DNA from: a virus
Strand: one strand, 5' to 3'
IMG/VR virus record: IMGVR_UViG_3300007538_000034
Coordinates: 1 to 50,388 of that record
Length of the DNA stretch: 50,388 nucleotides
Below the pieces are notes generated by a model that was given only the letters and a program-made list of their open reading frames with translations, ran no database searches and was not told where the DNA came from. Every line of letters begins with the position of its first letter. The stretch's first letter is position 1. Shown here piece by piece: positions 1 to 50,388 of this stretch. Position numbers and translations under genes: made by a program.

Positions 1-1
1 G

Positions 2-1012
2 AAGATTGAAAACGAACTGCTCGACGTGGCTCCTATTTGGACGAATCTCAAAACATTCCCGTGGAAACTCTATCGTGGAAAAGTGGATATCCTCTCAGGA
101 GGCTTTCCTTGTCAGCCATTTAGCTCCGCAGGAAGACGCGCAGGAGATGAAGATCCGAGACACCTCTTTCCCTACATCATCAACGGTCTCAGAGAGTTGG
201 GACGACCTCCCCTTGTTTTCTTTGAAAATGTTGAAGGAATCCTCTCATCAAAGCTCAAATCAGACGGATGGAACGACGCCGAAGGCACATCGGTTTTGCT
301 CCATGTCCTCCGAGAATTGGAGAGATTGGGTTACGATGCAACGGCGGGAGTATTCTCAGCGTGTGAAGTCGGCGCGCCCCATCAACGAAAGCGCGTGTTC
401 ATTTTGGGTGTGCGCTCCGATCTCGGGAAATCAGGACGCAATCTTGTTTCATCAATGCTCAGAGACACAGAGTCGAGAAGAACAGCTGTGGAGCACGCCG
501 AGAGCTTCAAAAATGCATGCAGAGAGACTCGAATTTATGGAAATAAGAGCGCGGAGGCTAGGGAAAAAAATACATCCTTGTCTTGCAACCGAGGCACCAG
601 TACAGCATACCCCAAAAACAGAGCTATGGGCTACACCGCGACTCAAAACGGAAGCCGAGGACGTAACAAAGATGATGGCTCGCGTGAAAAAGTGTGGGGA
701 TCGTCAAAAAATGTTTTCTTGTCTTCCGACTCAAGCTCAACTAGCTACCCCGCCCCAAGAGGCGCAGAGCAATACCCCTATGAACCCCCCCGAATTACAG
801 CAAGCGACATCAACACCGCTCGACAAACTCAATCCCCGTTGGGTCGAGATGTTGATGGGTTTACCGATCGGATGGACTATGCCGAGTTGTGCCCATCCGT
901 GGATAGTAACACAGATGAGCTTAGACTGCTCGGAAATGGAGTCGTGCCCGATACAGCCGAACGAGCATTTAGAGTTTTGTGGAGAGATCTCAGCGGAGAG
1001 GAACAAAGATGA
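2..1012 (+). CDS. DNA cytosine-5 methyltransferase (5' end outside window)
   Basis: Moves a methyl group from S-adenosylmethionine to C5 of cytosine; in phages this usually shields the DNA from restriction. The frame is open through the left edge, so the SAM-binding motif I lies outside the window. Visible in order are motif IV GGFPCQPFS with the catalytic Cys (about 100-126), motif VI FFENVEG (about 220-240), motif VIII GAPHQRKRVF (about 370-400) and motif X RLLGNGVVP near the C terminus. Between VIII and X, where the target-recognition domain should be, this frame reads as a Ser/Arg/Asn/Thr-rich stretch while another frame is also open (separate entry). It ends in an ATGA overlap with the next gene. 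The enzyme class is clear from the motifs; the target sequence cannot be read. Confidence 0.9.
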   Translation, partial: KIENELLDVAPIWTNLKTFPWKLYRGKVDILSGGFPCQPFSSAGRRAGDEDPRHLFPYIINGLRELGRPPLVFFENVEGILSSKLKSDGWNDAEGTSVLLHVLRELERLGYDATAGVFSACEVGAPHQRKRVFILGVRSDLGKSGRNLVSSMLRDTESRRTAVEHAESFKNACRETRIYGNKSAEAREKNTSLSCNRGTSTAYPKNRAMGYTATQNGSRGRNKDDGSREKVWGSSKNVFLSSDSSSTSYPAPRGAEQYPYEPPRITASDINTARQTQSPLGRDVDGFTDRMDYAELCPSVDSNTDELRLLGNGVVPDTAERAFRVLWRDLSGEEQR

Positions 1013-1025
1013 CGACTTTCTATGA
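6..1025 (+). other. Second open frame across the methyltransferase gene
   Basis: This frame, +1 relative to the methyltransferase, is open for 339 codons across the same DNA. Its second half looks protein-like: two related segments starting LWSTPRAS and LWATPRLK, then LNPRWVEMLMGLPIGWT at about 834-884. I recognise that last signature from C-terminal parts of phage C5 methyltransferases. So both frames carry family-typical segments: this one the LMGLPxGWT segment, the main one motif X. It could be an independent overlapping gene, a frameshift-fusion extension, or an ancestral frame kept open by chance. There is no obvious ribosome binding site of its own, so the start is unknown; the TTG at 6 is only the first possible codon. 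Confidence 0.35.
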
Positions 1026-1392
1026 TCGAGAATCACCGGAACAAAGAGCCAAGCGACTCGCAAAGATGAGAGAGTACGCAAGACGACCCGAGAACATTGA
1101 ACGCGCTAAACGACTACGTCGTGAAAGAATGGCACTACTCACACCCGAAGAACGAGAAGAGATTCGACAGATCAACAAGATCAAGTATCAAATATTCATC
1201 GAAAATGAGACTCCCGAGGAACTCGCTAAACGTAGAGAAGTGAACAACGAAAGATCAAGACGATCCCGAGCAAAACGACTCGCAAACGAGTCGGAGGAGG
1301 AACGTGCCGAGCGACTCGCTAGATATAGAGCTTATCGAAAGGAATGGCAGAAACGAATCGACGCAAAGAAGCAGGGATCAGGGGATCGATGA
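1009..1392 (+). CDS. Small Arg/Glu-rich protein with STPR-like helical repeats
   Basis: 127 residues. I chose the ATG at 1009, which overlaps the methyltransferase stop (ATGA) and has GGAGAGG 7 nt upstream; an in-frame GTG at 979 is less likely. The protein consists of near-repeats of the form (E)SPEQRAKRLAKMREYARR, TPEELAKRREVNNERSRR and SEEERAERLARYRAYRKEW, separated by similar Arg/Lys/Glu helices. This resembles the 23-residue STPR repeat, a DNA-binding helix described in the silkworm factor FMBP-1 and seen in other proteins. The high basic charge fits nucleic-acid binding. It lies beside the repeat-rich noncoding region, so it could bind there, which is inference. No enzymatic motif is visible. 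Confidence 0.7.
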   Translation: MTTFYDRESPEQRAKRLAKMREYARRPENIERAKRLRRERMALLTPEEREEIRQINKIKYQIFIENETPEELAKRREVNNERSRRSRAKRLANESEEERAERLARYRAYRKEWQKRIDAKKQGSGDR

Positions 1393-1505
1393 ATCTTGTT
1401 TGATGAGGAGGCCAAGGAGATCAGGGGATCAATGACTCGATGAATCAATGAATCAATGACTCTCGTTTGGTGAGGAGTCCAAGGGATCAGGGGATCAATG
1501 ACTCG

Positions 1506-1580
1506 ATGAATCAATGAATCAATGAATCAATGAATGAGTGTCTTGGGGAATGAGTGTCTTGGGGAATGAGTGTCTTGGGA
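1506..1580. repeat. ATGAATCA octamers followed by three 16-bp tandem repeats
   Basis: ATGAATCA occurs three times head to tail at 1506-1529, with a fourth variant copy ATGAATGA at 1530-1537. It runs directly into AATGAGTGTCTTGGGG at 1533-1548, 1549-1564 and 1565-1580 (last base changed). Looser copies of the octamer, inside TCAATGACTCGATGAATC, also occur at about 1429-1458. Confidence 0.85.
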
Positions 1581-1672
1581 AATGCATGCAAAACGTAACT
1601 CCCCCCTCGTACACTCAGGACACACATACGCGCGTGATGGGCTCAAGTCATCGTGTCAAGTATGCACTCATT

Positions 1673-1772
1673 CAACGAGCGACCCGCGGTCGTGCTCCAA
1701 CGAGTGACCCGCGGTCGTGCTCCAACGAGTGACCCACGGTCGTGCTCCAACGAGTGACCGGAGGTCGATGGG
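1673..1772. repeat. 25-bp tandem repeats with GACC/GGTC dyads
   Basis: Three 25-bp units start at 1673, 1698 and 1723, and a fourth, diverged unit starts at 1748. Each contains CAACGAGTGACC, then CGCGGTC, then GTGCTC. The core GACCCGCGGTC is a near-palindrome, as expected for a dimeric protein-binding site. Units differ by one or two bases, so they were duplicated recently. There are no spacers between units. Confidence 0.85.
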
Positions 1773-1793
1773 CCGAAAACCCGTTTTTCAAAA

Positions 1794-1993
1794 GCTAATA
1801 TGTGACTAGGATTCTAGTCACTCTGAAGAAAAAAACCGCCGAAAAGTGACTAGGATTCTAGTCACATATTAGCCGATTTTCTAACATTCGGTAATTATCC
1901 CTTATCGAAGGTTAGGATTTTATCTTTTTTTTCTTCAATGTGACTAGGATTCTAGTCACTCTTCGGCTTAGATGTGACTAGAATCCTAGTCAC
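1794..1993. repeat. Four copies of a 20-bp palindrome, GTGACTAG-N4-CTAGTCAC
   Basis: GTGACTAGGATTCTAGTCAC occurs at 1802-1821, 1846-1865 and 1940-1959, and in the opposite orientation (central AATC) at 1974-1993. Each copy is a perfect 8-bp inverted repeat around a 4-bp centre. The first two copies sit inside a larger mirror: GCTAATAT at 1794 pairs with ATATTAGC ending at 1873. The spacer CTGAAGAAAAAAACCG recurs after copies 1 and 4. This geometry is that of an operator or iteron array for a dimeric DNA-binding protein. Confidence 0.85.
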
Positions 1994-2047
1994 TCTGAAG
2001 AAAAAAACGGCCTTTTTGGGCCAAAAATGGCCATTTTCCACCAAATA

Positions 2048-2319
2048 GTTACGATAGTTACGAGTGGTTTTTAGAGATCGTAACTAAATAAACTACTGTA
2101 ATCATTGAGTGTTTTCTTCAATAGTTACGAAGTTAAACAAAAAGTGAAGTCGGTCGGAAAACGATGTAAAAATAGAAAGGAGAAAACGGGGGAAACTGTG
2201 TTGATGTTTCCGCCAAACTCCACAATTTGCTTAACTTCGTAACTCTTAATCCTCTTTTCCTATGATTCTAGGTACTTACTTAGTTACGATCTAAAAAACC
2301 ACTAATAACTCTCGTAACT
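2048..2319. repeat. Large nested inverted repeat built on GTTACGA heptamers
   Basis: GTTACGA occurs at 2048, 2057, 2124 and 2283, and its complement TCGTAAC at 2078, 2237 and 2312. AGTTACGAAGTTAA (2123-2136) is a perfect inverted match to 2231-2244. The outer element GTTACGAGTGGTTTTTAGA...TCGTAAC (2057-2084) is inverted at 2283-2318 with a small insertion. Both pairs are symmetrical about position 2183-2184. The centre holds GGAAAACGATG and GGAGAAAACGGGGGAAAC. It resembles an origin or a multi-site operator upstream of the gene at 2392. Confidence 0.8.
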
Positions 2320-2391
2320 CGCTCAAAAAAACCGGTGAATTATGTTAAGCGTGTTGGGGAGTCCATTGATCAACGTATATGAGGAGACACG

Positions 2392-3084
2392 ATGAACGAA
2401 AAAGAGCAACGTAGAGAGCAGAATAAAAGAATGCACGCGCAACAAAGCGCAGAGCGCGACGCACAACGAAAGACGAAACGTGAGATCAGGGAGCAAGCAC
2501 TCGACGAGATCCGACAACGACTCCCTCCAATCGATACAGGACAGTTTGAGGGACTCGAACCGCACCCCCATTCGCATCTTACCGGCGAAGTGATGCTCAC
2601 ACTTGCGCAGTATATTATTGACGGAGCAAGTCTAAACGATGCTTGCGTGATGTCTAACGTCAACACGCAAGCTCTGAACAGGTATCGTCGCGCGTATCGA
2701 GCAGAACAAAGGGGAGAGCCCTCATCGTTGTCCGATTTTGGTCGCGCTTGCGCTATGACATACGAGAAAGCTATCGCGATCCGTCGGTTTCGTTGGCAAC
2801 TCCTTGCGGAACTCGGGGGCAAGGGATCCTCCGCTAGCTTGTGGATGCTCGAGCGAAGAGGGGGGTCAGAATATAGAGCACCGGCCCAACGTCACGAAGT
2901 CACGAGAGAATCACGAGAGGTAGTTGTAACAGCAACTATCGATCAAGCAATAGAAGCAACAGCTCAACAGCTCGGATTGAGTGCCGAGCAGTTGCGCGTT
3001 CATGGTGACTATTGGGCGCGTGCTATGACTGCAAGTCAACGTGGTAAATCACTACCCGCCCCGCACGATCACGATAATGATTGA
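2392..3084 (+). CDS. Putative terminase small subunit (HTH protein)
   Basis: 230 residues. Small terminase subunits bind the packaging site and hand DNA to the large terminase. After a charged N-terminal helix (1-45), residues about 70-103 (LTLAQYIIDGASLNDACVMS...) form a helix-turn-helix, followed by a long Ala-rich helix and the segment SASLWMLERRGGSEY (148-161). That last segment resembles the 'A-x-W-x-L-E-R-R' element in many phage small-terminase HTH proteins. The start has GAGGAGACACG just upstream. It follows the repeat region, which could hold the packaging site. No large terminase gene was found in the window, so the call rests on the HTH and W-LERR pattern alone. Confidence 0.6.
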   Translation: MNEKEQRREQNKRMHAQQSAERDAQRKTKREIREQALDEIRQRLPPIDTGQFEGLEPHPHSHLTGEVMLTLAQYIIDGASLNDACVMSNVNTQALNRYRRAYRAEQRGEPSSLSDFGRACAMTYEKAIAIRRFRWQLLAELGGKGSSASLWMLERRGGSEYRAPAQRHEVTRESREVVVTATIDQAIEATAQQLGLSAEQLRVHGDYWARAMTASQRGKSLPAPHDHDND

Positions 3085-3538
3085 TATTGAATCAATGGAT
3101 CCTGTGGATCTCTCCCTCTCTTATCGTCGCGCTCTAAGTGATCCGGAACGTGGTTCACTGCGTTATTATCTCGCAGACAACCACAGAGAACATAGTTATG
3201 TATCGTCTCTTTGGTGGTGGTGTTCGTATTTACACAGAGGCGAGATCTGCGGATCAATCGATGCGTCGCTATTAGATACAGCCGATGAAGAGACTAGAAG
3301 CGTATTTAAAACCCTTACTTCTGTTCAGCCAAGTTTGATGAGAGCAAGACATCTTGAAATCGAACTTGGAATCCGATGGACAAAGGAATCGGTGGTCGAT
3401 GCACTGAGAAGAGGAGCATTCAAAGACGAACTCAGGCACGCTTATTCGTTCTCTTTGCTCTATATACTGCTAGATCGTCATGAGACCGTCGCGACGTGGA
3501 CAGATGCTCCGGTGAATTGGTCTCCTAGTGAGAAGTAG
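3077..3538 (+). CDS. Hypothetical protein
   Basis: 153 residues from the ATG at 3077, which overlaps the end of the terminase-like gene by 8 nt; a longer frame from GTG 3041 would overlap more. No good Shine-Dalgarno is visible, so translation is probably coupled to the gene before it. The protein is mostly helical with a Trp-rich patch (LWWWCSYLHRGEICG, about 46-60). No known family was recognised. Its 3' end overlaps the convergent gene at 3525 by 14 nt. Confidence 0.6.
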   Translation: MIDIESMDPVDLSLSYRRALSDPERGSLRYYLADNHREHSYVSSLWWWCSYLHRGEICGSIDASLLDTADEETRSVFKTLTSVQPSLMRARHLEIELGIRWTKESVVDALRRGAFKDELRHAYSFSLLYILLDRHETVATWTDAPVNWSPSEK

Positions 3539-4109
3539 TTGAGCAGTATGTGATCCCCTCAGCAGTCAACAAGGTAACTTGGACGAGACCGGCTCCCCAA
3601 GCTCCGAGTTCTGCTCTATCTACTTGATCGGGGAACGTTGCGAGTTTGATCAGCTCATCGATTACTTGTTTTCTTGATTTTTGCATGACAACGGGAGGCG
3701 CGTATGCGTGGACAATCAACAAGTGAATGCCGGTCTCTTGGTGCGCATTCTCAATGATACTCCGTCGACTAGTTGTTTGTGCAAGTTGGCTCAATATCAG
3801 TTTTGCGGATGGTAGGAGCGGTGAGAGCGCGTATCCTGTCGGCTCTCCTTCGATTTCGGCGAAGAGTGGTGAGATCATTTGCCAAGTGTCAGGGAGTATT
3901 CCGACATAAATGTAAGGCACTCCGCGCACATCCTCCAACTCTGTTCGTAACTCGCTCCATGTTTCTTCGAGTCTTTCGGCGAGATATTGACAAGCGCAAT
4001 CGAGCGCACAATCGAGACGCTCGTCTTTTTCCTGTTCAGACGCGAGATCGTTGTAATCAGCGAGTTCGACGTGTTCGCGCATCTCTTCCAATGTTGTTCT
4101 TACTCTCAT
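3525..4109 (-). CDS. Hypothetical protein
   Basis: 194 residues on the minus strand. The ATG at 4109 overlaps the stop of the upstream minus-strand gene (ATGA, 4106-4109), so the two form a small operon. AGAGAGGG just upstream acts as ribosome binding site. The N-terminal 55 residues are charged and helical with Cys pairs (CALDCACQYL); the rest looks like a mixed alpha/beta fold. No signal peptide or TM segment. Family not recognised. Confidence 0.65.
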   Translation of the reverse strand: MRVRTTLEEMREHVELADYNDLASEQEKDERLDCALDCACQYLAERLEETWSELRTELEDVRGVPYIYVGILPDTWQMISPLFAEIEGEPTGYALSPLLPSAKLILSQLAQTTSRRSIIENAHQETGIHLLIVHAYAPPVVMQKSRKQVIDELIKLATFPDQVDRAELGAWGAGLVQVTLLTAEGITYCSTTSH

Positions 4110-4324
4110 AGTCCCTCTCTTTTTGCAGATGCGAGGAGTCGTCTATATGCGAGTCTCTCGTTTCGTTCTTTGGTAGTTTCGTTGGCACGTCGCTCTCTTT
4201 CGTAGATTCGACGTTTTTCCATATACGTTTCTCTCTTTGTATATGCTCTCATGTATTCGCGTCGTCTCTCGGCGCGTTCTGCGTCGCTCAAAGATGAGCG
4301 AGGTCTCCCTCGTCCTCGTGTCAT
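4106..4324 (-). CDS. Small basic protein with an RGRPR tail motif and Arg-rich helices
   Basis: 72 residues from the ATG at 4324, preceded by GGAG with about 8 nt spacing. It begins MTRGRGRPRSSLSDAERAERRREYMRAY, combining an AT-hook-like GRGRPR with Arg/Glu helices similar to the 127-residue protein at 1009. The likely role is DNA or RNA binding. It is the first gene of a two-gene minus-strand operon and is divergent from the gene at 4386, so the 61-bp gap between them probably holds promoters for both directions. Confidence 0.65.
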   Translation of the reverse strand: MTRGRGRPRSSLSDAERAERRREYMRAYTKRETYMEKRRIYERERRANETTKERNERLAYRRLLASAKREGL

Positions 4325-4385
4325 TTGTGTTACTCCGTTTCGTGTGTTACACATAGCGAAACAACGACAACACAAGGAAATGCAA

Positions 4386-5024
4386 ATGTCAACTAGTCCG
4401 GATTTTGAACTCCCCCCTTCTGTCTCTGCATCGGATTGGGGTGGACTCGCTGAAAGAGAGGCACACAGAGAGCCGACTCCCCCACCGATACCGAGTCACT
4501 ATGCTACGTCATTCTCGCAGTTGAAAAAAGAACTTGCGCAGTCAATGAATCAGCCAACTCAGCAACCAACGAGTCAACCGAGTCAACCAAGTCAACCGAG
4601 TCAACCGAGTCAACTGAGTCAACCGATTCAGTTATCCATCGATCCGCGGGGTTACGATGTGCAACAAGGGGCTGAGTATGAGACGCTCTCCACACTACTG
4701 AGTAATATAGAGAGAGTGTTACGAGAGCTAGCAGTGATGTATGATGCTCCGGTGCTCGAGAGCTTTGCACTTCGTTTAAGTGCTGTTAAACTCACTGAGA
4801 AACCAACGAAACCAACGAAACCAACGAAACCAACGAAACCAACGAGATCGATCTCGAATGATGTTTATGATTATATTAAGAAACGGAGGGAACAATCTGC
4901 AAAGTACGAAGTGATTGCCTCGGAGTTAAACGAGCGGATGTTGACGCAACCGGAACTCGCTCCGCCTATCTCAGAGAGATGGAACGCGGGATCTCTGCGT
5001 AGATTGGTACATCGTAATAAATGA
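4386..5024 (+). CDS. Hypothetical protein with low-complexity linkers and a recombinase-like C-terminal helix motif
   Basis: 212 residues. The ATG at 4386 has AAGGA at the right spacing; the ATG at 4380 is too close to it. A Pro-rich N terminus leads to a PSQ repeat linker (DNA 4551-4631), then a folded helical segment (about 85-135), then a (KPT)5 linker (DNA 4800-4844). The C terminus, YEVIASELNERM...ISERWNAGSLRRLVHR, resembles the 'IAxxLNxxG...W....V.R.L' DNA-binding element of large serine recombinases, but there is no catalytic domain. It may be a regulator or DNA-binding accessory; function unknown. Confidence 0.65.
   Translation: MSTSPDFELPPSVSASDWGGLAEREAHREPTPPPIPSHYATSFSQLKKELAQSMNQPTQQPTSQPSQPSQPSQPSQLSQPIQLSIDPRGYDVQQGAEYETLSTLLSNIERVLRELAVMYDAPVLESFALRLSAVKLTEKPTKPTKPTKPTKPTRSISNDVYDYIKKRREQSAKYEVIASELNERMLTQPELAPPISERWNAGSLRRLVHRNK
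4551..4631 (+). repeat. 9-bp tandem repeats encoding a Pro-Ser-Gln linker
   Basis: In-frame units close to CCGAGTCAA, about six recognisable copies plus diverged flanking copies (CAACCAACG, CTGAGTCAA). They encode a flexible PSQ/PTQ linker in the gene at 4386. Confidence 0.85.
4800..4844 (+). repeat. Five 9-bp repeats encoding Lys-Pro-Thr
   Basis: AAACCAACG is repeated five times without a change, encoding (KPT)5. It sits 170 bp after the PSQ array in the same gene but has a different unit, so it arose by a separate expansion. Confidence 0.9.
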
Positions 5025-5053
5025 TTTGGTTCTGTTATCTCGCACTGCTCATT

Positions 5054-5278
5054 TTAGCGTTGGTGAGCTTTGAGCCACCGATCCCATAGTTCTGCATTCT
5101 CGGACTCTGAGACTTCCTCATCATCGTCGCCTACATAATCCGCATCCTCATCGATGTCGAGTGTATCTTCGAGATCGTCGTCCTCATCGTCATCGAATGG
5201 CGGAGGAATGCGGGGGGGTGGTTCGGTGTATTGTGTTCTGCGTCGCTCTTCTCGGTGCTCTAATCGTTTGCGCTTCAT
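5054..5278 (-). CDS. Small highly acidic protein
   Basis: 74 residues, ATG at 5278 with GAGGA 5 nt upstream. The N terminus is basic (MKRKRLEHREERRR); residues about 27-60 are almost all Asp/Glu (DDDEDDDLEDTLDIDEDADY...). The acidic stretch could mimic DNA or bind basic proteins, as in some phage anti-host proteins, but nothing specific supports this. It is divergent from the gene at 5334. Confidence 0.55.
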   Translation of the reverse strand: MKRKRLEHREERRRTQYTEPPPRIPPPFDDDEDDDLEDTLDIDEDADYVGDDDEEVSESENAELWDRWLKAHQR

Positions 5279-5333
5279 TTGATCCTCGTCTATGTTGATT
5301 TGTGTCTATTGTACCAAGAGGAGAGGAACACAT

Positions 5334-5543
5334 ATGAAATTAAATATCGAGCGTCTACGAGAGTTACTTGTTGACGATGTTGCCGAGGACGCGCGTCCTC
5401 ATGCAGATGCGTTATATCGAGAGATTGTTGACGCGCTGAATCGTGATCCTGAGATCGAGATCGAGATCGAAAATCGAGATCCATTGATCACCACGTCATC
5501 ACAGTGTCGAAATGTATTCTTGAAAAGGATGACAGATGAGTAA
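5334..5543 (+). CDS. Hypothetical small protein
   Basis: 69 residues. The ATG at 5334 has the strong ribosome binding site AGAGGAGAGGA; an in-frame upstream ATG at 5292 lacks one. It has an N-terminal helix (IERLRELLVDDVAEDARPHADAL) and an (EI) run encoded by repeated GAGATC. It overlaps the DUF3310 gene by 8 nt, so the two are probably co-translated. No family recognised. Confidence 0.55.
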   Translation: MKLNIERLRELLVDDVAEDARPHADALYREIVDALNRDPEIEIEIENRDPLITTSSQCRNVFLKRMTDE

Positions 5544-5742
5544 CGTAGATCATCCTGATCACTATCACAGAGACTCAGGAATCGAAGTGATCGAGATCAT
5601 CGAAGCATGGAACCTCAATTTCTCGCGGGGCAATGTATTGAAGTATTTAGCGAGAGCAGGGGCAAAGAGCAACGAACTCGAAGATCTTGAGAAGTGTCTT
5701 TGGTACTTGCAACGAGAGATCGAGAGGGTGAGAAAACAATGA
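5536..5742 (+). CDS. DUF3310 family protein
   Basis: 68 residues covering nearly the whole domain: DHPDHYHRDSGIEVIEIIEAW, then NVLKYLARAGAKSNELEDLEKCLWYLQREIE. These PDHY, GNxxKYxxRaG and DLxKaxWYLxR elements define DUF3310, a small domain common in phage genomes. Its function is not established, though it often lies near nucleotide-metabolism genes. It sits between a small unknown and a DNA methyltransferase with ATGA overlap, so it belongs to the same transcript. Confidence 0.85.
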   Translation: MSNVDHPDHYHRDSGIEVIEIIEAWNLNFSRGNVLKYLARAGAKSNELEDLEKCLWYLQREIERVRKQ

Positions 5743-6896
5743 TTTTACATGGTGACAGTTTAGAGAAACTCCGAACTCTTGATGATTGTTCTGTCGATGC
5801 TGTAGTAACGGATCCCCCTTATGGTCTTGGTAACACGTCGCCTAAAATCGTGGCGGAGTGTCTTAGGGCTTGGTCATGTGGTGAGACTTGGGAACCATCG
5901 GGGCGCGGTTTTATGAATAAGAGTTGGGATGCGTGGGTTCCGCCACCTGAGTTATGGCGCGAGGTGCTCCGCGTGCTCAAGCCTGGAGGTCACGCGCTTG
6001 TTTTTGCGAGCTCGCGCACTCAAGATCTCATGAGTATCTCGCTACGATTAGCGGGGTTTGAAGTAAGAGATACTCTGATGTGGTTCTATGGATCAGGGTT
6101 TCCAAAGTCGCACGACGTAAGCAAGGGAATTGATAAACAGCGAGATGATCGAAACGATGCGCGTCAATGGGAAGGTTGGGGAACTGCGCTCAAACCTGCT
6201 TATGAGCCTGTTATTTTGATTAGAAAACCACTTGATGGCACTGTTGCGAACAATGTACTTGAGCATAGTACGGGGGCAATCAACATTGATGCTTGTCGTG
6301 TTGGTGATGAAGCTAGGGTCAATCCTCGGGCACGCAACAAAGTTGGGGGCACCTCATTAGGTTTATCTGAAAGGGGTATGCCACAAGATGCACAAGCGAG
6401 TGCGTGTACAGGTCGATGGCCTGCAAACGTGATACTTGATGATCACGTAGCTGAGATGCTCGATGATCAGGTTCAAAGTAACGTGTCGCGTTTCTTCTAC
6501 TGCCCGAAAGCGAGTAAGACTGAACGTGACGCGGGGTTGGAGGGTCGCAAGAAACAGTTAACCGGCAGTATTTTTACTGCCGGTGGATCTATGAAAACGG
6601 GCTCCGGTAACGAGCGCACTACAACACGAGCAAACACTCATCCCACGGTCAAACCTCTCGATCTCATGCGTTATTTAGTCCGCTTGATCACTCCCCCCAA
6701 TGGATTGATCCTTGATCCATTCACGGGGTCAGGGTCAACGCTCTGCGCCGGTGCGTTGGAGGGTTTCCGTGTGATCGGTATCGAGCGCGAGGCGGAGTAT
6801 GTAGAGATCGCGCGTGCTCGTCTTGCTCATTGGACTCATGAGGCTGAGGGTGAGGAAACAATGATCGGTGATCAACTAGGTCTCTTTGACACTTAA
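5739..6896 (+). CDS. DNA methyltransferase, beta class (N4-cytosine or N6-adenine)
   Basis: 385 residues from the ATG at 5739, which overlaps the DUF3310 stop (ATGA). It modifies an exocyclic amino group in DNA using SAM. Motif IV VVTDPPYG is at residues 22-29 and the SAM-binding motif I DPFTGSGST at 326-334; catalytic motif first and SAM motif last is the beta-class order. TVKP before the last segment is also typical. DPPY fits N6-adenine or N4-cytosine; the base is not decided by sequence. It probably protects phage DNA from restriction. Its 3' end overlaps the convergent gene at 6893 by 4 nt. Confidence 0.9.
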   Translation: MILHGDSLEKLRTLDDCSVDAVVTDPPYGLGNTSPKIVAECLRAWSCGETWEPSGRGFMNKSWDAWVPPPELWREVLRVLKPGGHALVFASSRTQDLMSISLRLAGFEVRDTLMWFYGSGFPKSHDVSKGIDKQRDDRNDARQWEGWGTALKPAYEPVILIRKPLDGTVANNVLEHSTGAINIDACRVGDEARVNPRARNKVGGTSLGLSERGMPQDAQASACTGRWPANVILDDHVAEMLDDQVQSNVSRFFYCPKASKTERDAGLEGRKKQLTGSIFTAGGSMKTGSGNERTTTRANTHPTVKPLDLMRYLVRLITPPNGLILDPFTGSGSTLCAGALEGFRVIGIEREAEYVEIARARLAHWTHEAEGEETMIGDQLGLFDT

Positions 6897-7357
6897 CTGC
6901 GTGGAGTCCATTCATCTACAAGGGGGTGAAGTGTGACGTGCGTCTCGTCTTTCGTAGTGATCACGCTACCGCCATCACTCAGTTTGCTGAGTTTATCGAT
7001 TATTGCGGACTGTATTTCAAAGAGTTGATCGTTCTTGAGTTGGAGTTGAATCTGCGCGTCTCTGAGTCGAGCAATCAGAGCGACGCGGTCGGCATTTGCT
7101 CTCGATAACTCTTCTCTGAGTTCTTCTACTTCGGAGGGGTCTCGTCCGGAAGCGATCGCTAACATAGATGAGATGGAGCCCGTGATGACACCGAGGATTC
7201 CGATGAGTACGTCTCGATTTTCCTCGACGATGCGGACATAAGTCAGAAAGAGCACGAGGAGAACAACGAGGATCATGAAGAACACAGAAAACCACCACCC
7301 GCGTTTCGCGCGTACTTCTTCGTTACTTGTTTCTTTTTTTTCGTTTGTTTTGTTCAT
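6893..7357 (-). CDS. Two-TM coiled-coil membrane protein paired with the cyclase
   Basis: 154 residues. A charged N terminus (1-19) is followed by TM1 (about 21-43, WWFSVFFMILVVLLVLFL), a short loop, TM2 (about 50-71, VLIGILGVITGSISSMLAIA), a coiled coil (about 76-125) and a polar tail. The start overlaps the cyclase stop (ATGA, 7354-7357), so the two are translationally coupled. It could be a membrane effector answering the cyclase product, as in Pycsar-like pairs, or a holin-like protein given the endolysin nearby. No nucleotide-binding motif is visible, so the effector idea is inference. Confidence 0.7.
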   Translation of the reverse strand: MNKTNEKKETSNEEVRAKRGWWFSVFFMILVVLLVLFLTYVRIVEENRDVLIGILGVITGSISSMLAIASGRDPSEVEELREELSRANADRVALIARLRDAQIQLQLKNDQLFEIQSAIIDKLSKLSDGGSVITTKDETHVTLHPLVDEWTPRS

Positions 7358-8193
7358 AGTTTACCAAATAGCAGATCCATGAGTGTGGAAAAGAAAGCGT
7401 TGATATGATCGAGCCACGTCCAAGGAGCATGATCGAAGCCCCAAAGCAACCGAGCATGAGGATTACTTAGAAACCGATACATCGGGATTCCGATATAGAA
7501 TACACTGATCCACGCGCACTTAGTTAAAAACCACCAAGTGATTTCTTTGATACGCATATGACGGAGATGACTTCGGACGCGCCGAGGCCCACCGAGTCGC
7601 TTGGTTTTCTCGGTAGATGGGGGAGGTTGAAGTGCCTCAATACTCGATCCTACCGCGTAGATTGTTTGGAGATCTGCGACCCCTTTGAACCGGTATAAGC
7701 CGACGCATACATATCTTGTTCCTTTGGGTGTGTCGGAGTTTGCACGATGCTTCACTGCTTCAAATGCTTGTGTTGTGAGCAGTACTTGACGCGGGAGGCA
7801 CATCGACATCGTTCTCGCAGTGATATTCTTTGCAATCCCCTCGAGTTCGTATCGTTTCGCACCGAGACCGACATCGAGTTCGTTCTGTTCGACTTCGATG
7901 ATGAGATCCCAATGAATCCCGATCCTCGCTTCGAGTTTTATTCTTGGGGGAATTGTTCTTTGGTAGTTGATTGCGAAGTTTACTGCATCGATAGGACGCT
8001 CAAACGAGAGCATAAAACCGTCGCTTCGGTCGATCTCGCGACCATTAAATCGGTGTAGTAAGTTTCTTGTGAGTCGGTCATGAAACTGAAACCACTCGGC
8101 AGACCGGCGCGCGCCGGCTACTTGTACGAATGCAGTACTACCAATCAGATCAAGCAACACGATTGCGAGTTTTCTTTCTCTCAGTGTGACCAT
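7354..8193 (-). CDS. Class III nucleotidyl cyclase with C-terminal membrane segment
   Basis: 279 residues; ATG at 8193 with AGGAG upstream. Class III cyclases make a cyclic nucleotide from an NTP. The metal-binding Asp residues are in LLDLIGST (Asp15) and RSDGFMLSF (Asp58), and the transition-state Asn and Arg fit NITAR (Asn123, Arg127). The usual Lys before the second Asp is absent (EIDRSDG). GREIDRSDGF, RPIDAV and YRFKGV resemble bacterial cyclases annotated near putative peptide-modification systems. After a Pro-rich linker the C terminus has a hydrophobic segment (about 218-243), so the protein is probably membrane-tethered. The product nucleotide cannot be predicted. It is unusual in a phage. 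Confidence 0.85.
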   Translation of the reverse strand: MVTLRERKLAIVLLDLIGSTAFVQVAGARRSAEWFQFHDRLTRNLLHRFNGREIDRSDGFMLSFERPIDAVNFAINYQRTIPPRIKLEARIGIHWDLIIEVEQNELDVGLGAKRYELEGIAKNITARTMSMCLPRQVLLTTQAFEAVKHRANSDTPKGTRYVCVGLYRFKGVADLQTIYAVGSSIEALQPPPSTEKTKRLGGPRRVRSHLRHMRIKEITWWFLTKCAWISVFYIGIPMYRFLSNPHARLLWGFDHAPWTWLDHINAFFSTLMDLLFGKL

Positions 8194-8248
8194 GTTAATT
8201 CACTCCTGTGATGTAGAGACACTATGATAACATGAGGCGCGTATATCG

Positions 8249-8257
8249 TGATACAAT
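8249..8257 (+). promoter_or_regulatory. Extended -10 promoter for the endolysin gene
   Basis: TGATACAAT (TG plus TACAAT) lies 34 bp before the endolysin ATG, in the 97-bp gap between the divergent cyclase and endolysin genes. There is no clear -35. It is one of a set of similar TGnTANAAT elements in this window. Confidence 0.5.
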
Positions 8258-8290
8258 GCACACACACACAAAGAAACGAGGAGGAACGGA

Positions 8291-8932
8291 ATGAGTAACA
8301 GAGTTGAGAGAGCTATTGAGCGCGCAGTAACAGAGCATGAGAGCGTCGTATTTGAGCCACCTCGCGCGTACTATGTGAACCGCGAGGGTGAGTTGCTAAA
8401 ACGAGTAAACGGTGCTTTCTATCTTGCAAGCAACACTCAGAACGAACCACACCAAGCATCAAATATCATCAAGTACATCGAGGACGGGCTTCAATGGTCA
8501 CTGTCACAACCGTACACGAACTCAGCCAACTTGAAACAAGGCGGTTTCTCATGGTGCGGAGCCTTCCAAGCATGGTGCGACATCGAACTCAAAGAAGAGA
8601 TCCGTAAAAAAGTAATGCCATCCACATACCGGTTATGGGAGTTCTGCAAGAAAACAGCCCGAGATATTCCGCTAGACGAGATTCAACGAGGTGATATTGT
8701 CGTAGTCGGTCGTCCCTCGGGGAAACGTTGGGGGGCGCACATCACGAGAGCTCTCGAAGTAACTGAGACTCATGTGCACACAATCGAAGGGAACGGTCAT
8801 GGATTGTTAGGCGATGGGAAGTGGGGGGAGGGAGTCGTGACCCGTAAGCGACCATTTAACGGGCATAACGCAGAGAAAGAGAGCGTGATTCTTCATGCTT
8901 ACAGATTCTTAGATTCTGATTACGAGGGATAA
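8291..8932 (+). CDS. CHAP-domain endolysin (peptidoglycan amidase/endopeptidase)
   Basis: 213 residues. Cuts peptidoglycan, normally to release progeny. GGFSWCGAFQAWC carries the candidate nucleophile Cys89, QRGDIVVV precedes WGAHITRAL with His150, and HTIEGNGHG supplies Asn168 or Glu166; this is the CHAP (NlpC/P60-like) order. The domain fills most of the protein and there is no signal peptide or separate wall-binding domain, so a holin would be needed for export. It is alone between the cyclase pair and the portal gene. A start-site GAGGAGG precedes the ATG at 8291. It could instead be a virion-associated lysin. Confidence 0.75.
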   Translation: MSNRVERAIERAVTEHESVVFEPPRAYYVNREGELLKRVNGAFYLASNTQNEPHQASNIIKYIEDGLQWSLSQPYTNSANLKQGGFSWCGAFQAWCDIELKEEIRKKVMPSTYRLWEFCKKTARDIPLDEIQRGDIVVVGRPSGKRWGAHITRALEVTETHVHTIEGNGHGLLGDGKWGEGVVTRKRPFNGHNAEKESVILHAYRFLDSDYEG

Positions 8933-8937
8933 GAACA

Positions 8938-10530
8938 ATGATCACACATAATCCGGCTCCTTCATTTGCGGAGATGCTGAGAGACTTAGCGTCTGCGAGT
9001 GAGGACATCATCAACAAAGCGATGCGATCTGATAAGTTGGGCGCGTCGTCACCGGTACCACAAGCGCATGATCTCAATCCGTGGGATTCGGCTTCGGCAT
9101 ATTCGGCGGAGTATCGTGGATCAGAGCACGAGGGGACACTCGGCCTTGATTATGACATTTTGTTACAAATGTCACGAGTTCCGGTGATAAGCGCAATCTT
9201 ACAAACTCGGATCAATCAGGTCGCTGAGTTCTGTACACCTCAGCATGATAAATACAGTGCCGGATTTGTGATCAGCCCACGGGATAGAGATGCAGAGATT
9301 GACGATGCTTTGAGATCTCGCATCAACGAGTTAACGAGATGGCTTGAGACTTGTGGAGATGGTTACAAGTACGGCGGGGCTGAGTCCTTTGAGGCATTTA
9401 TCCGCATGATACTACGCGACTCTCTCACTTATGATCAATGTGCTTTTGAGATCCTCAAGAATCGAAAAGGCGAGGTATCGGGATTTGTTCCGGTAGACGC
9501 TTCAACGATTCGCAGAGCTACGATCGACAGTGAGGAAAAGAAACAAGGTCGTCGAGATTGGGAAGATTCGGCATTTGTGCAAGTGATCAACGGTAAAACA
9601 GTCGCCGAGTGGGACGCGGACGCGCTAGCTTTCGGAGTGAGGCGACCGCGTACATGGATCTATTCTCGCGGATATGGTTATCCGGAACTTGAGGAACTTG
9701 TGAGGACTGTGACGTACTTAGTGAATGCGGAAACGTATAACGCTAGTAATTTCGTTAACGGGATTCATGTAAACTCGATTCTTGCAGTTAAAAGTAAGAT
9801 GAGTCCGCAAGTTTTCCGAGCGTTTCGTCGTGACTTCTATGCGATGTTGAGTGGAGCACACCAAGCAAAGCGGACTCCGATTTTACAACTTGATCCCGAA
9901 GCAAACGAGGAGGTTTCAAGCGTGAATCTCGGACAAAGTGCCGAAGAAATGGGGTATTCTACTTGGATGGGGTACTTAACTAAACTAGCGTGCGCTATAT
10001 ACCAAATTGATCCGGCGGAGCTTGGTTTTGTGTTTGGTAGTGAGGGGGTTACGAGTTCTCTGAGCCAAGGAGGGCCGGAGCAACGTATACTCGCGAGTAA
10101 AGACCGAGGGTTTAGGCCACTACTCAGGCAAGTGCAGGGATGGATCAACCGGTGGATCATTCACCCGATCGACCCCGAACTTTCGTTTCGTTTTGTTGGT
10201 TTGGACGTGACGAGCGCGGAAGCAGAGCAGAAACGGCGCATCGACGCGGTGAGTCATTATCAGACTATCAACGAGGTACGTGCCGAGATAGGACTTGAAC
10301 CGCTTGAGAAGGGTGGCGACATTGTCCTCAATCAAACGTACATCACGGGATTGATGGGGGCGGATGGTGCTGAGGGAGATGTTGACGGAGATGGTGAGTA
10401 TTACGATGACTCAGGAGAGCCCGAGGAGGAAGGGGCAGGGATCGACGATGAGAGCGGAGTTGATGACGACGAGGGGGCAGACATTGAGAAATCAATCAAT
10501 CCTCGAGTGATTGTGAGCGTAGAGTTATGA
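8938..10530 (+). CDS. Portal protein
   Basis: 530 residues. Portals form the dodecameric ring through which DNA enters and leaves the head. Typical features are ILQTRINQVAEF near residue 90, the long central domain with FEAFIRMILRDSLTYDQCAFEILKNRKGEVSGFVPVDASTIR, TYLVNAETYNASNFVNG, and the late LTKLACAIYQIDPAELGF with GFRPLLRQVQGWINRW. The C-terminal tail (about 470-520) is very acidic. It is the first gene of the head module and overlaps the next by ATGA. Confidence 0.9.
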   Translation: MITHNPAPSFAEMLRDLASASEDIINKAMRSDKLGASSPVPQAHDLNPWDSASAYSAEYRGSEHEGTLGLDYDILLQMSRVPVISAILQTRINQVAEFCTPQHDKYSAGFVISPRDRDAEIDDALRSRINELTRWLETCGDGYKYGGAESFEAFIRMILRDSLTYDQCAFEILKNRKGEVSGFVPVDASTIRRATIDSEEKKQGRRDWEDSAFVQVINGKTVAEWDADALAFGVRRPRTWIYSRGYGYPELEELVRTVTYLVNAETYNASNFVNGIHVNSILAVKSKMSPQVFRAFRRDFYAMLSGAHQAKRTPILQLDPEANEEVSSVNLGQSAEEMGYSTWMGYLTKLACAIYQIDPAELGFVFGSEGVTSSLSQGGPEQRILASKDRGFRPLLRQVQGWINRWIIHPIDPELSFRFVGLDVTSAEAEQKRRIDAVSHYQTINEVRAEIGLEPLEKGGDIVLNQTYITGLMGADGAEGDVDGDGEYYDDSGEPEEEGAGIDDESGVDDDEGADIEKSINPRVIVSVEL

Positions 10531-10919
10531 GTTACACTGACATTATTAAAAGCTACCCTGCTAAATATGCACATATTGATTTCCGTCCTCCGCAGGGAGC
10601 ACGCGACGAGGCGAAACGAGGGCTTGAGTTACGTCGTGAGCACAGTCGAGGGGGACTCGATACGAGGCAAGCCGGTCGCTTAGGTATTGGGAGCGGAGTT
10701 CAACGAGCTTCGGATCTCGTTGAAGGTGCCCGATTGTCCCCTCAGACTGTTCGACGTATGGCAAACTTCTTCAATCGGCATCGTGTTTATAAAGAGCGTG
10801 GTTATCACAATGACCGAACCTCAGCATCTTATATCTCTTGGTTGTTGTGGGGAGGAGATGCGGGGGATCGGTGGTCTCAGAAACTTGTAGATCAGATGAA
10901 CCGAGCAGATAAACAATGA
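10527..10919 (+). CDS. Conserved phage protein with a WLLWGGD motif
   Basis: 130 residues. The C-terminal half, SPQTVRRMANFFNRHRVYKERG...SASYISWLLWGGDAGDRWSQ, matches a motif I recall in many phage proteins next to portal and head genes, sometimes fused to other structural proteins. Function is not established. The N terminus (IIKSYPAKYAHIDFRPPQGARDEAKRGLELR) looks like a separate helical segment. ATGA overlaps on both sides place it in the portal operon. Confidence 0.65.
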   Translation: MSYTDIIKSYPAKYAHIDFRPPQGARDEAKRGLELRREHSRGGLDTRQAGRLGIGSGVQRASDLVEGARLSPQTVRRMANFFNRHRVYKERGYHNDRTSASYISWLLWGGDAGDRWSQKLVDQMNRADKQ

Positions 10920-11578
10920 AGCTGAAACTAGAAGCTACAGCCCAAGAACTCTTGGAGCATACCGTCGAATCATTGACGCATCGGATCGAGCGCGTCGCCT
11001 CGGATATTGCACGCGGTGCGCTCGATGATGGACTACGCAAAGCAGAACGTGCAGACACTCCGGCAGAGCCCCACGAACGCATCAAAGGCAGTGAGCGCAA
11101 CCCCTCCGGTTCTGCTCGTAGTGTTTCGAGTGGTGCAGGTATACAACTAAGTGACGCTGTTATATCTGCACTAAAAGAGGATGTGAGGGAACACAACGAG
11201 AACGCATCGCAGGAGTGGCAACGAGTCACACTCGCACAATTAAAAGCGGTATGGCGACGCGGTGCGGGTGCGTTCTCTGTGAGTCACAGACCATCACAAA
11301 ATAGACAGAGTTGGGCATTTGCCCGCGTGAAATCGTTCCGCGATATTGTGATGGGAGGGGGAAATCCGAAATATGTGCAAGATGATGATTTACTTGACGC
11401 AAAGCATCCAAGACGACGCACAGAAAAGGCGCAGTGTGGTACAATCATGCACAAGAGTATCAGCAGAGGAGGCGAGGTTGATCTTGTCGTCGAACTTGCC
11501 GAGCGTATGCGTGACAGGTATCTCGAGAGACTCGAAGAACTAAGTATTGAACTAGCAAAGATCACAAAGGATCAGTGA
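10916..11578 (+). CDS. Conserved phage head-module protein
   Basis: 220 residues. After a helical, charged N-terminal half, the segment LAQLKAVWRRGAGAFSVSHRPSQNRQSWAFARVKSFRDIVMGG...NPKYVQDDDLL matches a conserved domain seen in phage and prophage proteins near head genes. Its function is not established. The C terminus (about 185-220) is a helix rich in Glu and Arg. It ends in a TGATG overlap with a possible 27-codon gene. Confidence 0.65.
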   Translation: MKLKLEATAQELLEHTVESLTHRIERVASDIARGALDDGLRKAERADTPAEPHERIKGSERNPSGSARSVSSGAGIQLSDAVISALKEDVREHNENASQEWQRVTLAQLKAVWRRGAGAFSVSHRPSQNRQSWAFARVKSFRDIVMGGGNPKYVQDDDLLDAKHPRRRTEKAQCGTIMHKSISRGGEVDLVVELAERMRDRYLERLEELSIELAKITKDQ

Positions 11579-11661
11579 TGGACGATCCATCGATAGCAAG
11601 AATCATGATCATTGTGATCATGATCACTGCCTACACAATAGCAACAGAGCCCCGACGCTAA
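11578..11661 (+). CDS. Possible 27-residue membrane peptide
   Basis: An ATG at 11578 overlaps the previous stop (TGATG) and opens 27 codons: MDDPSIARIMIIVIMITAYTI followed by ATEPRR. The middle is one hydrophobic span long enough for a single TM helix. It ends 14 bp before the next start and would be translated by coupling. GATCATGATCAC-type dyads overlap it, so a purely structural role of this DNA is possible too. Confidence 0.35.
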   Translation: MDDPSIARIMIIVIMITAYTIATEPRR

Positions 11662-11675
11662 CAGAGGTGCGCACT

Positions 11676-12143
11676 ATGTTTCATTTTTCTCAATGGGTCG
11701 ATTTACTGCTGAAAGCGCAGGGACACCGGTATCTCAAGCGTATTCCTTACATGAGCGGAGGAAAACGACGCTATCGTTACATCTATAAAGTAACGCACAC
11801 TCACCGAGGAAAACAGGCATTTGACGAGGCGCACCTCGTTGATGGCACTGCTTTCTCGTTATCATCCCAACGAGGTAATGAGTTTCATGGACATATCAAG
11901 AGCGTAAATGGTGATCGAGTCACTTATGTAATCGATGATGGGCCGGACAAAGGTAAAGAGGTAACAGAGAGCAAGCGGGACTTGTTAGCGAAACTCAATG
12001 AAACGCACGGTATCACAGAGCAAGTGAACAAAGAACGCGAGAAACTAAAACAACAGATCGAACTCGCAAAACAAAAGGGATCGGAGAAACAAGTAAAACG
12101 TCTCGAGGAGCGTCTCTCGCGATTAAGCGGATCAAAGAAACAG
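11676..12143 (+). repeat. 468-bp direct repeat, copy 1 (N-terminal tag)
   Basis: Matches 15552-16019 in frame with no insertions or deletions and only scattered base changes, many of them silent. It encodes the shared 156-residue N terminus. Similarity stops abruptly after AAGAAACAG at 12143. Confidence 0.9.
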
Positions 12144-14507
12144 CCGGAGCCACAACCCGAACAAGATGATCCAAGATCAGACGATCCCATCGTGACAGCA
12201 GAGTTTGACATCAACGCAATACAAGACGCGATCGACAATGGTCACGATCTTACTCCGGTGATTGTTTTACAGAAACAATTTATCGAGAAACGCGATGCAG
12301 GATTGTTGACTCCGGCATTACTACAAGAGTCACTTAGAATCTACGAGACGATGATCGAGCCCATTGTCCTCGAGCGCGTTAAAAAGAAGAAGAAGGATCT
12401 CTTGTTGCAGTACATTGCTTCAAATATCAGTATGTGGACGGCATCCCGAATGAAGTCGGAGAAAAAACAAGAGGTTGTTGATACTGTGATGGACTCGTTT
12501 TTGCGTAACGTGACTAATACCCCACTTCTCCAAGAGCGTCGGAATATTGTCACTTATAGTCTCTACGAAATCAAGAATCGAGAAACATATGCCCAACGAG
12601 TCAAACGTTTAGTCGGAGAGTATACAGAAGAGGACGCGATTGAGGACAAGAAGAGACTAGCCGATCAGATTGAAACAGCGAAACAACAACAGGCAGAAAA
12701 AGAGCGTCTGCTTTCTAATCCCCAAACGGCTCAAGATTACATCGAACTCAAGAGATTGAGGCGCAATAAGGGCGAAGATCTGACGGACGAACAACACGCA
12801 AAACATAATGACCTCGTAGCGAGAAGAAACAGAGATCGACGCGAGGCCGAAAAAACAAAACAAGCACCTCCGAAGAAAATAACAGGTGGCTTTGAGTCGT
12901 TTGATACAAAGCACTCTAAGACGGGAGCGGATCTGTTCGCAGTGCGTCCCGCTGAGCGTGTTGATCGGGAGGAGTATATGCGTTTAAAAGCAGAGGCTAA
13001 GAAACTCGGTGGTTATTACTCGAGTTATAGCACTGTGCGCGGTTTCGTGTTTCCTTCCACAGAGGCACGAGAGCAGTTTATCCAAGCGAATCAGCAACCG
13101 GAAACAACAGACACACAAGAGCCGGTAGATACACAGAGAGCCAAGCGCGACGCGCTTCGGGAACGATTAGAGAGTTATCGAGATAGCGCAAACGAGGCAC
13201 TCAGCGCAGACCGCCTAACAAACACAGCGCGACGCGCTAGGTTTGCAAGATCTGCCACTGAGGACGCATATAGACAGATTGAGCGGGTGAACAGGGGGCA
13301 ACGCATACTCAATGCAATAGACGAAGGGAGAGCGTACCACTTGCAGAATATAAGCAACGCGATCGATCTTGACTCGTTGCAAAGTATCGTAGACCGCGCC
13401 AAATCTATGTCTATAAATGGCAAAGGGTTGAGTTGGGACGAGTACCAAAAACAACGCGACAAGCTAAAAAGCGCACCGATTCCCCAACAAATCATTGAGT
13501 CTCAAGAACTATATCCCGATAAATTGAAGCTATGGCCCTCAGACATCAAGACACTAAGAAAATATTTAACTCGTAGCGATGGAACTGCTCGAAGTGGTGC
13601 GAGTATGGCCTTACGAGAATTGAATGCTATGCTTTCGGAGCCAAAAGAAAAATTACATAGTGTTCCGATTGATACTTTATTACGAGTACTCGCACACGTC
13701 CCTCCGGAGACCGATAAATCGTATGGTGTACTAAGTCAGGTGATGGATCTGAAGCGAGATCATGATCGACTGAAACGATTGGGCATTGAGAACGAACTCG
13801 AGTTAAAGGCTACGATCCGAGAGTACGAAGATATTGCATATCAACGATCAGCAGAGGATAAAAAAGCAGACAAAGAGGCTGAGGAGGCGAAGGCCGAGCG
13901 CGATCGTTTGATTCGTCGCGGTGAGTTTGCTCGAATGAATATCCCGTCATACTTCCCTACCCCTGCAAATGTGATTGATCGTATGATTGAGATTGCAGGA
14001 ATCGGGGAGGGGGAGACAGTACTCGAACCAAGTGCAGGGGCGGGGCACATTCTCGAAAAACTCGCAGATACAAAGGCGAGTGTGAAAGCAATCGAGGCAA
14101 ACGCAGGATTAAGAAACTATCTCGAGGATCAAGGGCATGATGTCGTTGGAAACGATGCACTTCAACACTCGGACACTTATGATCATGTTATCATGAATCC
14201 ACCATTCGAGAAACAAGCAGACATAGACCACGTTACACACGCATTTGAAAATAACTTGGTGAATGGTGGTCGTCTTGTTGCTGTTATGTCTGCGAGTGCA
14301 ATGACACGAGACAACAAGAAATCGCGGGATTTCCAAGACCTCGTAAACAAGTATGGACACTATGAGAAGTTACCGGAAGGCACTTTCAAGGATTCCGATC
14401 GACAGACCGGAGTAAGTACAATCTTAGTGACCCTCGATCTTCCGATTCACGGTCTAAGCAAGAGTTTCTCGTTTTCCTCGATTGTGGAGCAACTGCTTTT
14501 AAAGTGA
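11676..14507 (+). CDS. Large polyvalent-type protein: shared N-terminal tag plus C-terminal N6-adenine DNA methyltransferase
   Basis: 943 residues; ATG at 11676 with AGAGGT 7 nt before it. Residues 1-156 (FHFSQWVDLLLKAQGHRYLKRIPYMSGGKRRYRYIYK...) are nearly identical to the start of the protein at 15552. A long helical region follows, including KAEAKKLGGYYSSYSTVRGFVF (about 430-465), a segment type I recall from phage polyvalent proteins. The C-terminal 200 residues form a SAM methyltransferase: VLEPSAGAGH at 782-791 and NPPF at 841-844, the gamma-class order of N6-adenine enzymes. Lying between portal and protease genes, it is probably packaged in the head and injected to modify DNA early, as P1 DarB is thought to do. 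The packaging role is inference. Confidence 0.75.
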   Translation: MFHFSQWVDLLLKAQGHRYLKRIPYMSGGKRRYRYIYKVTHTHRGKQAFDEAHLVDGTAFSLSSQRGNEFHGHIKSVNGDRVTYVIDDGPDKGKEVTESKRDLLAKLNETHGITEQVNKEREKLKQQIELAKQKGSEKQVKRLEERLSRLSGSKKQPEPQPEQDDPRSDDPIVTAEFDINAIQDAIDNGHDLTPVIVLQKQFIEKRDAGLLTPALLQESLRIYETMIEPIVLERVKKKKKDLLLQYIASNISMWTASRMKSEKKQEVVDTVMDSFLRNVTNTPLLQERRNIVTYSLYEIKNRETYAQRVKRLVGEYTEEDAIEDKKRLADQIETAKQQQAEKERLLSNPQTAQDYIELKRLRRNKGEDLTDEQHAKHNDLVARRNRDRREAEKTKQAPPKKITGGFESFDTKHSKTGADLFAVRPAERVDREEYMRLKAEAKKLGGYYSSYSTVRGFVFPSTEAREQFIQANQQPETTDTQEPVDTQRAKRDALRERLESYRDSANEALSADRLTNTARRARFARSATEDAYRQIERVNRGQRILNAIDEGRAYHLQNISNAIDLDSLQSIVDRAKSMSINGKGLSWDEYQKQRDKLKSAPIPQQIIESQELYPDKLKLWPSDIKTLRKYLTRSDGTARSGASMALRELNAMLSEPKEKLHSVPIDTLLRVLAHVPPETDKSYGVLSQVMDLKRDHDRLKRLGIENELELKATIREYEDIAYQRSAEDKKADKEAEEAKAERDRLIRRGEFARMNIPSYFPTPANVIDRMIEIAGIGEGETVLEPSAGAGHILEKLADTKASVKAIEANAGLRNYLEDQGHDVVGNDALQHSDTYDHVIMNPPFEKQADIDHVTHAFENNLVNGGRLVAVMSASAMTRDNKKSRDFQDLVNKYGHYEKLPEGTFKDSDRQTGVSTILVTLDLPIHGLSKSFSFSSIVEQLLLK

Positions 14508-14514
14508 GCACAGA

Positions 14515-15525
14515 ATGACACTCGACGAACTATCCTCAGAGACTGCGCGTCTCACTGCATTGTATCACGATGCTTACATGATCGATCTTTTTGGTGTGAT
14601 GGGGTCGGGGCTACCTGACGAGAGAATCGAGGAACTCCGAGAGGCCGGATTGATCGACGAGAGCGAGAGTCTCACGATTGAGGGGATCCGTCCTGTCGAG
14701 TTTCTGCTTGGTGCGGGTCATGTGTTTGGAGATCAACCGGAACGACTTGCGGAGTTGCGAGAGTACGATATTACTGAGTTTACTCCTCTCGTAGTCGCAA
14801 AGCTCGACGATCTACGCTCCATGTCTCGCACAGAGGCGGAGGCGCGAAGATATGAACCAATGAGAGCACCGGCTCCACAAGGTGAGGGGGGACGATCACC
14901 GGCTCCCCCACCCGATTGGATGAGTCCCGCGGAGCGCGGTGCGTATCAGCGTTTATCACTCCGCGCCGGTGAGTATATTCGAGGACTTGGCAACGCGCTA
15001 TCTGCGGAACTTGAGAACGTTATTGCAGAAGGTTGGGCCGGTGAAGAGATCACAGAGGAAATACTACCGGAACAACGTCAACAGATGCTCACGATGATAA
15101 GAGAAGAAGCATCGAGAGAACTCGCAACGGGGAGAGACGCGCGACGACTCGCGGGTACTCTTGCAGATAGATCGCAGTATTACGCGCATAATTGGCTCAG
15201 GATAGCTCAAACAGAACTCCAAGGGGCACATAACGAGGGGCGGATCATTGCAAGCGTCGAGGCATACGGCGACGGAGCAAGAGTCGCGAGGATTCCCGAA
15301 TCCGGTGCTTGTGATCAATGTATCTCATTACTCACTGATGAAGCAGGGAACCCAAGAGTTTGGAGAGTCGACGAATTACAAAACAACGGTGTTAACGTAG
15401 GACGGAGACGCGAAGAGTGGGTGGCTACGATCTTCCCGATTCATCCCAACTGTCGATGTGATACGATCTCCGTTCCCGAAGGTTTTAGTGTTACTTCTGA
15501 CGGTCGTCTCCGTCGCGTGATATAA
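14515..15525 (+). CDS. MuF-type head morphogenesis protein (SPP1 gp7-like)
   Basis: 336 residues. MuF proteins are minor head proteins near the portal needed for head assembly or early infection. The C-terminal third carries the family pattern: RIAQTELQGAHNEGRIIAS, then SGACDQCISLL (about 262-272), then VNVGRRREEWVATIFPIHPNCRCD (about 295-317), with Cys and His residues likely to bind metal. The N-terminal part is helical with a Pro-rich linker at about 115-140. It lies between the two proteins sharing the N-terminal tag, so all three may enter the head together. Confidence 0.85.
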   Translation: MTLDELSSETARLTALYHDAYMIDLFGVMGSGLPDERIEELREAGLIDESESLTIEGIRPVEFLLGAGHVFGDQPERLAELREYDITEFTPLVVAKLDDLRSMSRTEAEARRYEPMRAPAPQGEGGRSPAPPPDWMSPAERGAYQRLSLRAGEYIRGLGNALSAELENVIAEGWAGEEITEEILPEQRQQMLTMIREEASRELATGRDARRLAGTLADRSQYYAHNWLRIAQTELQGAHNEGRIIASVEAYGDGARVARIPESGACDQCISLLTDEAGNPRVWRVDELQNNGVNVGRRREEWVATIFPIHPNCRCDTISVPEGFSVTSDGRLRRVI

Positions 15526-15526
15526 T
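15518..15526 (+). promoter_or_regulatory. Extended -10 promoter TGATATAAT
   Basis: TGATATAAT overlaps the last codons of the MuF gene, 26 bp before the ATG at 15552. A weak -35 candidate (CTGACG) lies 18 bp upstream. It is a perfect TG-n-TATAAT. Confidence 0.6.
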
Positions 15527-15551
15527 CAAGGCACAATGAAGGGAGTCTACA

Positions 15552-16019
15552 ATGTTTCATTTTTCTCGATGGGTCGATTTACTGCTGAAAGCGCAGGGAC
15601 ATCGGTATCTCAAGCGTATTCCTTATATGAGCGGAGGAAAACGACGCTATCGTTACATCTATAAAGTAACTCACACTCACCAAGGAAAACAGGCATTTGA
15701 CGAGGCGCATCTCGTTGATGGCACTGCTTTCTCGTTATCATCCCAACGAGGTAATGAGTTTCATGGACATATCAAGAGCGTAAATGGCGATCGAGTCACT
15801 TATGTAATTGATGACGGGCCGGACAAAGGTAAAGAGGTAACAGAGAGCAAGCGTGAGTTGTTAGCGAAACTCAATGAAACTCATGGTATCACCGAGCAAG
15901 TCGGCAAAGAACGCGAGAAACTAAAGCAACAGATCGAACTCGCAAAACAAAAAGGATCAGAGAAACAAGTAAAACTGCTCGAACAACGTCTCTCGCGGTT
16001 GGGGGGCTCAAAGAAACAG
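15552..16019 (+). repeat. 468-bp direct repeat, copy 2 (N-terminal tag)
   Basis: Second copy of the tag-coding DNA, 3,876 bp downstream of copy 1, colinear without gaps. The MuF gene and the body of the first tagged gene lie between them. Recombination between copies would delete that segment. Confidence 0.9.
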
Positions 16020-17291
16020 CCACAAGCAGAACCGGAGCCACAAGCAGAGCCGGAGCCACGAAAAGAAAAGAAAAAAAGAGAGAGCAAGAAAGCACAAACA
16101 TCAACGAGTTGGGACTACCTTGAATATTTGTCGCGCAATCCTGAGAGTTCTGTTTACAAGGATTTGCAAGATCGTGTGAAGCTATCACACGAGGAGATCG
16201 ATTTTGTTGCGAGGCGAGTTATTCCGTATGAGGTACGCACACCATATGTACGGGAGAGGCGCGGAAAAACAGGATCACTTATTTCTCTTTCAGACATAGA
16301 CACAGACAAAAGAAACATACTACTCGCATACAGTCCTCTTGATGATGCTATTGTCATGTACATAAAAACGGGAGACCTTGAGAACTCCGTCGGTGATGTG
16401 TTGGGTTTACCGTACGACTTCATTAAACACAAGAAAACGGAGGCTCTCGCAATGCTTGCTCTGCTAAGAGACAAACTAGACCTTGATCAGCTCGATTCGG
16501 AGACAGATGTCAATAATATGGATGATCTGCTGAAATATCGAGACACAGTAAAAAGCGCGTGGAATGAGATCTCGGGCAAAGACGCACGTAGCTCTCACAT
16601 CGGCGTAATACTCGGACTCGCAGGGAGCGCAATCAAAGAGAAGAAGGATGTGCTCAAAATGGAGTACATCGAGAGTCGTGGTTTTGTTCAAGATCGCTCT
16701 CCCTCCGAAGTCTCGCGGAAGGAAGAAACAGGGTTAAGTAAAGCGGATCGAGAAAAGATGATTGCCGTTGTCAAAAATGAGAAAAGACCGGATCTAAGGG
16801 GTCTGTTTGTACGAGATGGATTTGTAGCAACGACAGACGGGTACCGTATGCTTTTCAGAGACACGACGATACGGGCATCCAATGTTCCTAGAGAAGACAG
16901 AAACACAACACAACGTCCCGATTTTAAAAACGTAATCCCGCAGAGCAGTCCTACGCTTACGATGGATAAACACACAATCAAACACCTACGCAACGCGCTC
17001 TCGGGATTCAGAAAGCAGAGGGATGCAAAGGTTAAATTTAGATATAATAACCAAACATCTAAGATGGATATAGTAGTCAGTGGCTTCAACGCAGAATCAG
17101 AATACAAGATCGCATCGATTGACTCCGCGGAACAGACGAGAGATGCCGTACTAGATGCAAAGTTTTTGCGGGATTCGCTTAATCTAGTCGGAGATAGTGC
17201 GACATTCCATCTTAGTAACATCCGCAATACTCCCGTACTCATCACCGGTGAGTCGGGGTTGCATAGTGTTATCATGGAACACGTGGAGTAA
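15552..17291 (+). CDS. Polyvalent-type protein: shared N-terminal tag plus sliding-clamp-like C terminus
   Basis: 579 residues. Residues 1-156 repeat the tag of the 943-residue protein, followed by a Lys/Glu/Gln/Pro linker and a helical middle (about 185-385). The C-terminal 190 residues resemble the fold of a DNA polymerase beta clamp: FVRDGFVATTDGYRMLF, VIPQSSPTLTMDKHTIKHLRNAL, LDAKFLRDSLNLVGDSATFHL and the ending NTPVLITGESGLHSVIME. In DnaN the analogous 'PvxI...' strand and terminal residues close the ring. If packaged through the tag it could be delivered with phage DNA to recruit or decoy polymerase; this is inference. GGGAG precedes the ATG. Confidence 0.65.
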   Translation: MFHFSRWVDLLLKAQGHRYLKRIPYMSGGKRRYRYIYKVTHTHQGKQAFDEAHLVDGTAFSLSSQRGNEFHGHIKSVNGDRVTYVIDDGPDKGKEVTESKRELLAKLNETHGITEQVGKEREKLKQQIELAKQKGSEKQVKLLEQRLSRLGGSKKQPQAEPEPQAEPEPRKEKKKRESKKAQTSTSWDYLEYLSRNPESSVYKDLQDRVKLSHEEIDFVARRVIPYEVRTPYVRERRGKTGSLISLSDIDTDKRNILLAYSPLDDAIVMYIKTGDLENSVGDVLGLPYDFIKHKKTEALAMLALLRDKLDLDQLDSETDVNNMDDLLKYRDTVKSAWNEISGKDARSSHIGVILGLAGSAIKEKKDVLKMEYIESRGFVQDRSPSEVSRKEETGLSKADREKMIAVVKNEKRPDLRGLFVRDGFVATTDGYRMLFRDTTIRASNVPREDRNTTQRPDFKNVIPQSSPTLTMDKHTIKHLRNALSGFRKQRDAKVKFRYNNQTSKMDIVVSGFNAESEYKIASIDSAEQTRDAVLDAKFLRDSLNLVGDSATFHLSNIRNTPVLITGESGLHSVIMEHVE

Positions 17292-17294
17292 ATC

Positions 17295-18293
17295 ATGCCA
17301 TACAAAAACGAACATACAGCGAGACAGAACGACCCCGCTCAATACGACCAACTGCGCCGATTCACTCCGAAGGGAGCTCCCGACGGACTCTCGATGATCC
17401 TCGGGATCAAAGAGGGAACGAGCGAAGTGCAGAGTATCAGAGCAGACGCGGATAAGTTATCACCTGCGAAGTTTCGAGAGTGGCTTGAGCGTCACTCCTT
17501 CGATGTTTCGCAACTAGAAGAGGCGACACGAAAATCTTTTGATACTTTTGCGCGTTGGGTACCATTGCGTCTCGATCCGATCATCAAAGCAGAACGAGAG
17601 GGAGATACCGACGTAGAAGAGACATCTAAAGCACTGATCGCCGGTATCTGTTCAACTCGTGACATGGATCTCGAGGGGGAAGTGATTGAGCAAGACGGTT
17701 TGGATTGGTCGTATTTTCTGAACAACGGTTGGTTCAATCACGAGCATCAACAAGGCGCGGGAGCGGTTCTCGGTCATCCGGTTAAAATCAATCAACTCGA
17801 TGACAATCGAACTCATGTCGAGGGTGTTTTGTACCTCGATAAACAACTAGGTCGCGACGTGTATGAGACAGCGGTAGCTATGAAAAAGGCAGGCGGAGAC
17901 AGATCTCTCGGCTTTAGTGTCGAGGGTCAAGTGTTGCAACGAGACCCACGAAACAACAAGCGAGTATTGAAAGCTCGTGTTTTGAACGTGGCTATCACTG
18001 CGCATCCCGTGAATCCCCATACTAATCTTGAATTAATAGCGAGAAGTATGGGCGCGTCGGTTGGGTATCAGGAGCCAACAATTCCGGACGCAGATGCGAG
18101 TTTGAGCGCGCTTGCACAACAGAGTTTAGATGAGCGTCTAAGTTCTGCCACCTACGGATCATCTAAAAAAGTATCAAAACAGCGAGTCAAAGAGTTACTT
18201 GCTCAACGTATGCCTGAGATGGATGATGACGATCTTAATCGTTTTGTTACGCAGTTAATGAAGCTCGCTAACGAAAAATCACGCAAGACTTAA
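17295..18293 (+). CDS. Prohead maturation protease
   Basis: 332 residues. Cleaves scaffold and capsid proteins during head maturation. The domain at about 110-255 has ICSTRDMDLEGEVIEQDGLDW, WFNHEHQQGAGAVLGHPVKI with the candidate catalytic His, VEGVLYLDKQLGRDVYETAVAMKKAGGDRSLGFSVEG with the candidate Ser in RSLGFS, and AVTAHPVNPHT-like VAITAHPVNPHTNLE; this is the HK97-type (S78) pattern. The N-terminal 100 residues (SMILGIKEGTSEVQSIRAD...WLERHSFD) are a common extra domain in phage relatives. It lies just upstream of the scaffold-like and capsid genes. Confidence 0.88.
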   Translation: MPYKNEHTARQNDPAQYDQLRRFTPKGAPDGLSMILGIKEGTSEVQSIRADADKLSPAKFREWLERHSFDVSQLEEATRKSFDTFARWVPLRLDPIIKAEREGDTDVEETSKALIAGICSTRDMDLEGEVIEQDGLDWSYFLNNGWFNHEHQQGAGAVLGHPVKINQLDDNRTHVEGVLYLDKQLGRDVYETAVAMKKAGGDRSLGFSVEGQVLQRDPRNNKRVLKARVLNVAITAHPVNPHTNLELIARSMGASVGYQEPTIPDADASLSALAQQSLDERLSSATYGSSKKVSKQRVKELLAQRMPEMDDDDLNRFVTQLMKLANEKSRKT

Positions 18294-18298
18294 AAATA

Positions 18299-18307
18299 TG
18301 CTACAAT
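18299..18307 (+). promoter_or_regulatory. Extended -10 promoter TGCTACAAT
   Basis: TG-C-TACAAT lies just after the protease stop and 42 bp before the scaffold-like start at 18349. It would drive the scaffold and major capsid genes, which need high expression. No clear -35. Confidence 0.5.
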
Positions 18308-18348
18308 CAACCCGACAACATTATTTTTACACTCAAGAGAGGCCGACC

Positions 18349-18999
18349 ATGCTCGCAGAATTACGCGAACACCTCGAGGCAAAAGGCATCGCGCCGGATG
18401 TTCTCGATGATTTCAATGTCGCCGAGAACGAAGTCGAGGTCGATGCTTTGACTGAGGCACTCGACGAATTATCGAAAGCTATGAAGAAAGACGAAAAAGA
18501 GGCTCCTGCAAAACAGAATAATCTCTTTGGCGACGACGACATGAGCGACGAGGACATGAACGACGACGAGGACGACGAGGACGAAGACCTCGAAGATCTC
18601 GAACGTGGCTATTACAAAGAAGCTATGAAAGCCCTTGCTAGCGGAACCGACGAGGTAATTGCGGGCATGGAAAAGCGCATGAGCGCGGTTATGAAGGGGC
18701 TTGAGGCGGTTCTCGGTGAGATGAAAAAGATGAAAATGAGCAGTGACGAGATGAACAAATCACTCACTGCATCACTGAATCAGGTCGCACCCCCTCGCGC
18801 AGTGACCTCGGCTCCTATTGTGACACAGAGCACAGAGCCACAAGGCCCATCTCGTAACGACATGATTAAAAAGGGGCTCAAGCTCCTACAGTCAAATGAT
18901 GTCAACTCAACTCGTAAATCTGCGATCCGTGGAGTGATCGCACAGTTAGAGGCCGGTGTACCGGTTTCTAACGTTTCTCATCTCATCGATCTCGATTAA
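18349..18999 (+). CDS. Probable scaffolding protein
   Basis: 216 residues from the ATG at 18349, which has AAGAGAGG 6 nt upstream; a longer frame from 18298 lacks such a site and would overlap the promoter. It has an acidic, helical N-terminal half with DDDMSDEDMNDDEDDEDEDLEDL, a Met/Lys coiled-coil centre (MEKRMSAVMKGLEAVLGEMKKMKMSSDEMNKSL) and a small C-terminal helical domain. High charge, coiled coil and its position between protease and capsid gene fit a scaffold. There is no sequence signature, so the call rests on context and composition. Confidence 0.65.
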   Translation: MLAELREHLEAKGIAPDVLDDFNVAENEVEVDALTEALDELSKAMKKDEKEAPAKQNNLFGDDDMSDEDMNDDEDDEDEDLEDLERGYYKEAMKALASGTDEVIAGMEKRMSAVMKGLEAVLGEMKKMKMSSDEMNKSLTASLNQVAPPRAVTSAPIVTQSTEPQGPSRNDMIKKGLKLLQSNDVNSTRKSAIRGVIAQLEAGVPVSNVSHLIDLD

Positions 19000-19012
19000 T
19001 TAGGAGTTCGCT

Positions 19013-20458
19013 ATGTATTCATTTCCCGAGGCAAACGCTTCCGTAAACGTCGCAGATTTAGCTGAGTTAAACAACGCACTCCGCAAATCTGCGGATATTG
19101 GCTATCAAGTAGGCGCAAGCACTAGCGGAGGAGACGCGGGGAACTTATCTCCCCTTGTCCCTCAGAGCATTGAAAACACTCTTTCATCGGCTACATACAC
19201 CATGAAAGAGCTTTCGTTGTGGCCTAGCATCCCAAAAATCCAAGTTACTAACACTCTCCACGAGTATGCAGTAATCAACGATCACGGTTTAGATCTCGAA
19301 CCCTTCATCGCAGAGGGTTCCGGTGGTGTAACAAACAGATCTGAGTACGAGCGCAAGACTGTACGTGTTAAGTACCTCGCGGAGCGTCGCGAAGTGACTG
19401 ACGTAGCCGGACTTGTCGGTCTGATCGGTGGCAACGCTAACGCGATCGCAATGGAAACCGAGCGAGGCACACTCCGCCTCATGCAAAAACTTGAGCGTTC
19501 TCTGTGGCACGCGAAAGAAAGCGTAAACCCTCTTGCGTTCGATGGTATCATTCATCAAATCGAGAGTCACAACAGTGGCGCGAACACTTTCGATCTACGC
19601 GGTAAGTCTCCGACTCCTCGTCTTTTGCAAGAAGTTCTCTCAGAGATTCAGAGCGCACCTCGTTTCGGTCGTCCTGATTGTATTTATGTCGAACCGCGCA
19701 TCCATGCGGAACTGATCAAGTTCGCAGTTCAGTGGGGACGACATGATCAATTCTCAGCACTTCGCCAAGCGGACGGCCTCACCTACGGAGTCCAAGAACT
19801 CAATATAATGAGTCCTTACGGGCCTGTTCCTGTGAAGAGTGCGCCGTTCTTGTTCAATGCTTACTCTGCACCTGCAAGCGCAAGCGGAACAACCGGAGCC
19901 CCCGCGAATCCCGCAATCACAAATCAGCCGAGCGTAGCGGGGACTACTTCGCAGTTCGCTCAAGCTGATCTCGGATTCTATGGGTACCGCGTTGTAGCTG
20001 TAAATAACAGCGGTTTCTCTGCTCCTGTTAACACTTCTACTATTGAAGTAGCGAATGCCGGTGAGATCGTATCTTTCACCATCACCGACGCAAGCGACGC
20101 AGTATTCTATAAGATCTATCGTACAGAGAAAGCAAGTAGTGCTCTCGGTGTAGACTTTGCGACTGCACGACTCATCGATGAAGTGAGAAACGTGAGTGGA
20201 AACGTGACTCCGATCTCTGATTCTAACGCAGTGATCCCCAACACTTCTAAGATCGTATTTGTACAACATGATCCAAGTGTTCTTGAGTTTGTGCGTCTAC
20301 TTGACTTCTTCCGTCGTCCTCTCGCCGAAGTTGAAACATCTAAGCCGTTCTTACTTATGCTCTTTGGTTCACCGGTTGTTAAGGTACCGAGCAAGATGTA
20401 CGTGCTTCAGAATGCCGGTGTCACTGAGACCTCCGGAATGTTAGACACTACTGTCTAA
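19013..20458 (+). CDS. Major capsid protein with inserted Ig/FN3-like domain
   Basis: 481 residues, strong AGGAG before the ATG. The N-terminal part (LSSATYTMKELSLWPSIPKIQVTNTLHEYAVINDHG, VKYLAERREVTDVAGLVG, METERGTLRLMQKLERSLWHA) and the C-terminal end (FRRPLAEVETSKPFLLMLFGSPVVKVPSKMYVLQNAG) look like an HK97-fold capsid subunit of the type found in large contractile-tailed phages. Residues about 285-412 differ: YGYRVVAVNNSGFSAPVNTSTI and VFYKIYRTEKA are typical of an Ig or fibronectin-type domain, probably exposed on the head surface. The position after protease and scaffold supports the call. Confidence 0.88.
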   Translation: MYSFPEANASVNVADLAELNNALRKSADIGYQVGASTSGGDAGNLSPLVPQSIENTLSSATYTMKELSLWPSIPKIQVTNTLHEYAVINDHGLDLEPFIAEGSGGVTNRSEYERKTVRVKYLAERREVTDVAGLVGLIGGNANAIAMETERGTLRLMQKLERSLWHAKESVNPLAFDGIIHQIESHNSGANTFDLRGKSPTPRLLQEVLSEIQSAPRFGRPDCIYVEPRIHAELIKFAVQWGRHDQFSALRQADGLTYGVQELNIMSPYGPVPVKSAPFLFNAYSAPASASGTTGAPANPAITNQPSVAGTTSQFAQADLGFYGYRVVAVNNSGFSAPVNTSTIEVANAGEIVSFTITDASDAVFYKIYRTEKASSALGVDFATARLIDEVRNVSGNVTPISDSNAVIPNTSKIVFVQHDPSVLEFVRLLDFFRRPLAEVETSKPFLLMLFGSPVVKVPSKMYVLQNAGVTETSGMLDTTV

Positions 20459-20471
20459 GGTGGTTTGATCG

Positions 20472-20687
20472 ATGCAGTGGCGACATAAATCACTTCGCTC
20501 ATGTCGGCTCGATGTTGGGGCCGGTCGAGGGGTCGTTGTTTTAGACGACACCGGCCTCGTCGTTGAAGCGAATCAATATGCTCAGGATGCAATCGCGAAA
20601 TGGGCTCATGTAATCGATTTTGAATGCGTCACTGAGGAAGTCGAGACTCTTGCGAAAAACCGACGCAAGCGGAGCACCCCAAAATAA
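20472..20687 (+). CDS. Hypothetical small head protein
   Basis: 71 residues, ATG at 20472 after AAGGTGGT. The sequence RLDVGAGRGVVVLDDTGLVVEANQYAQDAIAKW reads as two or three beta strands then a helix. Small genes in this place, between capsid and neck genes, often encode head decoration or completion proteins, but no family is recognised. Confidence 0.6.
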   Translation: MQWRHKSLRSCRLDVGAGRGVVVLDDTGLVVEANQYAQDAIAKWAHVIDFECVTEEVETLAKNRRKRSTPK

Positions 20688-20708
20688 CACGCGGTCACGG
20701 AGTCCACT

Positions 20709-21655
20709 ATGGGCATTTATTCACAGATTACCCCTCAGTTTCTCCGTGATACAGTGTTACTCGGTATCGATTTGACGCTTGACGATGGATCCGATTATCC
20801 TGAGATAGCGTTTACTCAGTCGATACAATCAGCGATCCAACACGTCGAGAGTGACCTCGGTATCAATATTGAGCCGTTTTCGGTCACTCAAGAGAGGCAC
20901 GATGCAGAGCGACAAGGTCGTTTCTCATATTGGCCTTTCCGCCTCGATCGTCGTCCAATCGTCTCATTTGATGGGGCGAGGATTAGATATGGATCGTTTC
21001 AGCCCGTTGACGTGCCGACATCGTGGATCACGAGCACATCGAAACGCATGGACAAATCCACCTCATCCCGTCCGAAGAGTCACTCGGCTCGTACTTTTTT
21101 CGAGCCGGTGTTCCTTTGATGGGAGGGTACGGTGTCTATGAAAATAGGGATTATATTCCTGCTTATTTTGAGTTTGATTATACAGCCGGTTTTGACGAGC
21201 GTGCAGGGAGCGCGACGATCCTATCCGGTCAGACAGAGACTACGATAACACTTGATTCTCGTGTCCTCTTGCCATACTTGATCAGTACAGATCAAGCAAC
21301 GGTGAAAACAAAAAAACGCGGTAATGATAGTTTTACGCTCTATGTAGACTCAGCACCGCAACAAGATCTCGTGATCTCATGGGAACTTGACACACTACCG
21401 GCAGATCTTAAACAAGCTATTGCGATAAAGAGTGCTACGTTGTTATTACTTCACGTCGCCGGCGATCTGATACTTGGGGCCGGCATTGCGTCGCAGAGTC
21501 TCGGAGTCGATTCGCTATCTGTGAGTGTGGGAACAACGTCCTCCGCCATGTACTCAGGGTATTCAGCGAGAGCGGAGAGCCTAGATAAACAGTACAAACT
21601 CTTACTTTCGGGACTACGATCTCAGTATCGTGTCACTCAGTTCGGAGTTATCTAA
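20709..21655 (+). CDS. Head-tail connector (gp6-like), interrupted by an apparent frameshift near 21024
   Basis: The gene reads in one frame from ATG 20709 (GGAG upstream) to about 21026: LRDTVLLGIDLTLDDGSDYPEIAFTQSIQSAIQHVESDLGINIEPF...RRPIVSFDGARIRYG...VDVPTSW. It then makes sense only in the -1 frame: DHEHIETHGQIHLIPSEESLG...GYGVYENRDYIPAYFEFDYTAGF...LPADLKQAIAIKSATLLLLHVAGDLI, ending at 21655. 'P-x-x-W ... G-Q-I-x-L-I-P' across the junction is the usual connector pattern, so this is one protein of about 315 residues. The first frame otherwise stops at 21119. Cause: sequencing or assembly error, true mutation, or programmed -1 shift; no classic slippery heptamer is visible. Confidence 0.75.
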
Positions 21656-22464
21656 TGACGACGTTTAACTCTCGAGTACCGAATAAGATCCGACCTCGTG
21701 TCGATTTCGACATGGAGCAGTACCGCAATCTCGTGTTTGCTAAAGGTGTAGATTTGACTTGGGAGCAGTGTGCAGAGTGTCCTTGTTCGCGCTCCGCTAG
21801 CGATTTCACGCTCTCAGTTATACACACTACAACTCAGACCACCGGCGAGGCTCGTCCTGATTGTCCGCTTTGCGACGGACGCGGGTATTTTTGGCACTCG
21901 GCTCAACAGATTCGAGCGATCGTTACTGCCGGATCTTCGTCTACAGAAGCATTTGCTATCTATGGTGAATATGCGCGGGGAATGATGAGTGTGAGCACGT
22001 TGCCGGAGCATCTACCGGCGTATGGTGATCGTTTTACTGTAATTAATTCAGTTCAAGTATACCGAGAGACAAAGACGCGGACAGCGGACACAATCGAGGC
22101 ATTACGATACCCCGTCCAAGCGCGTACTCTTGATTTACTTACCGGTGAGACAGATGTCAGAGTGCTACGATTACAATATGCAGATGTCAACGGTATCTCA
22201 CAAGAAAACTACTCGCTCACTGAGGGAGTCGATTTCGTTGTGACAAATGAAGGGGCTCTCGATTTCTCGCTCGGTGAGGTATTGGGGACTGCACCATCAG
22301 AGGGGATTCGTTACAGTGTTGCATATTTCGCGAGACCGCGTTATTACGTTGCTGATCATCCTCACACTCATCGCGACTCGATCCGCAAATTCAAATCAGC
22401 AACCGAGTCTCCCCTTGCACTCCCGATTCAAGTACGTTGTACGCTCGAGTTTATGGGTGCGTAA
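21655..22464 (+). CDS. Neck/structural protein with Cys-rich zinc-ribbon-like motif
   Basis: 269 residues, TAATG overlap with the connector gene. The segment WEQCAECPCSRSASD...RPDCPLCDGRGYFW (about 36-80) has paired Cys residues (CxxCxC and CxxC) likely to bind zinc or a metal cluster. The rest is beta-rich. I recall phage proteins with this Cys arrangement in the connector region, but no precise function. Position between connector and tail-completion genes suggests a head-completion role. Confidence 0.65.
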   Translation: MTTFNSRVPNKIRPRVDFDMEQYRNLVFAKGVDLTWEQCAECPCSRSASDFTLSVIHTTTQTTGEARPDCPLCDGRGYFWHSAQQIRAIVTAGSSSTEAFAIYGEYARGMMSVSTLPEHLPAYGDRFTVINSVQVYRETKTRTADTIEALRYPVQARTLDLLTGETDVRVLRLQYADVNGISQENYSLTEGVDFVVTNEGALDFSLGEVLGTAPSEGIRYSVAYFARPRYYVADHPHTHRDSIRKFKSATESPLALPIQVRCTLEFMGA

Positions 22465-23214
22465 ATGGCGGAAATACGAGCTACCTACACCGCACTTATA
22501 AGCGCGTTAGAACTCACACGAGAGGACTCGCTCCGCAGGTCTCAGACACTCGCGGATCTCGTCCTTGCGGAGTGGAGTGCGGGAGCACGAGCAAAACTCA
22601 ACTCAACGAGACCCGCTTACTTGCGTTCACTTCAAGTGCGGAGTGTTACAGAGCGCGGGTTCGTCTGTGGTCTCCCTGCATCTCCATCGACTGCTGTCAT
22701 TGCTCACATGGCGGAGCAGGGCATGGGGAGCGGTGGCATCGGCACAACCGGCCCTTACGACGTGAGGCAGTATCTACTCCGCAGTTCAACGCGGAACATT
22801 CGCAGGTCGAAAACGGGCAAACTGTATTTACACGTCCCTTTTAGTCATGATCCAAAACGAGTAAAATCGCAGTATGGTGCGCGTATTCGTCAAGCTATGC
22901 AACGACTCAAAGCGACGACAACAGACGCAGACCGGCGCACACGTTGGGGAGGTAGTCTCGAAGCTAATCAAGTCCCGAAACTTAAACCTCATCATGTGAG
23001 TGATCCCTTAGCCGGTATGGTGCGCCTAGCCTCAACATACAGCAAATCAGCGTCCGGAAAACCAAGGACACAAACAGCGGGGTATCGGACTTGGAGGACT
23101 GCGTCGTACTCGAATACAGACCCAAAAGCATGGGTCAGTGATGGGATCCGAGCGCGTCGAATAGCGGACGATGTACTCCGCGAACTCCCGAATCTAGTAG
23201 CAATGGTGTTCTAA
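22465..23214 (+). CDS. Neck or tail completion protein
   Basis: 249 residues; ATG directly follows the upstream stop. Helical N terminus, then ARAKLNSTRPAYLRSLQVRSVTERGFVCGLP, VPFSHDPKRV, and a C-terminal YRTWRTASYSNTDPKAWVSDGIRARRIADDVLRELP. This order (basic YL-x-L, then R-T-x-S...W-x-x-x-G-I-x-A) is typical of HK97 gp10-like or Mu-like neck proteins joining head and tail. Followed by a TAATG overlap. Confidence 0.65.
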   Translation: MAEIRATYTALISALELTREDSLRRSQTLADLVLAEWSAGARAKLNSTRPAYLRSLQVRSVTERGFVCGLPASPSTAVIAHMAEQGMGSGGIGTTGPYDVRQYLLRSSTRNIRRSKTGKLYLHVPFSHDPKRVKSQYGARIRQAMQRLKATTTDADRRTRWGGSLEANQVPKLKPHHVSDPLAGMVRLASTYSKSASGKPRTQTAGYRTWRTASYSNTDPKAWVSDGIRARRIADDVLRELPNLVAMVF

Positions 23215-23858
23215 TGATCTTCGATCTCAATATAATCAACGCACTCTCTTCGGGGTTCGGTTATTACCGGACACGTGAGGCCGACTTCAATGCACTATTC
23301 CGCGGTGTTAACGAGAGCGTTCTATCTGCTTGGTTTACAGAATTAAATACTCATTTCCCCGCATTTCGTACAAGAAACTCGAGAGGAGTAGACGAGGCAC
23401 CGATGCTCGTAGTCTCGCCTCTCTCTGAAAACGTCACTCAAACAATAATCGGGGATTACGATTCTCGGAACGCTAGCGGTGTCGGGATAGATTCATACCT
23501 CGTTCGCGAGACTGTCGAGATCATGATACTCGCTAAATCTCCCGACATGGTGCGCGTCTATCAAGTACTTACAAGAGCGTCGATTGCTATTGCAAGGAGA
23601 CCACTACATTCCGCAGGCTATCACCTAGTCGAGTACGGTGGATCTGATGCGCTGACACCCGAGGAGGAACTCTCAGCGGAAGAGCTTGGTTTGTTTGTGC
23701 GTCGTCTCACAGTCTCAGGAGACCATCGCGTTTCGATTCCTATCCCTCCGGCCTCCGAGTTTACTGTTCCGGTATATTCCGGCTCTGATATTGTCGTTTT
23801 AACCGCAGATCAAGAGAGTGACGATGGAATCAAGGGGGGAGTCGTTGTCGATGTGTGA
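23214..23858 (+). CDS. Putative tail terminator / tail completion protein
   Basis: 214 residues. It begins MIFDLNIINALSSGFGYYRTREADFNALFRGV and has VRETVEIMILAKSPDMVRVYQVLTRASIAIARR, an alpha/beta pattern often seen in phage tail terminators. It lies immediately before the tail sheath gene, where the terminator is normally encoded. The assignment is mainly positional. Confidence 0.5.
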   Translation: MIFDLNIINALSSGFGYYRTREADFNALFRGVNESVLSAWFTELNTHFPAFRTRNSRGVDEAPMLVVSPLSENVTQTIIGDYDSRNASGVGIDSYLVRETVEIMILAKSPDMVRVYQVLTRASIAIARRPLHSAGYHLVEYGGSDALTPEEELSAEELGLFVRRLTVSGDHRVSIPIPPASEFTVPVYSGSDIVVLTADQESDDGIKGGVVVDV

Positions 23859-23864
23859 TATAAT
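23856..23864 (+). promoter_or_regulatory. Extended -10 promoter TGATATAAT before the sheath gene
   Basis: Perfect TG-n-TATAAT overlapping the last codons of the preceding gene, 26 bp before the sheath ATG. The same spacing and sequence occur at 15518. No convincing -35. Confidence 0.6.
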
Positions 23865-23889
23865 GCCGAAATAACCACAGGAGGACTAA

Positions 23890-25845
23890 ATGCCATCTTC
23901 ACTAAATCTCAACGGGTTACGAGTTTTTCGCCCCGCCGTCTATGCCGAGGTCGATGCGTCGAGTCTTGGTGGACAATCACAATCTACCGGAAACCTCTGC
24001 ATTGTTGGAGAGTTTCCTTCGTTCAAACAATCCGAAGCACTCACGTTTACAAGTGCTCGATCTCTCGTTGCGTATGACGCGAGTGATGCTGAATTATCGT
24101 TGATCGGTAGTCTTGCTTTCTCACCATCGTTAGATGATCGGATTCCTGCCGGTGTTGCAAGTCTCAGTATTTTGAACGTACAGCCTACTACTCAAGCGAG
24201 TGTCATCTTTGTGGATGCAGACGGAGATAACGCGCTTAAAATTGTATCTCGTGTTTATGGTGCACGAGGAAACCGTTGCACTGTTGCCATTGAGAATACA
24301 AACGTCGATCAAGTAAATATCACAGTTTCTCGAGATGGTATTTCAGAGAGCTTTGATAATATTGAAAGCGGTGATCTCGCATCTGCATATTACAGTGGAT
24401 CTTTGTTGGACGGTGCAACGTTAAGCGCGACTCGCTCGGCTCTCTCGATTGCTTGGGATCAGAATGAGGCAATGAATAACGGAGCTGTTTCGTTTGATGT
24501 TTCAGATATTGCGACATCATCGACTTTGGACGTCGCTCTCTCAGCAAACACACACGCGAATACCATTTTTGTAACTATCACAGGACTGAATCTTGCGGGT
24601 AGTGCTACGACTGAGACCCTCTCATTTTTAGCGGGCGACGCTACGCAACAAACAACCGTCAACAGTTACAGCGTCATCTCGTCTATCTCAGCAACGAGCG
24701 ACGATGTTGCGTATGCGGGAGACGTTGAGGTAAGTGGCTCGTTGAGTCTTACTTGTGCAGATTATTCCGATCTAAGAGAGATGATCGAGGCAATCAACGC
24801 ACTCTCAGGATTTACAGCGTCGTATGATGTAGCGCAGAGTTATCCCGCTACTGAAATAGACGAGATAGAGAGCGCGACGATCGTGGGCTTAGTCAACTCA
24901 GCTACGTTTAGAGCGGATCTTTATGCTATTGTGCAGGCTCTCGGCTCATCTTTGCTCGTATCTGCGGAGAGAGCAACAAACGGAACCAAGAGCGTCGCCG
25001 AGAGCGTAGCGGGGACTACTTCGCTGAGATTGGCGGGCGGAAGCTCTACATCTGCATCTCTTAGTGATTGGAGCGACGCACTAGAGACGATCGAAGCTAG
25101 TGATCTGCAAATCCTTGTGGGTTGGTCTACTAACATTGATCACATGACCAAGATTAAAGCGCATCTTCCTCTCTCTGCTCGTGCAGGTCGAGAGCGAAAT
25201 GCGTGGATGGGAGCACCTACAAATCAAGCTCTATCTGTTCTTGATGCAAGTTACTCTAAATTACTCAACGATCGAAATATCGCGCTCGTGGGTCAGAGTA
25301 TCGATGTTGTAAAACCGAACGGACAACGAGCAACACTCGAGCCGAAATACTTAGCTCTTATGTTGGGGGCAATGCAAGCGGGCTCTGTAATCGGCGAACC
25401 ACTGACACGCAAACGACCCAACGTCTTAGCAGTATCAGGAAATTGGGACGCGAATCGCGACGCGACCGACGCAATCAAGGCCGGAGTAGTGTCTCTGAGT
25501 TATGGTTCTCTTGGTTGGCGCGTTGAGCGTTCTGTAACTACTTATCGTACTGATGATAATCCTATCTTCAGCGAAGTATCTGCAAACGAGAGTGTAAATG
25601 CGAGTGTGAGAGACCTTCGTGCCGGTCTTGATAGTTTCGTGGGGAGCGCGAATCGTAGTTTAACAGCTAACAGAATCAAGAGCATCGCAACCTCGCGGTT
25701 AAATCGACAAGTACAAGACGGAATTATTAAGAGTTTCCGAGATGTAGTACTCGAAGATCAAAGCGACTCGATTGTCGTGAATTACACAGTGTCAGCGGTC
25801 GAACCGCTAAACTTCATTCGCATCTCTGCGACTGTAAATAGATAG
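23890..25845 (+). CDS. Contractile tail sheath protein
   Basis: 651 residues; strong ribosome binding site CAGGAGG. The N terminus RVFRPAVYAEVDASSLGGQSQSTGNLCIVGEFPSF is the usual sheath start. The central part is Ser/Thr/Ala-rich beta structure, and the C terminus has LRAGLDSFVGSANRSLTANRIKSIATSRLNRQVQDGIIKSFRDVVLEDQSDSIVVNYTVSAVEPLNFIRISATVNR, the conserved sheath C-terminal arm. It shows the phage has a contractile tail. The following gene is the matching tube. Confidence 0.9.
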   Translation: MPSSLNLNGLRVFRPAVYAEVDASSLGGQSQSTGNLCIVGEFPSFKQSEALTFTSARSLVAYDASDAELSLIGSLAFSPSLDDRIPAGVASLSILNVQPTTQASVIFVDADGDNALKIVSRVYGARGNRCTVAIENTNVDQVNITVSRDGISESFDNIESGDLASAYYSGSLLDGATLSATRSALSIAWDQNEAMNNGAVSFDVSDIATSSTLDVALSANTHANTIFVTITGLNLAGSATTETLSFLAGDATQQTTVNSYSVISSISATSDDVAYAGDVEVSGSLSLTCADYSDLREMIEAINALSGFTASYDVAQSYPATEIDEIESATIVGLVNSATFRADLYAIVQALGSSLLVSAERATNGTKSVAESVAGTTSLRLAGGSSTSASLSDWSDALETIEASDLQILVGWSTNIDHMTKIKAHLPLSARAGRERNAWMGAPTNQALSVLDASYSKLLNDRNIALVGQSIDVVKPNGQRATLEPKYLALMLGAMQAGSVIGEPLTRKRPNVLAVSGNWDANRDATDAIKAGVVSLSYGSLGWRVERSVTTYRTDDNPIFSEVSANESVNASVRDLRAGLDSFVGSANRSLTANRIKSIATSRLNRQVQDGIIKSFRDVVLEDQSDSIVVNYTVSAVEPLNFIRISATVNR

Positions 25846-25855
25846 GAGTTGAGTC

Positions 25856-26275
25856 ATGGCTGAATCGGTTTTTAGTGGCGCACGAGCAAAATTAATCGTC
25901 GACGGTGAAGAGATCGGATTTGCTACCGGTGTGAGCGCATCTGAGCAAATCACGCATCAACGAGTTGATGTTTTAGGCAACATAGACTCACAAGAACTCG
26001 TTCCGGTGTCTCGTGTTGTATCAGTACAAGCGGACTTCGTGCGGATTACAAATACCTCTCTCTCTGATCTCGGTATCATGCCACGAGGCAACACTGCGGA
26101 CGTGATTAATTTCCCTGAGATTACGCTTGAAGTCTATGATCAAATTAGTGATGTTCCCGTTTGGCGCGTCGAGGGGGCTCGTTGTGAGTCTCGCTCGTGG
26201 CGAGTGCAAAGCGGATCAATCGTGACTGTAAATGCTAGTTTCCAAGCGCGTCGTTTATACGATGAACGAGGATAA
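25856..26275 (+). CDS. Tail tube protein
   Basis: 139 residues, GGAG before the ATG. The sequence FSGARAKLIVDGEEIGFATGVSASEQITHQRVDVLG...VPVSRVVSVQADFVRI...WRVEGARCESRSWRVQSGSIVTVNASFQARRL is a compact beta-barrel pattern typical of contractile-tail tube subunits. It is directly after the sheath gene, as expected. Confidence 0.85.
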   Translation: MAESVFSGARAKLIVDGEEIGFATGVSASEQITHQRVDVLGNIDSQELVPVSRVVSVQADFVRITNTSLSDLGIMPRGNTADVINFPEITLEVYDQISDVPVWRVEGARCESRSWRVQSGSIVTVNASFQARRLYDERG

Positions 26276-26282
26276 TAATTAA

Positions 26283-26729
26283 ATGGACTTACGTACCCTA
26301 GAACAAGGCCCGTCAAAACCTACATCGCTGATTCCCCGAGAGATTCAGTTGACTGTTGGATATTCAGCTCCCGATGGCACGCGCTACGATGATGTTTTGA
26401 TCAGTAGAATACCCGATGGAGATGGACGAGCGCAGATTGATCGTCGTTCGGCTCTACTCGCTTCGGTGCCTTGGTCTCAGTTGAGCGAATACGCACAACT
26501 CCGTTTCTTAGCACTTGCGACGATCTCCGTTCACCTCGTTGATCTGCCGGATTGGGTTAATCAATGGGCTCAGGAGGACGATGATCTCCTCTTTGCGTTA
26601 CGGGAGGAGGTCGAGCGTCACTCGCTCGCGTGGTTTCGCTCAGTTATGGGATCGGGTGACACAAACGAGATCACGTCCCGAGTTTCCATTTCTGCAAGCC
26701 ACACTTGCCCCGCTCCATCGATCTGCTAG
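26283..26729 (+). CDS. Tail assembly chaperone, short product
   Basis: 148 residues in this frame. Tail chaperones guide tape-measure folding and tube polymerisation, and are usually made in a short and a frameshift-extended form. PREIQLTVGYSAPDGTRYDDVLISRIPDGDGRAQIDRRSALLASVPWSQLSEYAQLRFLALATISVHL and the acidic helical region to about residue 125 are typical. The last residues (VSISASHTCPAPSIC) look out of frame, whereas the +1 frame continues sensibly (next entry). Located between tube and tape measure genes. Confidence 0.75.
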   Translation: MDLRTLEQGPSKPTSLIPREIQLTVGYSAPDGTRYDDVLISRIPDGDGRAQIDRRSALLASVPWSQLSEYAQLRFLALATISVHLVDLPDWVNQWAQEDDDLLFALREEVERHSLAWFRSVMGSGDTNEITSRVSISASHTCPAPSIC

Positions 26730-26916
26730 TGAATCGGAGCGTTTAGAGTATTGGTTACTGTCTCTTAACGATGAACAATATGATACACTGACAACAGAGC
26801 CCACAGTCGTACTACGCGACGACTCCCCGAGCACCACGGGCGACAAGGTCGCAGATCAGTGGGAGCGAGAGTTTTGGGCGAGTAGGAGCGTGAAGAATGG
26901 CTCAACAGAGACATAG
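26677..26916 (+). CDS. Frameshift extension of the tail assembly chaperone
   Basis: The +1 frame after about 26676 reads PEFPFLQATLAPLHRSASESERLEYWLLSLNDEQYDTLTTEPTVVLRDD...ADQWEREFWASRS and stops at 26916, overlapping the tape measure start by 20 nt. It has no start codon of its own with a ribosome binding site. It therefore probably forms the long G-T-type product by a +1 shift; a candidate site is UCC-C at 26676-26679, where peptidyl-tRNA could re-pair with CCC. Phages SPP1 and PSA use +1 shifts in tail genes. A sequencing indel is the alternative. Confidence 0.6.
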   Translation, partial: PEFPFLQATLAPLHRSASESERLEYWLLSLNDEQYDTLTTEPTVVLRDDSPSTTGDKVADQWEREFWASRSVKNGSTET

Positions 26917-28696
26917 TACAGAGATCAGCGTCACATTGAACGATGCCGGAGTCCAACAAAGCATCAATAAGATGGTGCAGGGTTTCGACGAGGCAACGAG
27001 AGCAGTCACGCGCACGTTTACAACAGCGTCACAACAAGCACGACAGACAGCGCAACAAGCGCAACAAGCGCAACAACAGCAACAACAACAGCAACAACAA
27101 CAGCAACAACAACAGCAACAACAACAGCAACAGCAACAACAACAACAAACGAGACCGCGAGACGAGCGAGGCAGATTCCTACCGCGCGGAACCCCTGCAC
27201 CTCCCCCCCGTCCTCCTTCATTACCACTAACAGCTCTCGATAGATTAGCCGGCGGGACTCCGGTCACTGCTCTCGATGATCTTGCGAGACAAGGGAGAGC
27301 GACGCAACAAGCGAACATCGAGAGAGCGCGAAGGATTGCCGAGCAGTTTACACCGTCCCCCACACGCATGGAGCAACTTGCAGGGATGGCAGGACGCGGA
27401 ATCGTTTCAACTGCCGGAGTTCTCGCTCCTGCCATGTTAACAGGAGATGCGTCATCTCTTATGAGAGCGGGAGGGGCACTCGGAGCAAATGCGTTTAACT
27501 CTTTGGGGATGACACGTATAGCAAAGGGGTTGCCGGTTGTTGGTGATCTAGCGGGTGCATTGTTATCACGTCGCACGCAACGACTCGGAGAGGTTGCCGG
27601 TCGAGAGCAACTACAAACCGAACTGATGCTCGGCGGTGCTCAGAATTTAGGGGGAGCGAGACGCGCGTTTACTCAATACGGACTCAGTGCCGAACAGGGT
27701 CTCGGAATCCTGCGTTCTGTGCAAAGAGGCATCGGGGCGCGTAGCGGAATATTTGAAAGTGGCAACATCGAAGCATTATCTCGTAGCCTCGCGCGCGCAT
27801 CGCTCCGCGGGATCGATACCGGTGCTATTACTCAATTTCTTGCCGGTGGTGCGATCGGTGGCGGAGCGGGGGGTACTGTTGAGCAGTCACTCGCTCGAGC
27901 CGGTAGAGTGGGGGCTATGGGTGCGGGTATGGGATTAACGGGGGGCGGGATTACTCGGCTACTCTCAGCAATCGCATCTAACACACAACGACTCGCTTCC
28001 GAAGGAATCACAGTGGACGAAGATGCAGTCGCCGGATTTATTCAAGGGATTGACATCGAAGCACGCACCCGCGGAGCGAGACAAGTGCAGGGAATCGGAG
28101 CCGTAAGCGCGTTTCAGCGTTTTGCCGGTGGTGTTGGAGGGGTTGCCGGTGGTTTTGCCGGTCAATTCGGGGGACTCGGACGAGGGGCAATTCTAGCATC
28201 TGCTATGCGTGGGGGTGGTTCTCCACTAGAAATATTACAGCGACTCGAACAATTTAGGGGAGACCCACAACAAGCACAACAAGCACTCTCTTCTCTTGGT
28301 TTGGGAACGGAGGCAACACAACTCGCACTCGTGGGTCTTGGTCTCAGCACCACGCAAGCGGGAGTCGTTGCAGGAGCGCGACCGAGTACTATGCCTCGGG
28401 GTGGTCGACTAGGAGACGAGGAAATCATGCGTCAAAACATGGTTTTCTCTCGTATGTTGCAAGGACAGCGAGAACGTTTAATTTCTACAGTGGCTCAGGA
28501 TCCCAACAGCGCGAGAGCGATTCTTGTACTCAACGAAAAACTCGAGAAGTTTGCACTCAGTATGACCGAGTCAAACGGGGTGCTCATTAAAGTGTTGCAG
28601 GGTATCGAACCCGCGGTCGATACACTTATCGAGGGGATCAACAGCATCGGGGCATTGATCAGCGACCTCCAAGAGTTCGGAAAGAAGTGGCTATGA
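26897..28696 (+). CDS. Tape measure protein with polyglutamine tract
   Basis: 599 residues, TAGGAGCG before the ATG. Tape measure proteins set tail length and pass through the tube during injection. The N terminus is helical (STEISVTLNDAGVQQSINKMVQGFDEATRAVTRTF), then Ala-Gln repeats, then 26 consecutive Gln (residues 59-84), a charged and Pro-rich linker, and a Gly/Ala-rich hydrophobic body with segments such as GGGIGGGAGGTVEQ and FAGGVGGVAGGFAGQFGG. The C terminus is a helix (LNEKLEKFALSMTESNGVLIKVLQGIEPAVDTLI). Position right after the chaperone genes is decisive. It is rather short for a myovirus. Confidence 0.75.
   Translation: MAQQRHSTEISVTLNDAGVQQSINKMVQGFDEATRAVTRTFTTASQQARQTAQQAQQAQQQQQQQQQQQQQQQQQQQQQQQQQQTRPRDERGRFLPRGTPAPPPRPPSLPLTALDRLAGGTPVTALDDLARQGRATQQANIERARRIAEQFTPSPTRMEQLAGMAGRGIVSTAGVLAPAMLTGDASSLMRAGGALGANAFNSLGMTRIAKGLPVVGDLAGALLSRRTQRLGEVAGREQLQTELMLGGAQNLGGARRAFTQYGLSAEQGLGILRSVQRGIGARSGIFESGNIEALSRSLARASLRGIDTGAITQFLAGGAIGGGAGGTVEQSLARAGRVGAMGAGMGLTGGGITRLLSAIASNTQRLASEGITVDEDAVAGFIQGIDIEARTRGARQVQGIGAVSAFQRFAGGVGGVAGGFAGQFGGLGRGAILASAMRGGGSPLEILQRLEQFRGDPQQAQQALSSLGLGTEATQLALVGLGLSTTQAGVVAGARPSTMPRGGRLGDEEIMRQNMVFSRMLQGQRERLISTVAQDPNSARAILVLNEKLEKFALSMTESNGVLIKVLQGIEPAVDTLIEGINSIGALISDLQEFGKKWL
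27071..27148 (+). repeat. CAA/CAG microsatellite encoding 26 glutamines
   Basis: Built mostly from the 12-bp unit CAACAACAACAG, with a final run of five CAA codons. It is an in-frame expansion inside the tape measure gene; CAACAAGCG units just before it look like the seed. Confidence 0.95.
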
Positions 28697-30090
28697 TCCG
28701 GATATATATTCACAATCATACAGACTCGTCGATTAGTGCTCGTCGAGATGGTCTGAAAGCGACTGTAGAGATCACTGATCGAGTCAAAAGTGCTTCGTGG
28801 GCTCTGTCTCTCAGAGATCCGTTCGAGACTGCGAGAGTCACTACATCTATACGCATAAACGAACTAGATAAACTAGGGTTAGGAACACCAAGACGCGACG
28901 CGCTCCCCGCTATCCATGCAAGTGGTTGGCTTGAGATACGTGATGAAGATATGCGTGTTTTTTATGGCCCGATCAACCGACTCTCAACGGGTCTCTCGGT
29001 TGATGCTCAGGGGGCACGCAGATCTCAAGGTGTCACTATGAGCGCGTCCTCTTGGCTTAGTATCGTCGCGCAACCGTTCAAACTAACAACAGTCCAAGCG
29101 TTGATAAACCCTAGTGGCCTGTATGATTTCGCGCAGTGGGCAGACGTATTCGAGCAAGTATTTGCACGCGGAGCAGTGCAGGACGTTGCGGAGGGTCTGC
29201 GCTCATCTTGGTCGTCGCTCGTTCCGTTCAGTACACCCGAAGGAGATCGACTCAACGATTATCGGGTACTCATCGATTCTAGTGATCTTGGTAACGTGCC
29301 GAGATCACTCACGAGAGTCGTTGGTGCGAATATCTCTCAAGTACCGACTGCGACCACGGGGTCGCTATGGGCTACGTTCTCGCAGACTTTCGCACCGGCT
29401 CCCCAACTCATCGAATTATTTCCAACGAGGGAGAATGGAGAGCCGATCTTGATTTATCGGATGAAACCGTTGGCTCCCTCGGTGGTTTCGGAGTACTTTG
29501 ATCGAGCGGATAGAGTGTCCGCAGACACTGATCACAAATCAATCTCTGCTCATCGTGCCTCGTCGTTCCAAGAGATTGATGATATTATCTCTTATTCGCT
29601 TGAATATCGGGGAGACCGAAACAACTACATTGAAGTGACATCGAGTTACCTCGGGGTTTCCCCACTCGTCGGTGTAGTGTCTACACCTTACGTATTGGGG
29701 GAGGACGTGACGCGCTATGGACTGCACCCCCTTGAGATTACATACCCATTAATCCGAAAGGACGAGGGATCAATAAGAGAGACACTAGAGACGCTGACAG
29801 AGTACGCGACTGCTTTATATGCTGAGGGTCATGCTTTTGCCACTGCGTCGATAGAGACTATATACTCCCCAAAGATCCGAGTAGGAGAATGGGCGCGGTG
29901 GTACGATTACACAGAGGGCGGATCGATGATGACGGGTTATGTCAATACTGTGAGCCATCAATTAAACGTGGACACACAAGGCAAGACAACGCGACGCACG
30001 TCGATGGGGGTTGAGCGTGTCTCCCAATATGGCAGACCAAGCGCGAAAAAACTCGACGCGCGTAGCGGTTACGCGGAGGTACTTGAATGA
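28693..30090 (+). CDS. Baseplate hub protein (gp27/gp44-like)
   Basis: 465 residues from the ATG at 28693, overlapping the tape measure stop (ATGA). Features include the N-terminal LKATVEITDRVKSASWALSLRDPFE, a central region with QTFAPAPQLIELFPTRENGEPILIYRMKPL (the usual 'P-x-x-x-x-E...L-I-x-R-x-x-P' hub element), and C-terminal YATALYAEGHAFATASIETIYSPKIRVGEWARW...GYVNTVSHQLNVDTQGKTTRRTSM, typical of late-control D or gp44-type hub proteins. It is placed between tape measure and spike. Confidence 0.75.
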   Translation: MIRIYIHNHTDSSISARRDGLKATVEITDRVKSASWALSLRDPFETARVTTSIRINELDKLGLGTPRRDALPAIHASGWLEIRDEDMRVFYGPINRLSTGLSVDAQGARRSQGVTMSASSWLSIVAQPFKLTTVQALINPSGLYDFAQWADVFEQVFARGAVQDVAEGLRSSWSSLVPFSTPEGDRLNDYRVLIDSSDLGNVPRSLTRVVGANISQVPTATTGSLWATFSQTFAPAPQLIELFPTRENGEPILIYRMKPLAPSVVSEYFDRADRVSADTDHKSISAHRASSFQEIDDIISYSLEYRGDRNNYIEVTSSYLGVSPLVGVVSTPYVLGEDVTRYGLHPLEITYPLIRKDEGSIRETLETLTEYATALYAEGHAFATASIETIYSPKIRVGEWARWYDYTEGGSMMTGYVNTVSHQLNVDTQGKTTRRTSMGVERVSQYGRPSAKKLDARSGYAEVLE

Positions 30091-30743
30091 GAACAATCTC
30101 GAATAACTTCAGAACCGGCACAGTGACACAAGCAAGCTATGAGCGCGGGTCGGCTGTTTTCGATGTGCGCTTGAACGAGGGAGCTCATTATCGAGGAGTG
30201 CCTCTTGCAAGCAATGGAACGAGCTTGTTTCCGCCTACCATCGGGCAAGTAGTTCATCTTATCTTTCCTCATGGGCCTTATGATCTACCGTACATTGTCG
30301 GCGCAGATCAGACTACAATCCCCCGATCCACTGAGTCCGCAGATGAGTCGAGTGATTATCATCCGGACTCTGTTGATCTTGTGCTGAGACACGCGGGGCA
30401 GACCATCTCATTGAGCGATTCGGGTATTACAATCGACCCGACCACAACGGCACGCATACAACTAAACAGCAATCAGAAACTCAGAATCTCGGAAGACGGC
30501 GTCGCAGATAATCAAGTATTGAACGCGGATCCTTTTTTAGACGAGTTGTATTCTTACATTGCGTCTTTAGAACTCACGATCATCAACATACAAACACATC
30601 TTAAAGTCTTGAACTCTCAACTAGTAGGCTCTTATCCCGCGATTGCTTTCACGATCCCACAATCAGAGACCCCTCCGCCTCCCTCTCCGGCGAGTAAGTT
30701 GCGTGCACAGGCGACGAAGAACAGCGCGATCCTCATTCCATGA
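30087..30743 (+). CDS. Baseplate spike protein (gpV/gp5 OB-fold type)
   Basis: 218 residues; GGAGGT and an ATGA overlap define the start. Residues 1-80 (TGTVTQASYERGSAVFDVRLNEGAHYRGVPL...PPTIGQVVHLIFPHGPYDLPYIVGA) read as an OB-fold domain found at the base of phage spikes. Then LRHAGQTISLSDSGITIDPTTTARIQL looks like the start of a short beta-helix or stem, followed by a helix and a Pro-rich end. It probably caps the tube and pierces the outer layer of the host. Confidence 0.7.
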   Translation: MRTISNNFRTGTVTQASYERGSAVFDVRLNEGAHYRGVPLASNGTSLFPPTIGQVVHLIFPHGPYDLPYIVGADQTTIPRSTESADESSDYHPDSVDLVLRHAGQTISLSDSGITIDPTTTARIQLNSNQKLRISEDGVADNQVLNADPFLDELYSYIASLELTIINIQTHLKVLNSQLVGSYPAIAFTIPQSETPPPPSPASKLRAQATKNSAILIP

Positions 30744-30749
30744 TATAAT
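30741..30749 (+). promoter_or_regulatory. Extended -10 promoter TGATATAAT before the baseplate genes
   Basis: Perfect TG-n-TATAAT overlapping the spike gene stop, 30 bp before the ATG at 30779. Identical to the elements at 15518 and 23856. Confidence 0.6.
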
Positions 30750-30778
30750 GAGCGAGATACTCAGAGAGAGGATTGAAA

Positions 30779-32347
30779 ATGGGAATTAAAACAACGACAC
30801 CTCCTGCTATTCCGATCCCTGCCGGTGGTCGTCTCGGTGCGCTTTTGCGCGTCCCCGTTGATTATATTCTTGAGGTGTACGTCGGTGGCTCCATCACAAC
30901 GATGATCACTTTACCCCATACCCCAACGACTTACTCGCAGGAGAGACCCTCCGCTACCGCAATCACGCATACTCTCGGGGATGTAGTTCGGGAAATCTCA
31001 CCGAATCATCTCACAGAGATCTCTCTGACAGGGATGAGCGGGTATTCTCCGCGATCAGGGAACACGAGAGATGGTGGTGTTTCTGTTCTCTCGGGTCGTC
31101 AGATCATGGAGGAGTTTGACAGATTTCTTGATGAGTATCAGAGTCTTGCTAGTGAGTACGTTGATAATGTGTTTATGGTTTTCAGAGCACTCAACGAGAA
31201 CCAAGCGTTTCGTGTCGAGCCGATGTCGTGGAGATGGGGAGAGGATGCATCAAGCAATCGATTCTCGTATCGTTGGGAGTTGACGCTCGAAGCGTATGCA
31301 CACGCGCCGACATCACCACGCGGATCGATTCTTTCGCCAATCACAGAGGCAATCAAGACAGCTCAATCAGTCATCTCAGCGACAGCCGGAATCATTGAAC
31401 TCGCAAATAACGCTCTTATTAATACGAGAAGTGAACTAGAAACAGCGAGGGACGCTCTGCGCTCTGCTCAACGCATCTCGAACGCAATCACCGAAATCTC
31501 GAAGAATGTAGATGGTGTCACCTCGTTTTTCACTCGAGACATCGTTGCCACTGCTGTAGACGTTGCACTCACTTACCGGAGGATATGGGACGAGACGCGA
31601 GAACTCGTTGATACTCCTCTTAATTATGCGAGTGAACTCCTTGCGTATAATGCGTTAGTGACTGCGGGGTTAGTCGGCGCGGATCGTGATGATCTGATAA
31701 GCGCACGAAACAAACCACAAATCGAACGCGACGAGCGACGAGCGGGAGTGAGTGATGATTCACCGAGACTCACACGTACAATCATATTTAGAGCCGGTGA
31801 TACACTTCAAAGGATCGCAAGTCGCGCATATGGCGACGCTTCAAGGTGGCGAGAGATTGCAGAATACAACCATCTACGTTCTATGACACACTACCAAACG
31901 GGTCAACCGATCCGCGTGGGTGACGTGTTAGAAGTTCCTCTCGTGAGTTCAGCGGACGATCTTGGACTTGCGAGACGCGGGGACGTATTTGGGCGAGACA
32001 TCCGGTTATCTACAGATGGAGACCTCGTTTTAAACGATGATGTCGATGTGATTGAGGGTTGGCAGAATCTTGAGCAAGCGTTACGATTGCGCTTGCTGAG
32101 TGAGCAGGGTAGTGCGACATATGCTCCGGAGTATGGTCTCCCCCTTGCTGTCGGCGCGTCGCTTAATTCTCGCGTCGTTGCGTTCTGTGCGTCGCATATC
32201 GATCAACAGTTGCGTGCAGATCCAAGAGTCGACGATGTCTCAGATATTGAAATCGAGGACGATGGAGACGCTCTTGCAGTGCGTGTATCAGTCACTGCCG
32301 TACGAAGTACAGCTACTCAATTTATTATACCGATGAGACGAGCATAA
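30779..32347 (+). CDS. Baseplate protein: LysM domain fused to gp25-like wedge domain
   Basis: 522 residues; ATG at 30779 has AGAGAGAGG 7 nt upstream (a TTG at 30773 is less likely). The N-terminal 170 residues are a beta-rich domain (LRVPVDYILEVYVGG...) with WRWGEDASSNRFSYRWELTLEAY. A helical linker follows. Residues about 336-386 are a LysM: FRAGDTLQRIASRAYGDASRWREIAEYNHL...VGDVLEVP. Residues about 400-522 are the gp25/gpW wedge domain: DVIEGWQNLEQALRLRLLSEQGSATYAPEYGL...VDDVSDIEIEDDGDALAVRVSVTAV. In T4, gp53 (LysM) and gp25 are separate proteins; here they are one chain. Confidence 0.8.
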   Translation: MGIKTTTPPAIPIPAGGRLGALLRVPVDYILEVYVGGSITTMITLPHTPTTYSQERPSATAITHTLGDVVREISPNHLTEISLTGMSGYSPRSGNTRDGGVSVLSGRQIMEEFDRFLDEYQSLASEYVDNVFMVFRALNENQAFRVEPMSWRWGEDASSNRFSYRWELTLEAYAHAPTSPRGSILSPITEAIKTAQSVISATAGIIELANNALINTRSELETARDALRSAQRISNAITEISKNVDGVTSFFTRDIVATAVDVALTYRRIWDETRELVDTPLNYASELLAYNALVTAGLVGADRDDLISARNKPQIERDERRAGVSDDSPRLTRTIIFRAGDTLQRIASRAYGDASRWREIAEYNHLRSMTHYQTGQPIRVGDVLEVPLVSSADDLGLARRGDVFGRDIRLSTDGDLVLNDDVDVIEGWQNLEQALRLRLLSEQGSATYAPEYGLPLAVGASLNSRVVAFCASHIDQQLRADPRVDDVSDIEIEDDGDALAVRVSVTAVRSTATQFIIPMRRA

Positions 32348-32349
32348 TC

Positions 32350-33714
32350 ATGTATTCACCGAGACCATCCGACGAAATCACGCGGGATTTGATTGCCCGC
32401 TTCGTCGCGCGAACTAATCTGACAGATATTAGCGAGGGCTCTGTGATCCTTGCAATCATGCAGACATTCGCAGAACAGATCGCAGAAAGCGAGATCCGTC
32501 TCGCACAAATAAGAGAGCAATTTACGTTAACCGGCGCATCCGGTACAGATTTAGACGAGCGCGTCGAGGAGTTGAGCATGACTCGACTCCCTGCGACTCG
32601 TGCGACCGGCTCTTTAAGAGTCACGAGGACAGACACAACGAACGCGCTCACAATCGAGGCCGGTGCTGTGTTCGGTAGTACGTCGAGCGATGTGACTTAC
32701 ATAAGCACCACTGACACGACCCTGTCGATCGGTCAAGGTGTTGCGGATCTAGCAGTACAAGCGAGTGTTGTTGGAGAGCAAGGCAACATTGCAAGCGCAA
32801 AAATCAATCAACTGCTAGACGTTCCTAGTCTGATCGTAAGTGTCTCGCAAGGTGTTGCGTTGAGCAACGGAACAGATGCGGAGGACGATGTAAATCTCAG
32901 AGCACGCGCACAAAGACACTTGAATAGTTTGGCTCGATGTCAACCGCTTGCGCTCACGTCTCTCGCGTTGAGTTTCACGTCTTCAGACAATACACGAGCG
33001 ACGACTGCGACGCTCTACGAACTACCGGATCGTTTCGGTGAGTGTGAGTTACTTATCGACGATGGGTCGGGGCTCGGTGACACTGTTGTAACTCGCTCGG
33101 GCTCGGCTGTCAGTGTCGTGCTCAACGCGGTGCGCGGTCATGTGATTGGAATAGAGGCTCCCGTCGCCTCTAATCCAACCATATTAAACGGATCCGTTCC
33201 GCTTCTGCTCGGTACTGATTACTTGATCTCATACGAGCGTGGGTTAATACATTTACTCGAAAATGCAAACGTCGCAGAGGGGGACACGATCACGATAAGC
33301 AATTACTCAGTATATACCGGCCTAGTTGCAGAGTTACAGAGTGCTATCGAGGGAGATGTCAACGATGTGACGAGCGGGTATCGCCCCGCCGGTGTGAGTG
33401 TGCGAGTACTTCCTGCTCCGGTTCAGCGTATCGATCTCGACTTGTTAATTGTCATTTCCACCGGCGCGAACCTGACGACCGTCTCATCTAATGTTGGGAG
33501 TGCAGTGAGTGCGTACTTGTCTCGACTTGATGCAGGGGCTCCGGCAATCATCGCGAGTATTGTTCGCGTTGTGATGAGTGAGAACAGCGTGTTAAATGTA
33601 AACGTACTCTCTTCGGGAACGACTGACGCGAGTCCTGATGTTTACCCCACCACACCGAGAACCATCTTGAGGGCCGGTTCCATTCGTGTCGTCACATCTA
33701 CAACCACAGGATAA
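32350..33714 (+). CDS. Baseplate J-like protein (gp6/Mu gp47 family)
   Basis: 454 residues. Baseplate J proteins form the wedge ring that triggers sheath contraction. DISEGSVILAIMQTFAEQIAESEIRLAQIREQFTLTGASGTDLDERVEELSMTRLPATRATGSLRVTRTD is the characteristic start, and ASVVGEQGNIASAKINQLLDVPSLIVSVSQG...DAEDDVNLRARAQRHLNSLARCQPLALTSLA is the conserved core. Weak ribosome binding site, 2 bp after the previous gene, so probably coupled. Confidence 0.88.
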   Translation: MYSPRPSDEITRDLIARFVARTNLTDISEGSVILAIMQTFAEQIAESEIRLAQIREQFTLTGASGTDLDERVEELSMTRLPATRATGSLRVTRTDTTNALTIEAGAVFGSTSSDVTYISTTDTTLSIGQGVADLAVQASVVGEQGNIASAKINQLLDVPSLIVSVSQGVALSNGTDAEDDVNLRARAQRHLNSLARCQPLALTSLALSFTSSDNTRATTATLYELPDRFGECELLIDDGSGLGDTVVTRSGSAVSVVLNAVRGHVIGIEAPVASNPTILNGSVPLLLGTDYLISYERGLIHLLENANVAEGDTITISNYSVYTGLVAELQSAIEGDVNDVTSGYRPAGVSVRVLPAPVQRIDLDLLIVISTGANLTTVSSNVGSAVSAYLSRLDAGAPAIIASIVRVVMSENSVLNVNVLSSGTTDASPDVYPTTPRTILRAGSIRVVTSTTTG

Positions 33715-33720
33715 ACAAAG

Positions 33721-35187
33721 ATGGATAGAGTAAAATTACACGCACAAGAACGTTTAGATCTCGACGACGCAAGAGCGTTGCAGACTCTTGTTTACGACTA
33801 TGTACAAGAAGCACTTGGGGGGTTGTTTGGGCATATTCGAGGGGCTCTCAGTAGTCCGATAATCACACAGACTGAGAACAATGGAGCACCTTATATTACG
33901 CTCTCCCCGTTTCAGTTCGTGACAACGACAGCAATCGAGACCGGTGTCGCGGTGAGTTCGCCGAGTGCCGGTACTGCGTTGAGTCAGCACAAGACGATTG
34001 TGGCAACATACGACGCAAGCGAAGAGAGTGCCGTACAAATCTCAATCGACACTATCCGCGCATATTATCAAGATTATGTTGGCTCGTATCTTTGGGCTCG
34101 TCCCATCTCAATCGACACAGATCAAGCGACTCGCGTCCGTTGGAGTGTGAGCGGTGGAGCGGAGCAGACATTTAGCGCAGAGACGCGGGAAAGTCAGCGC
34201 GTCGCGTTCGCGATCCAAGCAAATGAACCCGCTTACTCAGCCAACGAGGCCCAATGGGCTCCGATTGCTAAGATCACAGGGTGGACAGACGGAGACAACT
34301 CCGGCTCTCTCGCTCTTTGGCAAGTTATCAGCGCATACAATCATGACATTAATCGTAGATGGTTCGGTACATACGTCTCAGGTGATGAATTAACTGCTAC
34401 AAATACCGATCTTTCTGTGCCTACGACGTCAATGAGTGCCTACCCTATGGAATCCGGTCGATCTTATCGGGGTTTCGGTGTTGCTGATCAACTCGCAATG
34501 CTACGTTATAAAGTCGCACAAATGCAGGGATTCGGAGATAGTGATCCAAGCAACACACCGACAAATAGAGCTTGGTATTTACCTCCTCTCATCTCATTAA
34601 ATGGTGTAGATACAGCAATCAACACGATCAACGATGAACGCACGAGTCACATATTATGTATAGCGACCGCAACGATTCAGATGTATTATGCAGGCAGTGA
34701 GTACACTTATCTGCTTCAACGATCGAACGGGATCAGTGCAGTCAGAGCATCCCCATTGCGAACTAATCGAGTTTGTGTTGAGTTACATAATGATGTGTTA
34801 AGTGTACCTTGGAACGTCGAGCATATCTCTTGTCAGCAGTTGTATTGGAGACAACTAAATCAAAGCCAAGCAGATCACTATGATTATAACCGAGTGACTT
34901 TTCATCCTGATTTCTCGTACTCAAGACCATCGCCTTACTCGTTCGGAGAGCTGACGAATACAGATAACTACCACCTTGATGATTACAGTACTACATCAGG
35001 ACGAGGGATCAATATCGAGATCCTCCCGCATTATGCAGATGCAGAGGAGGCTATTACGGATAAACCGCACGGTACTGACAACCACGTCGATGCCATGATT
35101 TCCGAAGATCTCACAGATCATAGATTTCTCGAGTTTACGGTGGCGATATTCGCGCGCCACCAAAACCAACCATTCATTTTTAATTGA
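33721..35187 (+). CDS. Hypothetical baseplate or tail protein
   Basis: 488 residues. No recognised family. Position after the baseplate J gene and the beta-rich, Ser/Thr/Tyr-rich composition (YGSELTATNTDLSVPTT-type segments, YNHDINRRWFGTYVSGDELTAT) suggest a baseplate wedge or tail-fibre-linking component. The C terminus has NYHLDDYSTTSGRGINIEILPHY and ends FARHQNQPFIFN. No signal peptide or TM segment. Confidence 0.65.
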   Translation: MDRVKLHAQERLDLDDARALQTLVYDYVQEALGGLFGHIRGALSSPIITQTENNGAPYITLSPFQFVTTTAIETGVAVSSPSAGTALSQHKTIVATYDASEESAVQISIDTIRAYYQDYVGSYLWARPISIDTDQATRVRWSVSGGAEQTFSAETRESQRVAFAIQANEPAYSANEAQWAPIAKITGWTDGDNSGSLALWQVISAYNHDINRRWFGTYVSGDELTATNTDLSVPTTSMSAYPMESGRSYRGFGVADQLAMLRYKVAQMQGFGDSDPSNTPTNRAWYLPPLISLNGVDTAINTINDERTSHILCIATATIQMYYAGSEYTYLLQRSNGISAVRASPLRTNRVCVELHNDVLSVPWNVEHISCQQLYWRQLNQSQADHYDYNRVTFHPDFSYSRPSPYSFGELTNTDNYHLDDYSTTSGRGINIEILPHYADAEEAITDKPHGTDNHVDAMISEDLTDHRFLEFTVAIFARHQNQPFIFN

Positions 35188-35200
35188 TTGAGAGACTAAT

Positions 35201-36283
35201 ATGATTATTGCATATGCTAGCGCAAACGCGGATCCTATTAACAATCCGACCGAGGATCCTGAGATTGACTTATCTACAGCCTCTCTTCCCGCATCGGTAG
35301 ACGTGTACGGTGACGCAGTAGACACAGTCAATCAGGGGGCAACGTTCTCTTGGTCTTGGAGTTTGCTCGATAATGACGCTAATAATATACCCGTGCTCTC
35401 ATCGACTACTACTCAAAACATAACAGTCTCGAATATATCAGCGTGGCGAAATATACGACTACATCTCGTTGCAACAAATACAGCAACTCAAGAGACCTCA
35501 GAGACAGATATTTTACTCGCTCCGACGGCCTCGTTTGTTGAGATCCGAGTACTCTCTGAAAACAACGGATTACAGAAACCTGCAAAAAACTCAAGAGGTT
35601 GGCATCCTGTTCTCGAAACGTGGGCGGATTTCATAGAAGATCCTGATCTTGCTCTTAGTGATTTAAACGATGTTACGAGCGCGACCGGCGCACAACTCGA
35701 CATCTTAGTGAGTGGAAATGATGCGGTTTCGGGTGGCCTCGCTCTACATACACACCAAGGATCGCACGTTGCAAACGCGACGACAACAGCGACCGGAGTT
35801 TTACAACTCGAGGAGGCAAGCTCCGCGATTGGGGCTCCGCGCGTGATCACGAGAGAGCGGATCGTGTTCACGGGCACAACGGGACGCACAATCGACTCAA
35901 ATGGCGCAGTACATGAGGAAATATTTAGCGGTGGCGCAGGGATTCCGATGATTGCGTTTATCTGCTCTCGTTCGGATCTTGTGATTCGTTCGTTTAGTGT
36001 TGCGCTTGCGTTTTCCGGTAGTACTACAAACGACTATGACTTCGAGTTACTTGTAGGCACCCAAACCAAATACATAACGAGAACAATGAACTCAGCGAGT
36101 GCGGTGCTTACATTGACACCGGCAAACGCGGGAGATCCGATCGTCGGTTCCTTGTCTTTGGGCACCGGTGTCTCTTTGACAGCCGGAGACGTGTTCGGAG
36201 TAGCTGTCACCGGCTCCCCTGCGCAGGGATCCGGAGGGCAGGTACTTACGATTACTATCGAGTGTGAGAGGCTCGTAGTATGA
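35201..36283 (+). CDS. Hypothetical tail protein with Ig-like and fibre-like parts
   Basis: 360 residues. Residues about 20-110 (PASVDVYGDAVDTVNQGATFSWSWSLLDNDAN...WRNIRLHLVATNTATQETSETDILL) look like an Ig/cadherin-type beta domain. Then LSDLNDVTSATGAQLDILVSG...HTHQGSHVANATTTATGVLQLEEASSAIG has the phrase structure of phage tail-fibre shafts. The C-terminal 120 residues are a beta-rich domain. It likely forms part of a fibre or baseplate appendage. Ends in ATGA overlap. Confidence 0.6.
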   Translation: MIIAYASANADPINNPTEDPEIDLSTASLPASVDVYGDAVDTVNQGATFSWSWSLLDNDANNIPVLSSTTTQNITVSNISAWRNIRLHLVATNTATQETSETDILLAPTASFVEIRVLSENNGLQKPAKNSRGWHPVLETWADFIEDPDLALSDLNDVTSATGAQLDILVSGNDAVSGGLALHTHQGSHVANATTTATGVLQLEEASSAIGAPRVITRERIVFTGTTGRTIDSNGAVHEEIFSGGAGIPMIAFICSRSDLVIRSFSVALAFSGSTTNDYDFELLVGTQTKYITRTMNSASAVLTLTPANAGDPIVGSLSLGTGVSLTAGDVFGVAVTGSPAQGSGGQVLTITIECERLVV

Positions 36284-37155
36284 GAGGCTACGGATCAGCA
36301 GACATGCAAAGCGTAACCGAAGTACTATCATCTCCGGATTGGGGTTGGGGTGATCCTGAGCCAACGATGTGGGATGTGACTACTCAAGATTACGGATGGG
36401 GATCAGATCATGGGCCGGCATTCCCTTCGTATCTTGAACTAGATACAACGAGGGTCGGGGATGACGGGGGTTATCGATTGCTTGTTCGCGGTGATTTCCC
36501 TCGTCTCGGCGCAAGTGATGCTCAAAGACCGACCGGTTTCTCTCTCGTTTTAGATCTCAATGGTGTCGAATATCTCTGTTACGCGGGGAGAGTCGGCGAG
36601 GGTGTGAACTGCTCTACCGATCTGAGAGCGCGAATACTGACAGGTTATACTCCTTTACTCGACGAGGGATATTATTCTGTTCTAGTACGATGGGAGAACA
36701 CGGAGCAAAGTGTCGGAACAATGATCGTAGAGAGACGTATGAGAACAACTCACGAGTATCATCTACGAGACTCTTATCCGTCCGCTTATGCAGTCGGAGC
36801 ACGACGTATTGAGATTGATGAGATCCTCGATCAAAACGCACCGAGCGCACGAGATGAGACTCATACAAATCTTTACCACCTCACTAGATCGATCGGGCAG
36901 AGTCTCGCGGAGTTCTGTTCAAGCGGGGTATGTACACGCATCACACAAGATCTCAATCCCACAGACAACACGATACACTTAGAATCTACGCTAGGGATGA
37001 CGGAACAAGGCGGGGTGTATGTCGGTGGTGTACTCGTCGAATATGCAGAACGCACAAAGACCACACTCACAGGACTTTCCCGACCGCGAGGCCAAATCTA
37101 CACGATTCCAAGAGGGGAGATATTGCATCATGATCCGCACGTTATCACAAACTGA
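36280..37155 (+). CDS. Hypothetical tail protein
   Basis: 291 residues, ATGA overlap with the previous gene. A Trp/Gly/Asp-rich N terminus (SSPDWGWGDPEPTMWDVTTQDYGWGSDHG) is followed by beta-rich sequence and a last domain with GVCTRITQDLNPTDNTIHLESTLGMTEQGGVYVGGVLVEYAERTKTTLTGLSRPRG, a short repeat-like domain seen in some tail proteins. No family recognised. Its 3' end overlaps the next gene by 26 nt. Confidence 0.6.
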   Translation: MRGYGSADMQSVTEVLSSPDWGWGDPEPTMWDVTTQDYGWGSDHGPAFPSYLELDTTRVGDDGGYRLLVRGDFPRLGASDAQRPTGFSLVLDLNGVEYLCYAGRVGEGVNCSTDLRARILTGYTPLLDEGYYSVLVRWENTEQSVGTMIVERRMRTTHEYHLRDSYPSAYAVGARRIEIDEILDQNAPSARDETHTNLYHLTRSIGQSLAEFCSSGVCTRITQDLNPTDNTIHLESTLGMTEQGGVYVGGVLVEYAERTKTTLTGLSRPRGQIYTIPRGEILHHDPHVITN

Positions 37156-37930
37156 ACGCGCAAGACGCTCAACAGTGTTCACGCGGGCTCAAGACGATGA
37201 GATCGATGAACTCGGGGAGTTTTATGGAATCACGAGACCCGCGTCTTATCCTCCTAGCGCGTGGCGCGAAGTACTTAAAGCGGTTGTGTATCAGCCCCGC
37301 GGGACTTTCCGCGTTTTGTTTGGTGCTCTCAATGCGTTGTTCTCGCCTTGGCGCGACTCAATCCAACTTACTGCGGACATAGACGCGACGGGATCGTTTA
37401 GTCATACATCTCTAACAACTACCGCTTACGCTCATCGATGGATTCAAATAGGATCAAAGATCCATTGGATCGAGAGTGTTGACGTAAACACAAACACAGC
37501 ACAAATCACAAAAAAAGCGTCTGTTTATTGGGATGGTTGGCAGACTGCTCTCGATGACGCTTTGATTTCGTTTATACCGTTTTACATCGTAGAGACACGG
37601 GCACTTGTGGCTATTTACATAGACGTGGATATGTTAGCCGTACCACCAACTTATCTACAAGAAACAGCGCAAACGCGACCGGTCGGACAGCCGGACGGGG
37701 GGCAATTACTCAATTTATTAGACCTCGATCCCGAAACTTTAGACTTTGGGGATCAGGTAAATGGCCCGTTTCCGCTGTATTTGACGGGAGACGAAGCAAG
37801 CGGAATACTTGGTGATCTTTTGCGTCAAATCCTACCCGCCGGAGTAAAATACGAGGTGAAAGGAACTCGATGGGGGGCCGAACTTGGTTATCCTCCCATC
37901 TCGTCACTCGTTTCTCGGGGTAGTATCTAA
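37130..37930 (+). CDS. Hypothetical tail/baseplate protein, last gene of the tail module
   Basis: 266 residues. I chose the ATG at 37130, which has AGAGGGGAGA upstream; the frame stays open back to 37019 but that would overlap the previous gene much more. It starts MIRTLSQTERARRSTVFTRAQDDEIDELGEFYGITRP, followed by WREVLKAVVYQPRGTFRVLFGALNALFSPW; the rest is beta-rich. Function unknown; it probably links the baseplate to fibres. It is the last plus-strand gene before the replication module. Confidence 0.65.
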   Translation: MIRTLSQTERARRSTVFTRAQDDEIDELGEFYGITRPASYPPSAWREVLKAVVYQPRGTFRVLFGALNALFSPWRDSIQLTADIDATGSFSHTSLTTTAYAHRWIQIGSKIHWIESVDVNTNTAQITKKASVYWDGWQTALDDALISFIPFYIVETRALVAIYIDVDMLAVPPTYLQETAQTRPVGQPDGGQLLNLLDLDPETLDFGDQVNGPFPLYLTGDEASGILGDLLRQILPAGVKYEVKGTRWGAELGYPPISSLVSRGSI

Positions 37931-37934
37931 ACTG

Positions 37935-37963
37935 TTGACATGAGGCCGGTCGTAGTGCATGAT
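37935..37963 (+). promoter_or_regulatory. Sigma70-like promoter for the replication module
   Basis: TTGACA at 37935-37940, a 17-bp spacer, then CATGAT at 37958-37963. It lies in the 71-bp gap between the tail module and the primase gene. Unlike the TGATATAAT elements in the structural genes it has a perfect -35, which suggests separate timing of the two modules. Confidence 0.6.
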
Positions 37964-38001
37964 CGAACGCGCAACGTAAACCACAAAACGGAGGAGGCGC
38001 A

Positions 38002-41000
38002 ATGAACGCGACCGAACGGGCGCGACTGTTAGGACTCGATTTTTCGGGATCTATGTCGCAAAATAAACAACAAGATACTCGTGGGCGGTACTTCACACCC
38101 AACGAATCAGAAGAACTTAAAAGAGCACTCACCCCGCTCAACGTAGCACGAGTTAACGCGCTACCTCAGCGAGATCTCAAAGCATCTCGGAAAATCGGCG
38201 ACGCGGTGAGATCCGCAGGACTCGTCGCTCCACTTGGTGACGTACTTGCGTACCAATTCGGTACAGATGCACATATGCAAGTCGCAACTTGCCCCTCGTT
38301 CATTGAACAAGATCAATCTCCTCGATTTGCAAGCGAAGCCATTGCTCTCGGTGTGGAGATCGGCGCGTTAGTGTTCGATTTCGATCTTTCAGAGCATGGA
38401 TCATCTCGCATGAATGACCGACTATTTCGCGAGATCGTTGGAGAACTCACAGCGTCGCCCATGTTGCGCGGGGCTGTTTTTCACGCGACGCGAGGGGGGC
38501 TCCGCGCAATACGACCACTCGAGCAACCTTTTAAAACACGTATCGGACGCGATTGGCGGGCATTGTACTCTCAGATCGTCTCGCGTCTCCCTTCGTCCTC
38601 TCGTGGTGTGTGGGATGCGTCATGTGATGATGTCCCTCGATTGATCCGACTACCTTGGGTGAATCGAGATGGAGAGCCCCAACGCGGTGAGTTCTTTGTA
38701 CCCAATAAAATCGAGCCGTATGTACTTTCAGAACAAGATCGTAGTACAGTCATCAAAGCGAGTTTGCCTCGTGACGCTAGTCAGCATGGGGTCGAGGGAG
38801 GGAAGCTCGTTGATTTCTTCTATGCAATCAACGCGGTGATCCGCGAACACTCCGAGATTAACGACGCACCGAGCTACTGTATTCAGTGCCCTTTTGAACA
38901 ATATCACAGTACAACAAACGAGACCTCAACGATCCTCATGGAAACAGGATGCGGATATACGATCCACTGTCTTCATCATAGTTGTCAAGAGCATCTAGCC
39001 GGCGGAGGGTGGCAACGCTATCTCCAAACGACATATCCGGATCAATGGGACGAGCATCTTGGAGCAGGTGAGCGTCAATACGTTTATAATCCGGACGATC
39101 ACACCGGTTTTGTACGAGCAAGCGTCGCGGTTCTGATTGCTACATTCCCTGATCGAATCTTCAGACGACACGACTGCATATCAACCGTTGAAAGAGACCC
39201 CTACGGTGGAGCACGATGGCGATCGTACAGCGTCGCAGACCTCACAGGACTGCTAAACAGACACGGCAGTTGGGTGAGCAGGAGAGCTGATCGAAATGGT
39301 GAAGTAATCACGTCGCCCACTTCAGTGCCCGAGCGGATGGTAAAGATTCATTTACTCGCGATCGCGGAGGAACTACCCGAGTGTCTCAACTCTACAACAC
39401 TCCCTCCTTTGCATCCCGAGACACTCGAGCCGACTCGATACGCAGAGGGCTATTGTCCAATTACACAGAGTTATTTCTTACCATCTCCGCATCTCGATCT
39501 CTCCGAGTTGCGTCGAGTCTGTGAGGGGCCGATAAGTAGAGAGCGGGCTCTCGTTGCTTATTCTGAGATGGTCGATCTCTTCTGTGATTTTCCTTGGAGA
39601 GCCCAACACCATCGAGCACTATCTCTCGGTGTAGTAATGACTGCGGGTTTACGTCGGGCTATGGATGTCGCTCCTCTCATGTTTGTCAGCGCAAACTCAA
39701 AGGGAGTTGGAAAAACGAAACTTTTATCAGCGTCTCTCGCATCTGTGTATGGTGAGACACCGGCACTCTCAACACTACCCGCGAGAGAAGAAGAATTAAA
39801 GAAAGTGCTCGATTCTCTCGTACATACAGACGCAGACACCTTTATCGCGGATAATGTAGCGAGTCATATCGGTGGGGCGGTTCTCGATGGTTTCATCACG
39901 TCGCCTCGTCACAGTTATCGACCTCTTGGTGTTACAGATCAAAGGATCGCGCCGAATCAGGTATTTCTCGGAGCTACGGGAAACAACGCAACAATCGGAG
40001 GAGACACAGACAGACGAGCGATATTGATACGACTAGTCACAGATCTCGAAAATCCCGAACAGCGTCGCGGTTTTCGTTATCGTGACCTCATCGGAGAGGC
40101 GAAGAAACGACACACTCGAACATGGTGCAATATCATCACAATACTAAGAGCTTGGAACAAATGCGCTACGGGAGCGGAACGTCTGCAAATAGAAGAAACA
40201 GCGAAAGCGATGGGATCGTTTGAGCGTTGGTGTGCAGTCGTCAGAGATCCGATCATGTGGGTCGCGTCACAAGTCGAGGGATGTGTAGTTGATCTTGTTG
40301 CATTGAGTATCGAAGAGATGGAAGTATCTCGCGATAATGGTCTAGGATCATTCTTTTCAACGCTCATCGAGTGGCAAGCAGACCGAGATCGTATCATGCA
40401 ACGTAGGGAATCATCTTGGGCATCCACCGAGCTTTTCAGAGCGTTGCGTAACGCTGTCGACGAAAGCACCGGAGACTACCTCGAAGAGTTCGGTTTGACA
40501 ATGCCGAGCGTTACCACTCGGCGCGTAGGAGATCTCTTATCACGCTATCGAGATAAAGTGTCGCAGGGGTATCGATTAAAGTTGTGCAACAACACAGGAA
40601 ATAGGAAAAACTATGTGATGGAGTGCGTCGATCCGTCAGAGGGGCCAACGCAACCAACACAACCAACGCAACAAACACAACCAACACAACCTACACAACC
40701 TACACAACCTACACAACCTACACAACCAACACAACCGACTCGCGTCGAGTTGCCGGTGATCGATTACGATTGGAGATCGTGCGAAGATTCTCGACCGTGT
40801 CATGTAGATGACCGTCTGACAGGAGAACACACAAGACTAAAAAACCGGTGTGAGTTTCTCCGAGGTGAGATGTGCGCAAAACAGAAAATCCCTTGTGAGT
40901 ATGAAGGCAGTGACGGAGGGATGACTCAAGTGTTTGCAGATGCGCTAAAAACTACGCACGACGAAACGTTGAGAGCTTTCGAGTCGCCGATTTTGTTCGC

Positions 41001-41424
41001 GGTAGAAGAGACACCCGCACACGCACGCGCTTTTGAAGTCATTAGTGCAGAGTTCGCAGTGAAAACGAAACTCTCAGAGATAGCTACGCGACTTGATGGG
41101 GAACGCGTGACACCACCAACCGGACGGAAATGGACAAGCGCGAAGGTTTCCGAGTTTGCAAAGCGTCATCAAATCACGAAACCTCGTGCCGAGAAGATGA
41201 GTAAGTCGAAACAGATACTTGAGCGAGATGGGCATTGGATTGATTATTGGCCTACGGAGCACCCACTCACAACTCCCGACGTGACAGCACCCACCACTCC
41301 GACGGAAGAGGGTTGGCTTGAGGTCGTCAATCCTTCTCATCTCTTGACTCGATTGTATAATCGTCCGATGACACCAACGAAAGCATTCGATGAGCGAGTT
41401 AAACGAGATGAGGTCGATCAATGA
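38002..41424 (+). CDS. Primase-helicase fusion (AEP-like primase plus SF3-like AAA+ helicase)
   Basis: 1,140 residues with a strong GGAGGAGG site. The N-terminal part has VEIGALVFDFDLSEHG (Asp126, Asp128) and AVFHATRGGLRAIRP, resembling the catalytic elements of archaeo-eukaryotic primases. CIQCPFEQYHST...GCGYTIHCLHHSC (from residue 293) is a zinc-binding element. The helicase domain has Walker A SKGVGKTKL (about 566-574), Walker B-like DTFIADN (612-618) and ATGNNATIGGDTDRRAILIRL with the arginine finger, as in phage primase-helicases. A (PTQ)n linker (about 882-912) leads to a C-terminal domain of unknown role. It probably opens the replication fork and primes synthesis for the polymerase at 45033. 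Confidence 0.8.
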   Translation: MNATERARLLGLDFSGSMSQNKQQDTRGRYFTPNESEELKRALTPLNVARVNALPQRDLKASRKIGDAVRSAGLVAPLGDVLAYQFGTDAHMQVATCPSFIEQDQSPRFASEAIALGVEIGALVFDFDLSEHGSSRMNDRLFREIVGELTASPMLRGAVFHATRGGLRAIRPLEQPFKTRIGRDWRALYSQIVSRLPSSSRGVWDASCDDVPRLIRLPWVNRDGEPQRGEFFVPNKIEPYVLSEQDRSTVIKASLPRDASQHGVEGGKLVDFFYAINAVIREHSEINDAPSYCIQCPFEQYHSTTNETSTILMETGCGYTIHCLHHSCQEHLAGGGWQRYLQTTYPDQWDEHLGAGERQYVYNPDDHTGFVRASVAVLIATFPDRIFRRHDCISTVERDPYGGARWRSYSVADLTGLLNRHGSWVSRRADRNGEVITSPTSVPERMVKIHLLAIAEELPECLNSTTLPPLHPETLEPTRYAEGYCPITQSYFLPSPHLDLSELRRVCEGPISRERALVAYSEMVDLFCDFPWRAQHHRALSLGVVMTAGLRRAMDVAPLMFVSANSKGVGKTKLLSASLASVYGETPALSTLPAREEELKKVLDSLVHTDADTFIADNVASHIGGAVLDGFITSPRHSYRPLGVTDQRIAPNQVFLGATGNNATIGGDTDRRAILIRLVTDLENPEQRRGFRYRDLIGEAKKRHTRTWCNIITILRAWNKCATGAERLQIEETAKAMGSFERWCAVVRDPIMWVASQVEGCVVDLVALSIEEMEVSRDNGLGSFFSTLIEWQADRDRIMQRRESSWASTELFRALRNAVDESTGDYLEEFGLTMPSVTTRRVGDLLSRYRDKVSQGYRLKLCNNTGNRKNYVMECVDPSEGPTQPTQPTQQTQPTQPTQPTQPTQPTQPTQPTRVELPVIDYDWRSCEDSRPCHVDDRLTGEHTRLKNRCEFLRGEMCAKQKIPCEYEGSDGGMTQVFADALKTTHDETLRAFESPILFAVEETPAHARAFEVISAEFAVKTKLSEIATRLDGERVTPPTGRKWTSAKVSEFAKRHQITKPRAEKMSKSKQILERDGHWIDYWPTEHPLTTPDVTAPTTPTEEGWLEVVNPSHLLTRLYNRPMTPTKAFDERVKRDEVDQ
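40645..40734 (+). repeat. Ten 9-bp repeats encoding a Pro-Thr-Gln linker
   Basis: Ten in-frame units of CCAACACAA or CCTACACAA (with ACG variants and one CAA start), encoding (PTQ)n between the helicase and the C-terminal domain of the primase-helicase gene. Runs of four identical CCTACACAA units suggest recent slippage. Confidence 0.92.
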
Positions 41425-42590
41425 TCTCTCATGTGTCCGCATCTCAAATCACTACGTTTCGAGATTGTCCGCGAAAATGGTTTTTCAATAAGATTGTCGG
41501 GTTAGATACTCCGGCAACTCCGGCGACTGCTTTGGGTAGCGCGGTGCACGAAGCTCTCGAGAACTACTTGAGAGCCGGTGTCGAGTTTCCTGCAACAGAG
41601 GCGGGAGAGATTGCGAGAAGTGGGGCTCATTTATTACCTGACGACGAGCATATCGAGATTGAATTGAGTCTCGAAGATATGCCTCTGCACGATTCGCCGG
41701 TCAAAGTGGCCGGATTTGTAGACGTTCTTTATCCCAACGCGCATCATATACTCGATCACAAAACATCAAGTAACAAAAAATACACGAAAACAAAGCGCGA
41801 ACTACGCGAAAACGTGCAGTTGATTCTCTACGCTCGAGCATACCTCGATAGAGCTCCCGATGCGTCCGAGGTCATACTTACTCATGTTTATTATGGTACT
41901 CGCTCACGATGGTCTAAACGTGTTGATGTCACGTTGTCGCGACAAGAGATCCTCGATAAGTGGGCAGAGATTCGAGCAAGTATCGAGCAAATGCTTACAG
42001 TATCAAAACTAGACAACGCAGAAGAGGCACAAGCAAATCGCGAATCGTGCTCAAAGTACGGTGGATGTCCCTTTGCAAGTCAATGTTTTCGAGCGAGACA
42101 GTATCGACCAAAACAACGAAACGATGAAACAACCAAACAACTAAACAGAAACAGAGGACCGCAAATGATGACACCGGAACAAAGAATGAAGCAGTTAGGG
42201 CTCACGTTGCCAACTCAGCAACCAACTCAACAACCAACTCAACAGCTAACTCAACAGCCAACTCAACAGCCAACTCAACAACCAACTCAACAACCGAAGA
42301 ACCCGCGTGTGTTATATATCGGATGTATACCTCTAAAAGGATCCGGCACTCCGCTGTCTGCTCTCGATGCTTATGAAAACGAAGTCAAATCACTCTGTGA
42401 GAGTTTCCGCGTCCCCCATCTATCTCTAGTAGACTACGGGCGAGGATGGAGTGCGCTCGTTGGTGCAGTTTCGGAAAACGGTTGGCCTGAGAATCTCAGT
42501 GCAATGTATCTCGATCCCATCTCGAAAGAGTACGAGCATCTTGTTTCTGTACTCTCTTCGCTTGCTGATGTCGTGATCAAACGTCTATGA
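41421..42590 (+). CDS. Cas4/RecB-like PD-(D/E)XK nuclease with probable Fe-S cluster
   Basis: 389 residues, ATGA overlap with the primase gene. SASQITTFRDCPRKWFF with Cys16, GSAVHEALE with His43, AGFVDVLYP with Asp101, ILDHKTSS with Asp112 and Lys114, and NVQLILYARAYL (QxxxY) form the RecB-type nuclease core. Cys210, Cys216 and Cys222 (ESCSKYGGCPFASQC) together with Cys16 match the 4Fe-4S arrangement of Cas4 and AddB-type nucleases. After a (PTQQ)7 linker the C-terminal 95 residues (RVLYIGCIPLKG...VVIKRL) form a separate alpha/beta domain of unknown role. It probably processes DNA ends during replication or recombination with the helicase next door. Confidence 0.85.
   Translation: MISHVSASQITTFRDCPRKWFFNKIVGLDTPATPATALGSAVHEALENYLRAGVEFPATEAGEIARSGAHLLPDDEHIEIELSLEDMPLHDSPVKVAGFVDVLYPNAHHILDHKTSSNKKYTKTKRELRENVQLILYARAYLDRAPDASEVILTHVYYGTRSRWSKRVDVTLSRQEILDKWAEIRASIEQMLTVSKLDNAEEAQANRESCSKYGGCPFASQCFRARQYRPKQRNDETTKQLNRNRGPQMMTPEQRMKQLGLTLPTQQPTQQPTQQLTQQPTQQPTQQPTQQPKNPRVLYIGCIPLKGSGTPLSALDAYENEVKSLCESFRVPHLSLVDYGRGWSALVGAVSENGWPENLSAMYLDPISKEYEHLVSVLSSLADVVIKRL
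42210..42293 (+). repeat. Seven 12-bp repeats encoding a Pro-Thr-Gln-Gln linker
   Basis: Seven in-frame units of CCAACTCAACAA (third-position variants CAG; one CTAACTCAACAG) encode PTQQ x7, with one LTQQ, between the nuclease core and the C-terminal domain. Confidence 0.92.
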
Positions 42591-44254
42591 TCCCCGAAGA
42601 TGTTGAGAGACTCGCTGAGTTACCTCTTTATGTAGAGCAAACGGGCGAGGAGTACGTTTCCGTTCTCACGAAACGTTTCGCAAAAGATCCGGAGCGTCCG
42701 TCGATGACACTCCGACCGATCCAAGCTCTTATGCTAGCGCAAGCGGTCGCGGGCGGAGGGCTTGTTGCTCTCGCCGGTTGCGGTTCCGGAAAGACATTGA
42801 CGACGCTCCTTTTACCTTTGATTCTTGAAGCTGAGAGACCTCTGCTACTCATCCCCGCGTCGATGCGTTCTCAGTTTGCTAGTGATCGTTTGCTTTATGC
42901 GAGACACTTTCACGTAGCGGATCTCGAAGTCTTGAGCTATGAGAGTTTGAGCGCACCAAAACAGATCGAGAGACTCGCAGAACTGCGCCCCGATCTCGTG
43001 ATTTGTGATGAAGCGCATCATCTTCGTAATCTAAAATCTGCAAGAGTGAGAAGGCTCGAACGTTATCTCATTGAGTCGGGGGCGAAACTCTGTGCGTTAA
43101 GTGGTACGCTCGTATCGAGATCAATTCGTGATTATGCTCATGTTATGAATTGGTGTCTCGGAGTTTGGTCTCCGTTGCCTCGATCAAATGACATGATTGA
43201 ACGATTTGCGGAGGTGATAGAAGAACATAGTTACAATCGAGATGCGCGAAAGTGGGTAGATAGCGCGTTACCGCGTGGGGAGGACACACTCGAGAATCGT
43301 TTACATCGTCGTTTAAGAGGAAGCTTAGGGGTCGTGATTTCCGGAGATCAAAGAGTGGGCGCGTCGCTTGTTTTAGCGCGTAGGATCTACAAGCAACCGG
43401 ATAGACTACGAGACTCGATTGCTATGATGTTGAGTTCTCAAAACGTAGTATCAGCAACTCAAGAGCTGTTAGACGAGAGCGCACTCAATGCAGTATTATC
43501 GAGCGGAGAATTATGGACACCACAAGACTCGATTTATTCGCGTGTGTGGGCTCAATTAGCTCTCGGTTTTATATATGTATGGGATTGGGGAGACAGGGAA
43601 GAGGATCACGAGTGGGTCTCGGCTCGTCGTGCTTGGAGTTCTGCGGTTCGGTACGTTTTGGATCGAGGTGTTTATGACTCTGAGTCTTTGTTGCGTCGTG
43701 CGCTCCTCGTTGGAGATTATAGTCATCCGCGTGTTTTGAGTGCTTTGTATGCGTGGGAGTCCGTGCGACACCGAGAGCCCCCAAATACGAGAGCGATATG
43801 GGTAGATGAGACGTGGATAAACGATGTCGCAAATTGGGCAGATGAGCAAAAGGAGCCTCCGATCGTGTGGGTGCAGTTCGGAGCAGTAGCACAGAAACTC
43901 GCAGAAATCACCGGTTTTTCATGCTATGGAAGCGGAGCAGAGGCATCTGCACGACTCAACGCAAATAAAGATCGCGCTCATCCCTGCATCATGAGCATTA
44001 ACGCGCACGCTACCGGTAAAAATCTGCAAGCGTGGCGGAATCAAATCGTCGCTCATCCACTCTCGCATCCTGCAAAATGGGAACAACTACTTGCACGAAC
44101 CCACCGATCAGGACAACTCGCGGATGTAGTATCATGCACTGTTTACCGTTTCGGTGTGTTCGCCCGTACATTTAACAGAGCTTGCAACGATGCGAAATAC
44201 ATACAAGAAACAACGGGAGCCGAGCAACGATTGCTCTATTCCTCTAAATTATGA
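42587..44254 (+). CDS. SF2 (SNF2-like) DEAH helicase/translocase
   Basis: 555 residues; ATGA overlap with the nuclease gene. Motif Q-like RPIQALML, Walker A AGCGSGKT (63-70), motif Ia LLLIPASMRSQF, DEAH box (141-144), motif III LSGT (171-174) and motif VI QLLARTHRSGQ (about 500-510), where RTHRSGQ resembles SNF2-family sequences. The middle, between the RecA-like domains, is long and helical. Coupled to the Cas4-like nuclease, it probably works with it as a helicase-nuclease pair at forks or ends. Confidence 0.88.
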   Translation: MIPEDVERLAELPLYVEQTGEEYVSVLTKRFAKDPERPSMTLRPIQALMLAQAVAGGGLVALAGCGSGKTLTTLLLPLILEAERPLLLIPASMRSQFASDRLLYARHFHVADLEVLSYESLSAPKQIERLAELRPDLVICDEAHHLRNLKSARVRRLERYLIESGAKLCALSGTLVSRSIRDYAHVMNWCLGVWSPLPRSNDMIERFAEVIEEHSYNRDARKWVDSALPRGEDTLENRLHRRLRGSLGVVISGDQRVGASLVLARRIYKQPDRLRDSIAMMLSSQNVVSATQELLDESALNAVLSSGELWTPQDSIYSRVWAQLALGFIYVWDWGDREEDHEWVSARRAWSSAVRYVLDRGVYDSESLLRRALLVGDYSHPRVLSALYAWESVRHREPPNTRAIWVDETWINDVANWADEQKEPPIVWVQFGAVAQKLAEITGFSCYGSGAEASARLNANKDRAHPCIMSINAHATGKNLQAWRNQIVAHPLSHPAKWEQLLARTHRSGQLADVVSCTVYRFGVFARTFNRACNDAKYIQETTGAEQRLLYSSKL

Positions 44255-44283
44255 TTGACATCATAAAACCAATAAACTAGTTT
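44255..44283 (+). promoter_or_regulatory. Possible promoter before the ssDNA-binding gene
   Basis: A perfect TTGACA (44255-44260) lies just after the helicase stop, but the best -10 at 17 bp is poor (TAGTTT). The 91-bp gap and A/T-rich leader, with CGAAACAACGAAACAACGAAAACGG repeats shown only in part here, suggest regulation at this point. Confidence 0.35.
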
Positions 44284-44345
44284 GTTTGTTACCTCAATAA
44301 TGAGGATAACAACGAAACAACGAAACAACGAAAACGGAGATTTTC

Positions 44346-44888
44346 ATGAGTTTTGACTTTGCTACAAAGTACGCGGAGCGCGTCGCAAATGCTGAATATG
44401 ATCGTGTTGATCGTGATTTTATTGAAGCAGGATCGCACATCGTAACAGTTACCGCGACAGCTTGCATCACATCACAAAACACAGGCAACGAGATGATCAT
44501 CTTAGAAGGAGAAGTCGTCGCATCTGACACTATGTCACGCGGTGCGCTTGTAAAACACATTTGGCAGTTAAGTGGATGCGAACAGTGGAAAACACAACGC
44601 AACTTATCACAATTAAAATCACTTGTCCTCGCGACGCTACCTCCCGAAATCAAAGACATCAATGCAGATGTAGTTGCAAAAGCAATCGATAATAACGATG
44701 GCGCGTCTATTGTCTGCGGTGCATCGATCAGAATCGAAGTAAAAAGTAAAACGTCTAAAAACGGACGCGAATATCTGAGTTACTCTTTTATGAGAGCCCC
44801 TGTTGTTGACCCTGTCACAAATAACACGAACACTACCGAGGACGAAGTCGCGTGGAGTGCTCCCGATGGGTTTCAGTGGGGCGAATGA
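44346..44888 (+). CDS. Probable ssDNA-binding protein (DUF669-like)
   Basis: 180 residues, CGGAG before the ATG. It starts MSFDFATKYAERVANAEYD, then IEAGSHIVTVTATACITSQNTGNEMIILEGEVVASDTMSRGALVKHIWQLSG, and ASIRIEVKSKTSKNGREYLSYSFMRAP: a 'K-x-G-x-x-Y' OB-fold-like pattern common in small phage proteins encoded beside helicase and polymerase genes, several annotated DUF669 or SSB-like. The acidic C terminus (DEVAWSAPDGFQWGE) is reminiscent of SSB tails. Confidence 0.6.
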   Translation: MSFDFATKYAERVANAEYDRVDRDFIEAGSHIVTVTATACITSQNTGNEMIILEGEVVASDTMSRGALVKHIWQLSGCEQWKTQRNLSQLKSLVLATLPPEIKDINADVVAKAIDNNDGASIVCGASIRIEVKSKTSKNGREYLSYSFMRAPVVDPVTNNTNTTEDEVAWSAPDGFQWGE

Positions 44889-45032
44889 AATCAGAATAAG
44901 GACTAAAAACCATTGAATCACGAGCAGAGACAGAGTATAAACAACTCAATCATGAGTGTCTCCGCTCGTGGGTACGTATGCAACACAAGACCCTCGTCTC
45001 CGGATGGGGGTTTTGTGTATCAGGAGACACAT

Positions 45033-46898
45033 ATGAAACTCATAGCAATAGATACAGAAACATATTTGATCAAAGGTAAAAATGTCCCTCCCCTCATCTG
45101 CGTATCGTATGCCGAGCGTATCGAGGGGGGAGCGTGGGATAATGTCGGAGTTTTGAGGGGTCAATGTGCTCACGATTATCTCTTAGACGCATTGAAACAG
45201 CATACTTTGATCTTACAAAATGCATCATTTGATCTCTCAGTTTTGGCGCGTCGTTGGCCCAATCTCTTAACTCACATATTCAGCGCACTAGCAGAGGATA
45301 GAGTCCATGATACAAAGATCAGAGAGCGACTACATAAGATTGCACGAGGGGGATCCGGAGACGGTATACTCCAAACGGAAACCGGCGGAGTATTGTCGAA
45401 ATTAAGCCTCGGCGGTCTCGCTTATAAATATCTCGGTGTCGATGTGAGTGAACAGAAACGTAGTGGGGTACGCTACGAATACGACGAACTCGCAAATAAA
45501 ACAAAAGAGCAGTGGCACCAAGAAGCGATAGAGTACTCTGCCCAAGACGCACTCCTCACCGGATTAGTTTACGATTGCCAACGTGTTGAAATCCCCTCAG
45601 ACGAACTCGTTGACGAGTGTGCACAAGTTCGCGCTGACTTCGTTCTAAAGCTCATGAGTGCCGAAGGGATTAGAGTAAACGAGGACGCTGTTGAGGACGT
45701 AAAGAACGCGTTGCAAGAGGAACTCGACGAGCTTTCGAGTCGTATCAAAAAGACGGATCTGATGGATATAAGAGGGAAACTCAACACAGAAAACATCAGA
45801 GAGCGCGTCGAGCGAGGACACATTGCGCGCGGGCTCGATGTCCCCAAAACAGACACAGGAAACGTAAGCACAAACAGAGAAGCACTTCTCGCGACCGATG
45901 ATCCTGATCTAAGAGACATCAACAAGTTTAAGCAGACTCAGAAACTCTTGACGACATACGTCGGTGAATTAGAGAGCGCGTCGCACTATGACGGGATTTT
46001 AAGATGCGAGTACAGCGTGCTCAAAATAACGGGGAGAACATCTTGCGCTCGTCCAAATCTGCAAAACTTACCTCGACGCGGTGGTATTCGTGATTGTTTT
46101 ATCCCACGTGATGGTCATGTCTTTGTGCTCTGCGACTACGACGCTGTAGAAATGAGAACTCTCGCACAGTGTTATCTCGATCTTGTCGGACGTAACTCAC
46201 CTCTTGGAGATATGTATCAAGAGGATCCAAATTTCGATCCGCATAGCTATTTCGGAGCCCAATTACTCAATATAACCTATGAAGAGATGCTTAAAAGAGT
46301 AGCAAGCGGAGACCAAGAGGCGAAAGAATACAGACAGAGAGCCAAACCGGCTAATTTCGGTTATGCCGGTGGTATGGGGGCCGGTGCGTTCGTTGCATAT
46401 GCTCGGGGGTACGGTGTTATCCTAAATGAGCAAGAGGCGCAGGATCTTCGCGACGCATGGATCCGCACTTATGATATGAAATCATGGTTTTCTGTTGCGG
46501 AAGAAGCAAGCAACCGAGGAAGAGTTGTTTGTCCGTCATCCCAACGAATCCGAGGAAATCCGAGATATACTGAAGCTTGTAATATGCCGTTTCAAGGGAT
46601 GGCTAGTGACGGAGCTAAACGCGCATTATTTGAAGTAGCGCGCGAGTGTTGGAGCGTTCCCGAGTCTCCTCTGTTTCGTTGTCGTCCTTTAGTGTTCGTT
46701 CACGATGAGATCATACTCGAGGCACCGAAAGATCGAGCGCACGAGTCAGCAATGAGACTCAAAGAAATCATGATAACAGAGATGGAGTATTGCACACCGG
46801 ACATTCCCGCAAGCGCGACACCGGCAATCGCGACTCGATGGGCAAAGGGAGCCGAGCCGAAGTACAACGAAGAGGGACGCTTGATTCCTTGGATCTAG
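45033..46898 (+). CDS. DNA polymerase, family A, with 3'-5' exonuclease domain
   Basis: 621 residues from the ATG at 45033, preceded by CAGGAG; the frame is open back to 44913, but the sequence before MKLIAIDTE is not family-like. Exonuclease: DTE at 7-9, LQNASFDLSVL and EYSAQDALLTG. Polymerase: GRTSCARPNLQNLPRRG, motif A VLCDYDAVEMRTLAQ (Asp368), motif B RAKPANFGYAGGMGAGAF (about 436-453) and motif C VHDEI (His557, Asp558). It lacks a 5' nuclease domain, as usual for phage replicative PolA enzymes. It is the last gene of the replication module; the next gene begins on the opposite strand only 3 nt away. Confidence 0.95.
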   Translation: MKLIAIDTETYLIKGKNVPPLICVSYAERIEGGAWDNVGVLRGQCAHDYLLDALKQHTLILQNASFDLSVLARRWPNLLTHIFSALAEDRVHDTKIRERLHKIARGGSGDGILQTETGGVLSKLSLGGLAYKYLGVDVSEQKRSGVRYEYDELANKTKEQWHQEAIEYSAQDALLTGLVYDCQRVEIPSDELVDECAQVRADFVLKLMSAEGIRVNEDAVEDVKNALQEELDELSSRIKKTDLMDIRGKLNTENIRERVERGHIARGLDVPKTDTGNVSTNREALLATDDPDLRDINKFKQTQKLLTTYVGELESASHYDGILRCEYSVLKITGRTSCARPNLQNLPRRGGIRDCFIPRDGHVFVLCDYDAVEMRTLAQCYLDLVGRNSPLGDMYQEDPNFDPHSYFGAQLLNITYEEMLKRVASGDQEAKEYRQRAKPANFGYAGGMGAGAFVAYARGYGVILNEQEAQDLRDAWIRTYDMKSWFSVAEEASNRGRVVCPSSQRIRGNPRYTEACNMPFQGMASDGAKRALFEVARECWSVPESPLFRCRPLVFVHDEIILEAPKDRAHESAMRLKEIMITEMEYCTPDIPASATPAIATRWAKGAEPKYNEEGRLIPWI

Positions 46899-46901
46899 CG
46901 T

Positions 46902-47180
46902 TTATCGACCTCGATCCCTGTCTCGATCTCGATCAATCTTTGCATCGAGTGCGCTGACTCGTTCCTCCAATCGTGCGATCGCGGTAGCAATATCACTCAT
47001 ATTTCTCTCGATTCTCGTCCACGCTCGATCACCTGCTTGCATTTGATTCTCGCAGTTGGCGAGTCTCGCAGAAATATCAGCAACAATACTCGCTTGTTCT
47101 GCTCGTGCTTGAGACATCTGATAAAACGTGTAAAGAATAGCAACGATTCCGGAGATCTGTGTGATTGTCATCTCGTTCAT
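46902..47180 (-). CDS. Small membrane-anchored coiled-coil protein
   Basis: 92 residues. A single N-terminal hydrophobic segment (about 5-22, TITQISGIVAILYTFYQM) is followed by a long helix with coiled-coil periodicity (ASIVADISARLANCENQ...IATAIARLEERVSALDAKI) and an Asp-Arg tail. AGGTG precedes the ATG at 47180. The shape fits hemolysin XhlA-like or other lysis accessory proteins. It is the last gene of the minus-strand block. Confidence 0.6.
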   Translation of the reverse strand: MNEMTITQISGIVAILYTFYQMSQARAEQASIVADISARLANCENQMQAGDRAWTRIERNMSDIATAIARLEERVSALDAKIDRDRDRDRGR

Positions 47181-47187
47181 GATTCAC

Positions 47188-47628
47188 CTACTTAGTCGAT
47201 AAGTATAGCAAAGATCCGGAGACGACTGCGAAAACTCCAAGTGTGATCGTAGCTAGTTTGTATCTAGCTCTTTCACTCTCCGCATCTTCTGCTCGTTGGA
47301 TCTCTTTTTTTAGTTCAATTTTTAGCGCGTTGATCAAGGAAGTCTGATCCGCGTCGCGTGATGCTGAGATCTCTCGCTCTCTATCTACTCCATCGAGACA
47401 AGATGAGAGTGCCTCCTCAGCAACAAACTCACAGAGCGGACGCACCCCCTCGATCGCCACCTTCAAGCGTACGAAATCGCTCGGATTCAGCAGTGCACCA
47501 TTGAAAGGGGCCGGTTCACTCAGTTTCAATTTCAAAGCTCGGATCGGTGGGATTCCATCCCCGATTTGAATCTCAGTTGCCGGCGCAAGTGGTTGCAAAA
47601 TCAGCAACACAGATAAAAGAGCATTCAT
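47188..47628 (-). CDS. Protein with signal peptide and C-terminal TM segment, possible lysis factor
   Basis: 146 residues. The N terminus MNALLSVLLILQPLAPATE is a likely signal peptide. The body has two Cys (LCEFVAEEALSSC), then a charged helix (LINALKIELKKEIQRAEDAESERARYK) and a final TM (about 125-143, LATITLGVFAVVSGSLLYL). Two membrane ends with a periplasmic coiled coil recall spanins, but there is no lipobox Cys. Start overlaps the upstream stop (ATGA, 47625-47628). Confidence 0.55.
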   Translation of the reverse strand: MNALLSVLLILQPLAPATEIQIGDGIPPIRALKLKLSEPAPFNGALLNPSDFVRLKVAIEGVRPLCEFVAEEALSSCLDGVDREREISASRDADQTSLINALKIELKKEIQRAEDAESERARYKLATITLGVFAVVSGSLLYLSTK

Positions 47629-47972
47629 CGCAGGAACACGAGAATCAATTCATCCGCGACTCTACTCGCTTGGCCTCGACTCAGAGGCGCGATGAGTCCA
47701 CAGTCCTCGGTAGCTCCAACAACAGCGCGTCCCGAATCGTCGACACTCAACCAACCACCCTGATCAGGCAGATTCACACCGCAACGGGCTAGGCAAGCAC
47801 CTGCCAATAGCACTTCGCCCCACAAGACACTCTCATCATCCGCGTACGTTGTGCGGACTACTCCGAGAGGCGCGACATCTGAAGACGTCGCTTGTCTCCA
47901 TGTGTTATCGACATCGTGACACACAAAAGTGCCTACTTGTAAATCGACATTTAATTTTACTGTTACAAACAT
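47625..47972 (-). CDS. Hypothetical small structural protein (duplicated; see remnant at 48706)
   Basis: 115 residues, AGGAG before the ATG at 47972. Beta-rich sequence (MFVTVKLNVDLQVGTFVCHDVD...LGVVRTTYADDESVLWGEVLLAG), with no TM segment. It follows a tail-fibre gene on the minus strand, and a decayed copy of its first 25 codons sits behind the neighbouring fibre gene, so fibre plus this gene moved or duplicated as a unit. It may be a fibre-associated or decoration protein. Confidence 0.6.
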   Translation of the reverse strand: MFVTVKLNVDLQVGTFVCHDVDNTWRQATSSDVAPLGVVRTTYADDESVLWGEVLLAGACLARCGVNLPDQGGWLSVDDSGRAVVGATEDCGLIAPLSRGQASRVADELILVFLR

Positions 47973-48046
47973 TTTTTACTCCTGCATACTGTGCATATAA
48001 TCAGTCATATATCCGTTATTAGATTCTGCGATACTTCGATTGCAAT

Positions 48047-48694
48047 TTATGCCAACTTCTCGATTACAAGTGTTGTAGATTCTGAGATAGCTGTGAGTAA
48101 GTTGGTCACAGTATTCACGTTTGAATCCGCCACCACTCTCGGGGTTAAAGTGGTTGAACTCGCTAGAGTAAAAGCAGAAACAGCCACCGCACCGCCCGAG
48201 CTGTAGGTGGTAGAAAGTGCTCCAACTGTTCCGGACGCTGTTACTTTTGTCGTGCCATCATACAGAGCAAAGGCGAAGTAACCCGAAGCAGAAAAAGTCG
48301 GGAGACAAGTAAGACTCACTCGATAATTCCCCGCAGGAAGTGTCACAGATTCGAGCCATTCTCCGCCACCCGTACCCGTTGACGTTGTAGAGCTTACAGT
48401 CGCCCCTTGGATCGTGTTTATACCCGTTGAATCATACACATATAGCACATCTCCCGCGCTGATAGTGGTAGCCGGCGACTCATCATAATTCTCGGCCTCT
48501 CCATGTCCCCAAAAAAGATAAGAGATGGAACTAGAAGACGCAATCGTCTGAGGAGTCCAAGATCCTGACGCATATTGTAAGATTTGACCGTCCGCCGGAG
48601 TTCCCGAAACGTCACCGCAATCGGTAATCGATGGAGAGATAACCCCCAATGCGTTCGGTTCTGCTGTTCCCACTTTAATTCTATTGTGACTCAT
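48047..48694 (-). CDS. Tail fibre or receptor-binding protein, copy B
   Basis: 215 residues; AAGGATG before the ATG at 48694. The first 26 residues, MSHNRIKVGTAEPNALGVISPSIT, are almost the same as in the gene at 49458 and probably attach it to the baseplate or a longer fibre. VSGTPADGQILQYASGSWTPQ is a typical fibre linker. The C-terminal 150 residues are Ser/Thr/Gly-rich beta sequence (C1q/TNF- or jelly-roll-like: SVTLPAGNYRVSLTCLPTFSASGYFAFALYDG), likely the receptor-binding head. Confidence 0.65.
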   Translation of the reverse strand: MSHNRIKVGTAEPNALGVISPSITDCGDVSGTPADGQILQYASGSWTPQTIASSSSISYLFWGHGEAENYDESPATTISAGDVLYVYDSTGINTIQGATVSSTTSTGTGGGEWLESVTLPAGNYRVSLTCLPTFSASGYFAFALYDGTTKVTASGTVGALSTTYSSGGAVAVSAFTLASSTTLTPRVVADSNVNTVTNLLTAISESTTLVIEKLA

Positions 48695-48705
48695 TGATCA
48701 TCCTT

Positions 48706-48789
48706 TCACATATTTAATGTTTGTATATCGTAACATACAGAAATACCTACTTGTAAATGTGAGTTGCAGTTCATTGTTACAAATATTTT
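48706..48789 (-). pseudogene. Remnant of the 115-residue gene
   Basis: Translating the minus strand from just after the stop of the 48790 gene gives IFVTMNCNSHLQVGISVCYDIQT and a stop. This aligns with MFVTVKLNVDLQVGTFVCHDVDN at the start of the gene at 47972. The start codon is changed to ATA and the rest is missing. The DNA context (GAGTGAAAAATATTTGTAACA versus GAGTAAAAAATGTTTGTAACA, in part) also matches. It is a leftover of a tandem duplication. Confidence 0.75.
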
Positions 48790-49458
48790 TCACTCTTCAA
48801 TGATACCAATGGTCACATATGAATTGAGAGATGCCGTATAATTTTGAATCGAAATATTTCCTGTTTCTGATACCACTTTCAGAGCGATATAGACATCACT
48901 AGCACCAACCTCAAGATGTCCGTATGCAGTCTGACAGTAGTATTGATTTTGTTGCGCTCTATTGCCGATCGGTGTCGATGTGGCGAGCGAACTACTAGTG
49001 CCTACCGCCCATTGATAAGTGAGTTGCTCGGTGCCTGTGCACTCTCGGCCCATATGCACAGCTTCGCAAATGATTTTTTTCCCCTGCAGCGCACTACTTA
49101 ACAGCCTCCAACTCATTGTCCAATTCGTGTTTGTGACAGGTGAAGTTGTGCCACTTGCTGACTGTCGAGTAACGTATGTCGTATCGTCTATTGCGTGTCC
49201 ATAATTCATCCAAATTAAATTATCGTTGACGGCGTAATAATATGCCGAAGAGCTATAACTAGTGATACTTTGATACGAATAAAATATTCTCTGACCGATC
49301 GAGGGGGTGGGAACACCGCTCCAACCTCCTACAGTCGTATAGCCGATCACCTTGCCATCGGACACGGATGTCAGGCCGAAGTCACTAGTCAGGGATGGAG
49401 AGATCGCACCGAACGCATCGGGCTCGGCGGTGCCGACTTTAATTCTATTGTGACTCAT
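48790..49458 (-). CDS. Tail fibre or receptor-binding protein, copy A
   Basis: 222 residues from the ATG at 49458, which has AAGGAGAG upstream; a longer frame to 49545 has no such site. Its N terminus MSHNRIKVGTAEPDAFGAISPSLT matches copy B, followed by a SDGKVIGYTTVGGWSGV linker. The C-terminal domain is unrelated to copy B (SYQSITSYSSSAYYYAVNDNLIWMNYG...GNISIQNYTASLNSYVTIGIIEE), though also beta-rich. Same anchor with different heads is what is expected if each recognises another receptor. Confidence 0.65.
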   Translation of the reverse strand: MSHNRIKVGTAEPDAFGAISPSLTSDFGLTSVSDGKVIGYTTVGGWSGVPTPSIGQRIFYSYQSITSYSSSAYYYAVNDNLIWMNYGHAIDDTTYVTRQSASGTTSPVTNTNWTMSWRLLSSALQGKKIICEAVHMGRECTGTEQLTYQWAVGTSSSLATSTPIGNRAQQNQYYCQTAYGHLEVGASDVYIALKVVSETGNISIQNYTASLNSYVTIGIIEE

Positions 49459-49472
49459 GACTTCTCTCCTTC

Positions 49473-49781
49473 TTATTCCGCACAAGCCCAGGCCTCTGCG
49501 GAGGCTAGTGCCTGAGCTACTTGTTCTGCGCAGATCACTTCGCAATTAATCGCACAATCGACCGCATCGCGTGTTTCGCACTCTGTGAGTTTTTTATTGA
49601 TTGCTTGCGCGTTGTCTCGTTGTTTCTCTGCTTCAATAATATCCGAAGCGCAAAGATCCTCGCGAGACGATGTCGCAGTGTATACTCCGAGCATATACAC
49701 AGCAATGATGATACTCGAGATCACGAAATAAATAGTAGACGCTTTCGCGCTGAAAATGGCAATTCGGAGATCATCGATCAT
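49473..49781 (-). CDS. Cys-rich membrane protein, i-spanin-like
   Basis: 102 residues; the ATG at 49781 overlaps the upstream stop (TAATG). An N-terminal TM (about 15-37, STIYFVISSIIIAVYMLGVY) is followed by an outer helical domain with IIEAEKQRDNAQAINKKLTECE and six Cys (LCASD, TECET, VDCAINCEVIC, ACAE). One TM plus a periplasmic coiled coil resembles an inner-membrane spanin; the Cys could form disulfide-linked dimers. The role is inferred from topology only. Confidence 0.55.
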   Translation of the reverse strand: MIDDLRIAIFSAKASTIYFVISSIIIAVYMLGVYTATSSREDLCASDIIEAEKQRDNAQAINKKLTECETRDAVDCAINCEVICAEQVAQALASAEAWACAE

Positions 49782-50388
49782 TAGATAATCTCCCATTCAG
49801 CTGAACCGACAACGAAAGTTATCGCGCTGTATGCGACGCTAAGAGTCTGCGAGTTGCTCCCGTCGATTGTCTCCGCCCCGTCTGCGTTTATTGTGAGAGA
49901 GTTACTTGCATCTCTTAGTTTTATGCGGATCTCGTCACCATCGCTTAAAGTAGAAAGTGCGGGAAGATTGATCGTCACCGCTCCGCTTGAAGCGTCAACG
50001 CTGTAATGATACCAAACCGACGCGGAGATCGGAGAGCTTGCACTTGTAACCGCGCTGTATGTGTACGCGGTACCACCCCCACCGGCACCACTAACGGCAG
50101 TGTCAACATAAGCAGTAGTCGCAATTTGAGTTGAGTTGTTTCCTTGTGTTGCAGTTGGTGCAGTAGGCACTCCCGAAAGCGCAGGACTTGCGAGGGGTGC
50201 AAGCAGTCCGACAGCGGAATCGATACCGGACAAGTGCGTGGTGATCGTGTCTGTGTTTGCTCCTACGTAGTTTACACCGGTATGATCGGAGGTAATCTCG
50301 TCACTAGATGAGGGGATTGTTGGAGTATTGCTGAGATCGTTATATGAGAGTTGAGCGTCTACCCAAACAGCTCCGTCATAACGCAGTA
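49781..50388 (-). CDS. Tail fibre protein (5' end outside window)
   Basis: At least 202 codons, open through the right edge. The visible part is typical of a phage fibre shaft and tip: LRYDGAVWVDAQLSYNDLSNTPTIPSS, then SGIDSAVGLLAPLASPALSGVPTAPTATQGNNSTQIATTAYVDTAVSG, a phrase found in many tail fibres. The last 90 residues (GAVTINLPALSTLSDGDEIRIKLRDASNSLTINADGAETIDG...SAEWEII) form a small beta domain that caps such fibres. It heads the minus-strand fibre and membrane-protein block. Confidence 0.85.
   Translation of the reverse strand, partial: LRYDGAVWVDAQLSYNDLSNTPTIPSSSDEITSDHTGVNYVGANTDTITTHLSGIDSAVGLLAPLASPALSGVPTAPTATQGNNSTQIATTAYVDTAVSGAGGGGTAYTYSAVTSASSPISASVWYHYSVDASSGAVTINLPALSTLSDGDEIRIKLRDASNSLTINADGAETIDGSNSQTLSVAYSAITFVVGSAEWEII

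Follow-up and report, generated by a model that had tools for sequence, protein, structure and literature searches.

Organization of the head block

The window analyzed here is a viral stretch of 50,388 bases, whose head block contains two genes that begin with nearly identical segments of 156 codons and continue into unrelated sequences. Below, the shared segment is called the tag, and the downstream parts of the two genes are called cargos. The gene order is portal, first tagged gene, MuF, second tagged gene, S78 protease, and major head protein, and the features of the region are as follows:

8938..10530, plus strand: portal protein (Pfam Phage_portal, 4.7e-13; phrog_12 portal, 2.7e-38)
10527..10919, plus strand: conserved head-block gene g10527 (phrog_2859, 4.8e-11), kept beside the tagged genes in relatives
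10916..11578, plus strand: conserved head-block gene g10916 with a DUF5824-like segment (PF19141, 9.3e-06), a neighbor kept in relatives
11676..12143, plus strand: tag copy 1 (156 aa), predicted to form an N-terminal helix, a basic beta-hairpin (KRIPYMSGGKRRYRYIYKV), an SH3/KOW-like barrel, and a helical hairpin
12144..14507, plus strand: cargo 1 (787 aa); protein residues 196–924 are similar to sequence found inside giant phage proteins
13881..14447, plus strand: methyltransferase domain of cargo 1 (residues 736–924), with EPSAG at 14025 and NPPF at 14196
14515..15525, plus strand: MuF-like minor head protein (Pfam Phage_Mu_F, 0.0011, below the cut-off; phrog_115 minor head protein, 4.8e-08)
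15552..16019, plus strand: tag copy 2 (156 aa), with 96% protein identity to copy 1
16020..17291, plus strand: cargo 2 (423 aa); comparison of the two cargos gave no match, so they are unrelated
16659..17288, plus strand: beta-clamp-like domain of cargo 2, with TDGYR at 16833 and the terminal VIME at 17268
17295..18293, plus strand: prohead protease of the S78 type (PF04586, 5.1e-06; phrog_1028, 8.9e-51)
19013..20458, plus strand: major head protein (phrog_752, 5.1e-67)
23890..25845, plus strand: tail sheath (phrog_279, 7.3e-43)

An earlier note, made from the sequence alone, had placed both tagged proteins among portal, MuF, and protease genes. The Pfam and PHROG matches uphold this assignment and add the S78 type of the protease and the major head protein. 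Since a tail sheath gene is present, the phage has a contractile tail.

Two copies of the tag

The segments at 11676-12143 and 15552-16019 (468 bp) align colinearly without gaps, as the earlier note had stated, and are 93.6% identical. The 30 nucleotide differences affect 26 codons, and 149 of 156 residues (96%) are the same in both proteins. The similarity begins at the ATG, is at chance level just upstream of it, and is lost again at approximately residues 156–160; the flanks and cargos of the two tags show no relationship, in agreement with the claim that the proteins are otherwise unrelated. The virus record contains exactly two copies of the tag. The mechanical call of the first ORF starts at GTG 11667, while the homologous start is ATG 11676, with AGAGG 8 nt upstream.

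The synonymous divergence of the copies (dS 0.246) is far above the non-synonymous one (dN 0.024; NG86, dN/dS 0.096, i.e., about 0.1), and hence the tag protein is under strong constraint. The synonymous divergence equals 0.11 in codons 1–100 vs. 0.56 in codons 101–156, which suggests that the first part of the tag may have been homogenized more recently. That the repeat is an assembly artifact is ruled out, since both copies are present, identically arranged, in an independent assembly (L003), and copy 2 is present in a second one (L004).

Cargos of the two tagged proteins

The product of the first tagged gene has 943 aa, counted from the ATG, and ends in a methyltransferase domain (EPSAG at residue 784, NPPF at residue 841). 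Cargo 1 matches phrog_15406 (1.7e-134 over residues 236–924) and further DNA methyltransferase PHROGs, as well as the Pfam model MTS just under its cut-off (8.6e-05). The earlier note had described this domain as an N6-adenine methyltransferase. The methyltransferase fold stands, given the PHROG matches and both motifs; the N6-adenine specificity is likely but unproven, as other amino-methyltransferases also have NPPF. The other methyltransferase genes of the window (6-1025, 5694-6896) are located outside the head block and carry no tag.

The sequences closest to cargo 1 lie inside giant proteins, several of which are annotated as structural, e.g., gp43 of the Salisaeta phage SSIP-1 (2,319 aa, structural protein) and p69 of phiARM81mr (putative virion structural protein); further giant-protein relatives are BA3_0002 and LKA5_059. 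The tag profile has no match in the giant proteins of SSIP-1, phiARM81mr, BA3, and LKA5, and hence these would use another route or none. Cargo 1 is also weakly similar to DarB of P1 (E 1e-4).

In the product of the second tagged gene (579 aa), the last 210 residues have the bacterial beta-clamp fold according to AlphaFold2 and Foldseek. The model of this domain (mean pLDDT 70.8, pTM 0.70) yielded 357 Foldseek matches in PDB with E ≤ 0.001, the top 50 of which are all beta clamps (E ~1e-8), so the sliding-clamp-like end claimed from the sequence is borne out. The approximately 210 modeled residues correspond to a part of the DnaN chain (TMq ~0.6, TMt ~0.37), DnaN having three clamp domains and forming a dimeric ring. 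Relatives also match phrog_947, DNA polymerase processivity factor.

Predicted structure of the tag

The tag is conserved over approximately 130–156 residues and has a predicted fold. Its AlphaFold2 model is of moderate confidence (mean pLDDT 73) and consists of a low-confidence N-terminal helix (pLDDT < 50), a basic beta-hairpin, a small barrel (residues 58–99), and a helical hairpin (residues 100–150). The net charge is +9 in residues 1–45 and +7 in residues 100–156. The Foldseek matches of the barrel are SH3/KOW/Tudor-like folds at E 0.03 or worse, i.e., of no significance (none at E ≤ 0.001), and a profile search of the tag against solved structures yielded nothing significant. The model thus gives only a hint that the tag may be a binding module.

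The tag family in viral contigs

A profile search of viral contigs identified 102 tag modules, located in 101 ORFs of 71 contigs after removal of duplicates, which rules out that the tag is limited to two genes of one phage. The profile was built from the first family set; the search had grown from 4 contigs with a single sequence to 26 loci with an alignment and 79 loci with a broader alignment. Two to four tagged ORFs are present on 26 contigs, and twelve large records (35–109 kb) contain from one to six modules each. The distant tag at the truncated start of the first gene of L005 is retrieved with 7.9e-09 even when omitted from the model, and hence its detection is not circular.

Most modules (89/102) start no further than 70 residues into the open frame. 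The 13 that lie further in are almost all found in proteins of 1,000–2,900 residues, the exceptions (of the L010 type) being open frames that run upstream of the likely start. Some giant proteins contain repeated modules, e.g., at residues 120 and 877 in L074, around a ddrB-ParB domain, while L081 has a module at 321 and a weak one at 1404. An alignment of the giant-protein type produced more loci, again with repeats: at 35 and 767 in L155, 220 and 891 in L127, and 1155 and 2028 in L138.

No convincing model for the tag was found in Pfam, PHROG, and NCBIfam, the best matches being weak and coiled-coil- or scaffold-like (e.g., phrog_4080, 0.0024). The tags of the window, L006, L028, L088, and L081 had no tblastn match in 50,697 records of cultured phages. 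The tag was found neither in bacterial genomes, in two scans with limited patterns, nor in the plasmids searched.

Diversity of cargos

The earlier note had proposed a search for fusions of the tag to varied domains, and such fusions were indeed found: the sequences following the module group into approximately 28 cargo clusters, several of which have domains originally defined in polyvalent proteins packaged in virions. The methyltransferase cargo of the window recurs in L024, and L079 and L080 contain members of the same cargo cluster. The beta-clamp cargo was observed in the window, L005, L014, L016, L017, L023, and others. Further cargos include zincin HEWGH with LPD1 (L005, L024, L026), ART-PolyVal (L025, 7.3e-14), an SNF2 helicase (L028, 1.2e-27), and ddrB-ParB (6 of 43 scanned, best 3.6e-25, plus L074 and L081). 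The remaining clusters are mostly without a recognized domain. While the giant protein of L081 has both LPD1 and ddrB-ParB, each window protein is composed of the tag and one recognized domain. The ART-PolyVal, zincin, LPD1, ddrB-ParB, and SNF2 domain types are known from polyvalent proteins whose genes neighbor virion genes (Iyer et al., 2017; PMC5512222).

Genomic context of tagged genes

Far from occurring mainly in non-structural contexts, 97 of the 101 tagged ORFs are located within 3 kb of a recognized virion gene; all are co-directional with it and none are antisense. The most common slot is exactly between the MuF and protease genes (34 ORFs), and it also accommodates the giant tagged proteins of L080, L081, L088, and L090. 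Ten tagged ORFs are situated between the portal gene and the next conserved head gene. Other places are ahead of the portal gene, ahead of MuF, in the neck region, and 3' of a tail gene. The gene order is otherwise conserved, with at least six slots into which tagged genes are inserted.

Evolution of the tag

The tag of the window methyltransferase is 96% identical to the clamp tag of the same genome, 67–69% identical to the clamp tags of L014 and L005, and 63% identical to the methyltransferase tag of L024, the cargos of the latter pair being 48% identical. The median tag identity is 82.5% for pairs with different cargos on the same contig vs. 54.6% for pairs with the same cargo from different lineages. 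In the tag tree, the methyltransferase and clamp tags of the window group together (support 100/99), as do the two tags of L080 (100/99), and the tags of L047 and L048 are grouped by contig with weaker support. On the other hand, the second tag of L005, L024, L025, and L026 belongs to an older, distinct clade, and the tags of the L059–L073 group tend, in part, to sort by slot. These comparisons indicate that tags can follow the genome instead of the cargo and have been homogenized across cargos in several genomes, but not universally. Gene conversion alone could be the source of this homogenization.

For within-contig pairs with homogenized tags, dN/dS ranges from 0.03 to 0.2. Both alignments of the first families show invariant tag residues, among them K13, H17, Y19, R22, P24, Y33, R34, Y35, Y37, and G45, and 12 invariant residues are kept down to 36% identity. 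Many tags end in an LGG-like sequence, which might mark a site of protease cleavage.

Possible role of the tag

The earlier note had suggested that the repeated segment is a capsid-targeting or ejection tag that can carry different cargo domains, and, as far as can be judged from sequence comparison, the variety of cargos and the location among virion genes support this suggestion, although both are circumstantial. We consider it probable that the tag, a folded module that can be placed at the N-terminus of different proteins, destines its carrier for the virion, so that the cargo is packaged and ejected. For a conserved module with varied early-acting cargos, a head-block location, homogenization within some genomes, and use in giant polyvalent proteins of other lineages, a virion-loading or ejection module is the simplest reading. 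In this scheme, assembly proteins encoded nearby, possibly the portal, MuF, a scaffold, or an inner capsid protein, would recognize the module during prohead formation; the tagged cargo would be packaged beside the DNA and then ejected into the host at infection. Polyvalent cargo that elsewhere forms one giant protein would here be unbundled into separate genes with a common tag. An injected DNA methyltransferase would likely shield the incoming DNA, and the beta-clamp-like protein could seat on it.

The main rival explanation, which we consider rather unlikely, is that the tag binds DNA or nucleoprotein and keeps early-acting proteins on the phage DNA during or after entry, any packaging being a by-product of this binding. 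The positive charge of both ends of the tag (+9 over residues 1–45, +7 over residues 100–156) and the predicted SH3/KOW/Tudor-like barrel are in line with it, as are the methyltransferase, clamp, SNF2, and ParB-like cargos, all of which act on DNA. However, the ART and zincin-LPD1 cargos need not do so, and SH3-like barrels are versatile, the one predicted here having no fold match at E 0.001. Moreover, DNA binding alone leaves the confinement to the virion block unexplained, as the untagged methyltransferases of the window act on DNA too.

The internal and repeated modules that separate cargo units in the giant proteins of L074, L081, L155, and L127 could be viewed as polyprotein delimiters that mark cleavage points, the tag of split genes then being a leftover of gene fission with no targeting role. 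This seems improbable, as the window and most relatives have a single N-terminal module, which is useless as a delimiter and yet is under strong purifying selection. Least plausible of all, and in our opinion highly improbable, is a recombination seam, i.e., gene-converted duplicate DNA whose benefit would be the shuffling of cargo genes rather than delivery. While it would explain the near-identity within genomes, the sharp borders, and the diversity of cargos and slots, the 12 residues that stay invariant down to 36% identity imply that a protein function is needed, and the two copies in the window differ considerably at synonymous sites (dS 0.25 overall; 0.56 in codons 101–156).

Returning to the virion-loading module, a broader version of this reading may be offered tentatively, as something a little short of an even prospect: the tag may represent an undescribed domain family that serves as a universal adaptor of virion cargo. 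It would be read by the head-assembly machinery of each lineage, kept uniform by concerted evolution, and carried on separate genes or repeated in giant proteins, and effectors would be exchanged by swapping the downstream part. If the loading role is true, the proteins that phages inject, those with cargos of unknown function among them, could be recognized in metagenomes from one sequence signature, with no need for proteomics. The signature would also open the selection of polyvalent effectors for the virion to sequence analysis. The use of the same module and the same genomic slot by split genes and giants hints at how polyvalent proteins form and break up. In addition, the tag would be a loading domain of large size and modular design that lends itself to reporter fusion, as was done with P1 DarB.

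Comparison with known systems

One close parallel may be the capsid-targeting sequence (CTS) of T4, where one N-terminal element is found on highly diverse anti-defence cargo and, according to a review, only the CTS is conserved (PMC3012670). As in the internal proteins and Alt of T4, a common N-terminal element is here combined with differing cargo. However, the CTS is a peptide of 10–20 residues that is cut off by the prohead protease (PMC5694885), whereas the tag has about 150 residues, has a predicted fold, and can be located in the interior of giant proteins as well.

In P1, the N-terminal 30 residues of DarB, a packaged methyltransferase-helicase that is believed to be injected, are enough to bring a reporter into the capsid (PMC9024508). 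The likeness consists in an N-terminal signal on a methyltransferase-bearing protein, to which cargo 1 is weakly similar. In contrast, the Dar proteins have no known common tag, and the tag described here is far larger than 30 residues; its profile had no significant match in the P1 region that holds darB.

In phages phiKZ and SPN3US, ejection proteins carry paralogous N-terminal propeptides that are longer than 100 residues and vary in number between genomes (PMC5694885); these phages resemble the window in having a long N-terminal segment on several proteins per genome. Those proteins, however, are all members of a single family (PFAM domain 12699) with mapped cleavage sites, whereas the carriers of the tag are unrelated enzymes, and PF12699 is not among the Pfam matches of the tag.

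With polyvalent proteins (Iyer et al., 2017), the tagged proteins share LPD1, ART-PolyVal, ddrB-ParB, SNF2, methyltransferase, and zincin domains and the neighborhood of virion genes; a sliding clamp is absent from the main text of that work (PMC5512222). The tag could correspond to an LPD domain that Iyer et al. described but that Pfam does not model. The difference is that here the domains are split over several genes with one common N-terminal module. The way of working is known from other phages, and what appears to be new is the arrangement of split polyvalent genes that share one folded tag.

Repeated modules within single proteins

Several viral contigs related to the window by tag searches encode proteins that carry the tag, or a part of it, more than once:

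L081, 9035-16642: giant protein of 2,536 aa in the MuF-protease interval
L074, 7385-11206: polypeptide with two modules
L075, 23-3844: polypeptide with two modules
L045, 4490-5893: cargo with an extra helical-hairpin copy
L047, 8027-9961: cargo with an extra helical-hairpin copy
L048, 4754-6130: cargo with an extra helical-hairpin copy

The L081 protein begins this series with a module, followed by an HEWGH zincin, then LPD1, then a second, weak module, and finally ddrB-ParB. The presence of two modules within single polypeptides of L074 and L075 suggests that in giant proteins each cargo unit is preceded by its own module. In the L045, L047, and L048 cargos, the second copy is confined to the helical hairpin of the tag, with E values of about 5e-05 to 1e-03, and represents a partial internal duplication.

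Genomic positions of tagged genes

Two tagged genes are flanked by neck and tail-sheath genes, and thus the slot for tagged genes extends beyond the head genes:

L007, 7787-9259
L042, 5017-6696

Three or four tagged genes, part of them in tandem, are found in freshwater-type relatives (L060, 2883-11320; L070, 3594-9116), and their cargos are mostly without a recognised Pfam domain.

Other genes of the window include:

6-1025: DNA methyltransferase-like gene (phrog_1008, 2e-10)
5694-6896: DNA methyltransferase-like gene (phrog_67, 5.7e-65)
10916-11578: head-block gene that is conserved and contains a DUF5824-like segment (PF19141, 9.3e-06)

Both methyltransferase-like genes are untagged and are not part of the head block. 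The gene with the DUF5824-like segment lies between portal and MuF in close relatives.
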